A DNA stretch of 64,000 bases from Candidatus Kapaibacterium thiocyanatum (GCA_001899175.1 MKVH01000024.1:558001-622000), one strand, 5' to 3'. Shown: positions 1 through 64,000, numbered from the stretch's first letter. Made by a program: numbers and translations. The notes: a model not told the origin generated them from the sequence alone.

Positions 1-315
1 GTGATTCGTGCAGGCTGCTCCTCGTGGTGCGGCTTGTATGCTCTTTGCCGTATCGATACGGAACGTCGCATTCGAATGATGGAAACCGAAAAAACTACAA
101 TAGTTTATTCGTTGACCCGTTCGTATGTTTGTTAGTTCGGTTTCGATGGCGTTACCCGTCTTTCTCGAGTCATGCACACCCCTCAACCCTCCTCCCGGAG
201 TGGCGTCAGAGAGACAAGAACAAACAGTCAAGTACGTATGTGCCGTCGGACCTTGTCCGACGAGAAACCCTCGACAAAGCCCCGCGTTCAGCGGGGCTTT
301 TTGTTTTCGACCGGA
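1..315. other. Intergenic stretch without a recognisable gene
   Basis: I see no convincing protein or RNA gene here. The short open frames on the plus strand have no family resemblance and several run straight through the terminator at 276-306, so they are unlikely to be coding. A 14-base perfect palindrome, CCGTATCGATACGG, lies at 48-61. A second small inverted repeat (GTCGGA...TCCGAC) lies just before the terminator. The strong plus-strand terminator implies that something transcribed on the plus strand ends here; it may be a gene beginning to the left of the window or a small RNA. Confidence 0.5.
276..307 (+). terminator. Rho-independent terminator
   Basis: A perfect 10-bp stem (AAAGCCCCGC / GCGGGGCTTT, loop GTTCA) is followed by TTGTTTT, so it reads as a terminator on the plus strand. 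On the minus strand the T-run is only TTT, so it would be a weak terminator for doxX, which ends just before it at 316. Confidence 0.8.
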
Positions 316-771
316 TCATGCCTGTATCGCTCGACGATCGAGCGATACCGATCCGGAGCCACCGACGATGATGGCCAATGACATCGACAGGACGAGGAGG
401 TGGTATTCGTAGCCCTCGGTTCCAGCGGGCATCGCTCCGTTCCAGTTCATGAAGAAGCCGTTCGCGGTGTGCATCGAGGCCGCCACGACGAAGTTGATGA
501 AGATCAGCATGGCCGCGGGACGGCTCCACAAGCCGAGAATGAGCGCGACCGGAGCCGCCAGCTCGGCGACGAAGACCATGAAGGCCAGTGGACCGGGAAT
601 GCCCAGCGTCTGCGTGAAATACTGCATCGTACCGGAAAAGCCGAATCCTCCGAACATGCCGAATGCTTTCTGCAGGCCGTGGGGCAGGACGACGAATGCG
701 AGCACGATTCGGATGATCGCGAGCGGGAGAGAGGAGGAGGTCGCCATGATGCGGCGGGTGAGCGGTCCCAT
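316..771 (-). CDS. DoxX family membrane protein
   Basis: This 151-residue protein is a DoxX-type four-helix inner-membrane protein. Helices are visible at about residues 15-35, 55-80, 85-105 and 120-140, with the family features PHGLQK near residue 30 and ELAAPVALILG near 70. DoxX proteins have been linked to quinone/thiol redox and oxidative stress, but the exact role here is unknown. The ATG at 771 has an AGGA Shine-Dalgarno sequence six bases upstream; an ATG at 747 is an alternative. The gene lies downstream of a MarR-type regulator and its promoter carries the same TTGA-N4-TCAA operator as that regulator, so MarR control is inferred. Confidence 0.85.
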   Translation of the reverse strand: MGPLTRRIMATSSSLPLAIIRIVLAFVVLPHGLQKAFGMFGGFGFSGTMQYFTQTLGIPGPLAFMVFVAELAAPVALILGLWSRPAAMLIFINFVVAASMHTANGFFMNWNGAMPAGTEGYEYHLLVLSMSLAIIVGGSGSVSLDRRAIQA

Positions 772-786
772 CGTAGTTCCTGTGAG

Positions 787-817
787 AAAAGTGACTGGTT
801 GATAATTGATTGATCAA
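787..817 (-). promoter_or_regulatory. doxX promoter with MarR-type operator
   Basis: Reading the minus strand, TTGATCAATCAA (806-817, form TTGA-N4-TCAA) starts with a TTG that serves as the -33 element. It is followed after exactly 20 bases by TCACTTTT (787-794), a fair match to the Bacteroidota -7 element TAnnTTTG. The same geometry is seen at the marR promoter (1310-1340). Transcription would start near 780, just ahead of the ATG at 771. Confidence 0.55.
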
Positions 818-828
818 CTATCTGTGTT

Positions 829-1305
829 TTAAAAAAACCTTTCTCGCACGTCGGCGAGAATGGTGAGCAGTGATTTCAGGTCCGTCATGTCCATGGATTC
901 GAGTGTCGTGTGATCGATCTTGTCCATCGCCGCATCCGACGAGAGGAGCAATTCTCGACCGGCTTCCGTGAGGCTGCACAGGACGACGCGTCTGTCGGTG
1001 GACATGCGCTCACGCTGGATGAGTTTCTTGGCTTCGAGCCGATCGAGGAGGCGCGTCATGCCCGGTGCATGTTCGATCAGCCTGTTGGCGATCTCCATCG
1101 TCTGCAGCGGCTCGCCGGCGCCTCTCAGGATCCGCAGCACATTGTACTGCTGGAAGGTGAGTCCGTACGGCTCGAGATCCCGTTCTGCCCGCGTCCTGAT
1201 CACGTCGGCCGTCTTCAGCAGGGAAACGAGCGTCTCCTGGCCGATCGACGAGAATGGTCTCGTCTGCCCGATGCTCTCGAGTAGTGATGGTTGTTGTTTC
1301 TTCAC
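829..1305 (-). CDS. MarR family transcriptional regulator
   Basis: This is a small (158 residues) winged-helix dimer of the MarR family, which represses genes until a phenolic or oxidant ligand binds. It has the typical layout: an N-terminal helix, a recognition region around TMEIANRLIEHAPGMTRLLDRLE, and the wing with the characteristic DRRVVLCSLTEAGREL segment. I place the start at the GTG at 1305 because the -7 element at 1310-1317 would put transcription start at or just before it. A TTG at 1323 in the same frame would lie inside the promoter. The gene precedes doxX on the same strand and both carry the same operator, so autoregulation and control of doxX are inferred. Confidence 0.88.
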   Translation of the reverse strand: MKKQQPSLLESIGQTRPFSSIGQETLVSLLKTADVIRTRAERDLEPYGLTFQQYNVLRILRGAGEPLQTMEIANRLIEHAPGMTRLLDRLEAKKLIQRERMSTDRRVVLCSLTEAGRELLLSSDAAMDKIDHTTLESMDMTDLKSLLTILADVRERFF

Positions 1306-1309
1306 GACA

Positions 1310-1340
1310 CGAACATACGACAATTTATTTGACTAGTCAA
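1310..1340 (-). promoter_or_regulatory. marR promoter with palindromic operator
   Basis: On the minus strand the perfect palindrome TTGACTAGTCAA (1329-1340) supplies the -33 TTG. Twenty bases later comes TATGTTCG (1310-1317), a 7-of-8 match to TAnnTTTG. A repressor bound to the palindrome would block sigma contact with the -33 element. The leader would be almost absent if translation starts at the GTG at 1305. Confidence 0.6.
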
Positions 1341-1418
1341 GTATCTACTTTCGAGCAAGGTACAGCTGCAGGAAAAGGGAAGTGATTCGAGGTCCAGGTT
1401 CATTGGCCCCCGGGCATG

Positions 1419-2189
1419 TCAGGGGATCGTTACTTCGAGGCCGTCGTAGGCCAGCCGGACGTTCGCCGGCAGTCGGGTTTCGCAGTCCGCATGCTTGATC
1501 TGATGCGAGATATGCGTGAGGTAGGTCTGCCCGGGCTGGAGCTCGTCGATGACGGCCAGGGCCTGCGATACCGTGAAGTGCGTCGGATGAGGTTCGTAAC
1601 GGAGACCGTCGAGGATGAGGGTGGACAGGCCCGTGAGCATGTCCATCGAGTCTCGGGAGATACTGTTGGTATCGGTACAGTAGGCGAGCGATCCGATGCG
1701 ATAGCCGTTCACGCGCATGGAGCCGTGCTTCATGGGAACGGGCTGGAGTGTGATGTCGCCGATGGTGAACGGGTCCGTATCGATGATATGGGTATCGACG
1801 GACGGGACAGCGGCACCACTCGGGGCGATCAGACCGAAGGCATAGGGGAACGTGTCGTGCAGGACATCGACGGTTTCCCGCATCGCATGGATGCGTATCG
1901 GACGGTTGTACCTGAAGTTGTACGGCCTGATGTCGTCGAACCCGCCGATATGGTCGAAGTGGTGATGCGTGAACACGATGCCGTCGATATCCATGATATC
2001 GTGCTGCAGCATCTGCTGGCGGAAGTCCAGGGAGGTGTCGATGACGACGGTCGTCGTTTCGCTCCGTATCAGCAACGAGGTACGCAGGCGTTTGTCACGC
2101 GGATCGGTGCTCCTGCATGTAGGGCACTCGCATGCGACGGACGGAACACCGGTGGACGTGCCGCTGCCGAGCACGGTCACGCGAATCAT
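1419..2189 (-). CDS. MBL-fold metallohydrolase, PhnP-like phosphodiesterase family
   Basis: This 256-residue metallo-beta-lactamase-fold hydrolase has the metal-binding motif HHHFDH at residues 75-80. A cysteine cluster (C20, C22, C25) near the N-terminus resembles the structural zinc site of PhnP. Further ligands are likely at H175 (PMKHGS) and D194 (YCTDTN). The family hydrolyses cyclic phosphodiesters; PhnP itself acts on cyclic ribose phosphates. No phn genes are nearby, so the true substrate is unknown. It overlaps the end of lipA by four bases (ATGA), which suggests translational coupling and a shared transcript. Confidence 0.85.
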
Positions 2190-3067
2190 AGATGGCGTTC
2201 TGCGTGGTAGGAACTGCGTACGAGCGGTCCCGATTCGACATAGTCGAATCCCATCTCCAGGCCTATCTGCTTGTAGCGGGCGAATTCGTCGGGGTGGACG
2301 AAGCGGTCCACGGGAAGGTGGTTCTTCGTGGGTTGGAGGTATTGTCCGAGCGTCAGGATATCCGTTCCGACGGCGACGAGATCCTTCATCGTCTGTACCA
2401 CTTCCTCGGGCGTTTCGCCCAGTCCGAGCATGATGCCCGTCTTGGTGCGCATGCCCTGGCGCTTCGCCTCTTCGAGGAGGGCGAGCGTCCAGTGATACTT
2501 CCCTTGCGGGCGTACGCGGCGATAGAGGCGGGGGACCGTTTCCGTGTTGTGGGCCAGGATGTCGGGATGGGCATCCACGACGCGCTGGAGGTTCTCCATG
2601 TTGCCCTTGAAGTCCGGAATCAGCACTTCCATCGTGGTATCGGGATTGAGTTTCCGCGATTCGCGGATCGTCGCGGCCCAGAGCTCGGAGCCTCCATCCT
2701 TGCGTTCGTCGCGGTTGACGGACGTGATGACGGCATGCTTGAGATTCATGGCCTGGATCGCCTCGGCCACACGCAGCGGTTCACCGTCGTCCATGGGCAT
2801 CGGGCGGCCCGTCTTCACGGCACAGAAGCCGCAGGACCGGGTGCAGGTGTCGCCACCGATCATGAACGTGGCCGTACCCGCATTCCAGCATTCCGTGATG
2901 TTCGGACAACGTGCCTCCTCGCAGACCGTATGCAATGCCTTCGTGCGCATCATCGATTTCACACGGGCATAGTCCTCGCCGCCGGGTGCGCGCACCTTGA
3001 GCCATTCGGGGCGGCGGCCGTTCGGAAGTTGCTGTTCGTTCGGTTGGATGACAGGTAGGCTGAGCAT
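2186..3067 (-). CDS. lipA: Lipoyl synthase
   Basis: LipA is a radical SAM enzyme that inserts two sulfurs into protein-bound octanoyl groups to make lipoyl cofactor. Both iron-sulfur clusters are intact: the auxiliary cluster cysteines C49, C54 and C60, and the radical SAM motif CxxxCxxC at C75, C79 and C82. The C-terminal RSSYHAE matches the RSSY segment whose serine ligates the auxiliary cluster. The length of 293 residues is normal. LipB is not in the window, so the octanoyl donor step is elsewhere. The gene is the first of a two-gene unit with the MBL hydrolase. Confidence 0.97.
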
Positions 3068-3113
3068 TGACGTCGATTCCGGGATGTGCTTGTTGTTCCT
3101 TGTCCGTACGGGC

Positions 3114-3602
3114 TTACTGCATCAGGGCAGGATGGATCTTCTTCGCCATCGGGCGGATGGCCTCGAGATAGGTCGTCGGCGATTTGTAGATGTTCTTCGC
3201 CTGGTTGACGGGGTCGGCCATCTTCGTCGCGATGTCGTAGACGTAGACGTTGAGCAGGACGCGGTCTCCCTGCAGGAAGAAGTTGCCCTGGACGACCTTT
3301 GCGGCTCCGAGAGTGGAGACGGCCTTCCAGATATCGGATTCGTACTGGGGATTCGTCGGATCGAGATTCAGTTCCGAGATCGCCATCTCCACCGAGTCGG
3401 CCGGAATGACCATGAACTTCGTCTGGGCCGGCTCGATCGCGAGCACTGCCTTCGTGAGCGAGTCCGAGAGCTGGGTGGTCCAGGGGTTCCTGCTGATGTG
3501 TCCATCCATGTTGCGGAAGGGAAGGATGGCGACGCGTGTCTGGGCCAAGGCACCGACCGTGACGAAGGTCGTGAGCAGAAGGGGAAGAAGACGGCGAATC
3601 AT
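3114..3602 (-). CDS. Secreted FlgO/CsgG-like periplasmic protein
   Basis: This 162-residue protein begins with a clear signal peptide (basic MIRR, a hydrophobic stretch, cleavage near ALAQ). The mature part opens with [13 protein letters not shown], typical of the beta-strand start of TolB-N/FlgO/CsgG-like periplasmic domains, and later has [23 protein letters not shown], the matching second half of that fold. I use the ATG at 3602 because it starts a proper signal peptide and overlaps the upstream Hpt gene by four bases (ATGA). Its exact role is unknown; related proteins assist outer-membrane assemblies. Confidence 0.7.
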
Positions 3603-3936
3603 AGGGGGAACCTCTTGTTGTCGAGCTCGTCCTTCAACGTTGCCATAACGACGCGGAGACCTTCGACGCATTGGCGTGCCGATGCCCAGTCTTCGCGCTC
3701 GGCGTCTGCCATGATGTCCTTTCCGACGGCGGAGAGGTCGCGCAGGCCGAATTGGAGGAACGAACCCTTGATAGTATGCCCGAATCTATAAAGTTCTTCC
3801 TTTTCATGGCGAACATCGATATCGGGCCATACGACCGTAAGATCATGAAGCCATTGTGTGACGAATTCGGGAAAGAATTCGCGCAGGACCGGGTCGGATG
3901 ATATCGACGTCGGAACGCTGTATGGTAGTACAAGAC

Positions 3937-3946
<10 letters not shown>
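3599..3946 (-). CDS. Hpt (histidine phosphotransfer) domain protein, start inside rnpB
   Basis: This 115-residue protein contains the Hpt signature FGHTIKGSFLQFG, with the phosphoacceptor probably H57, followed by the usual basic/hydrophobic helix. Such proteins relay phosphate between a hybrid histidine kinase and a response regulator; no kinase partner is in the window. The start is a GTG at 3946 with AGGAG (3954-3958) seven bases upstream. No in-frame ATG, GTG or TTG occurs between that GTG and H57, so the gene cannot begin outside rnpB. The start codon therefore lies within the P1 helix of the RNase P RNA. It is coupled to the following FlgO-like gene. Confidence 0.72.
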
Positions 3947-4369
<423 letters not shown>

Positions 4370-4384
4370 TGTTCAGTACCGTAA

Positions 4385-5122
4385 TCAGCCTTCGATGCGT
4401 TCTTCGACGTTCACGACCATGTTCTCCGGATAGAGAATGCGCCCGCAGTTCTCGCAGGTATAGATCTTGTCGTGATTGTACTTCATTTCCATGATGCGCT
4501 GGGAAGGGACGGCCGAGAAACAGCCGGAACAGCTGTTCTTGCGCAGGGGAACCACGGCTTCGCGGTGGAACGTGCGGATACGCTCGTATTCCATCTGCAT
4601 CGTGCCGTCGACGTTCACCACGAGCTGCTTGCGCTGGTCGATGAGACGGCGGAGTTCGTCGTTGTGTTCGCCGGATACCGATTCGAGCTCACGCTCCTTG
4701 TCCGTCAGGAATTCCTTCGCCTCGTCGAGGTCCCGCTGCTGCTGCTCGAGGGTGGATTTCAGATTCTCTTCCTTCACGTTGGCCGTGCGGAGAGCGTCGT
4801 CGAGTTCCACGCGTTGCAGCTTGATGGATTCCAGTTCCTTCGTGATGGCATCGAACTCGCGGTTGTTCTTGACCTGGAACTGCTGCTCGGTGAGCCGCGT
4901 TTCCTTGTCGATGAGTTCCTGGCCGGTCACATGGGCCGTACCGCGGAGATGCTCGAGATCGCGAAGGGCCTGCATCGTCTGTTCGGCCACGAGCGTACGC
5001 TCGCGGACGATGCCTTCGTGTTTCTTGACTTCGAGCGGAAGGTCGCCGAGGTCATCGTGCAGCTCGTCGAGCTGTGCATCGATTTGCGCCAGGCGCGCCA
5101 ACAGCGTAATCTGGTGTTCCAT
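4385..5122 (-). CDS. Coiled-coil protein with C-terminal C4 zinc ribbon (CdsZ/DUF164 type)
   Basis: This 245-residue protein is a long helical hairpin (about residues 5-175, heptad-rich) followed by a zinc ribbon. The ribbon has two CxxC knuckles, CSGC and CENC. This is the layout of the CdsZ/zf-RING_7 family, a broadly conserved bacterial family whose role is poorly known. It follows nif3 by six bases on the same strand, a pairing that is common in many bacterial genomes. No enzymatic motif is visible. Confidence 0.85.
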   Translation of the reverse strand: MEHQITLLARLAQIDAQLDELHDDLGDLPLEVKKHEGIVRERTLVAEQTMQALRDLEHLRGTAHVTGQELIDKETRLTEQQFQVKNNREFDAITKELESIKLQRVELDDALRTANVKEENLKSTLEQQQRDLDEAKEFLTDKERELESVSGEHNDELRRLIDQRKQLVVNVDGTMQMEYERIRTFHREAVVPLRKNSCSGCFSAVPSQRIMEMKYNHDKIYTCENCGRILYPENMVVNVEERIEG

Positions 5123-5128
5123 GAGAAT

Positions 5129-5953
5129 CTACGATAGTGATGAATGGACGTAGGGAGGTGCTGCCGCCGGCGCAGCGTAACGAACGGGATTGGTGACGAC
5201 GCGGCTCTCCACGAGCTCCGCCGCCATACCGTATTCGAGGCCGAGGGCCTGGATCATCCCGGCAGGAACGAACCGTTCCATTTCGAAGTGTCCAGGGTCG
5301 ATCAATCCGATGACGCCGTCCGCGGCATGGAAGCCGTGATACTTGACGTCGGCCGTGATGAAGACGTCGGCACCCGACGCGATGGCGTCGTCCATGAAGG
5401 AAGCGCCGCTGCCTCCAACCAGGGCGACGGACGTCACGATGTCCGTCGTCGGCGGGATGTAGCGTACCGGCGAACCGCAGACGGCCGTCGTCCGTTCCAT
5501 GAGCATATCAAAGGTCATGCCATCCGGCGCGGCGGCGAGCAGTCCCATGCCGAAGCCTTCGCCGACCGGCGATGGCTGCAGGGGGCGGAGCGGATGCAGG
5601 CCGAGGCGGTTGGCCAGGACGTGATTCGTGCCCCTCGGGAATGCGTCGAACGCCGTATGCACGCACAAAAGTGCGATGTCGTTCTCAATGAGAGAGCATG
5701 CCAACCGTCCTACCCTGTCGTTACGATCCAGTCGCAGAAGCGGAGTGTAGATGAGAGGGTGGAAGGCGAGGATGGCGTCGCAGTCGAGAGTGATGGCTTC
5801 GGCGAGAACGGCATCGGTCACTTCGAGGCATACCAGCACCTTACGGGCGGTATCGCGACGCGATGAAACGTGCAGACCGATATTGTCGCCGCGCATTGCC
5901 GCGTTGGGCTTGAAGAGAGTGTCGACGATGCGTTGGAACTCGCGCAGCTGCAT
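5129..5953 (-). CDS. Nif3-like dinuclear metal-centre protein
   Basis: This 274-residue protein belongs to the Nif3/YbgI/GTP cyclohydrolase I type 2 family, toroidal hexamers with two metals per subunit. Family features include GDNIGLHV near residue 23, AFHPLIYTP near 64, CVHTAFDA near 97, and the C-terminal HGFHAADGVIGLIDPGHFEMERF, which holds the distal metal ligands (H and E). The activity of the family is still debated. The start at 5953 sits about seven bases behind the predicted transcription start of a good promoter (5961-5990), so the leader is very short. Confidence 0.9.
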   Translation of the reverse strand: MQLREFQRIVDTLFKPNAAMRGDNIGLHVSSRRDTARKVLVCLEVTDAVLAEAITLDCDAILAFHPLIYTPLLRLDRNDRVGRLACSLIENDIALLCVHTAFDAFPRGTNHVLANRLGLHPLRPLQPSPVGEGFGMGLLAAAPDGMTFDMLMERTTAVCGSPVRYIPPTTDIVTSVALVGGSGASFMDDAIASGADVFITADVKYHGFHAADGVIGLIDPGHFEMERFVPAGMIQALGLEYGMAAELVESRVVTNPVRYAAPAAAPPYVHSSLS

Positions 5954-5960
5954 AGGAACT

Positions 5961-5990
5961 GTAAACTACGGAATCGTCAGCGACTAACAA
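5961..5990 (-). promoter_or_regulatory. Bacteroidota-type promoter of the nif3-like gene
   Basis: On the minus strand TTG (5988-5990) is followed after 19 bases by TAGTTTAC (5961-5968), close to TAnnTTTG. The ATG at 5953 lies a few bases after the expected transcription start. Confidence 0.55.
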
Positions 5991-5992
5991 TG

Positions 5993-6001
5993 TTATCCAC
6001 A
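5993..6001 (+). promoter_or_regulatory. Perfect DnaA-box sequence next to the nif3 promoter
   Basis: TTATCCACA, the consensus DnaA box, lies directly upstream of the -33 element of the nif3-like gene, within the divergent region between it and the secreted barrel gene. A single 9-mer can occur by chance, so function is uncertain. Confidence 0.35.
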
Positions 6002-6064
6002 GGTGGATGGGCGGTAGGCCGACCCTGTAACTTTCTTCGGTTCGGACTATTTTACACCCAAGAC

Positions 6065-6808
6065 ATGAGACCACAATCCGTCATGACACGACGCCTCCCG
6101 ATAGTAACGTTCGTCCTGTGCTGTGTGATCGGTTCCTTCACGAGACTGTCCGCACAGATTACCGGTGAGCTTCCCCCTCCACCCGACACGCTGATCGTCT
6201 TCACGTCGCCTCGCCCATTGCTCGAGAACGACGGCGAGACGAAGGCCGCCACGACGGCGATGGGACTCGATCTGCTGTTCTCCGGAAGCGGTTGGGGAGT
6301 GGGCGGATTCTATCAGCACATCCTGTCGCGCGACCTCACGGCATTCTTCCATCTGGCCATTTCCGGACGCCGCAATACCGACGAATTCGAGAATGCCTGG
6401 TTCGGACCGGTCCCCGTCGTTTCCAACAAGGTGAATCGCCTCTTCATGGTGCCGATGACCGTTGGCCTTCAGTACCGCCTGTTCAGCGAATCCCTGCAGG
6501 ACTCCTTCCGACCGTTCGTGAGCGGAGGCATCGGCCCGACGGTGATTCTGGCGACGCCCTACATCCGTGACGGACTGTATTACGAGTTCTTCAACTCCTT
6601 CGGCTATGCCACGACCTACGTCCGCCCCGGAGGCTTCATCGGCTTCGGCTCGTTCTTCGGGTCCATCGGTGCAGGCAGCCTGATCGGCGTCCAGATACGG
6701 TACTATACCATACCGTTCGGCGGCAATGGTCTGGAAAGCGTGAAGGGGAGTCCGATCAACGATTTCGGCGGTGTCTTCCTTTCCCTGACCGTCGGCTCGG
6801 CATACTGA
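6065..6808 (+). CDS. Secreted outer-membrane beta-barrel-like protein, unknown function
   Basis: This 247-residue protein has a signal peptide (basic start, hydrophobic segment FVLCCVIGSF, cleavage near RLSAQ). The rest alternates hydrophobic and polar residues with glycine-rich turns and ends in an aromatic-flanked strand (FLSLTVGSAY), as expected for a small outer-membrane barrel. I recognise no specific family. The start at 6065 or at 6083 is chosen over upstream codons because only these begin a signal peptide. The stop overlaps the trmO start by one base (TGATG), so the two are probably co-transcribed. Confidence 0.65.
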   Translation: MRPQSVMTRRLPIVTFVLCCVIGSFTRLSAQITGELPPPPDTLIVFTSPRPLLENDGETKAATTAMGLDLLFSGSGWGVGGFYQHILSRDLTAFFHLAISGRRNTDEFENAWFGPVPVVSNKVNRLFMVPMTVGLQYRLFSESLQDSFRPFVSGGIGPTVILATPYIRDGLYYEFFNSFGYATTYVRPGGFIGFGSFFGSIGAGSLIGVQIRYYTIPFGGNGLESVKGSPINDFGGVFLSLTVGSAY

Positions 6809-7500
6809 TGCTGACGCTCGAACCGATCGGTATCGTCCATAGTCCCTATGTCTCCAAGTACGATGCCCCACGCCAGCCCGGTGTGGACGACAGACGTCAT
6901 GAAGCCGTCGTCGAACTGATGGCGGGCAGGAACTTCGAACAGGCCCTTGAGGACATGGCCGGCATCGAGCGGATATGGATCGTGAGCTGGTTCCACCGTG
7001 CCACGACGTGGAAACCCAAGGTCCTGCCTCCACGAAGCACGCACAAGCGTGGGCTCTTTGCCACACGGTCGCCGCACAGACCCAATCCCATCGGTCTCTC
7101 GGTGGCACGCATCGTGGCCATCGACGGGCTTCGCATCACCATCGCGGAGACGGATCTGCTCGACGGAACTCCGGTGCTCGACATCAAGCCCTATATCCCG
7201 TATGCCGACTCTTTTCCCGGCAGTGCTGCGGGATGGGTCGACGATGACGTCCGCTCGGCGGTCTTCGACGTCCATGTCGATCATGATGTCCATGTCATGG
7301 CTCCGGCCGATGTCCTCGATCATGCCCGGCGAGTCCTCGCGCTGGACCCCGATCCGCATCCCTACAGACGTACGTCGATGCTGCCCGACGGACGGCGCAT
7401 GCTCGCCATCCGGCAATGGAGGCTCATCTACGTCGTCGATGGCCACGACGTCCATATCAAGGCCATCGTCATAGGGGATTCCAATGACGAGATGCCGTAA
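6808..7500 (+). CDS. trmO: tRNA (N6-threonylcarbamoyladenosine(37)-N6)-methyltransferase
   Basis: TrmO (formerly YaeB/TsaA) methylates t6A37 in certain tRNAs to m6t6A using S-adenosylmethionine. The 230-residue protein shows the family opening EPIGIVHSPY, the signature SPHRPNPIGLSVARI (about residues 88-102), and DLLDGTPVLDIKPYIPY (about 114-130), which lines the SAM pocket. The length is close to the E. coli protein. It is coupled to the preceding gene by a one-base overlap and precedes metH by 32 bases. Confidence 0.93.
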   Translation: MLTLEPIGIVHSPYVSKYDAPRQPGVDDRRHEAVVELMAGRNFEQALEDMAGIERIWIVSWFHRATTWKPKVLPPRSTHKRGLFATRSPHRPNPIGLSVARIVAIDGLRITIAETDLLDGTPVLDIKPYIPYADSFPGSAAGWVDDDVRSAVFDVHVDHDVHVMAPADVLDHARRVLALDPDPHPYRRTSMLPDGRRMLAIRQWRLIYVVDGHDVHIKAIVIGDSNDEMP

Positions 7501-7532
7501 CTTAGCGGCTCACAGTCACTGCAGCACATACC

Positions 7533-10500
7533 ATGTCAGACATACGTTCGCTACTCGCACAGCGCATCCTGTTGCTGGATGGTGCCATGGGTACCATGAT
7601 CCAGCGCCTTCAACTGGAAGAGGATGATTTCCGGGGTTCACGGTTCGCCGATCATCGGCATCCCCTCAAGGGTAACAACGACCTCCTGGTGTTGACGCAA
7701 CCCGATGCCATACGCTCCATCCACCTGGAGTACTTCGAGGCCGGCTCCGATATCGTAGAAACGAATACCTTCAACAGCAATAGGATCGCCCAGGCGGACT
7801 ACGGCATGGAGGACCTCGTCGTCGAGATGAATCGCGCCGCCGTGCGACTGGCACGGGAGGCAGCCGACGAGATGATGCGCCGGATGCCGGATCGGCCGCG
7901 TTTCGTGGCGGGTGCCGTCGGCCCGACGAACAAGACCCTGTCGCTGTCGCCCGACGTGAACGATCCCGGTTTTCGTGCGGCATCGTTCAGGGAGATGTGC
8001 GACGTCTACAAGGAACAGATCGTCGCCCTCGCCGAGGGTGGTGTGGATCTGCTGCTGATCGAAACGATCTACGATACGCTGAACGCCAAAGCCGCCGTGA
8101 AGGCATTCGCTGAACTGTGCGATGACATGACGCTCGATGCGGAACTGCGGAAACGTCTGAACGACCTGCCCGTCATGCTCAGCGGTACCATCGTGGACCA
8201 GAGTGGGCGGACCCTGTCCGGACAGACGACCTCCGCGTTCTGGGTTTCGCTGGCCCACACCCGTAACCTGCTGAGCATCGGCCTCAATTGCGCACTGGGC
8301 TCGGCGATGATGCGGCCTTATATCGAAGAACTGTCCGAGCTGGCTACGACCTTCGTCTCGCTCTATCCCAATGCCGGTCTGCCCAATGCGATGGGCGGTT
8401 ACGACGAGACTCCGGCCTTCATGGCCCAGCAGGCTCGCGACTATGCCGAAGCGGGCTTCCTCAATATCCTCGGCGGTTGCTGCGGTACGACGCCGGATCA
8501 TATCCGAGCGATGGCGGAAGCCGTGGCGGACATGGCTCCACGCAGCGTCCGGGAACGTCCGCCCCTCCTCACCCTGTCCGGTCTCGAACCTCTCGTCATA
8601 CGTCCCGAAACCAACTTCGTGAACGTCGGCGAACGGACGAACGTCACGGGCTCGCGTGCTTTCGCCAAGCTCATCCTGAACAACGACTACGAGAAGGCTC
8701 TCGACGTGGCCCGTCAGCAGGTCGAGAACGGGGCTCAGATCATCGACGTGAACATGGACGAAGGGATGCTCGATTCCGAAGCCGCCATGCAGCGGTTCAT
8801 GCAGCTCATCGCCGCGGAACCGGATATCTCGCGCGTGCCCGTCATGATCGACTCATCGAAGTGGAGCGTCATCGAAGCAGGTCTGGAATGCCTGCAGGGC
8901 AAGGGTATCGTGAATTCGCTGTCGATGAAGGACGGAGAAGATGAATTCAAGCGTCGTGCCCGCGTCTGTCGCGACTACGGCGCCGCCGTCATCATCATGG
9001 CGTTCGACGAGAATGGCCAGGCCGACACCTTCGAACGCCGTATCGAGATCTGCGAACGTGCCTATCGTATCCTGACGGAGGAAGTCGGCTTCCCGCCGCA
9101 GGACATCATCTTCGATCCCAACATCCTCACGGTCGGTACGGGTATCGAGGAACACAACAACTATGCCGTCGACTATCTCCGCGCCACGCATTGGATCAAG
9201 GAGCATCTGCCCCTCGCCAAGGTGTCGGGCGGAGTCAGTAACATCTCCTTCTCGTTCCGCGGCAACGAACCGGTACGCCGTGCCATGCATACGGCCTTCC
9301 TCTATCATGCCATCCAGGCAGGGATGGACATGGGCATCGTCAATGCCGGCCAGGTCGATGTCTACGACGAGATCTCGAAGGACCTGCTCGAACACGTGGA
9401 AGACGTGCTCCTGAACCGCCGCGCGGATGCCACGGAACGGATGCTGGTCTTCGCCGAAACGGTGAAGGTGGCCGACAAGGCTGTGGAGAAGGACGAGGCC
9501 TGGCGTTCGGGAACGGTGCAACAGCGCCTGAAACATGCTCTCGTCAAGGGCATCACCGAATTCATCGACGCGGACATCGAAGAAGCCCGCGTCGCCTATG
9601 GACGCCCCATCGCCGTGATCGAAGGACCGTTGATGGACGGCATGAACGAGGTAGGTGACCTGTTCGGCGCGGGAAAGATGTTCCTGCCCCAGGTCGTGAA
9701 GTCGGCTCGCGTCATGAAGAAAGCCGTGGCCTACCTGACACCGTTCATGGAAGAAGAGAAGCGCCTTGCCGGACAGTCTTCTCAGAAGCCTACGGGAACG
9801 GTCGTGCTCGCAACAGTGAAAGGAGACGTTCACGACATCGGAAAGAACATCGTCGGCGTCGTTCTCGGCTGCAACAACTACCGTGTCATCGATCTCGGCG
9901 TGATGGTGCCCACCGACAAGATCCTGGAGACCGTCGTATCCGAGAATGCCGATGTGCTCGGCCTCTCGGGACTGATCACACCGTCGCTCGACGAGATGAT
10001 CCACGTGGCGAAGGAGATGGAACGGAGACACATGGACGTCCCGCTCCTGATCGGAGGTGCCACCACCTCCCGTATGCATACGGCCGTCAAGATCGCACCT
10101 TCCTACAGCGGTTCCGTTGTCCATGTCCTCGACGCATCGCGGGCGGTGCCCGTCGCAGGCAACTTCATCAACGACGAACTGCGCGATCCGTTCGCACGCC
10201 AGATGAAGGAGGAATATCTTCGGCTGCGCGAGGACTATGCCCGACGTCATGACGACAAGCAGTACCTGACCTATCAGCAGGCGAAGGACAATGCGAAGGC
10301 CGTATCGTTCGATACGTACCGTCCGACGGCACCCCGCACGCCAGGCGTCACCGCCTTCGACGACGTTCCGCTCGGGACCTTGAGGAAGTACATCGACTGG
10401 ACGCCATTCTTCCAGTCATGGGAGCTGCGCGGCAAGTATCCCGATATCTTCGAGGACAGGACCGTCGGCTCCGAAGCCAGGAAGCTCTTCGAGGATGCGA

Positions 10501-11243
10501 ACAGGCTGCTCGATGGAATCGTCCGCGAGCGTTCCATCCGCGCGCGCGCGGTAACCGGACTCTTCCCGGCCTCATCGACGGGAGAAGATATCGTCGTTTA
10601 TGAAAACGAAGAACGTAACGCAGTGCGTGCGACGCTGCACATGCTGCGCCAGCAGTCCAAGAAAGCGGCAGGCATTCCCAATCAGAGCCTTGCGGACCTC
10701 CTGGCCAATACGGATCAGGGTATCGCGGACTGGATGGGAGCCTTCATCGTCACCGCAGGTGACGGTGTGAGCGAGCTTTGCGCGAAGTACGAGAAGGATC
10801 ATGACGACTACAGTTCGATCATGATCAAGGCTCTCGCCGATCGTCTCGCGGAAGCCTGTGCTGAGTGGCTGCACGAACAGGTGCGCAAGGATCTGTGGGG
10901 CTATGCCTCATCCGAAGATCTCACCAACGAGGACCTCGTCCGCGAGTCGTATCAAGGGATCCGTCCCGCACCGGGCTATCCTGCCTGCCCCGATCACACG
11001 GAAAAGAAGACGTTGTTCGCCTTGTTCGATGGTGAAGGGGATGCCGGAGTTCGCCTGACCGAGTCGTTCGCGATGATGCCTGCCGCGAGTGTGAGCGGGT
11101 GGTATTTCGCTCATCCGGACGCGAAGTACTTCGCCGTCAACAAGGTCCTGAAGGATCAGGTGGAAGACTATGCACGACGCAAGGGCATGGCTCTCGAAGA
11201 ATGCGAACGCTGGCTCTCGCCGATTCTCGGATACGACGCATGA
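7533..11243 (+). CDS. metH: Cobalamin-dependent methionine synthase
   Basis: MetH transfers the methyl group of 5-methyltetrahydrofolate to homocysteine via cobalamin. All four modules are present in 1236 residues: the homocysteine domain (about 1-325, zinc cysteines in GLNCALG and GCCGTT), the pterin-binding domain (about 350-610, [11 protein letters not shown]), the B12 cap and Rossmann domains (about 640-890, DVHDIGKN with the axial histidine near residue 768), and the AdoMet-reactivation domain (about 910-1236, [15 protein letters not shown]). The length matches the E. coli enzyme (1227). There is only a 32-base gap before it and no room for a cobalamin riboswitch. Confidence 0.98.
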
Positions 11244-11258
11244 TGTCCTCGAGGGTCA

Positions 11259-13610
11259 TCAGAATTCCACGTTGAGGCCGATGGACGGAAGGATACCGAT
11301 GCTGCGTTGTTCCTCGACGAGGTTGGTTCGTGGATTCCATCGATATCCGCTCACGTAGCGCATGCCCGTGACGTTCTGCACGTCGATGTACGTGATCAGC
11401 TGCCAGCCGTCGAAGAACCAGCGCTTGTCCATACGAACGTCGAGTGCATAGAAAAACGGCAACCTCGGCCCGGCGTTGTAGAATGCGAAGTCGAGAGCGC
11501 CGACGGGGAAGCCCGTTTCCGTCGCGCGATCGGACGTCGTGATATAGGGCGTCGTCGGCAGGCCGGTGGAGGCGCGGAGCTTGGAACTGAGTTCCCATAC
11601 GGGATCGGGCCGCCACCCTGCGGCGATCGTCCCGAAGATCGGCGTGTCGAAGGCGCCGGGACGTTCCGTCCCATCCAGGCCAGCGAATCGGGTCCTGTTG
11701 AAGCTGATGCTCGCGAGGCCGAAGACGGGGATGGCGGACAGGCGCTTCTGGATGAAGAGTTCGACGCCGTAGGTCGTTCCCGATGCCGTCGTGGAGATCG
11801 GTTCGAGTCCGTACGGAATGTCGTTGTAGATGTCGTCGTAGCCGGAAGGGGAGAGGACGGCTTGAGGGCGATAGATCCGGCCGGGATAGTTGCCGTACCG
11901 CTTGTAGTATCCTTCGATCTGGATGTTCAGGTCCTCGCGCGCACGCCATTGATAGGAGAATACCACCTGATCGGCACGAAGCGGCGCGAGAGCGGTATTG
12001 CCCGGATCTCCGACGAACCAGATGAATTGTGGCGATTGATAGTATCTGCCGCCACTGACGGCGAGTGTGGACGAAGGTGTGAGGCTGTAACTCGCCGACG
12101 CTCGCGGCGCAACGACGACCTTCTCGTCGAGATAGGAATAGACGTCCATACGGCCACCGACGACGAATTTCCATCGATCCGATGGGCTCCATGCCGCCTG
12201 GCCATACAACGATGTGCGGAATGCGCTGAAGGATGTGTCTTTCCGCAGCGGTCGCGGACTTCCTGATGCGTCGAGACGTGCATAGCCCGGTATGAGGACA
12301 TCGTAGGAGAGGTTGCTGGCGTACTTGGATACCGTTCCGGCCGACAGCTCTATCGCAGGAGTCGGGAGGTAGAGGAGGTCGGCGCGCAGGCTCGTCTCAC
12401 CTTCGTCCGATGCGTTGCTGAACACCACCGTCGCGTTCGTGTCCTGCTGACTGGTGCGGAAGGCGGTGAAGGTTCGTCCCAGTGTCATCGTCAGCAATCC
12501 GTTCTCGAAGAGATGCTTCCATGTCAGGCCCGAGAAGTACTGATTCTGCGAAGGCGATGCCACACGGCTGTTGGAATAGCGATTGTCCGTCGACTCGTTG
12601 TTGAAGCGTACGCTGCCGAGCGCTCCGATCAGCAGGAAGGACAGCGAGTTCCGGTCGTCCAGCGAATACGATACCTTGCCTGTGAAGTCCCAGTATTCCG
12701 GCACGAATCCGAAACCTGCAAGTGTGAAGATCAGATCCAGATAACTCCGTCGTATCGAGAAGAGATAGTTGCCGTCCTTGCCGATCGGGCCTTCGCCGAT
12801 CACTCCGAAGGATGTGGCGGACAGGTTGATCTCGCCGCCGAATCGCTGATCGTTCCCCTCGCGAAGGGTGATGTTCGTTACGGACGAAAGCCTGTCGCCA
12901 TACTTCGGTCCGAAGCCTCCTGTCGAAAGCGAGACGTCGCGAACGAAGTCGATGTTGATGATGGAAAGCGGTCCGCCCGAAGACCCTTGGGCGCCGAAGT
13001 GATTGATGTTCGGTACTTCGATGTTGTCGACGATGAACAGGTTTTCGAACGGTGCTCCGCCGCGTACGGCAAGATCATTGCGTCCCGCGCGTGTCGTGGC
13101 CACACCGGGCAGCAGGGCGATGGCGCGGACCACGTCCTCCTGCACACCCGGTGCACGGCGTACTTCCTCGGATGTCAGGCGGCCCGTACTCGTCATCGTC
13201 TGTGGGTCACCGAGGGCACTGGCCGTTACCACTGCCGTGTCCAGCGTGATGTCGGACGGATTCAGTCCGATGGTCACCGTCGACGGTTTGCCCGGGCCGA
13301 CGGCGATATCGGGACGGATCGACGCTTCGAAGCCGATGGCCGTGATGCGGAGGTTGACGATGCCGGCAGGAACGTTCCGTATCACGAATCTCCCGCCCGA
13401 TCCTGCGACCGCACCGCGGGTGCTGCCCATCACCTGGATGGTTGCGCCCGATACGGGTGCCTGTGTCGTCGCATTGACGACGGTTCCCGTGATGGTACCG
13501 GTCGGCATCGTCGTATCGGCCACGGGTCGGCCATGTGCGGAGGAAACAAGGCAAAGGAGTGCGAACAGGCAGACGACGGCGTGGCAGTGATGGATCACGG
13601 TTGCAATCAT
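11259..13610 (-). CDS. TonB-dependent receptor with carboxypeptidase-like N-terminal domain
   Basis: This 783-residue outer-membrane receptor has a signal peptide and then a carboxypeptidase-D regulatory-like Ig domain (about residues 35-125, GTITGTVVNATTQAPVSGATIQV). The plug domain (about 135-260) contains RAIALLPGVATTRAGRND and GGFGPKYGDRLSSV. A 22-strand barrel follows, ending in LNVEF. Receptors of this type import large or scarce ligands using TonB; no ligand can be read from the sequence and no SusD partner follows. I start at the ATG at 13610, which opens the signal peptide; the ATG at 13667 would add an unlikely 19-residue tail. Confidence 0.9.
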   Translation of the reverse strand: MIATVIHHCHAVVCLFALLCLVSSAHGRPVADTTMPTGTITGTVVNATTQAPVSGATIQVMGSTRGAVAGSGGRFVIRNVPAGIVNLRITAIGFEASIRPDIAVGPGKPSTVTIGLNPSDITLDTAVVTASALGDPQTMTSTGRLTSEEVRRAPGVQEDVVRAIALLPGVATTRAGRNDLAVRGGAPFENLFIVDNIEVPNINHFGAQGSSGGPLSIINIDFVRDVSLSTGGFGPKYGDRLSSVTNITLREGNDQRFGGEINLSATSFGVIGEGPIGKDGNYLFSIRRSYLDLIFTLAGFGFVPEYWDFTGKVSYSLDDRNSLSFLLIGALGSVRFNNESTDNRYSNSRVASPSQNQYFSGLTWKHLFENGLLTMTLGRTFTAFRTSQQDTNATVVFSNASDEGETSLRADLLYLPTPAIELSAGTVSKYASNLSYDVLIPGYARLDASGSPRPLRKDTSFSAFRTSLYGQAAWSPSDRWKFVVGGRMDVYSYLDEKVVVAPRASASYSLTPSSTLAVSGGRYYQSPQFIWFVGDPGNTALAPLRADQVVFSYQWRAREDLNIQIEGYYKRYGNYPGRIYRPQAVLSPSGYDDIYNDIPYGLEPISTTASGTTYGVELFIQKRLSAIPVFGLASISFNRTRFAGLDGTERPGAFDTPIFGTIAAGWRPDPVWELSSKLRASTGLPTTPYITTSDRATETGFPVGALDFAFYNAGPRLPFFYALDVRMDKRWFFDGWQLITYIDVQNVTGMRYVSGYRWNPRTNLVEEQRSIGILPSIGLNVEF

Positions 13611-13659
13611 GTTGATGAACGGCGGACATGCAAAATAATCCAATGTGTATAAGTTCCAC

Positions 13660-13691
13660 TTGGTCATGGTGGCGTAGTCGTGCTATGTTCA
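13660..13691 (+). promoter_or_regulatory. Possible promoter of purN
   Basis: TTG (13660-13662) is followed after 21 bases by TATGTTCA (13684-13691), 6 of 8 matching TAnnTTTG, with the purN ATG eleven bases later. Confidence 0.4.
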
Positions 13692-13701
13692 TCCTCGCAG
13701 C

Positions 13702-14313
13702 ATGACTTCTCCTATCGCATACCATCGTGTAGCCGTTCTGGGATCGGGTGCCGGAAGCAATGCCAGGGCATTGATACGGTACTCACAGTCCGATGCTGCC
13801 TGTCCATACAGGGTCGTTCTCGTCGTGGGAACCAGACCGGACAGCGGTATCGTGCAGATGGCGCGCGATCTCGGTGTCGAAAGCCACGTGCTGGTGGGGA
13901 AGGCGCAGGAAGAATCCGCAGGGGAGTTGCTGGAAGTATTGCGGAAGAATGACGTCGAAGTGCTGGCGTTGGCCGGATTCATGCGTCTGCTGCCGCAGAG
14001 TGTGATACAGGGAATGTCGGGACATGTTCTCAATATCCACCCTGCCTTGTTACCCAGATTCGGTGGCAAGGGAATGTATGGAATGCATGTACATCGTGCG
14101 GTCATCGAAGCGGTCGAAACCGAGTCGGGATGCACGGTGCATATGGTCGATGGTGAATACGATCGTGGACGTATCCTCGGGCAGCGGCGGGTGCCGATCG
14201 TTTCGAGCGATACGCCGGAGACGTTGCAGGACAAGGTGAAGGAGGCGGAACATCGCCTGTATCCCGAAGTTCTCTCCTCGTACGTCCGGCATCTGGGTCA
14301 GGCTCGGGATTAG
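13702..14313 (+). CDS. purN: Phosphoribosylglycinamide formyltransferase
   Basis: PurN adds a formyl group from 10-formyltetrahydrofolate to GAR in purine synthesis. The 203-residue protein has the phosphate-binding start VLGSGAGSNARAL (residues 12-24), the segment LAGFMRLLP, the catalytic HPALLPRFGGKGMYG with the conserved histidine, and the downstream GCTVHMVDGEYDRG containing the conserved aspartate. It stands alone on the plus strand; purM, the second step after it, is 11 kb away in a different operon, so the pur genes are scattered. Confidence 0.95.
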   Translation: MTSPIAYHRVAVLGSGAGSNARALIRYSQSDAACPYRVVLVVGTRPDSGIVQMARDLGVESHVLVGKAQEESAGELLEVLRKNDVEVLALAGFMRLLPQSVIQGMSGHVLNIHPALLPRFGGKGMYGMHVHRAVIEAVETESGCTVHMVDGEYDRGRILGQRRVPIVSSDTPETLQDKVKEAEHRLYPEVLSSYVRHLGQARD

Positions 14314-14422
14314 TGGTCAGGGTTCGGGAAGAGGTTCCGGTCCTGACGTAACTTTTTGGCTTGGTTGATGTTGTTGATGGTTGCAAGAGGGCATGAGCGA
14401 CATCCGGTAGAAAAATTTCCTC

Positions 14423-14452
14423 TTGACTATGTGTCATGAAATGGTCATTTTA
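14423..14452 (+). promoter_or_regulatory. Candidate promoter of the giant T9SS surface protein
   Basis: TTG (14423-14425), 19 bases, then TCATTTTA (14445-14452), a partial match to TAnnTTTG similar to the doxX element. It would give a leader of about 100 bases, which is long for this window. Confidence 0.4.
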
Positions 14453-14562
14453 CACTTCCGTATCCAACGCCGTTGGGCTGGAATGGGTGTGTTGTTGAGC
14501 ATGCTGACATTAACATCAGAACATACTGCACGTACTTGTTCACTGTTTTTTTCGAGGTTTTC

Positions 14563-17500
14563 ATGAGAAGCAGACTCCTACTTCTTGCCCTCGTGACCGG
14601 GCTGGTAAGCGTGTCGCTTGCCTATGCCGGTGATGGGAAAGATGGTGAGGATGTGTTGCGGAAGAGCGGTGTACGATCGCCGAGGGCGTCGTATCCGCTT
14701 CCGTTCAACATCACCGCCGCCAATCCCAGAACCGACCCGGCCATATCGACGGGATATTATTTCGTTGATAGCGATGATGAGGTCCCGGAATATTGGCGTC
14801 CGGATCCGTCTCAGTTCATCGACACACTCACGGAGCCCGGCACGTGGCGCCAGATCGTTTCTGGTCCCCGTCAGCAGCCACCGCTATACTGGAATGATCC
14901 GCAACGGAACATTTACGGTGGCTATGCCTTCTTCCGTAATCCCGGCAACATGAACGACTCGACGGACGACGCTTTTGCGGGTCCGATCTCGATCGGCTTC
15001 CCGTTCTATTTTAATGGAGTTCGTTACGACTCATTCTACGTTTCGACGAACGGTCTGATCGCACTGAGCAACCGTCGTTACTTCTACGAATTCGATGCCC
15101 AGGGCTTCCCGGTGCGCCGTCAGGCTCTCGAGATTCGCCCGGGACAGTTCTCGGTCTATGATCCTGCGAGCGACGATACGCGTGGCCGTAGCGCCACGGG
15201 TACGGATACGACGGATGCAACGGCCGACAACTGGGGCTATCAATACGTAGCCTGCGGTAACAACCCTGCGAATCCGACGAGCGGTATCCGTACGAAGACG
15301 AACCGTATGCTCGATCAGAACAGCATCGACGGTTCGGGCGCATGGGTCGGTGGCACGCGTCCGGCGCTGATCGCCCCGTTCTGGGACGATCTCCAGGTGT
15401 CGGTCTACGACTCCGAGCGCAGCATCGTCGACAACTTCGGTCAGGTATGGTACAAGCGTTCACCCGCCAACGACCGCCTGATCATCTACTTCGTCAATCT
15501 TACGCCTATCGGTGCCAAGACGGCCGTCGTAGGTGCCGTTACGCAGAACGTCAACTTCCCGGTCAACAACCGTCCGGGCGTCGGCCAGCACTACCGTATG
15601 AGCGGTCAGGTCATCCTGAACCGTACGGACAGCACGGTGACGTTCCAGTACGAAAAGTTCCTCGGCAACGCTCCCACGGGTGCTCTGCAACCGCTTCCGG
15701 CTTCGGCGTGGATGCGTTGTAACTCGACGGTCGGTGTATCGGGTGGCGCACGCCGTCTGAACGACTATCCGACGAGCGGCCCGACGACGCTGAGCTGGGA
15801 ACCCCACGTGACGCGTTATACGCAGTCGACGGAATATCTCTATAACGTCGATACGGATCCCAACGGTGGTGTTCGCGCAACGCCGGCAGGGCAGGATGGT
15901 GGTCTTCCCCACGACTTCCTCGCGATCCGCTTCAAGCAATGGAAGAACGTCCTGCGCGTAATCAACGTGTCCTATCGCGTACGCCCGCAGAACAACAACG
16001 CTCCGCTGGACTTCTCCGTGCCGATTCCTCCGGCGAACGCCAACAACTACGAGTTGCTGGCCGGTGAAACGCGCCTCGGTGCTATCCAGCCTGTCGTCAT
16101 CGTCCAGAACCTGACGAACAACATCCAGGGTCCCCAGGGCGTCAACTTCACGCCGCAAGGCATCAACTTCCAGGTGCGCTTCCGCATCACGAACGAAGCC
16201 ACGGGCCAGATCGTCTACAACAGGTCGCAGCCGGTTACGGATGCTCTCCTGCGTGACTCGACGGCTGGTATCCAGCGCGTTCAACGTTCGGACATCAACG
16301 GTGTCAACCAGCCCTATCTGAATCCGGGTACGTACGTTACCCCGTACGAGTTCATCAAGGTGACGTTCATGCCTTGGGAACCGAACCCCTTCATCGACTA
16401 CAACATCGGTCGTCTCGTCGCCACGGTTATCGCCGAGCCCAAGGACACGATGAACCTGCCGCTGGGCGATGAGTGGCCGTACGACGATACGACGGGCGTC
16501 CGCCTGTTCGTCATGCGTCGTCTGGCGGAATTCAACGACGATGTCCGCGAATTCCACGTCGTCGGCGGTGCCTACATGCCGTCCGTTCTCAAGTGGGTCA
16601 ATATCGAAAGCCAGGTCGTCAGCGGCGACGAAGCGACGAACAACCCGCCGCCGCCGCGCGGCGAGTACACGGCCGCCAACTCGCAGTTCGCACGTCTGCG
16701 TTCGCCTGTCATCCGCATGAACCGCAAGACCCTGGGTGACGGTGAAATTCCGCCGCCAGGCCAGTATGGCGGTGACGAACTCCGTTCGTTCCCGATCAAC
16801 CTCGTTCGCCGCAAGAATGCCGTACTCTCGATCTCGTATCAACGTGCCGGCAAGATCACCTTCCCCCGTGGCTTCTCGGATAACAGCCTGGTAGGCCCCG
16901 AGCACCGTGTCAACGGTCTCGCCGTCAACACCGCTACGCCGTTCATCCGCAATGCCGACGAACTTTGGGTCGAATTCGCCAAGCCCAGTGATGACGGTGT
17001 AACCGGTATCACGAACATCGCGAACTGGGTTCTCGACATGGCCAACTTCGGCACGCAGTACGCACAACCGTTCCGTATCTGGGGTGGTGGTGGTTATATG
17101 CGTGGCTATGACCTGGTCAACAAGAACCAGCAGCTCAACCAGTCGGCGACGCCGCCGCTCGGTGGTCTGCGCGAAGATCTGTTCGATGACGGTAAGGACT
17201 TCGAGTTCTACAAGGTCACCATTCCGATCCCCGATACCGTTCTTCGTTGGGTCAACGAAGGTGCCCGTAACTTCCGCTTCCGCCTGCGCGTTCGCGCCAT
17301 GCGTAACTCGTCGGCGCCGAATCCGGCTGATGACGACGACGATTTCTTCGTCGACAACGTCAAGATTCTCTTCCCGAGCGAAGTCACGGACATCGAGCTC
17401 GCGAACATCCAGCTGATCTGGCCGTATACGATGGCACCTGCAAGCCAGGCCACGCGTATTCCGATCCGCATCAAGCTGTCCAACAACACGCACATTCCGG

Positions 17501-19278
17501 CTCCCGCCTTCTCTGTCCAGATCAAGATCAAGCCGGAGAACAACGAGTCGCAATGGATCTATTGCCGTACGATCACCGTACCGACGCTGCCTGGTAACCG
17601 TGAAGTGATCCTTCCGTTCCCGGATGCCAACTTCCGTACGACGACGCCTGGCAACTACAAGGTAACGGGCAAGATCTTCTTCCCGGGCGGTGACCTGGAT
17701 TCGCTCAACGACTCCACGTTCACGATGTTCGAAATCCGTTTCGGACCGTCCTTCGCCTATGAAGCCAACCCGCTCAACCCCGTCAACGACGTTCCGAAGC
17801 TCGCCTTCTCGGGTGTGACCGGTAAGGGTCTCGACCACAGAGGTTTCTCGTCCGGTTCGACGGCTGCAACCTGGACGGGTGTCAACAATCCTCAGTACAC
17901 GCCTGGTCTGTGGGGTCAGTTCTCCGGTGGCGTTTCGGCCGACGAAATGTTCGGTGCCGATGCCGGTAACTCGTCCGGTCAGATCGCCATGCGCTTCACG
18001 CTCTATACGCAGGACACGGTACTTGGCTATCAGGCCTTCTGGGCCGAGCTGAACCAGGATATCCTCAACATCTCGTTCACGCTCTATCGTGACCAAGGTG
18101 GTGTTCCGGGCGAAACGATCGCCAACTCGACGATGATCAAGCATCGTGGCGAAGACGAACTCGACAATACGCCGGATCCCGTCTTCGGCAAGTACGTCAC
18201 CTATCTGCTCAACAAGCCCGTCATTCTGCCTCCTGGCGAATACTGGGCATCGGTTGCCCAGATGGGTACGGAAGGCTACGAACTCGGTGCTTCGCAAAGC
18301 CGTATGGGTATGGTCACGACGGTCTACTCGGATATTCCGGCCTTCGGTATCGGTAATCGAAGCCTGCTGGTCGACAAGAACTTCCGTGTACGTTCGCGTG
18401 GTGGCGCTCTGCTCAACGACAACCGCTTCGCATACGAACTCACCCGCTTCAGCGGTGACTGGGTTCCGTTCACGCCGACGATCGGTAATCCGGGGTATCC
18501 GCACCTTGGTGCTTCCGGTCTGAGCCTCGGATATCACACCTTCACGCGTGGTTCGTGGATTCCGCTGCTTCGTCCGTACTTCGGCCCGCGCTCGTTCAAC
18601 AGCCCGCCGATCTTCGTACCGTGCGTCATCCCCGTCGAACTCACGTTCTTCGATGGCAAGCCCCGTTCCAACGGTGTCGATCTCTTCTGGGAAACGGCTT
18701 CGGAAAAGAACAACATGGGCTTCCATGTAGAACGCCGCGCGATGAAGGAAACGACGAACCTCAGCACTGGCGAAACCACGCTGAGCTGCGTCGATAATTC
18801 CGATGCTGCAAACGCTCCGTGGACGTCCATCGCCTTCGTGCCTGGTGCCAACAACTCGACGCAGACGATCAACTACAAGCACTTCGACGACAAGGTATCG
18901 TCGGGTACGAACTACGAGTATCGTCTCCGCCAGGTTGACCGCGACGGTGCGGAAAGCTTCTCGAACATCATCAACGTCGTCTTCAGCAATGACAATGATG
19001 TTGCGCTCGAGGACAACTTCCCGAACCCGTCCAATGGCAAGACGACGTTCCGCTTCCGCGTTCCGTTCCGCTCGAACGTGAAGCTCGAAGTCTACGACAT
19101 GATGGGTAACCTCGTCAACACGCTGTATGATCAACAAGTGGCCGGTTCCAACGGCTTCTATGCGATCGAATGGAATGGCCGCAACGCTGCTGGCTATGAA
19201 GTGACGTCGGGATCGTACATGTACAAGCTGACGGCCGGTGATGTCGTAACGTCCAAGACGATGACCGTCGTTCGCTAA
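14563..19278 (+). CDS. Giant secreted surface protein with T9SS type A sorting domain
   Basis: This 1571-residue protein has a signal peptide (MRSRLLLLALVTGLV, cleavage near AYAGD). An N-terminal region is reminiscent of nidogen-like domains (STNGLIALSN, then IAPFWDDL and NDRLIIYFVNL at about residues 160-310). Several beta-sandwich-like stretches follow. The end is a classic type IX sorting domain (last about 85 residues: NFPNPSNGKTTFRF, LEVYDMMGNLV, SGSYMYKL). It is therefore predicted to be exported across the outer membrane by T9SS and displayed or released. Codon use is strongly biased (arginine nearly all CGT/CGC, many C-ending codons), unlike the neighbours, which suggests high expression; an S-layer or major-surface role is possible. 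A strong terminator follows. The ATG at 14563 opens the signal peptide. Confidence 0.88.
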   Translation: MRSRLLLLALVTGLVSVSLAYAGDGKDGEDVLRKSGVRSPRASYPLPFNITAANPRTDPAISTGYYFVDSDDEVPEYWRPDPSQFIDTLTEPGTWRQIVSGPRQQPPLYWNDPQRNIYGGYAFFRNPGNMNDSTDDAFAGPISIGFPFYFNGVRYDSFYVSTNGLIALSNRRYFYEFDAQGFPVRRQALEIRPGQFSVYDPASDDTRGRSATGTDTTDATADNWGYQYVACGNNPANPTSGIRTKTNRMLDQNSIDGSGAWVGGTRPALIAPFWDDLQVSVYDSERSIVDNFGQVWYKRSPANDRLIIYFVNLTPIGAKTAVVGAVTQNVNFPVNNRPGVGQHYRMSGQVILNRTDSTVTFQYEKFLGNAPTGALQPLPASAWMRCNSTVGVSGGARRLNDYPTSGPTTLSWEPHVTRYTQSTEYLYNVDTDPNGGVRATPAGQDGGLPHDFLAIRFKQWKNVLRVINVSYRVRPQNNNAPLDFSVPIPPANANNYELLAGETRLGAIQPVVIVQNLTNNIQGPQGVNFTPQGINFQVRFRITNEATGQIVYNRSQPVTDALLRDSTAGIQRVQRSDINGVNQPYLNPGTYVTPYEFIKVTFMPWEPNPFIDYNIGRLVATVIAEPKDTMNLPLGDEWPYDDTTGVRLFVMRRLAEFNDDVREFHVVGGAYMPSVLKWVNIESQVVSGDEATNNPPPPRGEYTAANSQFARLRSPVIRMNRKTLGDGEIPPPGQYGGDELRSFPINLVRRKNAVLSISYQRAGKITFPRGFSDNSLVGPEHRVNGLAVNTATPFIRNADELWVEFAKPSDDGVTGITNIANWVLDMANFGTQYAQPFRIWGGGGYMRGYDLVNKNQQLNQSATPPLGGLREDLFDDGKDFEFYKVTIPIPDTVLRWVNEGARNFRFRLRVRAMRNSSAPNPADDDDDFFVDNVKILFPSEVTDIELANIQLIWPYTMAPASQATRIPIRIKLSNNTHIPAPAFSVQIKIKPENNESQWIYCRTITVPTLPGNREVILPFPDANFRTTTPGNYKVTGKIFFPGGDLDSLNDSTFTMFEIRFGPSFAYEANPLNPVNDVPKLAFSGVTGKGLDHRGFSSGSTAATWTGVNNPQYTPGLWGQFSGGVSADEMFGADAGNSSGQIAMRFTLYTQDTVLGYQAFWAELNQDILNISFTLYRDQGGVPGETIANSTMIKHRGEDELDNTPDPVFGKYVTYLLNKPVILPPGEYWASVAQMGTEGYELGASQSRMGMVTTVYSDIPAFGIGNRSLLVDKNFRVRSRGGALLNDNRFAYELTRFSGDWVPFTPTIGNPGYPHLGASGLSLGYHTFTRGSWIPLLRPYFGPRSFNSPPIFVPCVIPVELTFFDGKPRSNGVDLFWETASEKNNMGFHVERRAMKETTNLSTGETTLSCVDNSDAANAPWTSIAFVPGANNSTQTINYKHFDDKVSSGTNYEYRLRQVDRDGAESFSNIINVVFSNDNDVALEDNFPNPSNGKTTFRFRVPFRSNVKLEVYDMMGNLVNTLYDQQVAGSNGFYAIEWNGRNAAGYEVTSGSYMYKLTAGDVVTSKTMTVVR

Positions 19279-19300
19279 GAACGGCAGACATTTTCAGAGC

Positions 19301-19337
19301 GAACCCCTTGCCGGCAACGGCAAGGGGTTCGTTTTTT
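19301..19337 (+). terminator. Rho-independent terminator of the giant surface protein gene
   Basis: A 12-bp perfect stem, GAACCCCTTGCC / GGCAAGGGGTTC, with a six-base loop is followed by GTTTTTT, 22 bases after the stop codon at 19278. Confidence 0.92.
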
Positions 19338-19357
19338 GTTTGTATACTCGATCCCTT

Positions 19358-20335
19358 ATGAAGACATCCGAACATCAGTCGCTGCTCGAGACGGTCAGGA
19401 CGGCCCTGCAATGGCAGCGCGCGAGTATAGAGCTGCTGGACGCGAGTATCGACGACAGTTTCAATCAGGCCGTCCACGTCCTGCTCTCGTCGGGAAAGGT
19501 CCTTACCACCGGTCTCGGGAAGTCGGGCTTCATCGCCCGCAAACTGGCCGCTACCCTGAACAGCATCCGCAAGCCGTCGATATATATCCATCCCGTCGAT
19601 GCCCTTCACGGCGATAGCGGACTCATCGAGGAAGGAGATGCGCTGGTGACGTTCTCCAAGAGTGGCGAGACCTCCGAAGTGATACGCTTCGCGGCGATGG
19701 CAACGGAGATGGGGGCGTCCGTCGTCTCGATCACCGGACGCGCCGACTGCCGGCTGTCCGATCTCGCACGTGTACCGCTCATCGCACCGATCACGCGCGA
19801 ACTCGATGCGAACGACATCATTCCTACGGCGAGCACGACGAATGCCCTCATTCTGGCGGATCTGCTGGCGATGGGCGTCCTGCACGAAGCGGGGGATGCG
19901 ATGGAGCGTCTGCGCCATTCCCATCCGCAGGGAATGATCGGTTCTACCTTGCTCCGCACGGTGGAGGAAGTGATGCATTCAGCCAGCGCACTGCCAAGGG
20001 TGCCGGCGGGCACGTCGCTCGCCGCCGCATTGGCTGTACTTTCGTCATTCGGTCTGGGTTGCGTCTGTGTCTGCGGTGCCGATGATGCCCTGCTGGGCAT
20101 TCTCACGGACGGTGACGTCCGGCGTCTTGTCACGAGGGGAGTGACGGTAGACGGTATCGTGGTCGACGATGTGATGACGGTCAATCCTGTGAGCATCGCC
20201 TCCGATGCCACACTGCATGATGCGCTCCAGCTCATGGAGCGGCGGGAACGTCAGATAGGGGTCCTGCCGGTCACGGATCGTGGCCGATGCGTCGGCGTGA
20301 TCCGGGTCCACGACATCGTACGGCTGCAGGTCTAG
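19358..20335 (+). CDS. kdsD: Arabinose-5-phosphate isomerase (KpsF/GutQ family)
   Basis: This enzyme interconverts ribulose-5-phosphate and arabinose-5-phosphate, the first step of Kdo synthesis for lipopolysaccharide. The 325-residue protein has a sugar isomerase (SIS) domain (about residues 35-170) with VLTTGLGKSGFIARKLAATLNS and FSKSGETSEV, then two CBS domains (about 205-325, the second with DDVMTVNPVSI). I use the ATG at 19358; an in-frame start at 19340 lies in the T-run of the terminator. Its last four bases overlap the end of the convergent rodZ-like gene. Confidence 0.93.
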   Translation: MKTSEHQSLLETVRTALQWQRASIELLDASIDDSFNQAVHVLLSSGKVLTTGLGKSGFIARKLAATLNSIRKPSIYIHPVDALHGDSGLIEEGDALVTFSKSGETSEVIRFAAMATEMGASVVSITGRADCRLSDLARVPLIAPITRELDANDIIPTASTTNALILADLLAMGVLHEAGDAMERLRHSHPQGMIGSTLLRTVEEVMHSASALPRVPAGTSLAAALAVLSSFGLGCVCVCGADDALLGILTDGDVRRLVTRGVTVDGIVVDDVMTVNPVSIASDATLHDALQLMERRERQIGVLPVTDRGRCVGVIRVHDIVRLQV

Positions 20336-21234
20336 GGCCGGGCAGGACGCTGGATACGTTGCGGCGGTGCCGTGGTGATCGCCGGACGCTCGGTTGTGGG
20401 TTTGGTGGCGGGCTTCGTGGACGTCGAAGGACGCCATGCCGTCGACGAGGAGATGATGTCGGTCTTGGTGATCACGACCGACCGTACGACATCGCCTTTC
20501 TTTCCGAAGGGCTTGAGTTGTTCGCCGTTGCGATAGAACTGCAACGCGCCTGCGTTGCCGAGGGAGAGAACGAACTTGTCCTGTGCGCTCCAGCGCAGCT
20601 CCATACCCGGCGTAGCCACAATCTGCTGCGTGCGTTTTCCATCCATGGTGATGTTCAACCATGCAGTGTCGCTGACGGTAGCCGTAAGAATCAGGCTATC
20701 CGCTTCCACCTCTTCACCGGATGCCGAGGCGGCCGGCGTCGTCGCATCGTTGGCGTCGATCTCCACGACGTTTGTCGTATCGGTATGGGGTGCCGGGGAT
20801 GGCGTCGTATCCCGCACGAAGAAGTACCATCCCATCACTCCGGCGAACAGGACCAGTGCACCCATGAGCAGCCATCGGATGGCCGAGGGTGGCAACTGGG
20901 GGAGGGACGGCCGGGTGCGCTGCTGAGGCTGCGGCTTGGGGCGGTCCGGCTGGGGCTGGCGTTTGTGCGTCGGGAATCTATCGGCCGCGGCGATGCCGTC
21001 ATCGTGTTCGAAGACCTCGTCGATCAGGGCCTTGAGATCGTCGGCAGGAATGTGCAGGGCCGTCGCATAGGTGCGCACGAACGAGCGCATGTACACTGTC
21101 GGAAGAACGTCGTATCTGCCCTCTTCCAGTGCAGCTAGATACGGTTCCCGTATCTTCGTCTCGGTAGATAGTTCGCGAAGCGTCCGCCGCTGGCGCTCGC
21201 GTTCCATCCGAAGTCGTTCCGCCAATGGATCCAT
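20332..21234 (-). CDS. RodZ-like protein: helix-turn-helix, one TM, C-terminal DUF4115
   Basis: This 300-residue protein has a cytoplasmic HTH domain at about residues 5-75 (RRTLRELSTETKIREPYLAALEEGRYDVLP) typical of RodZ/HTH_25. A basic, proline- and glutamine-rich linker follows, then one membrane segment at about 120-140 (WLLMGALVLFAGVMGWYFFV) and a periplasmic C-terminal domain of DUF4115 type (SDTAWLNITMDGKRTQQIVA, then ELRWSAQDKFVLSLGNAGAL). RodZ couples MreB to the cell-wall machinery in rods, and I infer a similar role. A promoter of the Bacteroidota type lies at 21273-21303. Confidence 0.85.
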   Translation of the reverse strand: MDPLAERLRMERERQRRTLRELSTETKIREPYLAALEEGRYDVLPTVYMRSFVRTYATALHIPADDLKALIDEVFEHDDGIAAADRFPTHKRQPQPDRPKPQPQQRTRPSLPQLPPSAIRWLLMGALVLFAGVMGWYFFVRDTTPSPAPHTDTTNVVEIDANDATTPAASASGEEVEADSLILTATVSDTAWLNITMDGKRTQQIVATPGMELRWSAQDKFVLSLGNAGALQFYRNGEQLKPFGKKGDVVRSVVITKTDIISSSTAWRPSTSTKPATKPTTERPAITTAPPQRIQRPARP

Positions 21235-21272
21235 ATTCTGGAGTGAGGATGTATATCACCGCAGCTCTACTG

Positions 21273-21303
21273 CAAACATGAACATTTATTTCACGTCGGA
21301 CAA
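21273..21303 (-). promoter_or_regulatory. Bacteroidota-type promoter of the rodZ-like gene
   Basis: On the minus strand TTG (21301-21303), exactly 20 bases, then CATGTTTG (21273-21280), a 7-of-8 match to TAnnTTTG. Confidence 0.55.
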
Positions 21304-21319
21304 TGGTGCCGCCAGATAA

Positions 21320-21910
21320 ATGAGTGACGAAGCCCAAACATTGTTCCATGCCATCTACGTGGCCTTCGCCTTCGCATGCCTGTTCTTCGGGGCCCTGGCC
21401 TTCCGGCAGGTCCTGGACAACCTCGAAGTGAAGAGGCTGAAGCTCGGAGAGGACCGCGATGCCTTCATCCATGCTCCGGGCGTGGTGTTCGTGTTCTGCT
21501 TCTTCATCCTCGCCGTGCTCGTGGGCATCATCTGCTATACGGTCGCACCGCCCTCCATCTACGTCTATGCTTTCCCGCTCATCCTCGGCGTGCAGAGCGT
21601 ACAGATGGCCATGCGCCTGGTCTTCCAGCGAACGCAGATCAAGACGAAGGGCATCGTCGTACGGTCCGTTCTCTTCGATAACGTCGAGACGATCCAATAC
21701 GAGGATATCGTGATCGTTGAACTGCATCATGCGCTGATATGGACGACCGTGACGGTGCGTCTGAGCCGGCCCGAGCCCGTGATGTTTCGTATCTTCCGGT
21801 TCTCCGCACCAGGACTGCATCGGCTCGTCAACGGAGCCAGCGGTTGTCCGGTCATCCAGACCGGACGCGGCGATCACAACGACCCTCCACCGGTATCGAC
21901 GACAGTATGA
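21320..21910 (+). CDS. Two-TM membrane protein with PH-like C-terminal part, unknown function
   Basis: This 196-residue protein has a hydrophobic segment at about residues 8-28 and a longer hydrophobic region at about 50-90 that can hold two helices. A soluble C-terminal part follows, with beta-strand pattern (IKTKGIVVRSVLFDNVETIQYEDIVIVEL) resembling bacterial PH domains. I do not recognise a named family. It is the first gene of a long plus-strand run, and its stop overlaps the next start by four bases (ATGA), so it is translationally coupled to the AtuA-family gene. Confidence 0.6.
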   Translation: MSDEAQTLFHAIYVAFAFACLFFGALAFRQVLDNLEVKRLKLGEDRDAFIHAPGVVFVFCFFILAVLVGIICYTVAPPSIYVYAFPLILGVQSVQMAMRLVFQRTQIKTKGIVVRSVLFDNVETIQYEDIVIVELHHALIWTTVTVRLSRPEPVMFRIFRFSAPGLHRLVNGASGCPVIQTGRGDHNDPPPVSTTV

Positions 21911-23265
21911 AACCTTCCATTCGCATCGCTTCAGGCCAGGGATTCTGGGGCGACCTCCAAAGCGCTCCGCTACAACAGGTGAGCCGTGGCCAGATCGATT
22001 ATCTCATGATGGACTATCTGGCGGAAGTGACGATGTCCATCCTGCAGAAGCAGAAGATGAGGAATCCCGACCTGGGCTATGCGCGTGACCTGATCGACGT
22101 CTGCGACGAAATCCTTCCCTACCTCGTGGAACGGAACATCACGCTCATCACCAACGGTGGGGGAGTGAATCCGGAAGCGGCTCGGGACCGGATCTTCGAT
22201 ATCGCCCGCGCCAAGGGCATCAAGGGACTGAAGATCGGCGTCGTGCTGGGCGACAACATCCTGCCTCGTATCGACGAACTGATCGATGGGGGGCACCAGC
22301 TCAAGCACATGGAAACGGGCGAGCCGCTGTCGGACGTCCGCGACCGGCTCCTGAGCGCCAACGTCTATACGGGTGCCTGGCCCGTGGTGGAAGCATTGCG
22401 CCAGGGCGCACAGATCATCATCACCGGCCGTACGACCGATACGGGGCTGACCCTCGCACCCATGATTCACGAATTCGGCTGGACGGCCGAGCAGTGGGAT
22501 CTGATGGCCGCGGGTACGGTGGCCGGTCATATCAACGAATGCGGAGCTCAGGCATCGGGCGGTAACTTCCTCGGTGACTGGCGCTCGCTTCCCGATATGG
22601 CCGACGTAGGCTTCCCCATCATCGAAGCCTATCCGGATGGCTCGTTCGTCGTCACCAAGCACGAAGGAACGGGTGGCCGTGTCTCACGCGAAACGGTATC
22701 CGAACAGCTCCTCTACGAAATCGGCGATCCCGCCGAATACATCACACCGGACTGCGTCGCCGACTTCACCAGCATCCGTCTCGAAGATCTCGGCAACGAC
22801 CGGGTGAAGGTCCACGGCATCAAGGGGCGTCCGGCCACGCCGTTCTACAAGGTCTCGGCAAGCTATCTGGACGGCTACGTGTCCTTCGGATCCCTGACCT
22901 ATTCGGCGCCCGATGCCTATGAAAAAGCGCAGGCGGCCGACAGGATCCTGCGTACGCGTCTCGATCGTCTCGGTCTCAGGTTCGATGAGATACGGACGGA
23001 GTACGTGGGCATGAATGCCTGTCATGGTGCCATCGCGGCCCCCATCGTTCCTAACGAAGTCATGATGCGTATCGGTGTCCGCTCGCGCGACAAGGCGTCG
23101 ATCGAACGCTTCGGCAAGGAGATCGCTCCGCTGATCCTTACCGGACCGCCGTCGGTGACCGGGTTCTCGGGTGGCCGACCAAAGCCCAGTGACGTCGTTG
23201 CATACTTCCCGGCCCTGCTCGATAAGAACGTGGTGCGTATGCAGGTCCGTGTTGATGAAATCTAG
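21907..23265 (+). CDS. AtuA family (DUF1446) protein
   Basis: This 452-residue protein opens with IRIASGQGFWGD, the hallmark of the DUF1446/AtuA family, and continues with ITNGGGVNPEAARDR, IITGRTTDTGLTLAPM and CGAQASGGNF. AtuA was named from the acyclic terpene utilisation cluster of Pseudomonas, but its biochemical step is not established; other members act in varied acyl metabolism. No atuC-F or leucine/isovalerate genes are in the window, so the role here is unknown. The start at 21907 is fixed by the ATGA overlap with the upstream gene. Confidence 0.88.
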   Translation: MKPSIRIASGQGFWGDLQSAPLQQVSRGQIDYLMMDYLAEVTMSILQKQKMRNPDLGYARDLIDVCDEILPYLVERNITLITNGGGVNPEAARDRIFDIARAKGIKGLKIGVVLGDNILPRIDELIDGGHQLKHMETGEPLSDVRDRLLSANVYTGAWPVVEALRQGAQIIITGRTTDTGLTLAPMIHEFGWTAEQWDLMAAGTVAGHINECGAQASGGNFLGDWRSLPDMADVGFPIIEAYPDGSFVVTKHEGTGGRVSRETVSEQLLYEIGDPAEYITPDCVADFTSIRLEDLGNDRVKVHGIKGRPATPFYKVSASYLDGYVSFGSLTYSAPDAYEKAQAADRILRTRLDRLGLRFDEIRTEYVGMNACHGAIAAPIVPNEVMMRIGVRSRDKASIERFGKEIAPLILTGPPSVTGFSGGRPKPSDVVAYFPALLDKNVVRMQVRVDEI

Positions 23266-24304
23266 TACCGTACGGAGCCTCGTTCTCCTGTTCTCTTTCG
23301 TCCTGCCGTTGCCGCTGCTCTCCCAGAAGGGTGATACAGACGTGAAGGCGGGAGAGGGGATGCGCGGTGAAAGCACGGCAGTGCATGCATCGGACGATAC
23401 ACTCTTCGTACCCAGGTCGGCCTTCATGTATGCCGATAATCCACGGTATACGTTCTTCGGGAATACACCCAGATACGAAACCGACATCCAGGCGCTGCCG
23501 ACGATCGCGCTCGGCGTGGGCTATGCATCGCTCGCCGTAAGTCTGCACATCATCCAGACCAACGCATGGTGGAGTGGCGACCGCGGTTCGTTCCATATCG
23601 TCGAAGACTGGGAAACGGTGAACCAGGTCGACAAGTGCGGCCATATGTACAGTGGCTACATGATGTCGTCGCTCCTGTCCAACATGCTGATGGACTGTGG
23701 CTTTTCGCAGGAGCCTGCCGTACTGATCGGCAGCGGAATGGGCCTCGCCTATCAGACCTACGTCGAAGTCGAAGACGGCTTCGCCAAGCACTGGGGCTTC
23801 TCGCCGTCCGACGCCTATGCCAACATCGCCGGTGCGGGCTTCCATGTTGCGCAGTACTACGTGCCCTTTCTGCAGAACTTCACGCCGCGCTGGAGCTACG
23901 TGCCCGCCGAATGGGTAGGGGATCGTACCATCAACGAACGTCCCCGGACGTTCATCGATGACTACAACAGCGCCACCTTCTGGCTCGCCGTCAACGTCAA
24001 CAACCTTCTACCGCAATCCGCCGAATCGCTGTGGCCGGACTGGCTCATGCTGAGCGTAGGGTACGGTATCCGCAACTACGGAATCCTGGACGACACCGGG
24101 GCTTACCTCCCGCTCAAGTCCCGGTTCATGATCGGACTCGACTACGACTGGGTCAAGATCATTCCTGAATCCAGGATCGGCATCGTCAACTTCCTTCGTC
24201 AGTGTCTGAACAACATCCGTCTGCCGGGTCCTACGCTGGAGTTCGGACCCGACGGTACGCAGTTCCGGGTACTGTATCCCTTCAAGATATCCGTGGGTTT
24301 CTGA
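23255..24304 (+). CDS. Secreted DUF2279 protein
   Basis: This 349-residue protein begins with a signal peptide (MKSSTVRSLVLLFSFVLPLPLLS). It contains the DUF2279 core at about residues 120-210: NQVDKCGHMYSGYMMSSLL, then SGMGLAYQTYVEVEDGFAKHWGFSPSDAYANIAGA. The family includes YfiM-like periplasmic proteins of unknown function. The rest has strand-rich, aromatic-rich sequence ending in YPFKISVGF, as in outer-membrane proteins. The ATG at 23255 overlaps the end of the AtuA gene by 11 bases and is chosen because it opens the signal peptide. Confidence 0.75.
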   Translation: MKSSTVRSLVLLFSFVLPLPLLSQKGDTDVKAGEGMRGESTAVHASDDTLFVPRSAFMYADNPRYTFFGNTPRYETDIQALPTIALGVGYASLAVSLHIIQTNAWWSGDRGSFHIVEDWETVNQVDKCGHMYSGYMMSSLLSNMLMDCGFSQEPAVLIGSGMGLAYQTYVEVEDGFAKHWGFSPSDAYANIAGAGFHVAQYYVPFLQNFTPRWSYVPAEWVGDRTINERPRTFIDDYNSATFWLAVNVNNLLPQSAESLWPDWLMLSVGYGIRNYGILDDTGAYLPLKSRFMIGLDYDWVKIIPESRIGIVNFLRQCLNNIRLPGPTLEFGPDGTQFRVLYPFKISVGF

Positions 24305-24324
24305 TCGTGTCGGCAACCGAGGCC

Positions 24325-25065
24325 ATGTACCGGATCACCATCGTCGTGCCCGTGCTGCAGGAGGAAAAGCTCCTGGAGCGCACGCTGGGCTGTTTCCCGA
24401 AGGCGTTGCGTCAGCGATACGGAGCCGAACTGGTCGTGAGCGACGGAGGGAGTACGGACGGTACGCTGGAGATCGCGGACCGTCATGCCGACATCGTCGT
24501 ACGGCATACGGAGGCACGTCGCCAGACCATCGCCGAGGGGCGGAACAACGGCGCGGCACAGGCGCGAGGGGAGGTCCTGGTCTTCATCAACGGCGATACC
24601 TATCCGGCCGACGTCGAGCTTTTCATGAGTACGATCGAACGGTTCGCAATGCGAAGCGGACCGTATGCACGGGCCTCGGCCCTTGCCTGTCCGGTCAACT
24701 TCCCGCCCGAAGAGCGGAAGGTCGCGGACAGGCTCTTCCATGGATTCTACAATACCTACGTCCGCGTCCTGAACGGCTTTCGTCTCGGCGTCGGGCGCGG
24801 CGAATGCCAGGTCATACGTACCGACGTCTTCCGTGCCGTCAAGGGCTATCGGCAGAATCTCGCGGCGGGGGAGGACTTCGACCTGCTGGCCCGCATCTCG
24901 CGTCGGGCGCGTGTACGCTTCGCCCCGGAGCTGCTGGTGATAGAGTCGCCGAGACGGTTCCGCAAATTTGGGTATTTTCGTGTACTGTTCTGGTGGACGG
25001 TCAACGCTCTCTCCGTGATGTTCACCGGACGTTCTTCCTCCGATGAATGGGAACCAGTCCGCTAA
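24325..25065 (+). CDS. Glycosyltransferase family 2 protein
   Basis: This 246-residue GT-A-fold glycosyltransferase has the nucleotide-sugar site ITIVVPVLQEEKLLERTL at the start and the family motifs LVVSDGGSTDGT (about residues 37-48) and VFINGDTYP, in which D-x-Y replaces the common DxD. A loop with GRGECQVIRTDVFRAVKGY and GEDFDLLARI (the ED(D/F) catalytic-base region) follows. The C-terminal end is hydrophobic (FWWTVNALSVMF) and may touch the membrane. Sugar and acceptor cannot be read. A GTG at 24307 is an alternative start. It belongs to the plus-strand run ending at 34013. Confidence 0.85.
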   Translation: MYRITIVVPVLQEEKLLERTLGCFPKALRQRYGAELVVSDGGSTDGTLEIADRHADIVVRHTEARRQTIAEGRNNGAAQARGEVLVFINGDTYPADVELFMSTIERFAMRSGPYARASALACPVNFPPEERKVADRLFHGFYNTYVRVLNGFRLGVGRGECQVIRTDVFRAVKGYRQNLAAGEDFDLLARISRRARVRFAPELLVIESPRRFRKFGYFRVLFWWTVNALSVMFTGRSSSDEWEPVR

Positions 25066-25072
25066 TACCACC

Positions 25073-26071
25073 ATGGCCCTAGACTACCGTACCGCAGGTG
25101 TCGACATCGAAGCCGGTGAGGCTCTCGTCGACACGATCAAACCTTTCGTCAAGGCAACACGCACGGCAGGCGTGCTTTCGGAAATCGGCCTGTTCGGAGG
25201 ATTCTTCGACGCCCGGTTCCCGGGATACGACCATCCCGTTCTCGTCGCGAGCACGGATGGCGTGGGCACGAAGCTCAAGGTGGCCATCATGGCCGACAAG
25301 CACGACACGGTGGGGCAGTGCCTGGTCAATCACTGCGTGAACGACATCCTGGCCTGTGGCGCCCGACCCCAGTTCTTCCTTGACTACTTCGCTACCGGAC
25401 GTCTCGCTCCGCATGTCGCAGCCGACGTCATCAAGGGCATGACCGTCGCCTGCAAGGAGAATGAATGCGCTCTGCTCGGTGGTGAGACGGCGGAAATGCC
25501 GTCCATGTATGCAGACGGAGAATACGACGTGGCGGGTACCATCATCGGCGTCGTGGACAAGCCGAAGATCGTCAACGGCGAGCATATCAAGGCCGGTGAC
25601 GTATTGATCGGTCTTCCGTCGACGGGTCTGCATACCAACGGCTATTCACTGGCACGCGCGGCACTGTTCCCGACCTATCGTATCGATCAGCACCTGGACG
25701 AACTCGGTACGACCGTCGGTGACGCACTTCTCGCCGTGCATCGTTCCTATCTGCATCCGATCGTTCCGCTCGTCGATGCGGGATTGGTCAACGGGCTCTC
25801 CCACGTCACGGGCGGTGGCCTCGTCGGCAATACGTCACGCGTCCTGCGCGACGGCCTTGCACTCGACGTCGCCTGGAAGACATGGGACGTGCCTGCAATC
25901 TTTCACCTCATCCAGGCCGCCGGAAACGTTTCGGACGATGAAATGCGCCACGTCTTCAATCTCGGCGTCGGTATGGTCGTCATCGTCTCGCCCGACAAGG
26001 TGGACGACGTGATGCGCCGTCTGGCAGATTCATCTCCGTTCATCGTGGGTTCGGTGGTCGCGAAAGGCTAG
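25073..26071 (+). CDS. purM: Phosphoribosylformylglycinamidine cyclo-ligase
   Basis: PurM closes the imidazole ring of purines (FGAM to AIR, ATP-dependent). The 332-residue protein opens with YRTAGVDIEAGEALVD, followed by STDGVGTKLKVA, HCVNDILACGARPQFFLDYFATG and LLGGETAEMP, all diagnostic of PurM, and ends with FNLGVGMVVIV. The ATG at 25073 gives the usual N-terminus; an in-frame ATG at 25043 would overlap the glycosyltransferase gene by 23 bases. The gene is in the same run as recQ and the protease and is not near other pur genes. Confidence 0.96.
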   Translation: MALDYRTAGVDIEAGEALVDTIKPFVKATRTAGVLSEIGLFGGFFDARFPGYDHPVLVASTDGVGTKLKVAIMADKHDTVGQCLVNHCVNDILACGARPQFFLDYFATGRLAPHVAADVIKGMTVACKENECALLGGETAEMPSMYADGEYDVAGTIIGVVDKPKIVNGEHIKAGDVLIGLPSTGLHTNGYSLARAALFPTYRIDQHLDELGTTVGDALLAVHRSYLHPIVPLVDAGLVNGLSHVTGGGLVGNTSRVLRDGLALDVAWKTWDVPAIFHLIQAAGNVSDDEMRHVFNLGVGMVVIVSPDKVDDVMRRLADSSPFIVGSVVAKG

Positions 26072-26073
26072 CG

Positions 26074-27105
26074 ATGTGGGTCGCCGTCGTGCGTCTGTTC
26101 ATCCTGGCTGCCGTCGCAGTTACCGGTACCATCGGTGTCCGTGCACAGCTCGATATCGAGCTCTCGCGTGATACCATGGATTTCGGAATCATCGGACCGT
26201 GCGAAACGGCTGTGGATTCCTTCGATCTCGTCAATACCGGTACGCGCATCGTACCTTCGCCGGGTCGAACCGTCCTGCCCGGCTTCACCATCGATCCTGT
26301 TTCGGACAACAACATCATGCCCGGTGAACGACGACGCATGTACGTCACGTTCACAGGGACGTCCGCACAAGCCTTCTACGTCCGGCCGCACATCGTCATC
26401 TTCACGAACGGCAGTGAAATGGTCGCCGATACGATATGGCTCATCGCCAGAACGGAGAAGGGGCGCTGCTGCGTATTCGCCGCCGACTCGATGGAGGCGA
26501 TGACCGGTGATCGTATCGTCGTGTCGGTACGGCAGGATAGTACACGTCTGCGTGCGGACCTCAGTAACGTGACGTTCACGATGAAGCTCGCATGGGACTC
26601 GACGATCCTCGTAGCCGAAGGACGATTGCCCGATGAAGTTGGCCGCACGAAGGGTACCGTCATCGTACGCGGAAACCTGCGCTCCGGGAACGGACCCGTT
26701 ATCGACATGCCGTTCCGGGCCGTTCTTGGGCGTGCGCCAGGCAGTCCCGTGCGTATCGTATGGTACAGCCTGTCCGATGCGAACGTGAGGGTGACGTCGT
26801 ACGACGGATTCGTGCGATTGACGGATATCTGCAACGATCCCGTCGATCGGCTGTTCGACCCTCTTCACCTTCTTCGCGATCCTGTCGTCACGACCCATAG
26901 TGACGGACGTATCGATATCGATGTCGTCGATGCCGCATCCGTTCCAAGAGAAGTCGTCGTCGCCGACGTACGCGGTGCCGTCATCGCTACGCTTACCATT
27001 CCTGTCCGGTTCACAGGAACGCTGACGACAGCCGCCGTGCCGCCCGGTCCCGTGCTCGTCCGCGTGCAGGGACATGGTACGTCATCCCTGCTCATTCTTC
27101 CGTAG
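26074..27105 (+). CDS. Secreted protein with Hydin/ASPM-like beta domain, unknown function
   Basis: This 343-residue protein has an N-terminal signal segment (MWVAVVRLFILAAVAVTGT). The following domain (about residues 25-130) has the ASPM/SPD-2/Hydin or immunoglobulin-like pattern MDFGIIGPCETAVDSFDLVNTGT and later TFTGTSAQAFYVRPHIVIFTNG. This type of domain is often seen in secreted proteins of this group. The C-terminal part has short strands (REVVVADVRGAVIATLTI, then GTSSLLIL) that recall a degenerate T9SS sorting domain, but it is not clear enough to call. It starts three bases after purM. Confidence 0.6.
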   Translation: MWVAVVRLFILAAVAVTGTIGVRAQLDIELSRDTMDFGIIGPCETAVDSFDLVNTGTRIVPSPGRTVLPGFTIDPVSDNNIMPGERRRMYVTFTGTSAQAFYVRPHIVIFTNGSEMVADTIWLIARTEKGRCCVFAADSMEAMTGDRIVVSVRQDSTRLRADLSNVTFTMKLAWDSTILVAEGRLPDEVGRTKGTVIVRGNLRSGNGPVIDMPFRAVLGRAPGSPVRIVWYSLSDANVRVTSYDGFVRLTDICNDPVDRLFDPLHLLRDPVVTTHSDGRIDIDVVDAASVPREVVVADVRGAVIATLTIPVRFTGTLTTAAVPPGPVLVRVQGHGTSSLLILP

Positions 27106-27115
27106 GATCGATACG

Positions 27116-29752
27116 ATGTCATCGATCGCGACGGCCCGCACCGTTCTTCACGATATCTTCGGCTTCACTTCCTTTCGGGGAGGTCAGGAAGAAGTCATCG
27201 CTGCAGTGCTCGCAGGCCGCGATACCGTAGCCGTCATGCCGACCGGCCAGGGGAAGTCCCTGTGCTATCAGATTCCCGCTCTCGTGCTGCCGCACTGCAC
27301 ACTCGTCATATCTCCACTGCTCGCGTTGATGAAGGATCAGACCGAACGCCTGCGCCAGCGCGGTATCACCGCCGAGGCGCTGCACAGCGGGCTGTCGCAG
27401 GGAGAGGTCAACGACATCATCCATCGTGCCTACAGGGGCGACGTGAAGCTCCTCTATGTGGCACCTGAGCGGCTCGAGGGGACGACCTTCCGGCGCCTGC
27501 TTCGGTCGATACCATTGTCGCTCGTCGCCGTCGATGAAGCGCACTGCATTTCGGAATGGGGGCATGACTTCCGTCCTGCCTACATGACGATTCCGGCCGT
27601 CTTCGAAGAACGCGCCCGCGTACCCGTCGTCGCCCTTACTGCCACGGCCACTCCGGACGTGCGCGAGGACATCGTCGTACGTCTCTCCATGACGTCTCCC
27701 GTCGAGATCGTACGGGGGTTCGATCGCCCCAACCTGGCCTTCCGCGTCGAACGAACGGCCTACAAGGCCGAGTTCATCACGCGACTGGCACGGACGGACG
27801 GGCAGTTGCCGATGCTCGTCTATGCAGGATCCCGCAAGCGTGTCGATCTCCTGGCTCACGAGCTCAAGCGCAGAGGATTGAACGTCGATGCCTATCATGC
27901 CGGACGCGAAACCGGTGAACGGTCGGCGGTACAGGATCGCTTCCTTTCGGGTACCACGCAGATTCTCGTCGCGACGAATGCCTTCGGTATGGGGATCGAC
28001 AAGGCCGATATCCGGAACGTCGTCCATACCGATCTGACGCTCACCCTCGAAGCATACTACCAGGAGGCCGGCAGGGCAGGACGGGACGGTGTACCCGCTA
28101 CCTGTACGATGCTCGTCCAGCGCGAGGATCGTCGTCTCATGGAATTCTTCCTCGATGCCACCTATCCCGAATACGACAGGATCGTTGCCGTATACGGCTA
28201 TCTCTGCGAACGCGCCGGTGTGCGCATAGGAGAGGTGGCATCCCATCCCGTCCTCGCCGAGGCGGGATCCATTTCGAGCGACCTGCACATGCCCGTCGCC
28301 GTCGTCAACGGCATCCTCGGTATCCTGGAGCGGCACGGTCTGATGCTGCATACCACGGCAAGCGGTGCGGGAAGGCTCATGCTCCGCACCACGCGCGAAC
28401 GACTGGCCGAAGAGATGCGGTCCGCTCCACCTGAAAAACGAACGGTGATGGAAGGTCTGATACGGTTGATCGGCGGACGCAGCATCGACGAGGCCTTCGA
28501 CTTCTCGGTCACGGAATTCCTCAGGCGCACGGGCGTCACGGCACATGAATTCGGTACGACCATGCGTTCGCTGCAGATGCGCAAGCTCGTGGTCTACACG
28601 GCGCCGATGACGGGTGGCGGCATCACGCTGCTCGGCGAACGGATGGCGGCGACGGCATTGCCCATCGATATGGAGACGATCCATCGCAGGCGCAATCATG
28701 CGTATCGCAAGCTCGACGTCGTGGCCCGTTATGCGGAAACGCCGATGTGCAAGCGTAACTTCATCCTTGCATACTTCAGGGACGGAGAGGCACAGGGAAC
28801 CTGCGGACGATGCTCGTCCTGTCTGCCGTCGCATGCCGCGCCGTCCATGAACGAACGACTGCAGGCCATCTCGATGCAGTTGATCAGTGCCGCGTATCAG
28901 GTGCAGGGACGGTTCGGCCGCCAAGTTCTGGCGGACATCGTCACGGGTGCGCTCACGGAGAAGGTCGTGTCGTACCGGCTCGACCGGTGCGCCGCATGGG
29001 CGACGTGCCGCGAACATTCGCGCCAGGAAGTTCTCGAGGCGCTGGACGGAGCCATCGAACGGCGCTGGTTGCAGCAGACGGCCGACATGTATCCGACCAT
29101 CGGTGTATTGCCTGATGGTCGTCGTGCCGCAGGCACGCTTCCGTCGCCCATCCATATCGAGTGGCAGCAGTCGAAGGAAGCGCCAGTGGAACTGGTCCGC
29201 CGCCTGCGGGAGCTGCGTACGCGCATCGCCGGGCGTGAGGGCGTTCCCGACCGCAGCCTTGCGGGTCTGCGTGAACTCGAGCGTATCGCCATCGATCAGC
29301 CCATGGAGATCGCCCGCCTCGTCGGGGGACGTCACGGCAGCGAGGTCTTCATCTCTCGCTACGGCGCGGAAATCGTGCGTACGATCCATGAGTTCCAGGC
29401 AGTGGAAACACGGGCCGTTCCCAAGATTCGTCCCGACGATACGTTGGTACGCATTGCGGAAGCGGTGGAGAAGAGCCGGTCCTTCGAAGATGCAGCACGC
29501 TCGATGAGAATGACGCTGCCGACGGCGGCAGCCCAGATACAGAGGGCCATCGAGGCCGGACTGGACGTCGACCGCCGAAGCCTCGTTCCGGACGACCTGT
29601 ACGATGACGTGCTGGACTACATGCGTCATCACCGGTATGCGAAGCTGCGGCACGTGCGCGAACGTGTCGGCGCGGACGTCGACCTTCCTCTACTGCGTCT
29701 CGCCCTGTCGTTCGCCAGGCGGGATCTCTACAACGATGTTGAAAGGGGCTAA
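27116..29752 (+). CDS. recQ: ATP-dependent DNA helicase RecQ
   Basis: RecQ unwinds 3'-5' in recombination and fork repair. The 878-residue protein has the helicase motifs MPTGQGKSLCYQIPA (Walker A, about residues 41-55), VDEAHCISEWGHDFRPAY (about 138-155), ATNAFGMGIDK and EAGRAGRDG. It has a zinc site (CKRN...CGRCSSC, about 545-570), an HRDC-like domain (about 690-770) and a C-terminal helix-turn-helix extension (about 780-878). The length exceeds the E. coli protein (about 610) because of this extension, which is common in Bacteroidota RecQ. The ATG at 27116 follows the previous stop by ten bases. Confidence 0.93.
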   Translation: MSSIATARTVLHDIFGFTSFRGGQEEVIAAVLAGRDTVAVMPTGQGKSLCYQIPALVLPHCTLVISPLLALMKDQTERLRQRGITAEALHSGLSQGEVNDIIHRAYRGDVKLLYVAPERLEGTTFRRLLRSIPLSLVAVDEAHCISEWGHDFRPAYMTIPAVFEERARVPVVALTATATPDVREDIVVRLSMTSPVEIVRGFDRPNLAFRVERTAYKAEFITRLARTDGQLPMLVYAGSRKRVDLLAHELKRRGLNVDAYHAGRETGERSAVQDRFLSGTTQILVATNAFGMGIDKADIRNVVHTDLTLTLEAYYQEAGRAGRDGVPATCTMLVQREDRRLMEFFLDATYPEYDRIVAVYGYLCERAGVRIGEVASHPVLAEAGSISSDLHMPVAVVNGILGILERHGLMLHTTASGAGRLMLRTTRERLAEEMRSAPPEKRTVMEGLIRLIGGRSIDEAFDFSVTEFLRRTGVTAHEFGTTMRSLQMRKLVVYTAPMTGGGITLLGERMAATALPIDMETIHRRRNHAYRKLDVVARYAETPMCKRNFILAYFRDGEAQGTCGRCSSCLPSHAAPSMNERLQAISMQLISAAYQVQGRFGRQVLADIVTGALTEKVVSYRLDRCAAWATCREHSRQEVLEALDGAIERRWLQQTADMYPTIGVLPDGRRAAGTLPSPIHIEWQQSKEAPVELVRRLRELRTRIAGREGVPDRSLAGLRELERIAIDQPMEIARLVGGRHGSEVFISRYGAEIVRTIHEFQAVETRAVPKIRPDDTLVRIAEAVEKSRSFEDAARSMRMTLPTAAAQIQRAIEAGLDVDRRSLVPDDLYDDVLDYMRHHRYAKLRHVRERVGADVDLPLLRLALSFARRDLYNDVERG

Positions 29753-29753
29753 C

Positions 29754-32700
29754 GTGAGGTTCTCGCTCATCGTCATCTGTGTATTGATGGGAATCCAGAT
29801 CGCCCATGGACGCGAACGCGTGATCGTCAGACTGCGTCCGTCCGCGGATGCGATGACGGCGTTGCGGACGATACCGCAGGGACGCGCACTGCTGCCCATG
29901 GAAATGTTGTCGGCCAAGCCGTCGGACAAGGCGATGTCGGCCGTGCAACGCCAGGCCCTCGATGTCATGTCGAGGTATATCGTCGCCGACGTCGGAAGTG
30001 CCGCCGAGCTCGAAGCACTGCGCCGTCGTGCCGACGTCGACGACGTCCTGCCCAACAGGCGCATACCGTTACACGAGGCCATCACGAACGATGCGCTCTC
30101 GGACCGTCAATATGCACTGCGTACCATCGGTGCCGTGCGTGCATGGGCCAGGGCTACGGGCAAGGGTATCCGTGTCGGCATCATCGATACCGGTATCGAC
30201 TGGGAACATGAGGATCTTCGTGATCAGCTCGCCGTCAACCGTGCGGAGGACATCAACGGCAACGGCAGGTTCGATGCATGGCCGTCGACCGTGAATGTCG
30301 ATGGCGTGATGGGTGACCTCGACGGTATCGACAATGACGGTAACGGATATGTCGACGATGTCATCGGGTACGACTTCGTCGACCAGGACGTACGGAACAT
30401 CGGCGACGATCGTGAACGCGATCCCATTCCCTTCGACGAACAGGGGCACGGAACGTCGGTCGCCGGCGTCATTGCCGCACGCGCGAATAACGAAAAAGGT
30501 GTTGCCGGACTGGCCTACGACAGTCGGGTCGTCAGCCTGCGCGCCTTCGATGCGACGGGCAACGCCGAAGAGGACGACGTCGCGGCATGTCTCGTCTATG
30601 CCGCCCTGAACGGAGTATCCGTCGTGAACATGAGCTTCGGCGACGGCGTCGATTCACCCGTCCTTCGCGATGCCGTGCGCATGGCCTCCGCCTTCGGCTG
30701 CATTCTCGTGGCATCGGCAGGAAATACGGGAACGGTATCCCGGCAGTATCCGGCCGGCTACGATGAAGTGATCGCCGTCGGTGCGACGAACGACCGCGAT
30801 CAGCGGGCGCCGTTCTCCAGTACCGGATCTCTCGTGGCATTGACCGCTCCGGGAGAGGGGATATGGACGACGCAGGTGGATTCACGCTATCGGTCCGTCA
30901 ACGGAACGTCGTTCGCCGCACCATATACAGCTGCGGCTGTCGCCTTGCTGATGGAGCGTAACGGCGGCCTTACTCCTGACGAGGTACGGGGTATGCTGCA
31001 GGAGCATAGCGTCGATCTGGGCGAAACGGGGTGGGACGAGCAGTACGGTGCGGGCAGGCTCGATGTCGCCGCATTGGTCGAAGCTCCCGGATCGTCCGTC
31101 GTGCGTATCACGTCGTTGCGGAACGAGCAGGAGCTCGACGCCGACCGCGATCTTCAGCTCGACATCCACGGTACGGTCACGTCCCTGTTGTTCGCATCGT
31201 ACACGCTTCAGATCGGCAGGGGAATCGCCGAACCGATGTCGTGGACGACGATCGGCAGCGGTGTCCAGACCGTGAACGGAAAACTCGGTTCTCTCGCTGG
31301 TGCCCAGCTCGTTCCGGGGCTCTATACGATCCGCCTCGTAGCGAAACTGCAGACCGGTCGGACGCTCGAGGACCGCAAGCGTCTCAACGTCGTCCGTGGG
31401 GTTCCTGTCCTTACCGACAGCGAGGCCGTGCCGGTATGGGAGGGAGATCGCAAGGAAATGATGATCACGTCCCGATGGTCGCGTCCCGTTACCCTCGTCG
31501 TCGAATACGGTCCGCAGGGCGCCGGCACGCTCTTCACGTGGCGCGACACGCGCAGGTTCACGCGGACGCATTCCGTCCTGCTACCCGACGCCGTTCCCGG
31601 TGCCCTTCATGAAGCGCGCCTGCTGGCCATTGCGGACAATGGAGACACCGGACGTGCCGTGATGACGTTCACGCTGCCCGACGAGGCCGCACCGCGTACC
31701 GGCATGCAGGAAGTTCGCGGAGATCCGTTCGCAGGCTACGTCGTCAACGACGTCCGCGATCTGTATGGCGATGGCCTGGCCACGTTCGTGATGAACGACC
31801 TCAGCGGAGGGTCGTTCGGACCGATGATGACGGTCCAGCGCGACGGGCTCAACTTCACGGAACGCGATACGCTCGCCAGTGCATGGATTCCACGTGGTCT
31901 CGGTGACAGCAATGGTGACGGTATTCCGGAAATCTTCGCCCACGTCGTCGGACGTGCCATCCTCTATCAGGCCGGGACGAAGGGCGGCAGCCCGTTCGGA
32001 CGCATCCTCTACGCCGATACCGTGTCGGGGCGGCGGAATGCCGCAGGGATGGCCGATATCGATGGCGACGGACTCGACGATCTGTTGATGCTGTCGGACT
32101 CGGGGCTCGTCGTTGCAGCTTATCGTAATGGAGTTTATAAAGAAATCGGTATGGCCGTCAATGCGACACCGCCGCCGCCCGGTACGGCGAACAACCGCGT
32201 GGACGAGGTGAGCGTCGCGGCCGGAGACTTCGACGGCGATGGACGTATGGAGGTCGCCTTCGGAGATACGGACGGGGATCTCGTCATCCACGAATGGACT
32301 GGCTCGGGCTTCAGGGAGGAATTCGTCCTTCTCGGCGATGGTATCGGTGGTTCGGGTTACGTCGTCGGCAAGGACTTCGACGGTGACGGCAGGAAGGACG
32401 TCGTCATCGGCATTCCCGATTCCGTCCAGCCCAACAGCGAACGCGAGTACGGCCGTCAGGCATGGACGTATCATATGATCAAGGCTACGGGGCCGGATAC
32501 GTATCAGGTGGTATGGACCGATCGTATCCACGGCGTTCGCTACGGGATCGGATTCCGTAACGGGGTCGACGGCGGGCAGGTGGATATGCGTGGTGGCGAC
32601 GAACTCCTGGTGAGCGCCTTCCCGCGGCTCTACATCTTCCGCTGGAATCCTGCACGATCCACCATGGAGCCGATGTGGTATACGGAAGATGTCGCCTCGC

Positions 32701-34013
32701 CGCGGATGCTCACCTATGACTTCAATCGCAATGGTGTGAATGAAGTGGGATTCGGCGTGACGGTTCCCGAAGTGGGCTTCATGACGTCGTTCCGCTTCGT
32801 CGAAGCCGATACATCGACGCGGCGTATCGACGCCCCCGCCGGGCTGCGCGCGAACCTGCGGACACCTTCGACGGTCGATCTCACATGGTCCGCCGTCGGC
32901 GGCGCGTCACGATACAATGTCTATTCCACGGTGGACGGCGCTCCCGTCTTCCGTCTGCTTGCGACGGTCGATGCACCACGCGCGACCTTCGATACGTTGA
33001 AGGCCGGCTCCGTCTATCGATATCGTGTATCGGCGGTGCCGGACGACGGTCGTGAAGAGAGCGTTCGCTCGAACGTCGTGGCCGTCGGTGCTGCGACTTC
33101 CGGCATACCCGTATCGGTGATGCCCATATCGGTCACGCGCGACGCTCTGGCCAACGGTGTCTCCGTCGTCGTGGCCTTCTCGTCCATGATGCCAGAGACC
33201 GACGTACAGCCGCATGCCTTCGTGATGGAAGACGAGGTGACGGGCCGAACCTCTCCTTCCACGTCGGCCGTCAGAGGCGGGGAGAATCAGCTCGTCATCC
33301 GCTTCGCTCCCATGGCGACGACCAACGATACCGTCATGCTGCATATCGCGTCCTTCATGGACGGGCGCGACGTGCCGACGCAGCATGGCGTCCTGCCGCT
33401 CGCCGTGATCGATGCACCGCCCGTTCGGGAACTGTATCTCACGGGTGTGCGTGTTCTCGGTCCGTCCTCGATACGGCTGGCATTCTCCGAAGCTCCGGGC
33501 GAGGGAGTCACAACATCATCGAACTACGCCCTGTCTCCGTCGGGTCGTGTGGCTACGGCCGAACCGGCCGATGGCGACAGTGTCACACTGACGTTCTCTC
33601 CGGATTCACCGCTGGGGGCCCTGGGCGTGACGTACTACGTGCGGGTGAGCGGCGTTGCGGGCCTTTCCGGCGCTCCCATGACGAACGGCGCAGGTAATAC
33701 CATCGGCTTCGTCCTGACTGCATCCGATGTCGACGCCGTCTTCGTCTATCCGCAGCCTGCGCGGCTCGGACGCGATGTGGCGCTGACGTTCGCCAATCTC
33801 ACGCAATCGGCAGAAGTCGAGATTCTCGATCAGCGATTCACGGTGATCGCCCGCGTCCGCGAACGCGATGGCAACGGCGGCGCCCCCTGGGATCTCCGGA
33901 CCACTGCCGGCGACGTCGTGCCGCCGGGCCTCTACTTCTACCGTGTGACGGGTACGTCCGATGACGGAAGGTCCAGCGAGTCCGGTCTTCGCAAGCTGAT
34001 GATCACGCGATGA
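29754..34013 (+). CDS. Secreted subtilisin-like (S8) protease with FG-GAP repeats, FN3 and T9SS tail
   Basis: This 1419-residue multidomain protease has a signal peptide (MRFSLIVICVLMGIQIAHG) and a propeptide-like region to about residue 115. The S8 catalytic domain (about 120-440) has the triad in IIDTGIDWEHED (Asp), QGHGTSVAGV (His) and NGTSFAAPYTA (Ser). VCBS/FG-GAP calcium-binding repeats follow (DIDGDGLDDLLML, then GDFDGDGRMEVAFGDTDGD), then fibronectin III (about 1020-1110) and a T9SS sorting domain at the end (VYPQPARLGRDVALTF to SGLRKLMITR). It is probably exported by T9SS and surface-attached. The GTG at 29754, one base after the recQ stop, has AAAGGGG as Shine-Dalgarno sequence. Confidence 0.92.
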   Translation: MRFSLIVICVLMGIQIAHGRERVIVRLRPSADAMTALRTIPQGRALLPMEMLSAKPSDKAMSAVQRQALDVMSRYIVADVGSAAELEALRRRADVDDVLPNRRIPLHEAITNDALSDRQYALRTIGAVRAWARATGKGIRVGIIDTGIDWEHEDLRDQLAVNRAEDINGNGRFDAWPSTVNVDGVMGDLDGIDNDGNGYVDDVIGYDFVDQDVRNIGDDRERDPIPFDEQGHGTSVAGVIAARANNEKGVAGLAYDSRVVSLRAFDATGNAEEDDVAACLVYAALNGVSVVNMSFGDGVDSPVLRDAVRMASAFGCILVASAGNTGTVSRQYPAGYDEVIAVGATNDRDQRAPFSSTGSLVALTAPGEGIWTTQVDSRYRSVNGTSFAAPYTAAAVALLMERNGGLTPDEVRGMLQEHSVDLGETGWDEQYGAGRLDVAALVEAPGSSVVRITSLRNEQELDADRDLQLDIHGTVTSLLFASYTLQIGRGIAEPMSWTTIGSGVQTVNGKLGSLAGAQLVPGLYTIRLVAKLQTGRTLEDRKRLNVVRGVPVLTDSEAVPVWEGDRKEMMITSRWSRPVTLVVEYGPQGAGTLFTWRDTRRFTRTHSVLLPDAVPGALHEARLLAIADNGDTGRAVMTFTLPDEAAPRTGMQEVRGDPFAGYVVNDVRDLYGDGLATFVMNDLSGGSFGPMMTVQRDGLNFTERDTLASAWIPRGLGDSNGDGIPEIFAHVVGRAILYQAGTKGGSPFGRILYADTVSGRRNAAGMADIDGDGLDDLLMLSDSGLVVAAYRNGVYKEIGMAVNATPPPPGTANNRVDEVSVAAGDFDGDGRMEVAFGDTDGDLVIHEWTGSGFREEFVLLGDGIGGSGYVVGKDFDGDGRKDVVIGIPDSVQPNSEREYGRQAWTYHMIKATGPDTYQVVWTDRIHGVRYGIGFRNGVDGGQVDMRGGDELLVSAFPRLYIFRWNPARSTMEPMWYTEDVASPRMLTYDFNRNGVNEVGFGVTVPEVGFMTSFRFVEADTSTRRIDAPAGLRANLRTPSTVDLTWSAVGGASRYNVYSTVDGAPVFRLLATVDAPRATFDTLKAGSVYRYRVSAVPDDGREESVRSNVVAVGAATSGIPVSVMPISVTRDALANGVSVVVAFSSMMPETDVQPHAFVMEDEVTGRTSPSTSAVRGGENQLVIRFAPMATTNDTVMLHIASFMDGRDVPTQHGVLPLAVIDAPPVRELYLTGVRVLGPSSIRLAFSEAPGEGVTTSSNYALSPSGRVATAEPADGDSVTLTFSPDSPLGALGVTYYVRVSGVAGLSGAPMTNGAGNTIGFVLTASDVDAVFVYPQPARLGRDVALTFANLTQSAEVEILDQRFTVIARVRERDGNGGAPWDLRTTAGDVVPPGLYFYRVTGTSDDGRSSESGLRKLMITR

Positions 34014-35454
34014 CGGAAGATGGGGATGGGTGCGACAGCATGGCTCTCAGACCACCGACGTTGCCGTTGCTGAGAAGGACGACGACGTCGCCTTCCCGCA
34101 CGTGGCTCCCAAGGAATTCCTCCGCATAGTGTCCCCACTGCGGATCGGAAGCGAGGGTACTGTCCAGGCTCACCGCAGCGATACCCAGGGCCGCAAGATC
34201 GGTTACGAGACGATTCGTGTCCAGGCGTTCTTCCACTGCATAACGTTCCGGTCTGTTTACCGGTCCGATGCATACTGCCGTCGCTCCATCGAAACATGCC
34301 GCCAGTTCGTGCTGGAAGAACGAGCGCGTCGTCGTGTTCGAGCGCGGTTCGAAGCAGGCCAGGATACGTGCGCCGGGATACTGCTGACGAAGGGCGCCGA
34401 TCGTGGCGGCGATGGCCGTGGGATGATGGGCGAAGTCGTCGATGACCGTCGCACCCCGCCATGTCGCGATACGCTCGAGGCGCCGTTTGGGGAGATGGAC
34501 GGTGGCCAGGCCCGTGGCCTGTTCTTCCGCACCGAGTCCTGCATGTGCCGTGGCTGCGATCGCCGCCGCACAGTTCCGTACGCTGTGTTCGCCCGGCATG
34601 GCGACGGTGAACCTGCCATGAAGGACACCGTTCCGCAGCATCGTCCAGTGCGAGGCATCGACGTCGTAGACCACGTCCGTGATCCTCCAGTAGGCCCCAT
34701 CGGCGAAGCCTACCGGCTCCACCGGTGCCGTGCTCTTCGACGCCGCAGCCATGGCATTCGCATCGTCGGCGTTCGGAATGACGACGCCATTCATTGGTAC
34801 GATGCGGATCATCTGCTCGAACGAACGGATGATGGCCGCGAGGTCCGCGAAGATGTCTGCATGGTCGAATTCGATGTTGTTGATGATGGCGATCGTCGGA
34901 CGGTAGTGGACGAACTTGCTCCGCTTGTCGAAGAAGGCCGTATCGTATTCATCGCCTTCCGTCACGAAGATTCCGCGGTCCGTATCGTGCAGCTCACCGG
35001 ATACCGGGCGGCAGCCCGTCGTGAAGTTGCCCGGTACGCCACCGATCATGAAGCCCGGCTCGCGCCCGGCCGATTCCAGCAGCCATGCGGTGATGGACGA
35101 TGTCGTCGTCTTGCCGTGCGTCCCCGTCACCACGATGGACGTATTGCGATCGATGAAAAGCCGGCCGATCAGCTCGGCCATGGACGTCATCGGGCGCCGG
35201 TCGTTCAGGATGCGTTCCAGCTCGGCGTTGCCGCGGCTGATGGCATTGCCCACGACGGTGAGATCGGGTTGCAGGGCCGCGAGGCGGTCCGCGTCGTAGC
35301 CTTCATACCAGTCGATGCCCGCTTCGGCCAGGACGGTGCTCATGGGGGGGTAGAGGGCCGTATCGCTGCCGGTGACGCGATGTCCGGCCTTGCTGCAGGC
35401 GATGGCGACCGATCCCATGGCCGTTCCTCCGACACCGATGAAATGAAGATGCAT
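34003..35454 (-). CDS. mpl: UDP-N-acetylmuramate:L-alanyl-gamma-D-glutamyl-meso-diaminopimelate ligase
   Basis: Mpl joins recycled murein tripeptide to UDP-MurNAc in peptidoglycan recycling. The 483-residue Mur ligase has the N-terminal HFIGVGGTAMGS (Mpl form, residues 4-15), TGTHGKTTTSS as ATP site (about 109-119), EGDEYDTAFFDKRSKF and DDFAHHPTAI, all typical of Mpl rather than MurC. Its end overlaps the end of the convergent protease gene by 11 bases. No murC is in the window. Confidence 0.93.
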   Translation of the reverse strand: MHLHFIGVGGTAMGSVAIACSKAGHRVTGSDTALYPPMSTVLAEAGIDWYEGYDADRLAALQPDLTVVGNAISRGNAELERILNDRRPMTSMAELIGRLFIDRNTSIVVTGTHGKTTTSSITAWLLESAGREPGFMIGGVPGNFTTGCRPVSGELHDTDRGIFVTEGDEYDTAFFDKRSKFVHYRPTIAIINNIEFDHADIFADLAAIIRSFEQMIRIVPMNGVVIPNADDANAMAAASKSTAPVEPVGFADGAYWRITDVVYDVDASHWTMLRNGVLHGRFTVAMPGEHSVRNCAAAIAATAHAGLGAEEQATGLATVHLPKRRLERIATWRGATVIDDFAHHPTAIAATIGALRQQYPGARILACFEPRSNTTTRSFFQHELAACFDGATAVCIGPVNRPERYAVEERLDTNRLVTDLAALGIAAVSLDSTLASDPQWGHYAEEFLGSHVREGDVVVLLSNGNVGGLRAMLSHPSPSSVIA

Positions 35455-35533
35455 ACGACGGATCCTAAGCTGGTTTGCTATTCAGGGAAAATTGTATCTT
35501 GACACGATGTTGCAAAGATATTCTGGTCATCCG

Positions 35534-36877
35534 ATGCGTAGTTCACTACTGCTTTCCGTCGCCCTCTTTTTTTCGATCGTATCGCTCAAGGCAGCAGAAT
35601 TCTGGGAAGTCTCGCAAGGCCCTCCCGGTAGCGTGATCTGTCTGGCATCGAATTCCCGTGGGCACATCTTCGCCGGTACGGCGAACGATGCGCTGTTCAG
35701 GTCCACCGATTATGGCGCGACGTGGGAACGGAAGTATGAAGGCCTGCCCGGTATGGGCTATGACAAGCCCGTCATGGCCATCGTGGTCGGAACTGACGAT
35801 AATCTCTACATCGCCCAGAAGGGGAATGGAGTCTTCCGCTCGACGAATAACGGCGATACGTGGACCGATATCGGTTCTACGCTGCCGTCGAAGGAAGTGC
35901 GCTCGATCGCGATCAGGAACAGAGGTGCGGGAGAGCCGCGTCTGGCCATCGGTATCGACGGTGGATCGGGAATGACGAAGATGTTCCTCACCGACGATCG
36001 TGGTACGACGTGGACGGAGCAGGCCCTGCCCGGTGTGCAGTATCAAGGTCTGTTCGAAGTGGCGCTCAGCCCCAACTCGAACAAGATGTGGTGCTCGATC
36101 GGCTACAACAAGGGCATCTTCCGTCTCGATCCCGACGGCGTCAATTTCTGGCGACGTATCGACAATCCGTCGAATACCGTCGAGCCAGGCGAGTCGGACG
36201 ATAATTTCCGGGTCATCCGCTTCGACCACCAGGGCAATATGTTCCTCGGTCGGAATGCACTCGCAACGAGTTCGAAGATCCAGAATGCGGTCGTCATGAT
36301 GTCGACGGACGACGGCGAATCATGGAAGTATCTCAAGGGCGGGGACTGGAAGCAGGAATACGTGATCAACTGTCACATCACCGGCATCGCCTTCGGAAAG
36401 CCGGGCGAGATCGTCGCCACGACGGACAAGTCCGGAACCTACTACAGCAACGATAACGGAGACACATGGATCGTAAGGAATGAAGGCCTGCCCGGAGACG
36501 GAAGCTGCGCAGCTGCCGTCGGTACCGTCGGCAATCATTTCTACGTCGCGCCGTATGGCGACTTCATCCACCACCATCTCGATCCGTCCACATCGGTGAA
36601 CGAAACCATCCCCGGCGTCGTACGCGTCGAGAATGCCAGCCCCAATCCTGCGGCCGACAGGTTCTCGATTCCCATGACGCTCGACAGGCCAATGGATGTG
36701 ACGGTGCGTCTCGTGAACGCGAACGGCATGGAAGTCGTGGAGCCGTTCACCTCGGCGCTCGGTGCGGGAACGCACAGGGTGTCGTTCTCCACCGCAGGTC
36801 TGGCTTCAGGAATGTATTCGTATCGGATGCAGGTAGGCGGACTCGTACGGACGGGATCGGTAGCCGTCGTACGATGA
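35534..36877 (+). CDS. Secreted beta-propeller (BNR/YCF48-like) protein with T9SS sorting domain
   Basis: This 447-residue protein has a signal peptide (MRSSLLLSVALFFSIVSLKAAEF) and several repeats of the BNR/sialidase type (FRSTDYGATWERKYEG, then FRSTNNGDTWTDIG, then YYSNDNGDTWIVRNEG) that should form a propeller of about residues 30-365. A C-terminal T9SS sorting domain follows (last about 75 residues, NASPNPAADRFSIPM to GSVAVVR). No asp-box catalytic residues can be judged, so enzymatic activity is not claimed. A TTG at 35492 and an ATG at 35507 are in frame, but only the ATG at 35534 opens the signal peptide directly. Confidence 0.82.
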   Translation: MRSSLLLSVALFFSIVSLKAAEFWEVSQGPPGSVICLASNSRGHIFAGTANDALFRSTDYGATWERKYEGLPGMGYDKPVMAIVVGTDDNLYIAQKGNGVFRSTNNGDTWTDIGSTLPSKEVRSIAIRNRGAGEPRLAIGIDGGSGMTKMFLTDDRGTTWTEQALPGVQYQGLFEVALSPNSNKMWCSIGYNKGIFRLDPDGVNFWRRIDNPSNTVEPGESDDNFRVIRFDHQGNMFLGRNALATSSKIQNAVVMMSTDDGESWKYLKGGDWKQEYVINCHITGIAFGKPGEIVATTDKSGTYYSNDNGDTWIVRNEGLPGDGSCAAAVGTVGNHFYVAPYGDFIHHHLDPSTSVNETIPGVVRVENASPNPAADRFSIPMTLDRPMDVTVRLVNANGMEVVEPFTSALGAGTHRVSFSTAGLASGMYSYRMQVGGLVRTGSVAVVR

Positions 36878-36880
36878 TCG

Positions 36881-37318
36881 TCACTTGTCGTGGATCCTGG
36901 AAATGAACCAGGAGTCACCCGACAACATCGTGCTGAAATGCATCTTGCGGATATGATCCAGCGTAATACGCACATCACGGGCCGAGGCACTTAAGGTGTC
37001 CTCGGCCCATTCCGTTATGGGCTTGTTGGCGATGAGGCGCTGGATACGGGCCATCTCGTCCTTCATCTCGAACTTCTCCACGGCCAGCAGCCTGCGTCCG
37101 CTCGAATGGACCATGAGCTCCGTGGCGGCTACCGTGTTGTTGCTGTCGAGCTCTTCCTTGAAGAGGTAGACCACGCCGATCGGCGTGCGCTGGCTACGTT
37201 CGACGACCTGCTGTGCACGGCGGCCTCCGCCGACGACGAACAGTTCGCAACCGCCGACGAGCAGGGCTGCCGCGACGGTACACAAAAGCGTTGTTCTTGG
37301 TGTTAGGAACGAAGCCAT
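36881..37318 (-). CDS. Predicted lipoprotein, unknown function
   Basis: This 145-residue protein has an N-terminal signal with the lipobox-like LLVGGC (cysteine at residue 24), so it is probably lipid-anchored. The mature part has a beta-strand-rich middle (TPIGVVYLFKEELDSNNTVAATELMVH) and a helical end; I recognise no family. It overlaps the upstream alpha/beta hydrolase gene by 16 bases and is the last gene of the rpoD-rimM-trmD operon. Confidence 0.6.
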   Translation of the reverse strand: MASFLTPRTTLLCTVAAALLVGGCELFVVGGGRRAQQVVERSQRTPIGVVYLFKEELDSNNTVAATELMVHSSGRRLLAVEKFEMKDEMARIQRLIANKPITEWAEDTLSASARDVRITLDHIRKMHFSTMLSGDSWFISRIHDK

Positions 37319-38154
37319 GACGTCGTGGTCTCCAATACCTCTACGAGAGCAGGTGTGATATGATCGAGGGGATGGGTCATGCCGAACGTATGGGTCGTAT
37401 TCGGCACGACGTACAATGGTGCTGACGTTCCCGACCGCGACCGTAGTGCCTTCACTTCCTTCAGCGGCACGGTGATGTCCTGGTCGGCATGGATGTAGAG
37501 CATTCCGTCAGCGAGGACTCCGGAGGCGCGGACGAGGTCGAGCCGGTCCGATGCACGTTCGATGTCTTCCGCATAGGACACGTCCATCCGCAGTTTCTGT
37601 CCTGTACGGGCATTCTCCATTTCCACGAAGCCCGCATCCTGCCAGGCCGCACGCTGCCGTGGGGTCCAGCGCTGCCATGTACCGACGGAATTCCATACGA
37701 CACATCGGGACAGGGTGGTATCCGGCGACTTGTTGCCTTCGATGAGTTCACGGCCGACGACATGAGCGATGCCGCCGCCGCGTGAATGGCCGACGATATG
37801 CAGTCTGCCGTTCCATCCGAGCTGGTCTGCCATGGCACGCAGGTGAGCGATCATCGTATGCGCGTCATGCACTTCGGCCGAGATCGTATTCCGTGCGAAG
37901 GCATCGAGGTCGACGACGCGATCGGCGCCGCCGTTCATGCCATTGCCGGAGAAGTCCATACGGACGGTGACGAAGCCGGCATCGGCCAGATGCTGTGCCG
38001 TTACGGGGAAGAATCCCCAGTTGCGGAAGCCCTTGAATCCGTGGAGCAGGAGGACAAGGTCCATCGGACGTTCACCGGTGCTGCGTGTGATCGTGGCGTG
38101 CAGGTCCCGTCCGTCGCCGTTCGGGATCGTGATGGTGCGTTCGGCGATGGTCAT
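37303..38154 (-). CDS. Alpha/beta hydrolase family protein
   Basis: This 283-residue alpha/beta hydrolase has the oxyanion segment LLLHGFKGFRNWGF (about residues 32-46), the nucleophile elbow HIVGHSRGGG (serine about residue 126), a late acid in YIHADQDITVPLKE and the histidine in VVPNTTHTFG. It resembles the dienelactone-hydrolase/acetyl-esterase group, but the substrate is unknown. It overlaps the trmD end by four bases (ATGA), so it is coupled to trmD. Confidence 0.82.
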   Translation of the reverse strand: MTIAERTITIPNGDGRDLHATITRSTGERPMDLVLLLHGFKGFRNWGFFPVTAQHLADAGFVTVRMDFSGNGMNGGADRVVDLDAFARNTISAEVHDAHTMIAHLRAMADQLGWNGRLHIVGHSRGGGIAHVVGRELIEGNKSPDTTLSRCVVWNSVGTWQRWTPRQRAAWQDAGFVEMENARTGQKLRMDVSYAEDIERASDRLDLVRASGVLADGMLYIHADQDITVPLKEVKALRSRSGTSAPLYVVPNTTHTFGMTHPLDHITPALVEVLETTTSWLRS

Positions 38155-38858
38155 TGTCCGTCGTTCTCCGAGAGCAGGTCCGGTCGACGCTCCCGTGTCT
38201 TGGTCAGCGCCTGGTCATGGCGCCATTGCCTGATGCGGGCATGATTGCCGCTCAGGAGTATGTCGGGGACGCGATGTCCGCGGAAATCGGCGGGTTTGGT
38301 ATAGTGGGGCGCATCCAGCAGACCGTTCATGAAGGAATCGTCGAGGGCGGATTCGGCGTCGCCCAGAACGCCCGGAACGAGGCGGACGATGGCGTCGGTG
38401 AGAACGGCTGCGGCCAGTTCGCCACCGGTCAGGACGTAGTCTCCGATCGACAGTTCGCGTGTCACGAGAACGTCGCGTACGCGCTGGTCCACGCCCTTGT
38501 AATGTCCTGCCAGAAGGATGATGTTCCTGCGCATGGACAGTTCGACGCATCGTGCGTTGGCGAGGCGTTCACCATCCGGCGTCAGATAGATGACGTCGTC
38601 ATACGTGCGCTGTGCCTGAAGGCCTTCGATACAGGAGAAGATCGGCTCGCATTCGAGGATCATTCCTGCACCTCCACCGTAGGGCGTATCGTCGATATGA
38701 CGGAAACGGTCGGTGGCATAGTCGTGCAGGTTATGGACGTGGATGTCGACGAGGCCTTTCTCCCGTGCACGGCCGACGATGCTCGTCGTGACGACGGAGT
38801 CGAGGGTCTTGGGAACGGCGCAGACGATGTCGATGCGAAGGCGGACGGTCTCACTCAT
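38151..38858 (-). CDS. trmD: tRNA (guanine(37)-N1)-methyltransferase
   Basis: TrmD makes m1G37 in tRNAs that read CNN and some other codons, preventing frameshifts. The 235-residue SPOUT enzyme has DIHVHNLHDYATDRFRHIDD and PYGGGAGMILECEPIF (about residues 40-75), LLAGHYKGVDQRV and ELSIGDYVLTGGELAAAVL, which form the SAM knot, and the C-terminal PHYTKPADFRGHRVPDILLSGNH. The ATG at 38858 overlaps the rimM end by eight bases. It forms the usual rimM-trmD pair, here directly behind the sigma-factor gene. Confidence 0.97.
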   Translation of the reverse strand: MSETVRLRIDIVCAVPKTLDSVVTTSIVGRAREKGLVDIHVHNLHDYATDRFRHIDDTPYGGGAGMILECEPIFSCIEGLQAQRTYDDVIYLTPDGERLANARCVELSMRRNIILLAGHYKGVDQRVRDVLVTRELSIGDYVLTGGELAAAVLTDAIVRLVPGVLGDAESALDDSFMNGLLDAPHYTKPADFRGHRVPDILLSGNHARIRQWRHDQALTKTRERRPDLLSENDGQ

Positions 38859-39405
38859 CGTGATCCTCCGGTGACGATGGAGTATCGACGTCCACGAGAC
38901 CATCGAGCAGATGGATCGTGATGATCCTGTGCTCGACGTCGACCGACCGTACCACGGAGTCCACTACCGGTACGGGGACCGTCGACCCATCGGGGCGGGT
39001 CACGATCCATACGTCGTTGGCCGGCAAGAGCCATACTTCCGAAACCGTACCAAGTTCCAGCCCGTCGTCGGTCATGACGCGACTGCCTTCGATGTCGCCG
39101 ATGGCGAAGCGTCCGTCCTGATCCGCGACGAGGTCTTCGGAGCTGATGTAGACGGCCTGGTCGATCAGGGCTCGTGCGGCTTCGACGGTGGGGCACTCGC
39201 GCAGGCGCAGGCGCAGCAGGGGAGGATTGTCCTCGAAGCCTGCGAGCGTGAACGGGCGGGCGAATTCTCTCGAATAGCCTATGCCGATGGTGCTCCCGAT
39301 ACGCAGCACGGTACGGATGCCCACGGTGTCCTGCAGGACGACCGTGCCATCGGTACCGTGAGTACGTCCGACTACGCCGAGATATTCAGTGAACGGGCTG
39401 GCCAT
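38851..39405 (-). CDS. rimM: Ribosome maturation factor RimM
   Basis: RimM assists assembly of the 30S head domain. The 184-residue protein shows the N-terminal beta-barrel (GVVGRTHGTDGTVVL at residues 10-24, and RPFTLAGFEDNPPLLRLR) and the PRC-barrel C-terminal half (ISSEDLVADQDG, VSEVWLLPANDVWIV and VPVVDSVVRSVDVEHRIITIHLLDGL). The ATG at 39405 shares one base with the rpoD stop (TGATG). Confidence 0.93.
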   Translation of the reverse strand: MASPFTEYLGVVGRTHGTDGTVVLQDTVGIRTVLRIGSTIGIGYSREFARPFTLAGFEDNPPLLRLRLRECPTVEAARALIDQAVYISSEDLVADQDGRFAIGDIEGSRVMTDDGLELGTVSEVWLLPANDVWIVTRPDGSTVPVPVVDSVVRSVDVEHRIITIHLLDGLVDVDTPSSPEDHDE

Positions 39406-40268
39406 CACCCGAGATAGGCACGCAAAGCCTTGCTGCGGGATGCGTGGCGCAGGCGCCGGATGGCCTTTTCCTTGATCTGGCGGACACGTTCGCGCGTGAG
39501 GTTGAACTTCTCGCCGATCTCTTCGAGGGTAAGGCATTGCGAATCGTCCAGACCGAAGTAGAGACGGATCACTTCCGCTTCGCGCTCGGACAGGGTCTTG
39601 AGGACCTGCTGCACTTCCACGCGCAGCGATTCACGCATGAGTTCGCTGTCGGGTGGCGGCTGCTGATCGTTCGGAAGGATGTCCAGAAGACGGTTGTCCT
39701 CGCCCTGGACGAACGGAGCGTCCACGGAGAGGTGGCGTCCCGAAATCTTGATGGTCTCGCTGATCTCGGCGATGCTCATGTCGAGCTGTTCCGCCAGTTC
39801 CGCGGCCGTAGGTTCGCGCTCGTAGGCCTGCTCGAGTTCACTGAACTTCTTGCCGATCTTGTTGAGCGCGCCGACGCGATTGAGAGGAAGGCGCACGATA
39901 CGGGACTGCTCGGCGAGAGCCTGGAGGATGGACTGACGGATCCACCATACGGCATACGAGATGAACTTGAAGCCCCGCGTTTCGTCGAACCGCTTCGCCG
40001 CCTTGATCAGACCGAGATTGCCCTCGTTGATGAGGTCGCCGAGGGAGAGACCCTGGTTCTGATACTGCTTGGCCACGCTGACCACGAAACGGAGGTTGGC
40101 CTTGACGAGACGCTCGAGGGCCAGGTTTCCGTCGAAGCCGCCACGTTTGATCGCCTGGGCCAGCACGATTTCGTCATCGCCCGTCAGAAGTTCGACGCGG
40201 CCGATCTCCTGAAGGTACTTGTCGAGCGACTGGCTCTCACGATTCGTATACTGTTTGGTAATCCTCAT
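39405..40268 (-). CDS. rpoD: Primary RNA polymerase sigma factor, Bacteroidota type
   Basis: This 287-residue sigma-70 opens with [21 protein letters not shown], the start seen in Bacteroidota primary sigma factors (sigma-ABfr), which lack the long region 1.1. Region 2 is intact ([21 protein letters not shown], then [13 protein letters not shown]), as are region 3 and region 4 ([15 protein letters not shown], then [29 protein letters not shown]). Such sigmas read TTG-N19..21-TAnnTTTG promoters, several of which occur in this window. It heads the operon rpoD-rimM-trmD-hydrolase-lipoprotein; its own -7 element is at 40364-40371. Confidence 0.95.
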
Positions 40269-40363
40269 GTTGGTACCGCTGAGTCCCTGAATGGATGTTC
40301 GTTGCTGTGGGAGTAGCCTTGCATTGACGGGCGACGGATATCGGTAGTGTCGCTCCGTCCGTG

Positions 40364-40371
40364 CAAATCTA
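40364..40371 (-). promoter_or_regulatory. -7 element upstream of rpoD
   Basis: TAGATTTG on the minus strand matches TAnnTTTG exactly and overlaps the last bases of ctpA. No TTG is found 19-21 bases upstream. It would give a leader of about 90 bases. Confidence 0.45.
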
Positions 40372-42018
40372 TTGTTCGTCCGTAGTTACTGCCTCGAGGA
40401 ATGTCGCATACCGCGCGGATCCGATGACGCGTACGGCTGCCTGTACGCATGGATCGACGCGCAACGAGCGTGAGAGGCGCACACGGTCGTTCTGGAAGCG
40501 GGCGCGGATCTCCTGCTCGAGAAGCTCCTTGACCGCATCCTGATGCTGTCTGAGTACCTTGGTCAATTCCCGTTCGGCAGCCTTCTCGGCCTGTTCGATG
40601 CTCTTGAGGACGGCGGAGGGCCAGCGTTCGGTTTCGGCCTGACGTCTGGAGTATTCCAGGTCGGCCAGGACGGGCGAGCGTCGCTCCGTCGGCATGGTTT
40701 CCACGAAGCGCAGGAAGGCATCGATGACGGCCTTGTCGGCCGTGAACGATGCCGGCAGGGAATCCATCGAAGCCGTGTAGACCGTTCCGAACCGGAAGAA
40801 GGCATCGTTGTCGCGAAGGCGTTCCACGATGGCGGGATAGACGCTGTCGCTGACGAGGGTATCGGGCTCGATGCCGTTCAGTTCGCGTACCGTGCGCCTG
40901 TTCTTCGTCAGGAAGTGTGCCGTATCGGGCATTGTCCTGTGATCTCCGCGGCGGGCCGCGTAGTCGATCTTCTGGATGCTGCGGCCGCTCGGCGTGTAAT
41001 AGCGAGCCGTCGTCATCTTCAGCATGGCATCGTAGGGAAGAGGGATGACCGTCTGGACGAGGCCCTTGCCGAACGAACGGCGGCCGATGATGACGCCGCG
41101 GTCGAGATCCTGGATGGCGCCTGCGACGATTTCGCTGGCGCTGGCGCTGCTTTCGTTGATGAGGACGGCGAGCGGCAATACCGGTTCCACCGGATCGGTA
41201 TCCGATGCATAGGTGCGTTCTTCAGCCGCCGAACGACCACGCGTCGTCACGATTCGACTGCCTTTCGGTACGAACAGTTTGACCACGCCGACGGCAGCGT
41301 CGAGCAGGCCCCCGGGATTGTCGCGAAGGTCGAGTACCAGACCGCGCAGGTCCGCTTCTTCACGCAACGCCCCGATGGTCTTGCGAATGTCCTCGGCTGA
41401 GCGCCGCGAGAACCGCGCGAGCCTGATGTAGCCGATCCTTCCCGGCAGCAGTTCCTGATGGGCGATGTTCTCGACGTCCATCTCGACGCGCCGGAGCATG
41501 AAGTCCAAGGTGTCCTGACGTCCTTCGCGAATGATGCGGAAGGCGGCCATGGAGCCCGGTGTGCCGCGTGTGAACTGACGGAGATCGCGAGGAGCCATGG
41601 TGTCGACGACGATGCCGTCGATGGAATGGATGCGATCGCCAATACGGATCCCTGCCTGCTGTGCCGGCAGACCCGTACGTGTGTTCGTGATGGTCAGAAA
41701 CTTGTCGCGCAGTCCGACGGTGATGCCGAAGCCCGTATACATACCCGTCGACAGCATGTCCACGTCCTCGGTCTCCTCGCTCTTCATGTAGACCGAGTAG
41801 GGATCCAGCTTGCTGAGCATGCCGTCGATACCGGCTTCCATTACGGTAGCCGGATCGATATCGTCGACGTAGTTCGAGGCGATCTCGCGGTACACTGCGC
41901 CGAACGTCGTCATCGACCTGCCGATACGGGCATAGACGTCGTCCTCACCCACGGCGATGAAGCCGAGCGAGAGGATGACTGCCGTACAACCGCCGATGAG
42001 GATGGTGCGTCTGTTCAT
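40369..42018 (-). CDS. C-terminal processing protease (S41 family)
   Basis: This 549-residue periplasmic/membrane-anchored Tsp/CtpA-like serine protease has an N-terminal membrane anchor (residues 4-22). A PDZ domain (about 85-170) contains [12 protein letters not shown] and [14 protein letters not shown]. The S41 core (about 180-370) has [12 protein letters not shown], the nucleophile in [10 protein letters not shown] (serine about residue 295) and the lysine in [12 protein letters not shown]-terminal helical extension of about 150 residues follows. CTPs trim C-termini of envelope proteins. It lies 27 bases after glyS on the same strand. Confidence 0.93.
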
Positions 42019-42045
42019 GGTGATCTCCGAAGGCCGGAAACGTTG

Positions 42046-43476
42046 TTATCGACGTAACCGACGACGAATGACCTCTTCAAGTGCCTGAGCCGATAAACGT
42101 TCCTGTTGCATGCTGTCGCGTTCGCGAAGGGTGACGGTACCGTCGCTCACCGTCTGACCGTCCACGGTGATGCAGAACGGCGTCCCCACTTCGTCCTGAC
42201 GGCGGTAACGGCGGCCGATGGCGCCGCTCGTGTCGTACTCCACGCGGAAGCTGCGCTGCAGATCGCGGTAGATTGTCTCGGCCGCTTCGGGCATGCCGTC
42301 CTTGTTCACGAGAGGGAAGACGGCGGCCGTGATCGGGGCGAGCGAAGGATCGAGACGCAGGACGGTGCGCGTTTCCGTCGCACCATTGTCGCCGGCCACT
42401 TCCTCCTCCGCATAGGCGTCGCAGAGGACGGCCATGAAGGTTCTCGTGGCACCGACGGCGGTCTCGATCACATAGGGAACGAAGCGGTCGCGCGTGACCG
42501 TGTCGACGTATTCGAGCTTCTTCCCCGAGAATTCCTGATGACGGCCCAGGTCGTAGTCGGTACGGGAATGGATACCTTCCACTTCACCCCAGCCGAAGGG
42601 GAATCGGTATTCGATGTCTTCGGCCGCCGCCGCATAGTGGGCCAGCTTCTCGTGTGGCTTGCGGCGCAGGTTCTCTTCCCGGATGCCGAGCGTGAGGAAC
42701 CAGTTCCAGCGTTCCTGGCGCCAGTAGTCGAACCATTCCGTTTCGGAACCGGGCTTGACGAAGAACTGCATCTCCATCTGCTCGAATTCACGGGTGCGGA
42801 AGAGGAAGTTCTTCGTGTTGATCTCGTTGCGGAAGGACTTGCCGATCTGCGCTATGCCGAACGGCGGCTTCATCCGCGCCGAGTCCATCACGTTCTTGAA
42901 GTTGACGAAGATGCCCTGGGCCGTTTCCGGACGCAGATAGACGGCGTTGGATGCATCCTCGACCGGGCCTACGAAGGTCTTGAACATCAGGTTGAAGTTC
43001 CGTACTTCGGTCCAGTCCGTGGAGCCGGACACCGGATCCGTGATCCCGAAGTCCATGATGATGCTGTGGTAGTCCTCGTTCGTCGCGACGGTGGACAGGC
43101 GCGCTTCCACGGCGTCGGCATCGGCGATCTTGTTCTTCGAGCGGAGCTTCTGGATGTATTCTTCGATCAGGTTGTCGGCGCGATACCGTTGCTTCGACGT
43201 CTTGTTGTCGATCATCGGATCGGAGAACTGCTGGAGGTGTCCGGACGCTTCCCATGTGCGGGGGTGCATCAGGATGGCGGCGTCGATGCCGACCACATCC
43301 GTTCGATACGTCATGGCCTTCCACCATGCGTCCTTGATATTACGCAGCAGTTCCACGCCCAGCGGACCAAAGTCCCAGCAGCCGTTCAGGCCGCCGTAGA
43401 TCTCGGACGACTGGAAAACAAAACCTTTACGTTTGGAAAGCGATAGGATGGCATCAAGCGTCGCAGTGGCGCTCAT
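42046..43476 (-). CDS. glyS: Glycine--tRNA ligase (dimeric class II)
   Basis: This 476-residue class II synthetase charges tRNA-Gly. Diagnostic parts are KRKGFVFQSSEIYGGLNGCWDFGPLG (about residues 15-40), the motif-2 region SFRNEINTKNFLFRTREFEQMEMQFF (about 215-240), and the C-terminal anticodon domain with VFPLVNKDG and GTPFCITVDGQTVSDGTVTLRERDS. It belongs to the alpha2 GlyRS type, not the alpha2-beta2 type. The ATG at 43476 is preferred to the one at 43482. A TATCTTTG -7 element lies at 43506-43513. Confidence 0.95.
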   Translation of the reverse strand: MSATATLDAILSLSKRKGFVFQSSEIYGGLNGCWDFGPLGVELLRNIKDAWWKAMTYRTDVVGIDAAILMHPRTWEASGHLQQFSDPMIDNKTSKQRYRADNLIEEYIQKLRSKNKIADADAVEARLSTVATNEDYHSIIMDFGITDPVSGSTDWTEVRNFNLMFKTFVGPVEDASNAVYLRPETAQGIFVNFKNVMDSARMKPPFGIAQIGKSFRNEINTKNFLFRTREFEQMEMQFFVKPGSETEWFDYWRQERWNWFLTLGIREENLRRKPHEKLAHYAAAAEDIEYRFPFGWGEVEGIHSRTDYDLGRHQEFSGKKLEYVDTVTRDRFVPYVIETAVGATRTFMAVLCDAYAEEEVAGDNGATETRTVLRLDPSLAPITAAVFPLVNKDGMPEAAETIYRDLQRSFRVEYDTSGAIGRRYRRQDEVGTPFCITVDGQTVSDGTVTLRERDSMQQERLSAQALEEVIRRRLRR

Positions 43477-43505
43477 AGTCACTTGCAGTGGTGGAGAATG
43501 GGTTG

Positions 43506-43513
43506 CAAAGATA
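43506..43513 (-). promoter_or_regulatory. -7 element upstream of glyS
   Basis: TATCTTTG on the minus strand matches TAnnTTTG exactly, about 30 bases before the glyS ATG. The -33 element is not obvious. Confidence 0.45.
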
Positions 43514-43568
43514 CGAAATCGGCCTTTTCCGTAAGTTAGCAGGGTTACAACCAGTTACGGCATTTTTC

Positions 43569-43871
43569 ATGACTACCTCCGATCCCGTTCTTCTGGAGCT
43601 CGATCGGGCTCGCGCCGCGCGCATTGCCGGTAATCACGGAATGGTGCGTGTCTGCGCCCGCCGTGCCGTCGGCGCTGCGGCCGGTGAGAATGCGATGGCC
43701 GTCTTGCGACGTATCTCCGGTACGATAACAATCCCGCATCACGTTCGTCTGCGAGCGACGATGCTTCAACAGGGCCTTCGTGCTCAACTACAGGGCGGCT
43801 CGGTGTCGGACGATCCGATCGCCGACGCCGAATTGCTTATTGACTATCTTCGATCGAACGCTAAGGACTGA
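43569..43871 (+). CDS. Small conserved-looking protein, unknown function
   Basis: This 100-residue protein has a helical N-terminal half with LELDRARAARIAGNHGMVRVCARRAVG and an acidic C-terminus with DPIADAELLIDYLRS. I recall short bacterial proteins with the GNxGMxRVCARRA pattern, but know no function for them. No membrane segment or enzyme motif is seen. The ATG at 43569 is used; upstream in-frame codons would run into the glyS promoter region. It precedes dsbD by four bases and is probably co-transcribed with it. Confidence 0.6.
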   Translation: MTTSDPVLLELDRARAARIAGNHGMVRVCARRAVGAAAGENAMAVLRRISGTITIPHHVRLRATMLQQGLRAQLQGGSVSDDPIADAELLIDYLRSNAKD

Positions 43872-43875
43872 CCGA

Positions 43876-45864
43876 ATGCTTGCCCTTCTCCGCCCTCTCC
43901 TGTGCGCACTGCTCCTGTTATCCGTGATTCCTGCCGCAGCGCAGGACAAACAACACATCACCTTCGATCCTGTCGCACGCATTACCGGAACGGCCGGCGA
44001 TACGATCGTCGTCAAGGTGACCGGCCGTATGGACAAGGGATGGCATACCTATTCCACACGTGAGACGCTCGGACCCGAAGGCCTCGGTCCTACGCCGACC
44101 TTCGTCAGCGTCGAGCCCGGGTCCGTATTGAAGGCAGCCGGCAAGGCCCGGTTCGACAAGTTCAAGTCCGTCTTCGATTCGAGCTTCATGGTGACGACGG
44201 AGAAGGTCACGGGTACGTTCTCCATCAGCGTGCCGGTACGCCTGAATCCGAAACTCCAGCTCGGCACGAATTCTGCGACGGTCATCGTGAACGTCCAGAT
44301 ATGCGATACGATGTCGTGCCTGCCGTCCAAGGACTACAAGGTTCCGGTCACGGTGGAGATCACGGCCGTCGCCGATCCTGCCGTGGTGGCAGTCGCCGAA
44401 GCCGATGCGCCGGAACAGGGTGGTTCGGAACAGCCTGCCGCAACGACATCTTCGACGGCGGCATCCAAGCCGGCAGTGGCCGCATCCAACGCAGGTGATG
44501 CCGATATCGAGGCAGCGAAGAAGGAAGGACTATGGTCGATCTTCCTCCTCGGTCTGCTGGTAGGATTCGGTTCACTGGCTACACCGTGTGTCTATCCCAT
44601 GGTGCCCATCACCGTATCGTTCTTCACCAAGAGGCACGAGAAGGCCAAGGGCAAGCAACTCCGCGACGCACTCATCTTCGCCCTGGGTATCATCCTGACG
44701 TTCTCGCTGATCGGCATTCTGATCTCGGCCTTATGGGGTGCGAGTGCCGTGGGACAGATCGCCTCGAATCCATGGATCAATCTCGGTATCGGTACGCTCT
44801 TCTTCGCCCTCGCCTTCAACCTCTTCGGTGCATACGAAATCCAGGTCCCCGTCGGCATCCTGAACGCTCTCAACAAGAAGTCGCAAGGCGACGGTCTGAG
44901 CTCGACCTTCCTGATGGGACTGACCTTCGCACTGATCTCGTTCACATGTACGAGTGCGTTCGTGGCCGGTATGATCGGCAGCGCTGCACAAGGCGAGTAC
45001 ATGGGGCCGGCCATCGGCATGGTGGGCTTCTCCGTGGCGTTCGCCGCGCCGTTCTTCCTCCTCGCCCTCTTCCCGTCGCTCATGACGCGCATGCCGCGTT
45101 CGGGTGGCTGGATGAACAACGTGAAGGTCGTACTCGGCTTCCTCGAACTCGGCTTCGCTCTTAAGTTCTTCAGTACGGCGGAATTCGTCTGGGGCTGGGG
45201 CATTCTGCCTCGAGACCTCTTCCTCGCCATCTGGATCGGTATCGCCTTCCTGACCGTGCTCTATCTCGTCGGGACGTTCCGCATGAAGCTGGACAGTCCG
45301 CTCGAATCCGTGAGTGGTCTGCGTGCCATCTTCGCGGTGCTCTTCGCCTCGGTCGGGTTCTGGCTGCTCTCCGGTATCGGGGCGAAGCCCCTCGGTGAGA
45401 TCGACGCGTTGATGCCTCCGCTGAACTATCACGAAGTGCTCGATGCAGGCAGCGGTAATACGTCGGTCACGAGTGCCGGCGTCGGTGGTCCGGTATCCGA
45501 CGCGAAGGAAGTGTGGTTCGACGATCTCGACAAGGCCAAGGCCGAAGCGCAACGCACGGGCAAGCCGATCTTCATCGACTTTACGGGCTTCGCCTGTACG
45601 AACTGCCGCTGGATGGAACTGAACATGTTCCCGAAGAGCGGTATCCGGAGTCGTATGGACAAGTACGTTCTCGTCCGGTTGTATACGGACAGACCGTCCG
45701 AGCCCTTCATCTCCAACCAGCGCATGCAGGAAACGCAGTACGGTACCGTGGCATTGCCGCTGTACGTGGTGCTGTCGAGGGAGGGAACCTACATCGCCAA
45801 GAAGGCATTCACGCGCAACGAGCAGGACTTCACGACGTTCCTCGATGCGGGGCTGTCTTCCTGA
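43876..45864 (+). CDS. dsbD: Thiol:disulfide interchange protein DsbD
   Basis: DsbD carries electrons from cytoplasmic thioredoxin to periplasmic thiol proteins. The 662-residue protein has a signal peptide (LLRPLLCALLLLSVIPAAAQ). A periplasmic alpha domain has a C-x4-C pair (CDTMSC, about residues 144-149). An eight-helix membrane domain (about 215-530) has the two redox cysteines in LATPCVYPMVP and SFTCTSAFVAG. A C-terminal thioredoxin-like domain has CTNC (about residues 577-580) within FIDFTGFACTNCRWME. All six functional cysteines are therefore present. Cytochrome c maturation or Dsb partners are not in the window. Confidence 0.94.
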   Translation: MLALLRPLLCALLLLSVIPAAAQDKQHITFDPVARITGTAGDTIVVKVTGRMDKGWHTYSTRETLGPEGLGPTPTFVSVEPGSVLKAAGKARFDKFKSVFDSSFMVTTEKVTGTFSISVPVRLNPKLQLGTNSATVIVNVQICDTMSCLPSKDYKVPVTVEITAVADPAVVAVAEADAPEQGGSEQPAATTSSTAASKPAVAASNAGDADIEAAKKEGLWSIFLLGLLVGFGSLATPCVYPMVPITVSFFTKRHEKAKGKQLRDALIFALGIILTFSLIGILISALWGASAVGQIASNPWINLGIGTLFFALAFNLFGAYEIQVPVGILNALNKKSQGDGLSSTFLMGLTFALISFTCTSAFVAGMIGSAAQGEYMGPAIGMVGFSVAFAAPFFLLALFPSLMTRMPRSGGWMNNVKVVLGFLELGFALKFFSTAEFVWGWGILPRDLFLAIWIGIAFLTVLYLVGTFRMKLDSPLESVSGLRAIFAVLFASVGFWLLSGIGAKPLGEIDALMPPLNYHEVLDAGSGNTSVTSAGVGGPVSDAKEVWFDDLDKAKAEAQRTGKPIFIDFTGFACTNCRWMELNMFPKSGIRSRMDKYVLVRLYTDRPSEPFISNQRMQETQYGTVALPLYVVLSREGTYIAKKAFTRNEQDFTTFLDAGLSS

Positions 45865-45892
45865 TCCATCCGGTGCCTCTCGCGGCACGGAT

Positions 45893-46348
45893 CTAATAGA
45901 CGATTCTGTAGAGGAGCCATTCCTGCATCCAGGTGGCTCCTCGTTTCGCATAGAAATCGCGTGCGAGCTGGTTCCAGTCCAGCACTTGCCATTCCATCCT
46001 GCCGCAACCGCGTGTACGGCCGAGTCCGGCCACATGATCGAAGAGCATGCTCCCGACGCCATGACGGCGTGCGTCGTCGAGAACGAAGAGGTCTTCGAGA
46101 TAGATGGTGGGCCGTGCGAGGAACGACGAATAGGTCTCGAAGTGAATGGCATATCCTGCCGCATGGCCGTCGAGGTCGGCGAGTACCGCTTCGAATCGGC
46201 GACGTTCTCCGAAGGCATCGTTACGGAGACGCGCTACGGCATCGGGTTCCGGACGTGGGAGGGATTCGTAGTCGGCCAGGGCATTGACAAGGGCGATGAA
46301 GTCGTCGAATCGTTCGGGAACGAGGGGAGACAGTGTGACGTGCGGCAT
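45893..46348 (-). CDS. GNAT family N-acetyltransferase
   Basis: This 151-residue GCN5-related acetyltransferase has the acetyl-CoA region IYLEDLFVLDDARRHGVGSMLFDHVAGLGRTRGC (about residues 82-115) with the R-x-x-G-x-G/S loop (RRHGVGS), and a closing WQVLDWNQLARDFYAKRGA, typical of the family. The shape is closest to diamine/spermidine N1-acetyltransferase-like members, but the substrate is unknown. It lies 19 bases downstream of panC. Confidence 0.88.
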   Translation of the reverse strand: MPHVTLSPLVPERFDDFIALVNALADYESLPRPEPDAVARLRNDAFGERRRFEAVLADLDGHAAGYAIHFETYSSFLARPTIYLEDLFVLDDARRHGVGSMLFDHVAGLGRTRGCGRMEWQVLDWNQLARDFYAKRGATWMQEWLLYRIVY

Positions 46349-46367
46349 GCGATACCTGCGGTGTGGA

Positions 46368-47243
46368 TCATGGGCGGGCGGCGTGCCGGTCTCCGACCCT
46401 GCACGTCATGTTGTCGATCAGCCGTGTAGACCCCAGACGTGCGGCGATGAGCAGGACGATGTCGGCGCCGTCGTCGAAAGATGAAGGTCGTTGCAGGGAG
46501 TCGGCGAGAACGGCACTGGCATAGTCGACCGACAGTTCCGGCACGCTTGAAAGGACATCCTTCATCGTCCGCTCGATACCGTCGGGCGACGTCATGCCGC
46601 CTTCGGCCTCGGCGATGCCTGCCGTCAGCGCCCTGAACAGCACGGTGGCCTTCTGCCGATCCTGTGCGGACAGATAGATGTTGCGCGAACTCATGGCGAG
46701 GCCGTCGGCCTCGCGGATCGTAGGCTCTACCGTGATCGTCACGGGAACACCGAGATCACGTACGAGGCGCTTCACGACACAGGTCTGCTGATAGTCCTTG
46801 GCGCCGAACAATGCCTCATGCGGTTGCATCGCGATGAGCAGTTTGGCGACGACCGTTGCCACACCGTCGAAGTGGCCGGGGCGGAAACCGCCTTCGAGCG
46901 GCTCGGTGACACCCGTGATATGGATGGAGGTGGCGTATCCGTCGGGATACATTTCCTCGACCGCAGGGGCGAAGATGATCGAGCCTCCTGCATCGCCGAC
47001 CGTGGCGACGTCGCGTTCGAAGTCCCGCGGATATCTGCCGAAGTCTTCATTCGGACCGAACTGTGTGGGGTTCACGAAGATGGACGTCACGGTATGGACG
47101 TGACGCGATGCCGATGTGCGCACGAGCGATGCGTGCCCTTCATGGAGAAATCCCATCGTCGGCACGCAACCGATCGTCGATCCCGTACGTCGCAATTCTT
47201 CCGCCCGTTCCTGCATGCCCCTGACGGTCGTGATGATCTCCAT
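46368..47243 (-). CDS. panC: Pantoate--beta-alanine ligase
   Basis: PanC joins pantoate and beta-alanine with ATP to make pantothenate, the CoA precursor. The 291-residue protein has VPTMGFLHEGHASLVR (residues 27-42, with the HxGH-like ATP motif), SIFVNPTQFGPNEDFGRYPRD, LFGAKDYQQTCVVKRLV and the KMSKS-equivalent region around MSSRNIYLS. The start at 47243 (MEIITTVRG) is preferred to the ATG four codons upstream. panB and panD are not in the window. Confidence 0.95.
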   Translation of the reverse strand: MEIITTVRGMQERAEELRRTGSTIGCVPTMGFLHEGHASLVRTSASRHVHTVTSIFVNPTQFGPNEDFGRYPRDFERDVATVGDAGGSIIFAPAVEEMYPDGYATSIHITGVTEPLEGGFRPGHFDGVATVVAKLLIAMQPHEALFGAKDYQQTCVVKRLVRDLGVPVTITVEPTIREADGLAMSSRNIYLSAQDRQKATVLFRALTAGIAEAEGGMTSPDGIERTMKDVLSSVPELSVDYASAVLADSLQRPSSFDDGADIVLLIAARLGSTRLIDNMTCRVGDRHAARP

Positions 47244-47321
47244 GTCACATTCCAATGTTGATGCGGCACAAGATAGGTGTTTGGTCGACAGTTGCAGTCA
47301 TGGATCGATACGGAGTTGCCG

Positions 47322-48122
47322 ATGCTCAGCAGGCTCATTGCATTCGCCGACGGGCGGGGAAGAGGTCTCCCATTCCGCATGCTCTTCTTCACCCTCCTTC
47401 TCGTTATCTACGATGGCGAGGGGCAGACGTTCGGTGTCGACGATACATCGGACGTGATCGACTACGGGTTGTTCGATTCGTTATGGACCGACGCGCTCGG
47501 CCAGGGCAAGCTTTCCACGTATGCCGTCAGGAGCGAGCCCTTCGGTCGGTTGGCCGGTATGTTCGCCGGCGCACAGCCGCAGGCCTACGGTCCGGTAGCG
47601 CGCAGCGCGTTCTGGATAAATGCCTATCTGCTCTGCCTATGGCAGGTGATGGAGAGGTCGGCAGGATACAGGTCCACGATCTGGGACTCGACGCTGCTGA
47701 GGCGCGATACCTTCATCGTGGCGGGAGAGCCCGTCGTCCTCCATGGCATGAGGGAACGGGCACGGGACCATGGGGCGACCGTGCTGGTGGCGATGACGTT
47801 CGCGACGGGTAGTTCGCATGCGCCACCGTTTCCGCCTCGCGCCGTTCGTGCCCGTACGTGGTATCGGCAGTTGCGGGATCAGGCGCGTCGCGTGATCCGA
47901 AGCGAGCGATTCGTTCTCTACGATCCGGCAGGTCATGTCCTCCAGCTCGCCGGATTCTTCAGGCCATATCTGGACGGAATGGTTTCGGAACGGGGCTCGG
48001 TCGTCCAGTTCTTCCTGCCCTATGTGTCGGAATCGATGGCTGCCTCTCTCGGACTGCGCCCGCACGACCTTCGTATCGTCATCAGCGATCGCATCGAACG
48101 GTGGGCGCGTCGCCGGGGTTGA
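47322..48122 (+). CDS. Secreted DUF547 domain protein
   Basis: This 266-residue protein has a hydrophobic N-terminal segment at about residues 19-34 (FRMLFFTLLLVIYDGEGQ) after a basic start, so it is probably exported. The following domain has RSAFWINAYLLCLWQVMER, the core signature of DUF547 (AFWINAYN), and a later GSSHAPPFPPRAVRA in the place where the family has a GxxSCPxL motif. DUF547 proteins have no assigned activity, though a thiol-protease-like fold has been suggested. The ATG at 47322 is chosen; a start at 47277 is also open. Confidence 0.68.
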   Translation: MLSRLIAFADGRGRGLPFRMLFFTLLLVIYDGEGQTFGVDDTSDVIDYGLFDSLWTDALGQGKLSTYAVRSEPFGRLAGMFAGAQPQAYGPVARSAFWINAYLLCLWQVMERSAGYRSTIWDSTLLRRDTFIVAGEPVVLHGMRERARDHGATVLVAMTFATGSSHAPPFPPRAVRARTWYRQLRDQARRVIRSERFVLYDPAGHVLQLAGFFRPYLDGMVSERGSVVQFFLPYVSESMAASLGLRPHDLRIVISDRIERWARRRG

Positions 48123-48322
48123 CGATATTTGCAGTCCCGTCCTGCGGGAACGGAATACCATCATGGCGAAGATCGATGGGGATGGCGTTCCGTACCACGA
48201 ACTGGCCAGCGATGCGCCCTCATTCTCATCGGCGGTGGTTCATGCGGAGGTAGGGGCGAAGGCCGGCCCGGTCGCGCAGCCCGTGGCCCTGGAAGCGGAA
48301 GACACGTGCGAGAGCTTGTCGA

Positions 48323-48663
48323 GCGGACCTCTTCCTCGTGCATCGTGTGGGGGACCGTATCGATGGGCTGGAGATCAAGGCCATCGGCGTCATCGGATAC
48401 GATGCGACCGAAGGAGCGTACGTAACGTATCCGTTCGACAATCACGGAGCCGTTGGTACGTATAAGGCCACCTCGACGGACGGAACGTGACGATCACGGG
48501 GAGATCGGGACGTTTTATCGGTACGTTCAACGACGAAGGAACGGCATTGTCCGGTACCTGGGAACGGTCAGACGACGGTTCGAATTGGGTATCTTGGATG
48601 ACCGTCATACTGCAGAAGATCGACCAGCAGAACATTCATGCCTCCAATTTCAGAACGCTATGA
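48323..48663 (+). pseudogene. Broken DUF1579-like gene (single-base deletion)
   Basis: Two reading frames together give a coherent DUF1579-like C-terminal half. The first frame (48323-48490) reads DLFLVHRVGDRIDGLEIKAI and ends in TSTDGT-stop. The second frame (from 48487) reads VTITGRSGRFIGTFNDEG, then GTWERSDDGSNWVSWMTVIL and ends at 48663. The join ACGTGACGATC would read DGTWTITG if one G were added (TGG for tryptophan), as expected in the family. So a one-base deletion near 48489 breaks the gene. The 160-base region upstream (from an ATG at 48163) has the right length for the missing N-terminal part but no recognisable sequence, so further damage is likely. The second frame overlaps the ilvE start by four bases. 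A sequencing error cannot be excluded. Confidence 0.65.
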
Positions 48664-49727
48664 TCATCGAAACAGTAACAAGTCCGCGCCTGGATGTCGA
48701 AGCGGTGCGCAGTGGAGCCCTTACGAACGTGCCTGGCGATCACATGGTGATTTCGCGCTATCGTGATGGTGAGTGGTCCACACCGGCGATCCAGCCCTAT
48801 GGGGACATCTCCCTGTCCCCCCTGGCCCTCGGCCTGCATTATGCGCAGACCGTCTTCGAAGGGATGAAGGCCTATCGCTGGCAGGATGGACGGGTGGCGA
48901 TCTTCCGCGATACGAAGCATCACGAGCGCTTCAACCGTTCGCTCACCCGTATGTGCATGCCCACGGTGCCGCAGGAATTCTTCACGAAGGCGATGCCCGC
49001 GCTGATCGATTCCGATCGCGACTGGGTGCCGCCCGGACCCGATTCGGCCTACTATATCCGTCCGTTCGTCTTCGCCAGCGAAGAGCGCATGGGGATCAAG
49101 GTATCCGACGAGTACATCTTCATGATCGTCGGCGGCCCCTTCCGTCCTATCTACACACGTCCGCTCCGTGTCAAGGTCGAGCGCGACTTCGTCCGCGCAG
49201 CCGCAGGTGGTACCGGATCCGCCAAATGCGGCGGCAACTACGCCGCCGCGATGCTGCCCACGAAGCTCGCACAGCAGCAGGGATTCGATCAGGTACTGTG
49301 GACCGATGCCAGGGATCATCACTATATCGAGGAATCCGGAACGATGAACGTCTGCTTCATCGTCGACGGAGCCCTGGTGACGCCGGCCACGACCGATACG
49401 ATTCTCGACGGCGTGACGCGAGATGCCGTCCTTACGCTCGCCCAGGACATGGGTCTGCGCGTCGAGGAACGTCCGGTAACGGTCGACGAACTGCGCGCGG
49501 GCATTCCCGCAGGGCATGTCACGGAAGCCTTCGGCGTCGGTACGGCCGCGAGCATCGCTCCCATCGGTGCCGTTTCCATCGACGGTGACGAGTTCACCCT
49601 CGACGTACAACCCGGCTGCACGATGTTCGCCCTCAAGCAACGCCTCAACGCCGTGCGCTTCGGAGAGATTCCGGATTCGCATCACTGGATGTCCATCGTC
49701 GACGGCGCTGCGAGCCAATGGAGATAA
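48660..49727 (+). CDS. ilvE: Branched-chain-amino-acid aminotransferase
   Basis: This PLP enzyme makes or degrades Val, Leu and Ile. The 355-residue protein is of the longer BCAT type (eukaryote/actinobacteria-like). It has LHYAQTVFEGMKAYRWQDG (about residues 60-78), AYYIRPFVFASE, GGTGSAKCGGNYAAAMLP (the lysine in this GSAKxGGNYA segment binds PLP), and EESGTMNVCFIVDG. The ATG at 48660 overlaps the last codon of the broken gene upstream; a much longer open frame starting at 48453 would run through that pseudogene and is not used. Confidence 0.95.
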   Translation: MIIETVTSPRLDVEAVRSGALTNVPGDHMVISRYRDGEWSTPAIQPYGDISLSPLALGLHYAQTVFEGMKAYRWQDGRVAIFRDTKHHERFNRSLTRMCMPTVPQEFFTKAMPALIDSDRDWVPPGPDSAYYIRPFVFASEERMGIKVSDEYIFMIVGGPFRPIYTRPLRVKVERDFVRAAAGGTGSAKCGGNYAAAMLPTKLAQQQGFDQVLWTDARDHHYIEESGTMNVCFIVDGALVTPATTDTILDGVTRDAVLTLAQDMGLRVEERPVTVDELRAGIPAGHVTEAFGVGTAASIAPIGAVSIDGDEFTLDVQPGCTMFALKQRLNAVRFGEIPDSHHWMSIVDGAASQWR

Positions 49728-49734
49728 GGGCGGT

Positions 49735-51966
49735 ATGAGCGATGCGCCAGCAGAGTCGCGCATCCTTCCGCTTCAGTACCTGAAGGGGATCGGCCCACGA
49801 AGGGCGGAAGCACTGGCCAAGGATGGTCTCGTGACGATCGAGGACGTGCTCCTGTACGTACCACGGAGCTACGTGGATCGTAATGCCGCACCCAGTATCG
49901 CCGCCCTGCACCAATCGTACCGTCGGCCCGATCTCTGGAACGGCGACGCTGCTTCCATCGCCAAGGTCACGTCGGAAGTGACGCTCATCGCCGCCGTGCA
50001 CGACGTACGCGAAAGCACGGTGGGCAAGGGACGCCGCATGCTGTCCGTCGTCATCACCGACGGCAGCGGCAGTACGGCCAAGCTGGTATTCTGGAACATG
50101 GTCGACTACTACAAACGTGCACTGACCCAGGGCCAGTACGTCGTCGTGAGCGGTACTCCGGAATACGAGCCACGATTCAACCAGATCTCGTTCCATCATC
50201 CCGAGATCGAACGCATCGACGAGGAGGACATGGCCGACTACCGGTCGGGCGTGATCCTGCCGAAGTACACGCTGACGCAGGGCATGCGCAATGCCGGCAT
50301 CACGATGCGGCTCATGCGGGACATGGTAGGGCAGGTCATCGACAAGGCCATCGGTACGATGGTCGATCCCGTACCCGTCGACATACGCCAGCGCCTGCGG
50401 ATGATTCCACGCGATCGTGCGTTGAGGGAACTGCATTTCCCGTCGTCGCTGCAGGCCATCAACGATGCACGCCAGCGCATGAAGTTCGAAGAGCTGTTCT
50501 TCTTCCAGTTGCTGCTGGCCGTACGGCGGAGGTCGCGTAAACGTCCGGAGAACGGTCTCGTCGTATCGCCGAAGAGTCCTCGCGCACGGGCTCTCACGGA
50601 ACGTCTTCCCTTTCAGCTCACCGGGGCGCAACGCCGCGTGATCCACGAAATCACCAACGATATGTCGTCCGGTGTGCCCATGAACAGGCTGCTCCAGGGC
50701 GACGTCGGTTCGGGCAAGACGATCGTGGCATTGCTCTGCATGCTCTGTGCGGTCGACAACGGATATCAGACGCTCATCATGGCGCCGACCGAAATCCTCG
50801 CGGAACAGCACTACAACGGCATCCGGCGGTTGCTCGACGGGACGGACATACGGATCGTCCAGCTCGTCGGTGGACAGAAGAAGGCCATGCGCGCAGCGGC
50901 GCTGAGCGAGATCGCGGCAGGCGAGGCCCAGATCATCGTCGGTACGCATGCCATGTTCGAAGCCGACGTCCGGTACAGGAACCTGGGTCTGATCGTCATC
51001 GACGAACAGCACCGGTTCGGTGTGGCACAGCGTGCCGCATTGCAGCGGCTCGGCAAGGACTCGCACGATGAGGGGCCGCGGGTGCCGCATATCCTCGTCA
51101 TGTCCGCTACGCCGATTCCCCGTACGTTGAGCATGACCGTCTATGGTGATCTCGACGTCTCCGTCATCGACGCCATGCCGGCGGAACGCCGCCCGATCAG
51201 TACCCACGTCGTCTTCGAATCGCAGATCTCCGACGTCCACCGGTTCATCCGCGAGCAGGTCGCCGAGGGCCGCCAGGCCTACATCGTCTATCCTCTCGTG
51301 GAGAAGAGCGAGAAGCTCGAGCTGAAGTCCGCGGTCGAGCATCACGAGACGCTTCAGCATGAAGTGTTTCCCGATCTCAAGGTCGGCCTCCTTCATGGAC
51401 AGATGCTCTGGTACGAGAAGGAGGATGCGATGAAAGCCTTCCTGAACAGGGAGTTCGACATTCTCGTCGCCACGACCGTCGTCGAAGTCGGCATCGACGT
51501 GCCCAATGCCACGGTCATGCTCGTCGAGAATGCGGAACGGTTCGGTCTGGCCCAGTTGCATCAGCTACGTGGCCGGGTGGGCAGGAGCGGTCACCAGTCA
51601 TATTGCTTTCTCGCAACGAAGGATCATTTCCGGTACCAGATCAATCGAAGGACGACGGTCGAGGACCGGGCTGCCTCCGTCATCAGACTGAAGACGATGG
51701 AGGAGACGACGGACGGCTTCCGCATCGCCGAAGTCGACCTGTCGTTGCGGGGTCCGGGCGACGTGCTGGGCACCAGGCAAAGCGGTTTGCCGGAGTTCAG
51801 ATTCGCCGATCTGGTAACGGACGTTCCGGTGATCGCTCGAGCGAGAGAGGAAGCCTTCGGTCTTCTCGAACGCGATCCTCACCTGCGTGCGCAGGAACAT
51901 CGGCATGCCAGGGAAGTTCTGATCGCACTGTTCGAAGGAGCCTCCGGCTTCGTCAGCGTCGCGTGA
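49735..51966 (+). CDS. recG: ATP-dependent DNA helicase RecG
   Basis: RecG remodels stalled forks and branch-migrates Holliday junctions. The 743-residue protein has the N-terminal wedge/OB domain (about residues 10-240, LQYLKGIGPRRAEAL), the Walker A LLQGDVGSGKTIVALL (about 320-335), the DExH box VIDEQHRFGVAQRAAL (about 421-436), MSATPIPRTL, and the motif VI region QLRGRVGRSGHQSYC, followed by the RecG C-terminal wedge helices. It starts seven bases after ilvE. Confidence 0.96.
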   Translation: MSDAPAESRILPLQYLKGIGPRRAEALAKDGLVTIEDVLLYVPRSYVDRNAAPSIAALHQSYRRPDLWNGDAASIAKVTSEVTLIAAVHDVRESTVGKGRRMLSVVITDGSGSTAKLVFWNMVDYYKRALTQGQYVVVSGTPEYEPRFNQISFHHPEIERIDEEDMADYRSGVILPKYTLTQGMRNAGITMRLMRDMVGQVIDKAIGTMVDPVPVDIRQRLRMIPRDRALRELHFPSSLQAINDARQRMKFEELFFFQLLLAVRRRSRKRPENGLVVSPKSPRARALTERLPFQLTGAQRRVIHEITNDMSSGVPMNRLLQGDVGSGKTIVALLCMLCAVDNGYQTLIMAPTEILAEQHYNGIRRLLDGTDIRIVQLVGGQKKAMRAAALSEIAAGEAQIIVGTHAMFEADVRYRNLGLIVIDEQHRFGVAQRAALQRLGKDSHDEGPRVPHILVMSATPIPRTLSMTVYGDLDVSVIDAMPAERRPISTHVVFESQISDVHRFIREQVAEGRQAYIVYPLVEKSEKLELKSAVEHHETLQHEVFPDLKVGLLHGQMLWYEKEDAMKAFLNREFDILVATTVVEVGIDVPNATVMLVENAERFGLAQLHQLRGRVGRSGHQSYCFLATKDHFRYQINRRTTVEDRAASVIRLKTMEETTDGFRIAEVDLSLRGPGDVLGTRQSGLPEFRFADLVTDVPVIARAREEAFGLLERDPHLRAQEHRHAREVLIALFEGASGFVSVA

Positions 51967-52071
51967 AGGGCATCGGTCTTGCCGATCCCGGTCCGTAACT
52001 CGCTTCGCGACACGGCGCCAGGTGTGGAGAACGATCCACCGGACGTATCCTTCGGGTTCATCGCAGTGACG

Positions 52072-52079
52072 TAACTTTG
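52072..52079 (+). promoter_or_regulatory. -7 element of queE
   Basis: TAACTTTG matches TAnnTTTG exactly and ends six bases before the ATG at 52086, so the transcript would be leaderless or nearly so. A TTC, not TTG, lies 18 bases upstream. Confidence 0.45.
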
Positions 52080-52085
52080 TACTCT

Positions 52086-52790
52086 ATGTTCGTTCAGCCG
52101 ACACGTGAAATATTGCCTGTTGACGATCCGCTGACACTCGGATTCAACGTCAACGAAATCTTCTACTCGATCCAGGGAGAAGGTACACGTGCCGGCGTTC
52201 CCTGTACCTTCGTCCGTCTGCAGGGCTGCAAGCTCCGATGCGTATGGTGCGACACGCCCTATGCCCTGGACAAGCGCCATCGGGAGCGGTCGATGACAGG
52301 CGCCGACATCCTTGCCGAAATCGAACGCATCGGATGCCGGTTCGTCGAGTTCACGGGTGGGGAACCACTGGAGCAGATCAACGTCTTCCCACTCATGGCG
52401 CTGCTGTGCGACAAGGGCTATACCGTCGCCGTGGAAACGGGCGGTCATGTCGACGTCTCACTCCTGGACCGCCGCATCGTTCGTATCCTCGACGTCAAAT
52501 GTCCTGATTCGAAGATGTCGTCGCTCAACTACTGGCCCAATCTCGACGTTCTCGATGCCAACGACGAGGTGAAGTTCGTGATCGCTTCGCGCGACGACTA
52601 CGAATGGGCCCGCGACGTCGTCCGCAAGTATGCACTGGGAGAACGTACGGCAGCGGTCCTGTTCTCCTGTGTCTTCGATGCCGTGCCCTTCGTCGATCTC
52701 GTGAACTGGATTCTCGAAGATCACCTTCCCGTGCGGTTCCAGTTGCAGGTGCACAAGTTCGTGTGGGATCCTCAAACGCGGGGAGTGTAG
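52086..52790 (+). CDS. queE: 7-carboxy-7-deazaguanine synthase
   Basis: QueE is the radical SAM enzyme that contracts 6-carboxytetrahydropterin to CDG in queuosine/preQ0 synthesis. The 234-residue protein has FYSIQGEGTRAGVPCTFVR (about residues 26-44), the radical SAM motif CKLRCVWCDT (three cysteines at about 48, 52 and 55), FTGGEPLEQ for SAM binding and DVKCPDSKM. It uses the normal short CxxxCxxC loop. queC, queD and queF are not in the window. Confidence 0.95.
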   Translation: MFVQPTREILPVDDPLTLGFNVNEIFYSIQGEGTRAGVPCTFVRLQGCKLRCVWCDTPYALDKRHRERSMTGADILAEIERIGCRFVEFTGGEPLEQINVFPLMALLCDKGYTVAVETGGHVDVSLLDRRIVRILDVKCPDSKMSSLNYWPNLDVLDANDEVKFVIASRDDYEWARDVVRKYALGERTAAVLFSCVFDAVPFVDLVNWILEDHLPVRFQLQVHKFVWDPQTRGV

Positions 52791-52792
52791 CG

Positions 52793-53683
52793 ATGATCGT
52801 CCGCAGCATCATGGTCTGTATCTCCATCTTCGCCTCCTTCTGCGTGGCGAAGGGCCAGGCCATGTACGATGCCGAAGATCTCATGAACAAGTATGCCCTG
52901 CCGGTACTGTGGGTCGGCGTCAATTCGGCGGCGGACGACTATGCGCCGTCCTTCGATCCCGTACACGGAAGACTCTGTTTCTCATCGGAACGCACCGAAT
53001 GGGCTACCGTCTATTCCTGCGATCCGCCACGTGCACTCGATGTATATGTCGACGTCGTACCCGTTGCCGGTACCTTCAACCAGATAGGGCAGCACAGGGC
53101 CTTCGTCTCGTTCGCCGATAATGGCGAAGGTGTGGGGGCGGCCTTCCTCATGCATTCGAGACGTTCCTATATGGGAATCGTCAACATCCTGCGCGACGGG
53201 GGGCAGGTCAACTGCGGTCGTGCCCTCGACGTCTGCAATGGCGAGTTCTTCTCATCCCACCCGGCCATCTCGCCCGATGGCACGCGTCTCGTCTTCTCGA
53301 GTGACAGGGGAGTCAGCCGCGGCCTCGATCTGTGGATGAGCGAGCGGACGGTGGACAGGGACTGGACGGAACCGGTCCTCGTCAACAACGTCGTGAACTC
53401 GGAGGGCAACGAGATCACGCCCGTCTTCCTTTCCAACGATTCACTGCTCTACGCTTCGAACGGATACGGCGGCAAGGGAGGCTATGACATCTTCCTTTCC
53501 GTCTTCCGTGATGGCATGTGGCAGGAACCGGAGCCTCTCGAATGGCTCAATTCCGAGTTCGACGACAGCGACTGCGCACGGTTGCCCGACGGTACCATCG
53601 TCTTCGCATCCAATCGCCCGGGCGGCACCGGTGGTCTGGATCTCTACGTATCCCGACGTCGTGTCCAGGCTGCACGCCAGTGA
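52793..53683 (+). CDS. Secreted PD40 (TolB-like WD40) beta-propeller protein
   Basis: This 296-residue protein has a signal peptide (MIVRSIMVCISIFASFCVAKGQ) followed by PD40 repeats: YAPSFDPVHGRLCFSSER, then HPAISPDGTRLVFSSDRGVSRGLDLWMSER, then FLSNDSLLYASNGYGGKGGYDIFLS, then ARLPDGTIVFASNRPGGTGGLDLYVSRR. Such repeats form a propeller that usually binds other proteins or the cell wall. No OmpA domain follows, unlike the many PD40-OmpA proteins of this group. It starts two bases after queE and is probably co-transcribed with it. Confidence 0.82.
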   Translation: MIVRSIMVCISIFASFCVAKGQAMYDAEDLMNKYALPVLWVGVNSAADDYAPSFDPVHGRLCFSSERTEWATVYSCDPPRALDVYVDVVPVAGTFNQIGQHRAFVSFADNGEGVGAAFLMHSRRSYMGIVNILRDGGQVNCGRALDVCNGEFFSSHPAISPDGTRLVFSSDRGVSRGLDLWMSERTVDRDWTEPVLVNNVVNSEGNEITPVFLSNDSLLYASNGYGGKGGYDIFLSVFRDGMWQEPEPLEWLNSEFDDSDCARLPDGTIVFASNRPGGTGGLDLYVSRRRVQAARQ

Positions 53684-53686
53684 TCG

Positions 53687-56600
53687 TCACTCCATCATCA
53701 GCGTACCGATGTCGAGCGTCTGCTTGTTGCCGGTCAGCGGCAGCGTGATCGTCTTCTTCGTTTCGTTCGGCTTGCCGTAGTGCGTGTAGAGCTCGAGCTG
53801 TATCGTGGCGGGACCGCTCGCACGCTGACGGCTATTGCCGTAGTAGTTGGCCTGTACCTTGTAGGCACCTTTCGCCGCATTCTTCAGCAGGAATTCTTCG
53901 GGACCGTATCCGCCGGTCAGATCGCGTGAGATGCGTCCGCCGATGGTCGTTTCCCTGTGGCCATAGAAGCACTTCTCACCGCTGGGATCCGTGACCCACA
54001 TATCGACGTCCGTATTGTCGGCATCCCACGCGAGGACGATGCGCACGTCGACCGGCATGTTGCCGATGAATCTCGGATCGACGACCGTCGTGTCCACGGA
54101 CAATCCGTTCTTCGCGACGAGATGATTCAGTTCGTTGAGGGCGATCATCTCGACCTCGGGGAAGCGATTGTCCCACGGACGATCGACGACGGCGTAGAGA
54201 TAGCGGATGGCGTCGGGATATCGCTTCGCAGCGGCGAGTGCCAGACCGAGATCCCTGTACGATTGCGGTTCTTCGCCACGTATACGCAGGACGTCTTCGT
54301 ACATGAGGACTGCGAGGTCTGCATGCCCGAGTTGCAGCAGCCTGCCGGCAAGGACGCGCAGTTGCTCGTGATCCTCGGCCTTGAGCTCGGCGATATTGGA
54401 GAGGACGCGCAGGGCCTCGGCCAGTCTGCCCTTCGAGCGCAGGATGTCCGCGGCGTCGAGATAGAATTGCGGCGAGTTCTCGTACTGCGGCCTCAACGTC
54501 AGGTAGATACGGTAGGCATCGGCAGGCTTCGCAGCCTTCATCGCAGATAGATAGGACGTCGATGAATCGCTGTCGATCAGCATGATTCTGCCCGACGTGG
54601 TCGCGGCGGTGGCCTCCTTCTTGAATCGGTCCGTCGTTCCTTCACGGTTCTGCGGGGACTTCGCAGGCATCAGGGCATCGGACGATTCGGGGGCGGCGGG
54701 CAGAGGGGTGGTGAGTGCACGTGCCGTTTCCGTAAGCGTGACGTCGTCCGACCGCTGCGAGACTTCGGCTTCGACGACGGGCTCTGCCGCATTGCCCGAG
54801 CCCGCGGCGAATCCGTCGCTCAGTTGATCCGTGATTTCGACCGCTTGTGTGCGAACGACGGCACCGGACGCTCGGCTGCCGCGGATGTTGAAGCCGTTGC
54901 CCTTCACGGATGCTGCGGGCAGCGGACCTTCTCTATCCATAGCTCCATTGCTCTCGTAGAAGTCGATGACTCCACGCCGGAATCGCGCATCGACCGTTTG
55001 CTCATGGCCTGGCAGAACGGTGAGATTGGTCGAAACCGTGTCACGTACCGCTCCGCTCGCCGGCATGTTGATGCGGACGGTATAGTCGCCTGCCGGAACG
55101 TTCGTGATATAGTACGTGCCGTTATTTCTCGTGAGGCCACCTCGGGTGGTGCCGAGGATGCGAACGGTCGCACCGGAAACCGGTTTGCCGTCGGTGCCCG
55201 TGACGAGTCCGCGCAGGATACCGGTGGTTCCGTTCCTGATCTTGAGAGGAACGGGCGTCTTGAACGTGAAGGCCGTACTGTCCGGTTCACGCATCGGGAT
55301 GTCGGTGACCGGTGGTACATAGGGCTCGAAGACCCTGTCATACCACTCCTTGCGTTGATTCCACAGTGCGAGCATCTCTTCCTTGTGGAGCGATCGGCGG
55401 CGTACGCTGTCGTCCACGATACCCTTGCGGCGCTCCGTCCATTGTGCGAGGAGAGCGGGCTCGCTTGCGGGCGGTGCGATGTTGAAGCGAACGTAGTCCT
55501 CCAGTAGTTCCAGCACGATCAGCGACGTTCCCTGCGTGACGATGCCGAAGCGCTGTCCGATCGCGGTGATGGCCGCCTCGTTGCGTACGGGATCGGCGCC
55601 GTAACGGCCGAGTTCGCTGTGTGCCCAGAGACGCGCGACGGTCGTGCCCGAATCGAAGTCCTCGCGACCGGAGATACGGATGCGCTCGAGGCGTGCCGTG
55701 CCCGGACCGGATTCGAACTGAAGCTCGATCACGGCTTCGTCGGACTTCAGGATGCCACCTACGGTGATCATGTCGTTCGCGACCTGTCCTCCGACAGGGT
55801 AGAGGCCGTCGACGTCACCCTGTTCGACGCGAACGGACGCAAGGCGTACAGGACGATAGGCGAGAAGATCGACGGCATCGTCGATCGTGCCTTCGGCGAG
55901 ATTCAGATACGATCCGCCGCTGCGACGTGCGATGTCGGACAACGACGCATGATTGGCCGTCGTGCTGCTCGCGATGGTGATGACTTCGGCGTCGCCCGGC
56001 GGTGCCGATGCAGCGCCGAACGTCGATATGCCATCGGAGAAGAGCAGGTAGAGGTCCGTGCCTCCTCCTGCCAGTGGTGCGGTGGCGAACTGCGTACCGC
56101 CGTCGTAGACCATCGAACGCAGGGCCGTCCGCAGAGCGGACCAGTTGCCGGACGTGATCCTGAATTTCTGCACGGGCAGTGCACCGATGGCGAACGGTGC
56201 GAGTGTGACGTCGACGTTCGGATAGAGACGGAAGAGATTGTCGAGGACGTTCAGCTCCTTGTCGATGTCGCGCTTCATGCCCGAGAGCGAGGCATCCCAG
56301 GCGAGCGTGATACGGGACGGGGCGATACGGCGTGTCCGTTGCGACGGGATGCCGAGGAAGGTCGCGAAGTACTTCCGTCCGTCGAAGTCGTTGACGGCCG
56401 TGAATGTCTTTCCCGACGTCACGGGAATGAGACATTGGAACAGGCGGTCGATGACGGCATTCTCCAGATGCGTTTCCGCGTGGTAGGTACGGCCGTTCGG
56501 CGTGAAGTCGACGTCCTTCCAGTCGCTGCCGCTGAGGACGGGCCGTGTGCCGAAGGCCGCGACGTCCATGACGAAGGAGAACGTCCGCACCGTATCGGTG

Positions 56601-57109
56601 AAGGCGAAGGGCAGGGAATACAGATAGCCGTCCGACGAAGCGCGGAGTTGCTGTTCGTAGGCGATGACGATGCGGCGCGTTCCGTTGGCTGGAAGCGGAT
56701 AGATACGCGAGCGGAAGGTATTGCCGCGCGTCCATTCCATCAAGGCGGGATCGACCTTCCGCTTGATGATGGCCTCGAAGGTCGCACGCGCCTTCTCCTT
56801 CGGAACGACGACGCCATCACGGACGTGTCCATTGATGTCGAGGGCGAAGCGGCTGATCGTCTGTCCTTCCGTGATCGGGAACTCGAACTCGCCTTCGAGG
56901 ATGCGGGGGAACGGATTGTGGACCGTCATATCCATCGTCGTCACGGCCAGTGTGCCCGTGATGCGTACGGAGACGTCGAGCTTGACGACGCGCAGGGTTG
57001 TCGACGTTCCGTTCTCGTTGACGACGACACCGGGCATCGTCGATCGTTGTGCCGTGGCGAGGACGGGCAGGGAAGCAGCGAGGAGCAGTGCGAGGAAGAT
57101 CGTTTTCAT
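53687..57109 (-). CDS. Secreted VIT/vWA protein with carboxypeptidase-like, plug-like, TPR and DUF2135 segments
   Basis: This 1140-residue protein has a signal peptide (MKTIFLALLLAASLPVLATAQ). A VIT domain (about residues 25-160) contains VHNPFPRILEGEFEFPI and KEKARATFEAIIKRKVDPALMEW. A vWA-like domain (about 270-430) has an apparent MIDAS start DASLS. A carboxypeptidase regulatory-like Ig (about 640-730, GLVTGTDGKPVSGATVRILG) is followed by a short stretch resembling a TonB-receptor plug (GFNIRGSRASGAVVRT, then DQLSDGF). TPR-like helices (about 890-1000) come next, and a C-terminal DUF2135 domain (about 1030-1140, VLAWDADNTDVDMWVTDPSG). I see no T9SS tail. It is 16 bases after the anti-sigma-like gene and is probably its co-transcribed partner. 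Confidence 0.85.
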   Translation of the reverse strand: MKTIFLALLLAASLPVLATAQRSTMPGVVVNENGTSTTLRVVKLDVSVRITGTLAVTTMDMTVHNPFPRILEGEFEFPITEGQTISRFALDINGHVRDGVVVPKEKARATFEAIIKRKVDPALMEWTRGNTFRSRIYPLPANGTRRIVIAYEQQLRASSDGYLYSLPFAFTDTVRTFSFVMDVAAFGTRPVLSGSDWKDVDFTPNGRTYHAETHLENAVIDRLFQCLIPVTSGKTFTAVNDFDGRKYFATFLGIPSQRTRRIAPSRITLAWDASLSGMKRDIDKELNVLDNLFRLYPNVDVTLAPFAIGALPVQKFRITSGNWSALRTALRSMVYDGGTQFATAPLAGGGTDLYLLFSDGISTFGAASAPPGDAEVITIASSTTANHASLSDIARRSGGSYLNLAEGTIDDAVDLLAYRPVRLASVRVEQGDVDGLYPVGGQVANDMITVGGILKSDEAVIELQFESGPGTARLERIRISGREDFDSGTTVARLWAHSELGRYGADPVRNEAAITAIGQRFGIVTQGTSLIVLELLEDYVRFNIAPPASEPALLAQWTERRKGIVDDSVRRRSLHKEEMLALWNQRKEWYDRVFEPYVPPVTDIPMREPDSTAFTFKTPVPLKIRNGTTGILRGLVTGTDGKPVSGATVRILGTTRGGLTRNNGTYYITNVPAGDYTVRINMPASGAVRDTVSTNLTVLPGHEQTVDARFRRGVIDFYESNGAMDREGPLPAASVKGNGFNIRGSRASGAVVRTQAVEITDQLSDGFAAGSGNAAEPVVEAEVSQRSDDVTLTETARALTTPLPAAPESSDALMPAKSPQNREGTTDRFKKEATAATTSGRIMLIDSDSSTSYLSAMKAAKPADAYRIYLTLRPQYENSPQFYLDAADILRSKGRLAEALRVLSNIAELKAEDHEQLRVLAGRLLQLGHADLAVLMYEDVLRIRGEEPQSYRDLGLALAAAKRYPDAIRYLYAVVDRPWDNRFPEVEMIALNELNHLVAKNGLSVDTTVVDPRFIGNMPVDVRIVLAWDADNTDVDMWVTDPSGEKCFYGHRETTIGGRISRDLTGGYGPEEFLLKNAAKGAYKVQANYYGNSRQRASGPATIQLELYTHYGKPNETKKTITLPLTGNKQTLDIGTLMME

Positions 57110-57125
57110 GATGATGCTCCTTGAA

Positions 57126-58214
57126 TCAGCGTTGGATGAGAAGTCGTTGGATCATGCGGTCCGCCCGGCCGTCTGCCTGGATGACGACGAGGTACATGCC
57201 CGCTGCTGCGTCGTCGAGTCCGGTGATCGGTATCCGGTGCTGTCCGCGTTGCATGCTGCGTGCATTCCAGAGCGTGGCGATCTCCCGGCCGTTCATGTCG
57301 ACGACGATGGCCGAGGTGGTGAGGTCCGACCGCAGGTCGAGATTCAGCATGGCCGTGCCGGACGTCAACGGATTGGGAGAGATGGTCGCAGCGCCGAAGA
57401 GCGTCGTCGTCTGCCGTTGGGTAAAGTCGTCGACGGCCTTGGTATAGCGGGACGGGAGCAGCGGCCGGTGCGGATCGGCGACGGCGGCGGCATCGAACCA
57501 CAGCACCGCATAGGTCCGTGCGTCGGGCGTGAGCGGGATGCGGATGCCGATCATGTCGTTGACGGACGTGACCAGACGCGTCGTCTTCGTCTGCTGTACT
57601 GCATCGCGTCGTTCGGCATCGTCCTTGTTCCACCATGAGGCATGGATGTCGTTCCCATGATAGAGCTGGACCATGCGTGCATAGGGGGGAACGGGGCCAT
57701 CCTCCGGCGAATCATGCCGGCGTGCTCCGATACCGTTGGTGCGGATGGTGACGATGTCCTCGTTCTGCCGATATCGGATGCGGTCACCTTGTACGTCCAG
57801 GCCGAGGCGTTGCAATTCCGCCCGGCTCAGTTCCATCGTCGGAATGGTCATTGCGGATCCGTTCGATTCGTCCGCCGAGGCGGTAGCAGGGGCAGGGAGC
57901 GGAACCGTCTTGTTCGCCGGGATCGCCGGAGGTGTATGGGCATCGGTGACGTTCCCCCGTTCCGCCGCAGCGTGTGAGGCGGCAGGCGGAGTGAGCGGTT
58001 CGGGGGCATCCGGCCACAAGGCGATGGTGGCTACCGTAGCCGCGGCGGCCAGGCTACCGGTGATGATCCACGGTATGGACGTCGGTTGTGCGGTGGGAGG
58101 GGGGGGCGACTGCAGGAGGGACCGTACGTCGCTTTCGGACAGTAGCGGCGTCGAGGGAGGGGCCTCGTCCTTCAGGGCCTGTAGTGTCGAGCGGAGTGAT
58201 TGGTTCGGATTCAT
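57126..58214 (-). CDS. Anti-sigma-like single-TM protein with C-terminal T9SS sorting domain
   Basis: This 362-residue protein has a short cytoplasmic N-terminal part (LRSTLQALKDEAPPSTPLLSE), one membrane helix (about residues 48-66, PWIITGSLAAAATVATIAL), a long extracytoplasmic middle rich in Pro, Ala and Thr with a strand-rich end, and a C-terminal type IX sorting domain (ISPNPLTSGTAMLNLDL, then GREIATLWN, then AAGMYLVVIQADGRADRMI). Position directly after an ECF sigma gene is typical of an anti-sigma factor. A GTG at 58241 overlapping the sigma stop (GTGA) is an alternative start. A sorting tail on an inner-membrane protein is unexpected. Confidence 0.7.
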   Translation of the reverse strand: MNPNQSLRSTLQALKDEAPPSTPLLSESDVRSLLQSPPPPTAQPTSIPWIITGSLAAAATVATIALWPDAPEPLTPPAASHAAAERGNVTDAHTPPAIPANKTVPLPAPATASADESNGSAMTIPTMELSRAELQRLGLDVQGDRIRYRQNEDIVTIRTNGIGARRHDSPEDGPVPPYARMVQLYHGNDIHASWWNKDDAERRDAVQQTKTTRLVTSVNDMIGIRIPLTPDARTYAVLWFDAAAVADPHRPLLPSRYTKAVDDFTQRQTTTLFGAATISPNPLTSGTAMLNLDLRSDLTTSAIVVDMNGREIATLWNARSMQRGQHRIPITGLDDAAAGMYLVVIQADGRADRMIQRLLIQR

Positions 58215-58237
58215 GACGGATTCCACTGTAGTCGTGA

Positions 58238-58795
58238 TCACAGGAGTTGGGTGGTCGGGAAGGCCTGGGGCACCGTTTCGGGAACGGGGAGATCGTCGTG
58301 AATGCCGAGCCGGTCGGCCAGCATCCGCCGTGCGCGCATCAGGCGTACCTTGACGCCGCTGACCGTGCCGCCCTGGACGCGTTGTATTTCCGTGACGCTC
58401 AGGCCGTTGATCTCGAACAGCACCAGGGCCTCGCGATACTTGTGTGGCAGCGTCTGGAGCGCCTCACGGACGAGTGAAAGTTCGGTGCTCCGTTCGGGCG
58501 AAGGAGTGGAGGACTCGAGTGTTTCCTGAAGTTCCTCGCTGTAGAGGCCGAAGAACTTCGCCCGCACGAACTTGCGCTTGTACATGTTGGAGGCGATCGT
58601 GAACACGTAGCTCTTGAATGCTGCGTGGTCGCGCAGGGTATCGAAATGCTGCCATGCGGCGAGAATCGTGTCCTGCATGAGGTCCCGGGCTGCGTCCGTG
58701 TCGCGGGTCATGTTCAGTGCGAACTTCTCCAGCCTTGCCTGCACGGGGCGCAGGAGGTCCATGAACTCCTGCTGCCGGTCGTACGTCTCGTCCAT
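58238..58795 (-). CDS. ECF-type RNA polymerase sigma factor
   Basis: This 185-residue sigma factor has region 2 at about residues 15-90 (EKFALNMTRDTDAARDLMQDTILAAWQHFD, then FKSYVFTIASNMYKRKF) and region 4 at about 115-175 (LQTLPHKYREALVLFEINGLSVTEIQRVQGGTVSGVKVRLMRARRML), with no region 3, as in ECF sigmas. I use the ATG at 58795 (MDETYDRQQ); an ATG at 58825 is equally open and adds a histidine-rich decapeptide. It heads the operon with the anti-sigma-like gene and the VIT protein gene. Confidence 0.88.
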   Translation of the reverse strand: MDETYDRQQEFMDLLRPVQARLEKFALNMTRDTDAARDLMQDTILAAWQHFDTLRDHAAFKSYVFTIASNMYKRKFVRAKFFGLYSEELQETLESSTPSPERSTELSLVREALQTLPHKYREALVLFEINGLSVTEIQRVQGGTVSGVKVRLMRARRMLADRLGIHDDLPVPETVPQAFPTTQLL

Positions 58796-58878
58796 ACCGT
58801 TCCCGTTCGTGTGATGGTGATTCATGCCGTGGGAGGCACGACGCCCGCAGGCGGTTACATCGGTCCTGCGATCCTGCA

Positions 58879-58910
58879 CAAAAAAGAAAAGGGCACCCGC
58901 GGGTGCCCTT
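58879..58910 (-). terminator. Rho-independent terminator of the lipoprotein gene
   Basis: On the minus strand AAGGGCACCC, GC, GGGTGCCCTT forms an 11-bp self-complementary stem followed by TTCTTTTTTG, placed 24 bases after the stop codon at 58934. It separates this gene from the sigma-factor operon. Confidence 0.9.
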
Positions 58911-58933
58911 CCGGAATCGTCGTGATGGTGTGC

Positions 58934-59722
58934 TTACTTGATGGAGTAGCGGACGAGGACGTTGCTGCTGCCGTCGATGTCGACGTTGCCGAACGAACCC
59001 ACGGTGATCTTGCTCGGAGGCGTGAGCGTCTTGACGATACCGATGTTCTTGGCTACCCATACGTCGGTGTTCGTCGAGATCGGTACGGTGATCGTACCGA
59101 AGATCGGATTCTGCGTGTCGATGCTGAGGTCGATCTTCAGCGTCGTCGTATAGTGGAGCGTCGTGACTGCCGTACCACCGACGGTGAGGGTTTCGGCACC
59201 GACCTTCTTGCCGGTGAACTTCAGCTTGGCCGTTCCCTTCATGCTCATGCCCTGATACGTCAGGGGAATGTCGCTGATCGTCTCGTCGAGGGATGTCCAT
59301 TCGGCCGTTGCGTTGGCATCGGCCATCAGCATCCAGCGTGCACCGAGATCCACGCCGCTCATGCCCGTGATGCCGTCGATCGCGAGTTCGAAGTAGCGAT
59401 ACGTCTTGGAAGCGTCATTGCGGAAGTAGACCGTGTCCATCGACATCGTTTCGCCGACGGTACTGTGCGTGACGAATTCGGTCGCGACCTGGCCACCGAC
59501 GGTGACGTTCGTGCGGTTGACGAAGGTGCTGTCCACACCCGGATTCTTTTCCGTGGGATTCGATGCGTCGCCGCTCAGTTCCTTGGTATCGGATACCCAG
59601 TAGGAACCCTGCGTCGTCGGGAAATAGTTCGAGTTGTCGGGAGTGGGGTTGTTGTTCTTGTCGTCCGAACACCCAACCATCACGAGGGTAGCTGCTGCTA
59701 CGAGGGAAGCGATGCGCTTCAT
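58934..59722 (-). CDS. Predicted secreted lipoprotein, unknown function
   Basis: This 262-residue protein has a signal peptide with lipobox LVMVGC (cysteine at residue 18), followed by an Asn/Asp-rich linker (SDDKNNNPTPDNSNY) as is common in Bacteroidota lipoproteins. The mature part has beta-strand-rich sequence (YFPTTQGSYWVSDTKEL, then VWVAKNIGIVKTLTPPSKITVGS) with small conserved-looking turns. I recognise no family. It stands alone, with a strong terminator behind it. Confidence 0.65.
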   Translation of the reverse strand: MKRIASLVAAATLVMVGCSDDKNNNPTPDNSNYFPTTQGSYWVSDTKELSGDASNPTEKNPGVDSTFVNRTNVTVGGQVATEFVTHSTVGETMSMDTVYFRNDASKTYRYFELAIDGITGMSGVDLGARWMLMADANATAEWTSLDETISDIPLTYQGMSMKGTAKLKFTGKKVGAETLTVGGTAVTTLHYTTTLKIDLSIDTQNPIFGTITVPISTNTDVWVAKNIGIVKTLTPPSKITVGSFGNVDIDGSSNVLVRYSIK

Positions 59723-59780
59723 TGTGGTTGCTCCGAAGTTCCGAATTGTCCCACGTACGGTGGGTGTTGAAAAAATGTCG

Positions 59781-59862
59781 CGGAGGGCGAGGGACTCGAA
59801 CCCCCACAGGCTTGCGCCCGGCGGTTTTCAAGACCGCTGCAATACCATTATGCGAGCCCTCC
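59781..59862 (-). tRNA. tRNA-Ser (anticodon TGA)
   Basis: On the minus strand the acceptor GGAGGGC pairs with GCCCTCC. The D-arm is short (GCA/TGC). The anticodon stem-loop GCGGT-CTTGAAA-ACCGC carries anticodon TGA, read as serine UCA/UCN. A five-base variable stem with a GCAA loop marks a class II tRNA. The T-arm loop is TTCGAGT. No CCA is encoded. A promoter element TAGTTTTG lies at 59871-59878, eight bases upstream. Confidence 0.95.
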
Positions 59863-59870
59863 AGGCGCTG

Positions 59871-59878
59871 CAAAACTA
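59871..59878 (-). promoter_or_regulatory. -7 element of the tRNA-Ser gene
   Basis: TAGTTTTG on the minus strand matches TAnnTTTG exactly and places transcription start right at the tRNA. A TGA, not TTG, lies 20 bases upstream. Confidence 0.5.
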
Positions 59879-59898
59879 CAGGTTTTTGCGAAACGGAC

Positions 59899-60960
59899 TC
59901 ATTCGTAGACCGTCGAATCGTCCGGCAGATCCTTGGGTGTAGGCCTGGTGTAGTCTTCGGCGCGGAGGCTCAGGAAATCAAGAACGGTACCGGCGAACAA
60001 TTGTTGCTTGATCGTTTCGGAAAGGTCCGCCATGTCCTCGATGAACTTGCCGTGTTCGAGGTCGCCGAGAGGGAAGGGATAGTCCGTTCCGTAGGCGATT
60101 CTCTCCGGACCGAGCAATGCCATGAGGAAGCGCAGGGCGTCGGCATTGTGCGTGATGCTGTCCACCCAGAACTTTCCGATGTAGTCGGTCGGATCCTGGA
60201 CACGGTTGACGTTGCAGAGGTCGGGCCGCGCGTGATATCCATGGGATATACGACCCACTGTGAACGGAAACGTCCCACCTGCATGTGCAAACATTACCTT
60301 CAGGTCCGGAAACGCGTCGAAGACGCCACCGAAGAGCATGGAGCTGATGGCGAGCGTCGTCTCCGCCGGCATGCCGACGAGCCATTGCAGGAAGTAGCGG
60401 CTGGTGCGGTCCGCGCCCATCATGTCCCACGGGTGGACGAAGATGCCGACGCCGAGATCCTGTGCAGCCTCCCAGAGGGGAAAGAGGGTCTTGTCGTCGA
60501 GGTTCTTCCCGTTGACGTTCGTTCCGATCTCGATGCCTGGGAGGCCGAGCTCGAGCTTGCACCGCTTCATTTCCTTGACGGCGAAGTCGATGTCCTGCAT
60601 CGGCACGGTGCCGAGGCCGATGAACCGTTTCGGATCGTCGGCCACGACGCCGGCGAGGTGATCGTTCAGGAAGCGGCTCCAGTCGAGGCCGTCGGCAGGC
60701 TTGGCCCAGTAGGAGAAGAGGACGGGGACGGTACAGAGGACCATGGTGTCGACCTGGTGCCGGTCCATGTCCTCGAGTATCGCTTCGGGATTCCAGCAAT
60801 TCTCCTCGATTTCACGGAAGAACGTCCCGTCGTCCCGCATCATCTTTGCCTTGCCCTGCGTGAAGTGATCCAGTTCTATGAATCCGCCGTATCCGTAGCG
60901 TTCCTTCAGCGAGGGCCATCGTTCGGGGAGGATGTGTGCATGACAGTCGATCTTGAGCAT
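59899..60960 (-). CDS. 2-amino-3-carboxymuconate-6-semialdehyde decarboxylase (ACMSD)
   Basis: ACMSD decarboxylates the product of 3-hydroxyanthranilate cleavage and diverts it from NAD synthesis to full degradation. The 353-residue amidohydrolase has metal ligands in KIDCHAHILP (H7, H9), FVHPWDM, FAHAGGTFPFTVGRISHG and the aspartate in GTDYPFPLGDLEHGK. Much of it follows the animal enzyme closely (RENCWDPE-like EENCWNPEAI, FSYWAKP, WLVGMPAETT). It lies behind the dioxygenase gene on the same strand, 52 bases apart, so the two probably form one operon. Confidence 0.93.
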   Translation of the reverse strand: MLKIDCHAHILPERWPSLKERYGYGGFIELDHFTQGKAKMMRDDGTFFREIEENCWNPEAILEDMDRHQVDTMVLCTVPVLFSYWAKPADGLDWSRFLNDHLAGVVADDPKRFIGLGTVPMQDIDFAVKEMKRCKLELGLPGIEIGTNVNGKNLDDKTLFPLWEAAQDLGVGIFVHPWDMMGADRTSRYFLQWLVGMPAETTLAISSMLFGGVFDAFPDLKVMFAHAGGTFPFTVGRISHGYHARPDLCNVNRVQDPTDYIGKFWVDSITHNADALRFLMALLGPERIAYGTDYPFPLGDLEHGKFIEDMADLSETIKQQLFAGTVLDFLSLRAEDYTRPTPKDLPDDSTVYE

Positions 60961-61012
60961 CGTCGATGATGTTGGTGGGAGAATGATTCACTGAAGAAGA
61001 AGGGATGCGGCT

Positions 61013-61534
61013 TCAGGCCTTGGCGGGTGGTGCCATGACGGTGCCGCATTTCGAACACGTGCGGTGCTCGAGCGAGCCCCAGTAGCGTTCGAAGAGCGGG
61101 GGGAGCTGCGTCACGATGTCCTTGAGAGGCAGGTATTCTTCGTATAGCTTGTTGCCGCATCGCTCGCAGAACCACATGAAGGCATCGAGCTCCTGTTCCG
61201 TACGCTTGCGTTCGATGACGAGGCCGATGGTGTTGGCCGGACGCTGCGGCGAGTGCGGCGTTCGTGGCGGAAGGAGGAAGATATCGCCCTGTCTGATGTG
61301 GATGTCCTTCGGAACACCGTCGTCGATGATCCTGACGGTGACGTCGCCTTCGAGTTGATAGAAGAACTCCTCACCCTCATTGTAGTGATAGTCCTTACGG
61401 GCGTTGGGCCCGCCCACGACCATTACGATGAAATCGGTGTCTTCGTAGACCTTGGCGTTACCGACGGGAGGCTTCAGCAGGTGCCGGTGGTCGTCGATCC
61501 ATTGCCGGAAATTCAGCGGGGGGATAACTGCCAT
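61013..61534 (-). CDS. 3-hydroxyanthranilate 3,4-dioxygenase
   Basis: This enzyme opens the ring of 3-hydroxyanthranilate, a tryptophan breakdown product of the kynurenine pathway, using iron and O2. The 173-residue cupin has the iron ligands H50, E56 and H94 (DYHYNEGEEFFYQ and PPRTPHSPQRP) and the C-terminal rubredoxin-like zinc site (CERCG and CSKCG) of the bacterial enzyme, so both metal sites are intact. The ATG at 61534 (MAVIPPLNFRQW) matches the usual N-terminus. The earlier steps of the pathway (kynureninase, tryptophan dioxygenase) are not in the window. Confidence 0.95.
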   Translation of the reverse strand: MAVIPPLNFRQWIDDHRHLLKPPVGNAKVYEDTDFIVMVVGGPNARKDYHYNEGEEFFYQLEGDVTVRIIDDGVPKDIHIRQGDIFLLPPRTPHSPQRPANTIGLVIERKRTEQELDAFMWFCERCGNKLYEEYLPLKDIVTQLPPLFERYWGSLEHRTCSKCGTVMAPPAKA

Positions 61535-61692
61535 GACTATACCTCGTTTGGACCTGAGTAAGTTTGAACCGCTGTCCGGGAACACGTGGACGTGCCATCG
61601 GGACGCAGGCTACAGAAAATACGGAACTCGCGCCTCGCAATGCGACGACGGATCCATTCACGACGATCATCAACAACAATATCGAATCGATC

Positions 61693-62478
61693 ATGCCTCT
61701 CACCGGATATCGCGCACTCGTCTGCGGTGCATCGAAAGGAATCGGCAGAGCTTCTGCGGAACGTCTCGCACAACTGGGGGCGTCCGTGACCACGCTCGCC
61801 CGGACGGAGTCGGCACTGGCCGACGTCATCGCCACGCTGGATACGTCGAAAGGCCAGGTCCATTCGATGGTCGTCGCCGATGTCACACGACCCGACGAGC
61901 TTGTCCACAGTGTTCAGAATCACGTGGATAACGTAGGCGCAATCCACATCTGTGTGAATAACACGGCAGGACCGGCCGGTGGAAAACTCATCGACGCGAA
62001 GCCGGAACAACTCCTGGAAGCATTTTCCAATCATATACTTATAGCTCATCGTCTGACGTCGGTTCTCGTCCCTGGAATGAAGGCCGCGGGCTACGGCCGC
62101 ATTGTCAACATCATATCCACATCGGTCAAACAGCCGATCGAAGGGCTCGGTGTGAGCAATACCATCAGGGGGGCGATGGCATCGTGGTCCAAGACGCTCG
62201 CGACGGAACTGGCGCCGTACGGAATCACCGTGACGAACGTATTGCCTGGGGCGACGGAGACGGAGCGGCTCACCCAGATCATCGACCGGAAGGCCGAGGG
62301 GGCGAGGATCGCGGTCGATGACGTCAGACAGGAGATGCTGGACGAGATTCCGGCGGGCCGTTTCGCCCGCCCGGAAGAGATCGCGAATGCCGTCGGTTTT
62401 CTCGCCTTGCCGATGTCCGGCTACATCACCGGAACCAGTATCCTGGTGGATGGTGGGCGTACCAGGGCTCTCTCCTGA
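61693..62478 (+). CDS. Atypical SDR family oxidoreductase lacking the YxxxK pair
   Basis: This 261-residue Rossmann protein has the NAD(P) site CGASKGIGRASAERLAQLGA (residues 12-31) and the NNTAG motif. The C-terminal end YITGTSILVDGGRT is typical of FabG-like SDRs. At the catalytic site the expected S...YxxxK is replaced: the segment aligned with VNISS...YSASK reads VNIIS...SNTIR, so Tyr becomes Ser and Lys becomes Arg. Normal reductase activity is therefore doubtful. It is divergent from the kynurenine-pathway genes and its link to them is only positional. The ATG at 61693 is used. Confidence 0.85.
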   Translation: MPLTGYRALVCGASKGIGRASAERLAQLGASVTTLARTESALADVIATLDTSKGQVHSMVVADVTRPDELVHSVQNHVDNVGAIHICVNNTAGPAGGKLIDAKPEQLLEAFSNHILIAHRLTSVLVPGMKAAGYGRIVNIISTSVKQPIEGLGVSNTIRGAMASWSKTLATELAPYGITVTNVLPGATETERLTQIIDRKAEGARIAVDDVRQEMLDEIPAGRFARPEEIANAVGFLALPMSGYITGTSILVDGGRTRALS

Positions 62479-62480
62479 GT

Positions 62481-62695
62481 TTCTCCACGTGATGTGGATA
62501 ACTTGTTCTGAAATGGGGCTATCATGAATGGTCCTTCGTTTGTTTCTTCCACACGAACGCTCTAGTTTTGCGGTGGTCGTAAGCCGTTGCACTGTGCAAG
62601 GATATCGACCAAAAGCACGGGAAACCGAGCTTGAGGGTAGGAGACGAGGCTTGAAGTTTTCCACAGGTGTGTGAATTTCAGTCGAGTTTTCCACA
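62481..62695. promoter_or_regulatory. DnaA-box cluster around the ftsQ promoter
   Basis: Three 9-mers fit the DnaA box TTWTCCACA: TGTGGATAA at 62493-62501 (perfect, minus orientation), TTTTCCACA at 62657-62665, and TTTTCCACA at 62687-62695. A weaker site, TTCTCCACG, is at 62481-62489. The promoter of ftsQ lies between them. The last two boxes border the ftsQ start region. Confidence 0.5.
62540..62570 (+). promoter_or_regulatory. Bacteroidota-type promoter of ftsQ-ftsA
   Basis: TTG (62540-62542), exactly 20 bases, then TAGTTTTG (62563-62570): a full match to TTG-N19..21-TAnnTTTG, the best in the window. Transcription would start near 62576, leaving a leader of about 95-135 bases. Confidence 0.7.
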
Positions 62696-63504
62696 ACGCG
62701 AGGCATGCAGTGACGGCAAGAGGAAGAGGCCAGCGCCAACGTCAGCACGCACCCCACCCGGGGACGGAGCAGCAGGCCGGAGTACGACGTCGTGCTCCGG
62801 GATTGGTCGTCGCGCTCCTGGCAGTCGTCTTCCTGGCATTGGTGGCAAGCCAGTGGCAGGGTCGGCAGGCGATCGGGAGGGTGATCATCACCGGTGCTTC
62901 GGGATTGAGTCTGGCGGCGGTGCACATGGTGGTGGACACGCTGGCCGACAAGTCGGTGCGATCGATCTCGCTGGCCGACGTCCGCGAAGTCGTCGAGCGA
63001 CTGCCTTACGTCCGTTCGGCATCCGTGCACCTGTCCGGAGTTCGGGACATCACCGTCGATGTGCAGGAACGTCTTCCCGTTGCCCATATCGTCGTCCAGG
63101 GCGGCGAGCTGCGCTACGTCGACGCCGAAGGCACGGTACTTCCGCCCGCATCGATCCGTACGGGCCATAATGTTCCGATCCTCCAGTCGTCGCAAGGTGA
63201 CACGTTGTCGAAGGCCGACGTCCGTACGCTGGCTGCGATGCTGGTGGCGGCGGCGCAGAATCTCGACCCGGTTCTCTATCAGTCGATTTCCGAAGTGCGC
63301 CTCGACGGTGCACGCCAGCAGGCCATCGTCACCACGGACGAAGCGGTATGGCGACTGCCGATCCGCGACGTCGCCGTCGCACGGCAGGCCTTGGCGGATA
63401 TGGATCTGTTCTGGAAACGGACGTCGACACGGCTCGACATGACTACCGTCAACGAAATCGATCTTCGCTGGCGCAACCAAGTGATCGTACGCTACAAGGG
63501 ATGA
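62671..63504 (+). CDS. ftsQ: Cell division protein FtsQ/DivIB
   Basis: FtsQ is a bitopic division protein that links early (FtsZ/FtsA) and late divisome parts. The long form (277 residues) has a basic Gln/Arg-rich cytoplasmic tail, a membrane segment at about residues 45-63 (LVVALLAVVFLALVAS), and then a POTRA domain (about 68-140, IGRVIITGASGLSL and YVRSASVHLSGVRDITVDVQERLPVA) and the C-terminal beta domain. The GTG at 62671 is the longest choice; a GTG at 62710 has GAGG eight bases upstream and may be the true start. It is followed by ftsA after seven bases. Confidence 0.88.
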   Translation: MNFSRVFHNARHAVTARGRGQRQRQHAPHPGTEQQAGVRRRAPGLVVALLAVVFLALVASQWQGRQAIGRVIITGASGLSLAAVHMVVDTLADKSVRSISLADVREVVERLPYVRSASVHLSGVRDITVDVQERLPVAHIVVQGGELRYVDAEGTVLPPASIRTGHNVPILQSSQGDTLSKADVRTLAAMLVAAAQNLDPVLYQSISEVRLDGARQQAIVTTDEAVWRLPIRDVAVARQALADMDLFWKRTSTRLDMTTVNEIDLRWRNQVIVRYKG

Positions 63505-63511
63505 CACTGCA

Positions 63512-64000
63512 ATGAATTCGACGAACATCTACGTCGGGCTCGACATCGGTACCACGAAGGTGTGTGCCGTCGTCGCCGCGTCCGACCCGGTGACGCGGCG
63601 TACCGACATCCTCGGTACGGGGATGTCGGAGTGTGAAGGATTGAAGCGGGGCGTCGTCACCAACATCAACAAGACCGCCGAAGCGATCCGCAAGGCCGTC
63701 GAAAAGGCCGAACAGCAATCCGGTATCAGCATCAGGCGTGTCGTCATCGGCATCGCGGGTGACCATATCTCGTCGTTCATCACACGCGGTATCGTCACGA
63801 TCTCGTCGCCCACGCGCGAGATCAGCGGGGCTGACGTCAGGCGTCTGCTCGACGATGTCCGCAAGGTGAAGATCGACGGCGACCGGCGCATCCTGCACGT
63901 GATACCGCAGGACTTCATCATCGACGGACAGGACGGCATCACCGATCCGGTGGGAATGAGCGGCATCCGTCTCGAGGCGAACGTCCTCGTCATCACTGGA
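63512..64000 (+). CDS. ftsA: Cell division protein FtsA (N-terminal part, cut by the window end)
   Basis: FtsA is the actin-like protein that tethers FtsZ to the membrane. The visible 163 codons have the phosphate-1 motif YVGLDIGTTKVCAVVA (residues 6-21), followed by GLKRGVVTNINKTAEAIRKAVEKAE and RRVVIGIAGDHISSF, which match FtsA subdomains 1A and 1C. It is open to the end of the window with no stop, and ftsZ probably follows outside it. It starts seven bases after ftsQ. Confidence 0.93.
   Translation, partial: MNSTNIYVGLDIGTTKVCAVVAASDPVTRRTDILGTGMSECEGLKRGVVTNINKTAEAIRKAVEKAEQQSGISIRRVVIGIAGDHISSFITRGIVTISSPTREISGADVRRLLDDVRKVKIDGDRRILHVIPQDFIIDGQDGITDPVGMSGIRLEANVLVITG

Follow-up and report, generated by a model that had tools for sequence, protein, structure and literature searches.

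T9SS sorting tags normally serve the shipment of proteins to the cell surface; what, then, would such a tag do at the end of a regulator anchored in the membrane beside a sigma factor gene? The question is raised by a locus in a 64,000-nt stretch of Candidatus Kapaibacterium thiocyanatum (GCA_001899175.1 MKVH01000024.1:558001-622000), here called the window, within which all coordinates are counted. Three genes follow one another on its minus strand: an ECF sigma factor gene (58238 to 58795; 185 aa), a middle gene with its ATG at 58214 (57126 to 58214; 362 aa), which encodes a candidate T9SS-tailed anti-sigma factor with a single transmembrane (TM) helix, and a gene for an exported VIT/vWA(MIDAS)/CarboxypepD_reg/TPR/DUF2135 protein of 1,140 aa (53687 to 57109). 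The original prediction had described three minus-strand genes separated by at most 23 bases, and the open reading frames lie exactly so, 23 and 16 bases apart. An intrinsic terminator-like hairpin of 11 pairs (58887 to 58912, minus strand) is located between an upstream lipoprotein gene and the operon. Elsewhere in the window, a 663-aa open frame (61537 to 63528) had no Pfam match.

The first gene encodes an ECF sigma factor, as predicted, with sigma regions 2 and 4 only in about 180 aa (Pfam Sigma70_r2, 5.9e-11; Sigma70_r4_2, 3.5e-12). The product matched TIGR02937 with 64.7 bits against a cut-off of 42.9 (NCBIfam), and the NCBIfam sigma subfamilies among the matches listed for it were all below their own cut-offs. 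Phylogenetic trees placed the sigma factors linked to tailed proteins on one branch, separate from the other ECF sigma factors of the genome (support, 94/97 and 100/99). Three sigma factors of this clade are encoded in the genome of the window, well apart from 16 other ECF sigma factors, and a tailed protein directly follows all three of them and none of the 16. A sigma-first census of other genomes found a tailed protein after 10 of 13 resolved clade sigma genes and a barrel-ended protein after 3, giving overall 13 tailed and 3 predicted-barrel neighbors among 16 resolved clade sigma genes; one further clade sigma gene, cut by a contig end, is outside the 16. Since tailed cases were mostly collected via the tail, this sigma-first count is the less biased one. 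Together with the 36 sigma-linked examples that were read, three of them in the genome of the window, it indicates that the tail, which the original prediction had called odd on a membrane-anchored regulator, is no peculiarity of this locus.

The second gene does encode the predicted single-TM protein with a T9SS tail in the anti-sigma position, with one predicted TM helix and a match to TIGR04183. The predicted cytoplasmic segment (residues 1 to 47; 58074 to 58214) contains a PLLSExDI motif that is conserved among close relatives and, in the AlphaFold model, two short helices, at residues 7 to 17 and 27 to 35. A search for a zinc or helical anti-sigma domain had been suggested for this segment; no zinc motif was found in residues 1 to 47, and the segment did not match any known anti-sigma domain family. 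It is followed by the predicted TM helix (residues 48 to 67; 58014 to 58073), a predicted disordered tether (residues 68 to 124; 57843 to 58013), an ectodomain with a hinge (residues 125 to 270; 57405 to 57842), and a beta sandwich resembling a T9SS type A sorting domain (residues 271 to 362; 57129 to 57404), all encoded on the minus strand. The pLDDT was <50 across nearly all of residues 42 to 119, and the mean pairwise identity in residues 68 to 124 was 13%.

The same plan recurs throughout the sigma-linked set. All 35 proteins tabulated have 40 to 119 residues before a single TM helix and a C-terminal tail, and L313 is a further sigma-linked tailed case outside the 35. The 15 residues preceding the TM helix contain on average 2.7 lysine or arginine residues, and the 15 residues following it contain 1.1. 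The TM helix of the window protein itself is weak (mean hydropathy, 1.63) and has no lysine or arginine within 15 residues on either side. A gene beside a sigma gene and an N-terminal segment before one TM helix, the marks of a transmembrane anti-sigma factor, were found in 35 members by predicted topology. The middle protein would bind the sigma factor and have an N-in orientation. Two further loci were noted. In one tailed anti-sigma protein (L076:3264-4919), the TM helix and the tail are separated by a TonB C-terminal domain (PF03544, 4.6e-17), and in one genome (L078:1253-10735) two pairs of sigma factor and tailed anti-sigma genes are encoded on opposite strands, with about 3 kb between them.

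The gene order sigma-middle-VIT is conserved. It is present in 11 of 23 genomes of the family, namely, that of the window and ten others (L031-L039 and L041), or 10 of the 22 other family genomes, and it recurs in two other families (L042, L072, L083, and L084), so that a search for the order in related genomes, suggested with the original prediction, was answered positively. In two of these loci, L039 and L041, the three genes are inverted between the same flanking genes, which indicates that the block moved as a unit, without the upstream lipoprotein gene or the PD40 gene. The 11 of 23 family genomes that have the VIT gene are also those with a close middle-gene orthologue. In G006, a divergent middle gene at the end of a contig is all that is present, and neither a VIT gene nor a sigma gene of the clade accompanies it.

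Could the middle protein instead be ordinary T9SS cargo, with its hydrophobic segment serving as a signal peptide with a long n-region and the sigma gene as a chance neighbor? The original prediction had itself named the use of the TM segment as a signal peptide as a point against it, and such a use was met only in orthologues without an adjoining sigma gene. These sigma-less orthologues (L043, L073, L074, and L201) consist of a plain signal peptide, the ectodomain, and the tail, with a VIT gene as neighbor, and they are the evidence in favor of a cargo origin. Proteins beside the sigma gene, however, keep their 40 to 119 residues before the TM helix without exception, share the conserved motif among close relatives, and come with a conserved gene order and a co-occurring sigma clade. 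In the window protein, about 47 residues with the conserved motif precede the hydrophobic segment, so that the protein does not appear to begin with the Sec signal peptide expected of T9SS cargo. The conserved N-terminal segment led us to reject the cargo explanation, which we regard as very improbable. Searches with the middle protein retrieved many proteins with a related N-terminal segment and tail; the matches opened within the class lay directly downstream of a related sigma gene or, in a few cases, were sigma-less, and those opened outside the class (best three candidates per genome) proved to be ordinary cargo, and none of them adjoined a clade sigma gene. The sigma-less orthologues form one clade (support, 97/97), implying that the link between the sigma factor and the N-terminal segment was one event rather than several. 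Their structure agrees with a role of the N-terminal segment in sigma binding, and it suggests a link of the ectodomain and tail with the VIT protein. At L073:981-4490, the VIT gene is split by a stop into two frames, through either decay of the gene or an error in the assembly.

By descent, the tail itself is a sorting domain, and it may have become specialized. Residues 278 to 350 scored 24.6 bits (cut-off, 23) with the NCBIfam model TIGR04183 (T9SS type A), and 19 of 20 family members matched this model at an E value of ≤0.01. A profile search of the PDB returned only two matches, and each of them is a T9SS sorting domain (8glj, E = 0.028; PorU, E = 0.08). The tail was modeled confidently by AlphaFold and aligned to the sorting domains of PorU, PorZ, and mirolase; it also aligned to many Ig-like domains, and the fold searches with the middle protein in effect covered the tail only. 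The core sorting-domain residues PNP, G, and GxY are retained in anti-sigma tails, which stand at the extreme C terminus, with PNP 78 to 83 residues before the last residue in almost every case. In a comparison with 20 tails of cargo encoded in the same genome, the anti-sigma tails separated fully (support, 0.948), although most of the tails compared were gathered by profile and their mutual likeness is therefore partly selected. They have a near-invariant arginine in the last strand that is absent from the cargo tails of the genome of the window, and recognition by the T9SS may accordingly have been lost or altered.

This separation and the near-invariant arginine lend weight to a different reading, in which the sigma/anti-sigma operon stands but the tail, although descended from a T9SS domain, is only a periplasmic module of the Ig-like kind. 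Its ligand would be the VIT protein or the cell wall, and it would at no time engage the T9SS or the outer membrane. That the fold is a common Ig-like sandwich, and that the ectodomain and tail remain with the VIT gene where the sigma gene is absent, would also fit a periplasmic module. The retained PNP, G, and GxY residues and the extreme C-terminal position speak against it, as do the tail-less members of the sigma clade, which end in a predicted outer membrane barrel and so point to a role at the outer membrane; on this evidence, we consider a purely periplasmic tail rather unlikely. The three tail-less neighbors (L314, L315, and L317) have the same plan as the tailed proteins, with a predicted outer membrane barrel as the C terminus, and fall inside the same sigma clade in the tree; their C termini had no Pfam or NCBIfam barrel match. 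The original prediction would have been weakened by relatives lacking the tail or the VIT gene: relatives without the VIT gene are common and have other partners, and the tail-less relatives are these three barrel-ended cases.

The third gene encodes a protein for which VIT, vWA, plug-like, and DUF2135 regions had been proposed. Pfam supported VIT (4.6e-25) and DUF2135 (9e-16) and added CarboxypepD_reg (6.8e-12), with no vWA match and no plug match in the "plug-like" stretch of the window protein. A vWA domain is nevertheless supported by the AlphaFold model, which matched inter-alpha-inhibitor heavy chain 1 (6fpy; Foldseek E = 2.7e-20), and by an invariant D272-x-S274-x-S276. VIT-TPR-DUF2135 proteins are the third gene product in the subclade of the window, and the third gene differs in other subclades: other VIT-vWA proteins (L075, L079, and L085, two of them with an outer membrane barrel), DUF1573 proteins (L138 in the genome of the window, L086, and L197), a trypsin-like protein (L087), and kelch or BNR propellers (L200 and L202). 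Regulators of this kind are thus found with VIT-vWA proteins of two different families. In L079:3048-6791 and L085:5018-7783, VIT and vWA are joined to an outer membrane barrel beside the sigma factor and tailed anti-sigma genes, and the L079 protein carries a TonB plug (Pfam Plug, 1.1e-6) in addition to the barrel. VIT as a universal partner was rejected because of the other third genes and because VIT is widespread in other phyla without the sigma or middle gene. The VIT protein, proposed earlier as the regulated or sensed partner, is therefore a conserved apparent partner of the sigma/anti-sigma pair, and a subclade-specific one, with many relatives having no VIT protein.

A predicted autoregulated ECF promoter, TGTAACC-N16-nCTC (58833 to 58859, minus strand), lies about 60 nt upstream of the sigma start codon. 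GTAAC was present upstream of all 14 sigma genes of the VIT subclade, and GTAAC-N16/17-nCTC was present upstream of 12 of the 14 (resampled mean, 0.05). Across 10 genomes, the pattern was recurrent only at the sigma gene itself, and no recurrent sharing of it by T9SS genes and cargo was found; the strict pattern occurred twice in the genome of the window, at the sigma gene and inside reading frames. The simplest reading of these sequences would be local autoregulation, with the operon and so the VIT protein as the output. A T9SS-wide, SigP-like regulon had no support, the strict pattern being recurrent only at the sigma gene, although a looser motif could hide one. These results bear on the proposal that the tail competes with cargo for the T9SS and that the sigma factor is set free when the TM-anchored protein is engaged or pulled, which would serve as a readout of secretion capacity. 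Such a load sensor would draw on a tail that passes the type A model, on the SprA, PorU, and three PorV-family proteins encoded in the genome, and on P. gingivalis, where the sorting-domain protein PorA feeds into PorXY-SigP from upstream (PMC7712824). With a promoter that is not recurrently shared by any T9SS gene or cargo and a tail unlike cargo tails, we judge it improbable.

We favor, with moderate confidence, a self-contained signaling operon with an envelope-spanning anti-sigma factor docked at the outer membrane by its T9SS-type tail. The cytoplasmic two-helix segment would hold the sigma factor, the predicted TM helix would anchor the protein in the inner membrane, and the predicted disordered tether would cross the periplasm. 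The C-terminal domain would dock at the outer membrane, where T9SS components, for instance PorV-family proteins, are its probable binding partners. The exported VIT protein, a product of the operon, would be the likely extracytoplasmic partner. A disturbance of the docked complex, through the state of the outer membrane or T9SS or through loss or engagement of the VIT protein, may release the sigma factor. Transcription of the operon by its own sigma factor would then start at the TGTAACC-N16-nCTC promoter and renew the supply of VIT protein. Docking at the outer membrane is argued for most strongly by the finding that members of a single sigma clade have either a tail or a predicted barrel, taken with the precedent of the Dma anti-sigma factors. 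The locus is a real, conserved system, probably with an envelope-spanning anti-sigma factor whose outer end is the T9SS domain. More tentatively, the T9SS domain may be the outer membrane end of the anti-sigma factor across the whole ECF clade, interchangeable with a beta-barrel, with the state of the T9SS or the surface gating transcription of a partner surface protein directly. In Kapabacteria, a family of gene switches appears to be kept off by a membrane protein that bears a surface-export tag at its end, and this suggests that the tag tells the cell about the condition of its outer surface. The question touched is how Bacteroidota-type cells sense outer-surface state and T9SS secretion, and a testable direct link from T9SS or outer membrane state to a sigma factor would explain a sorting domain on a membrane-anchored regulator.

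Among known systems, the closest precedent is that of the Dma anti-sigma factors, which the original prediction had not named. Dma2 is a dual-membrane-spanning anti-sigma factor with an outer membrane beta-barrel, and dma2, like the middle gene here, lies in a three-gene operon (PMC13088901). Shared features are an N-terminal segment that would bind the sigma factor, one TM helix, a long disordered tether, a C-terminal outer membrane module, and an adjoining ECF sigma gene. Unlike Dma, the window protein has a T9SS type A domain in place of the barrel, an extra folded ectodomain, and a VIT or other partner gene; the sigma partners of Dma belong to the ECF21 group. By the barrel criterion, the middle protein is not a Dma member; by analogy, it probably works like one. 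Six other ECF sigma genes in the same genome precede genes for TM proteins with an outer-membrane-barrel-like C terminus, that is, Dma-like anti-sigma factors (L142:4118-5350, L143:1727-2983, L145:4329-5657, L146:4437-5693, L147:2055-3386, and L151:2027-3274), with no barrel match in Pfam (six scanned) or NCBIfam (five scanned).

M0N98_03760 of Phocaeicola vulgatus is likewise a large anti-sigma factor predicted to span the periplasm with its C terminus in the outer membrane, and it likely answers envelope stress (PMC9308784); it ends in a barrel rather than a sorting domain, and a VIT partner is not described for it. PorA of P. gingivalis is a T9SS sorting-domain surface protein that feeds ECF sigma signaling via PorXY-SigP, and its sorting domain can stay uncleaved (PMC7712824); unlike the window protein, it acts through a two-component system and not as a TM anti-sigma factor. 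The analogy with FecIR drawn originally is poor: an ECF sigma factor and a single-TM anti-sigma factor with an extracytoplasmic partner are common to both, but the locus has no FecR domain (Pfam) and no TonB receptor, and the third gene encodes a VIT/DUF2135 protein without a barrel and with only a plug-like stretch. T9SS type A cargo shares the C-terminal sorting-domain fold and core motifs and differs in having an ordinary signal peptide, where the window protein has a predicted TM anchor after a 47-residue N-terminal segment, and in its last strand. In the literature searched, with most subscription journals outside its scope, no T9SS-tailed anti-sigma factor was named. Envelope-spanning anti-sigma factors with beta-barrels were already known; new here is a secretion tag in a similar plan, with many members and swappable partner genes.
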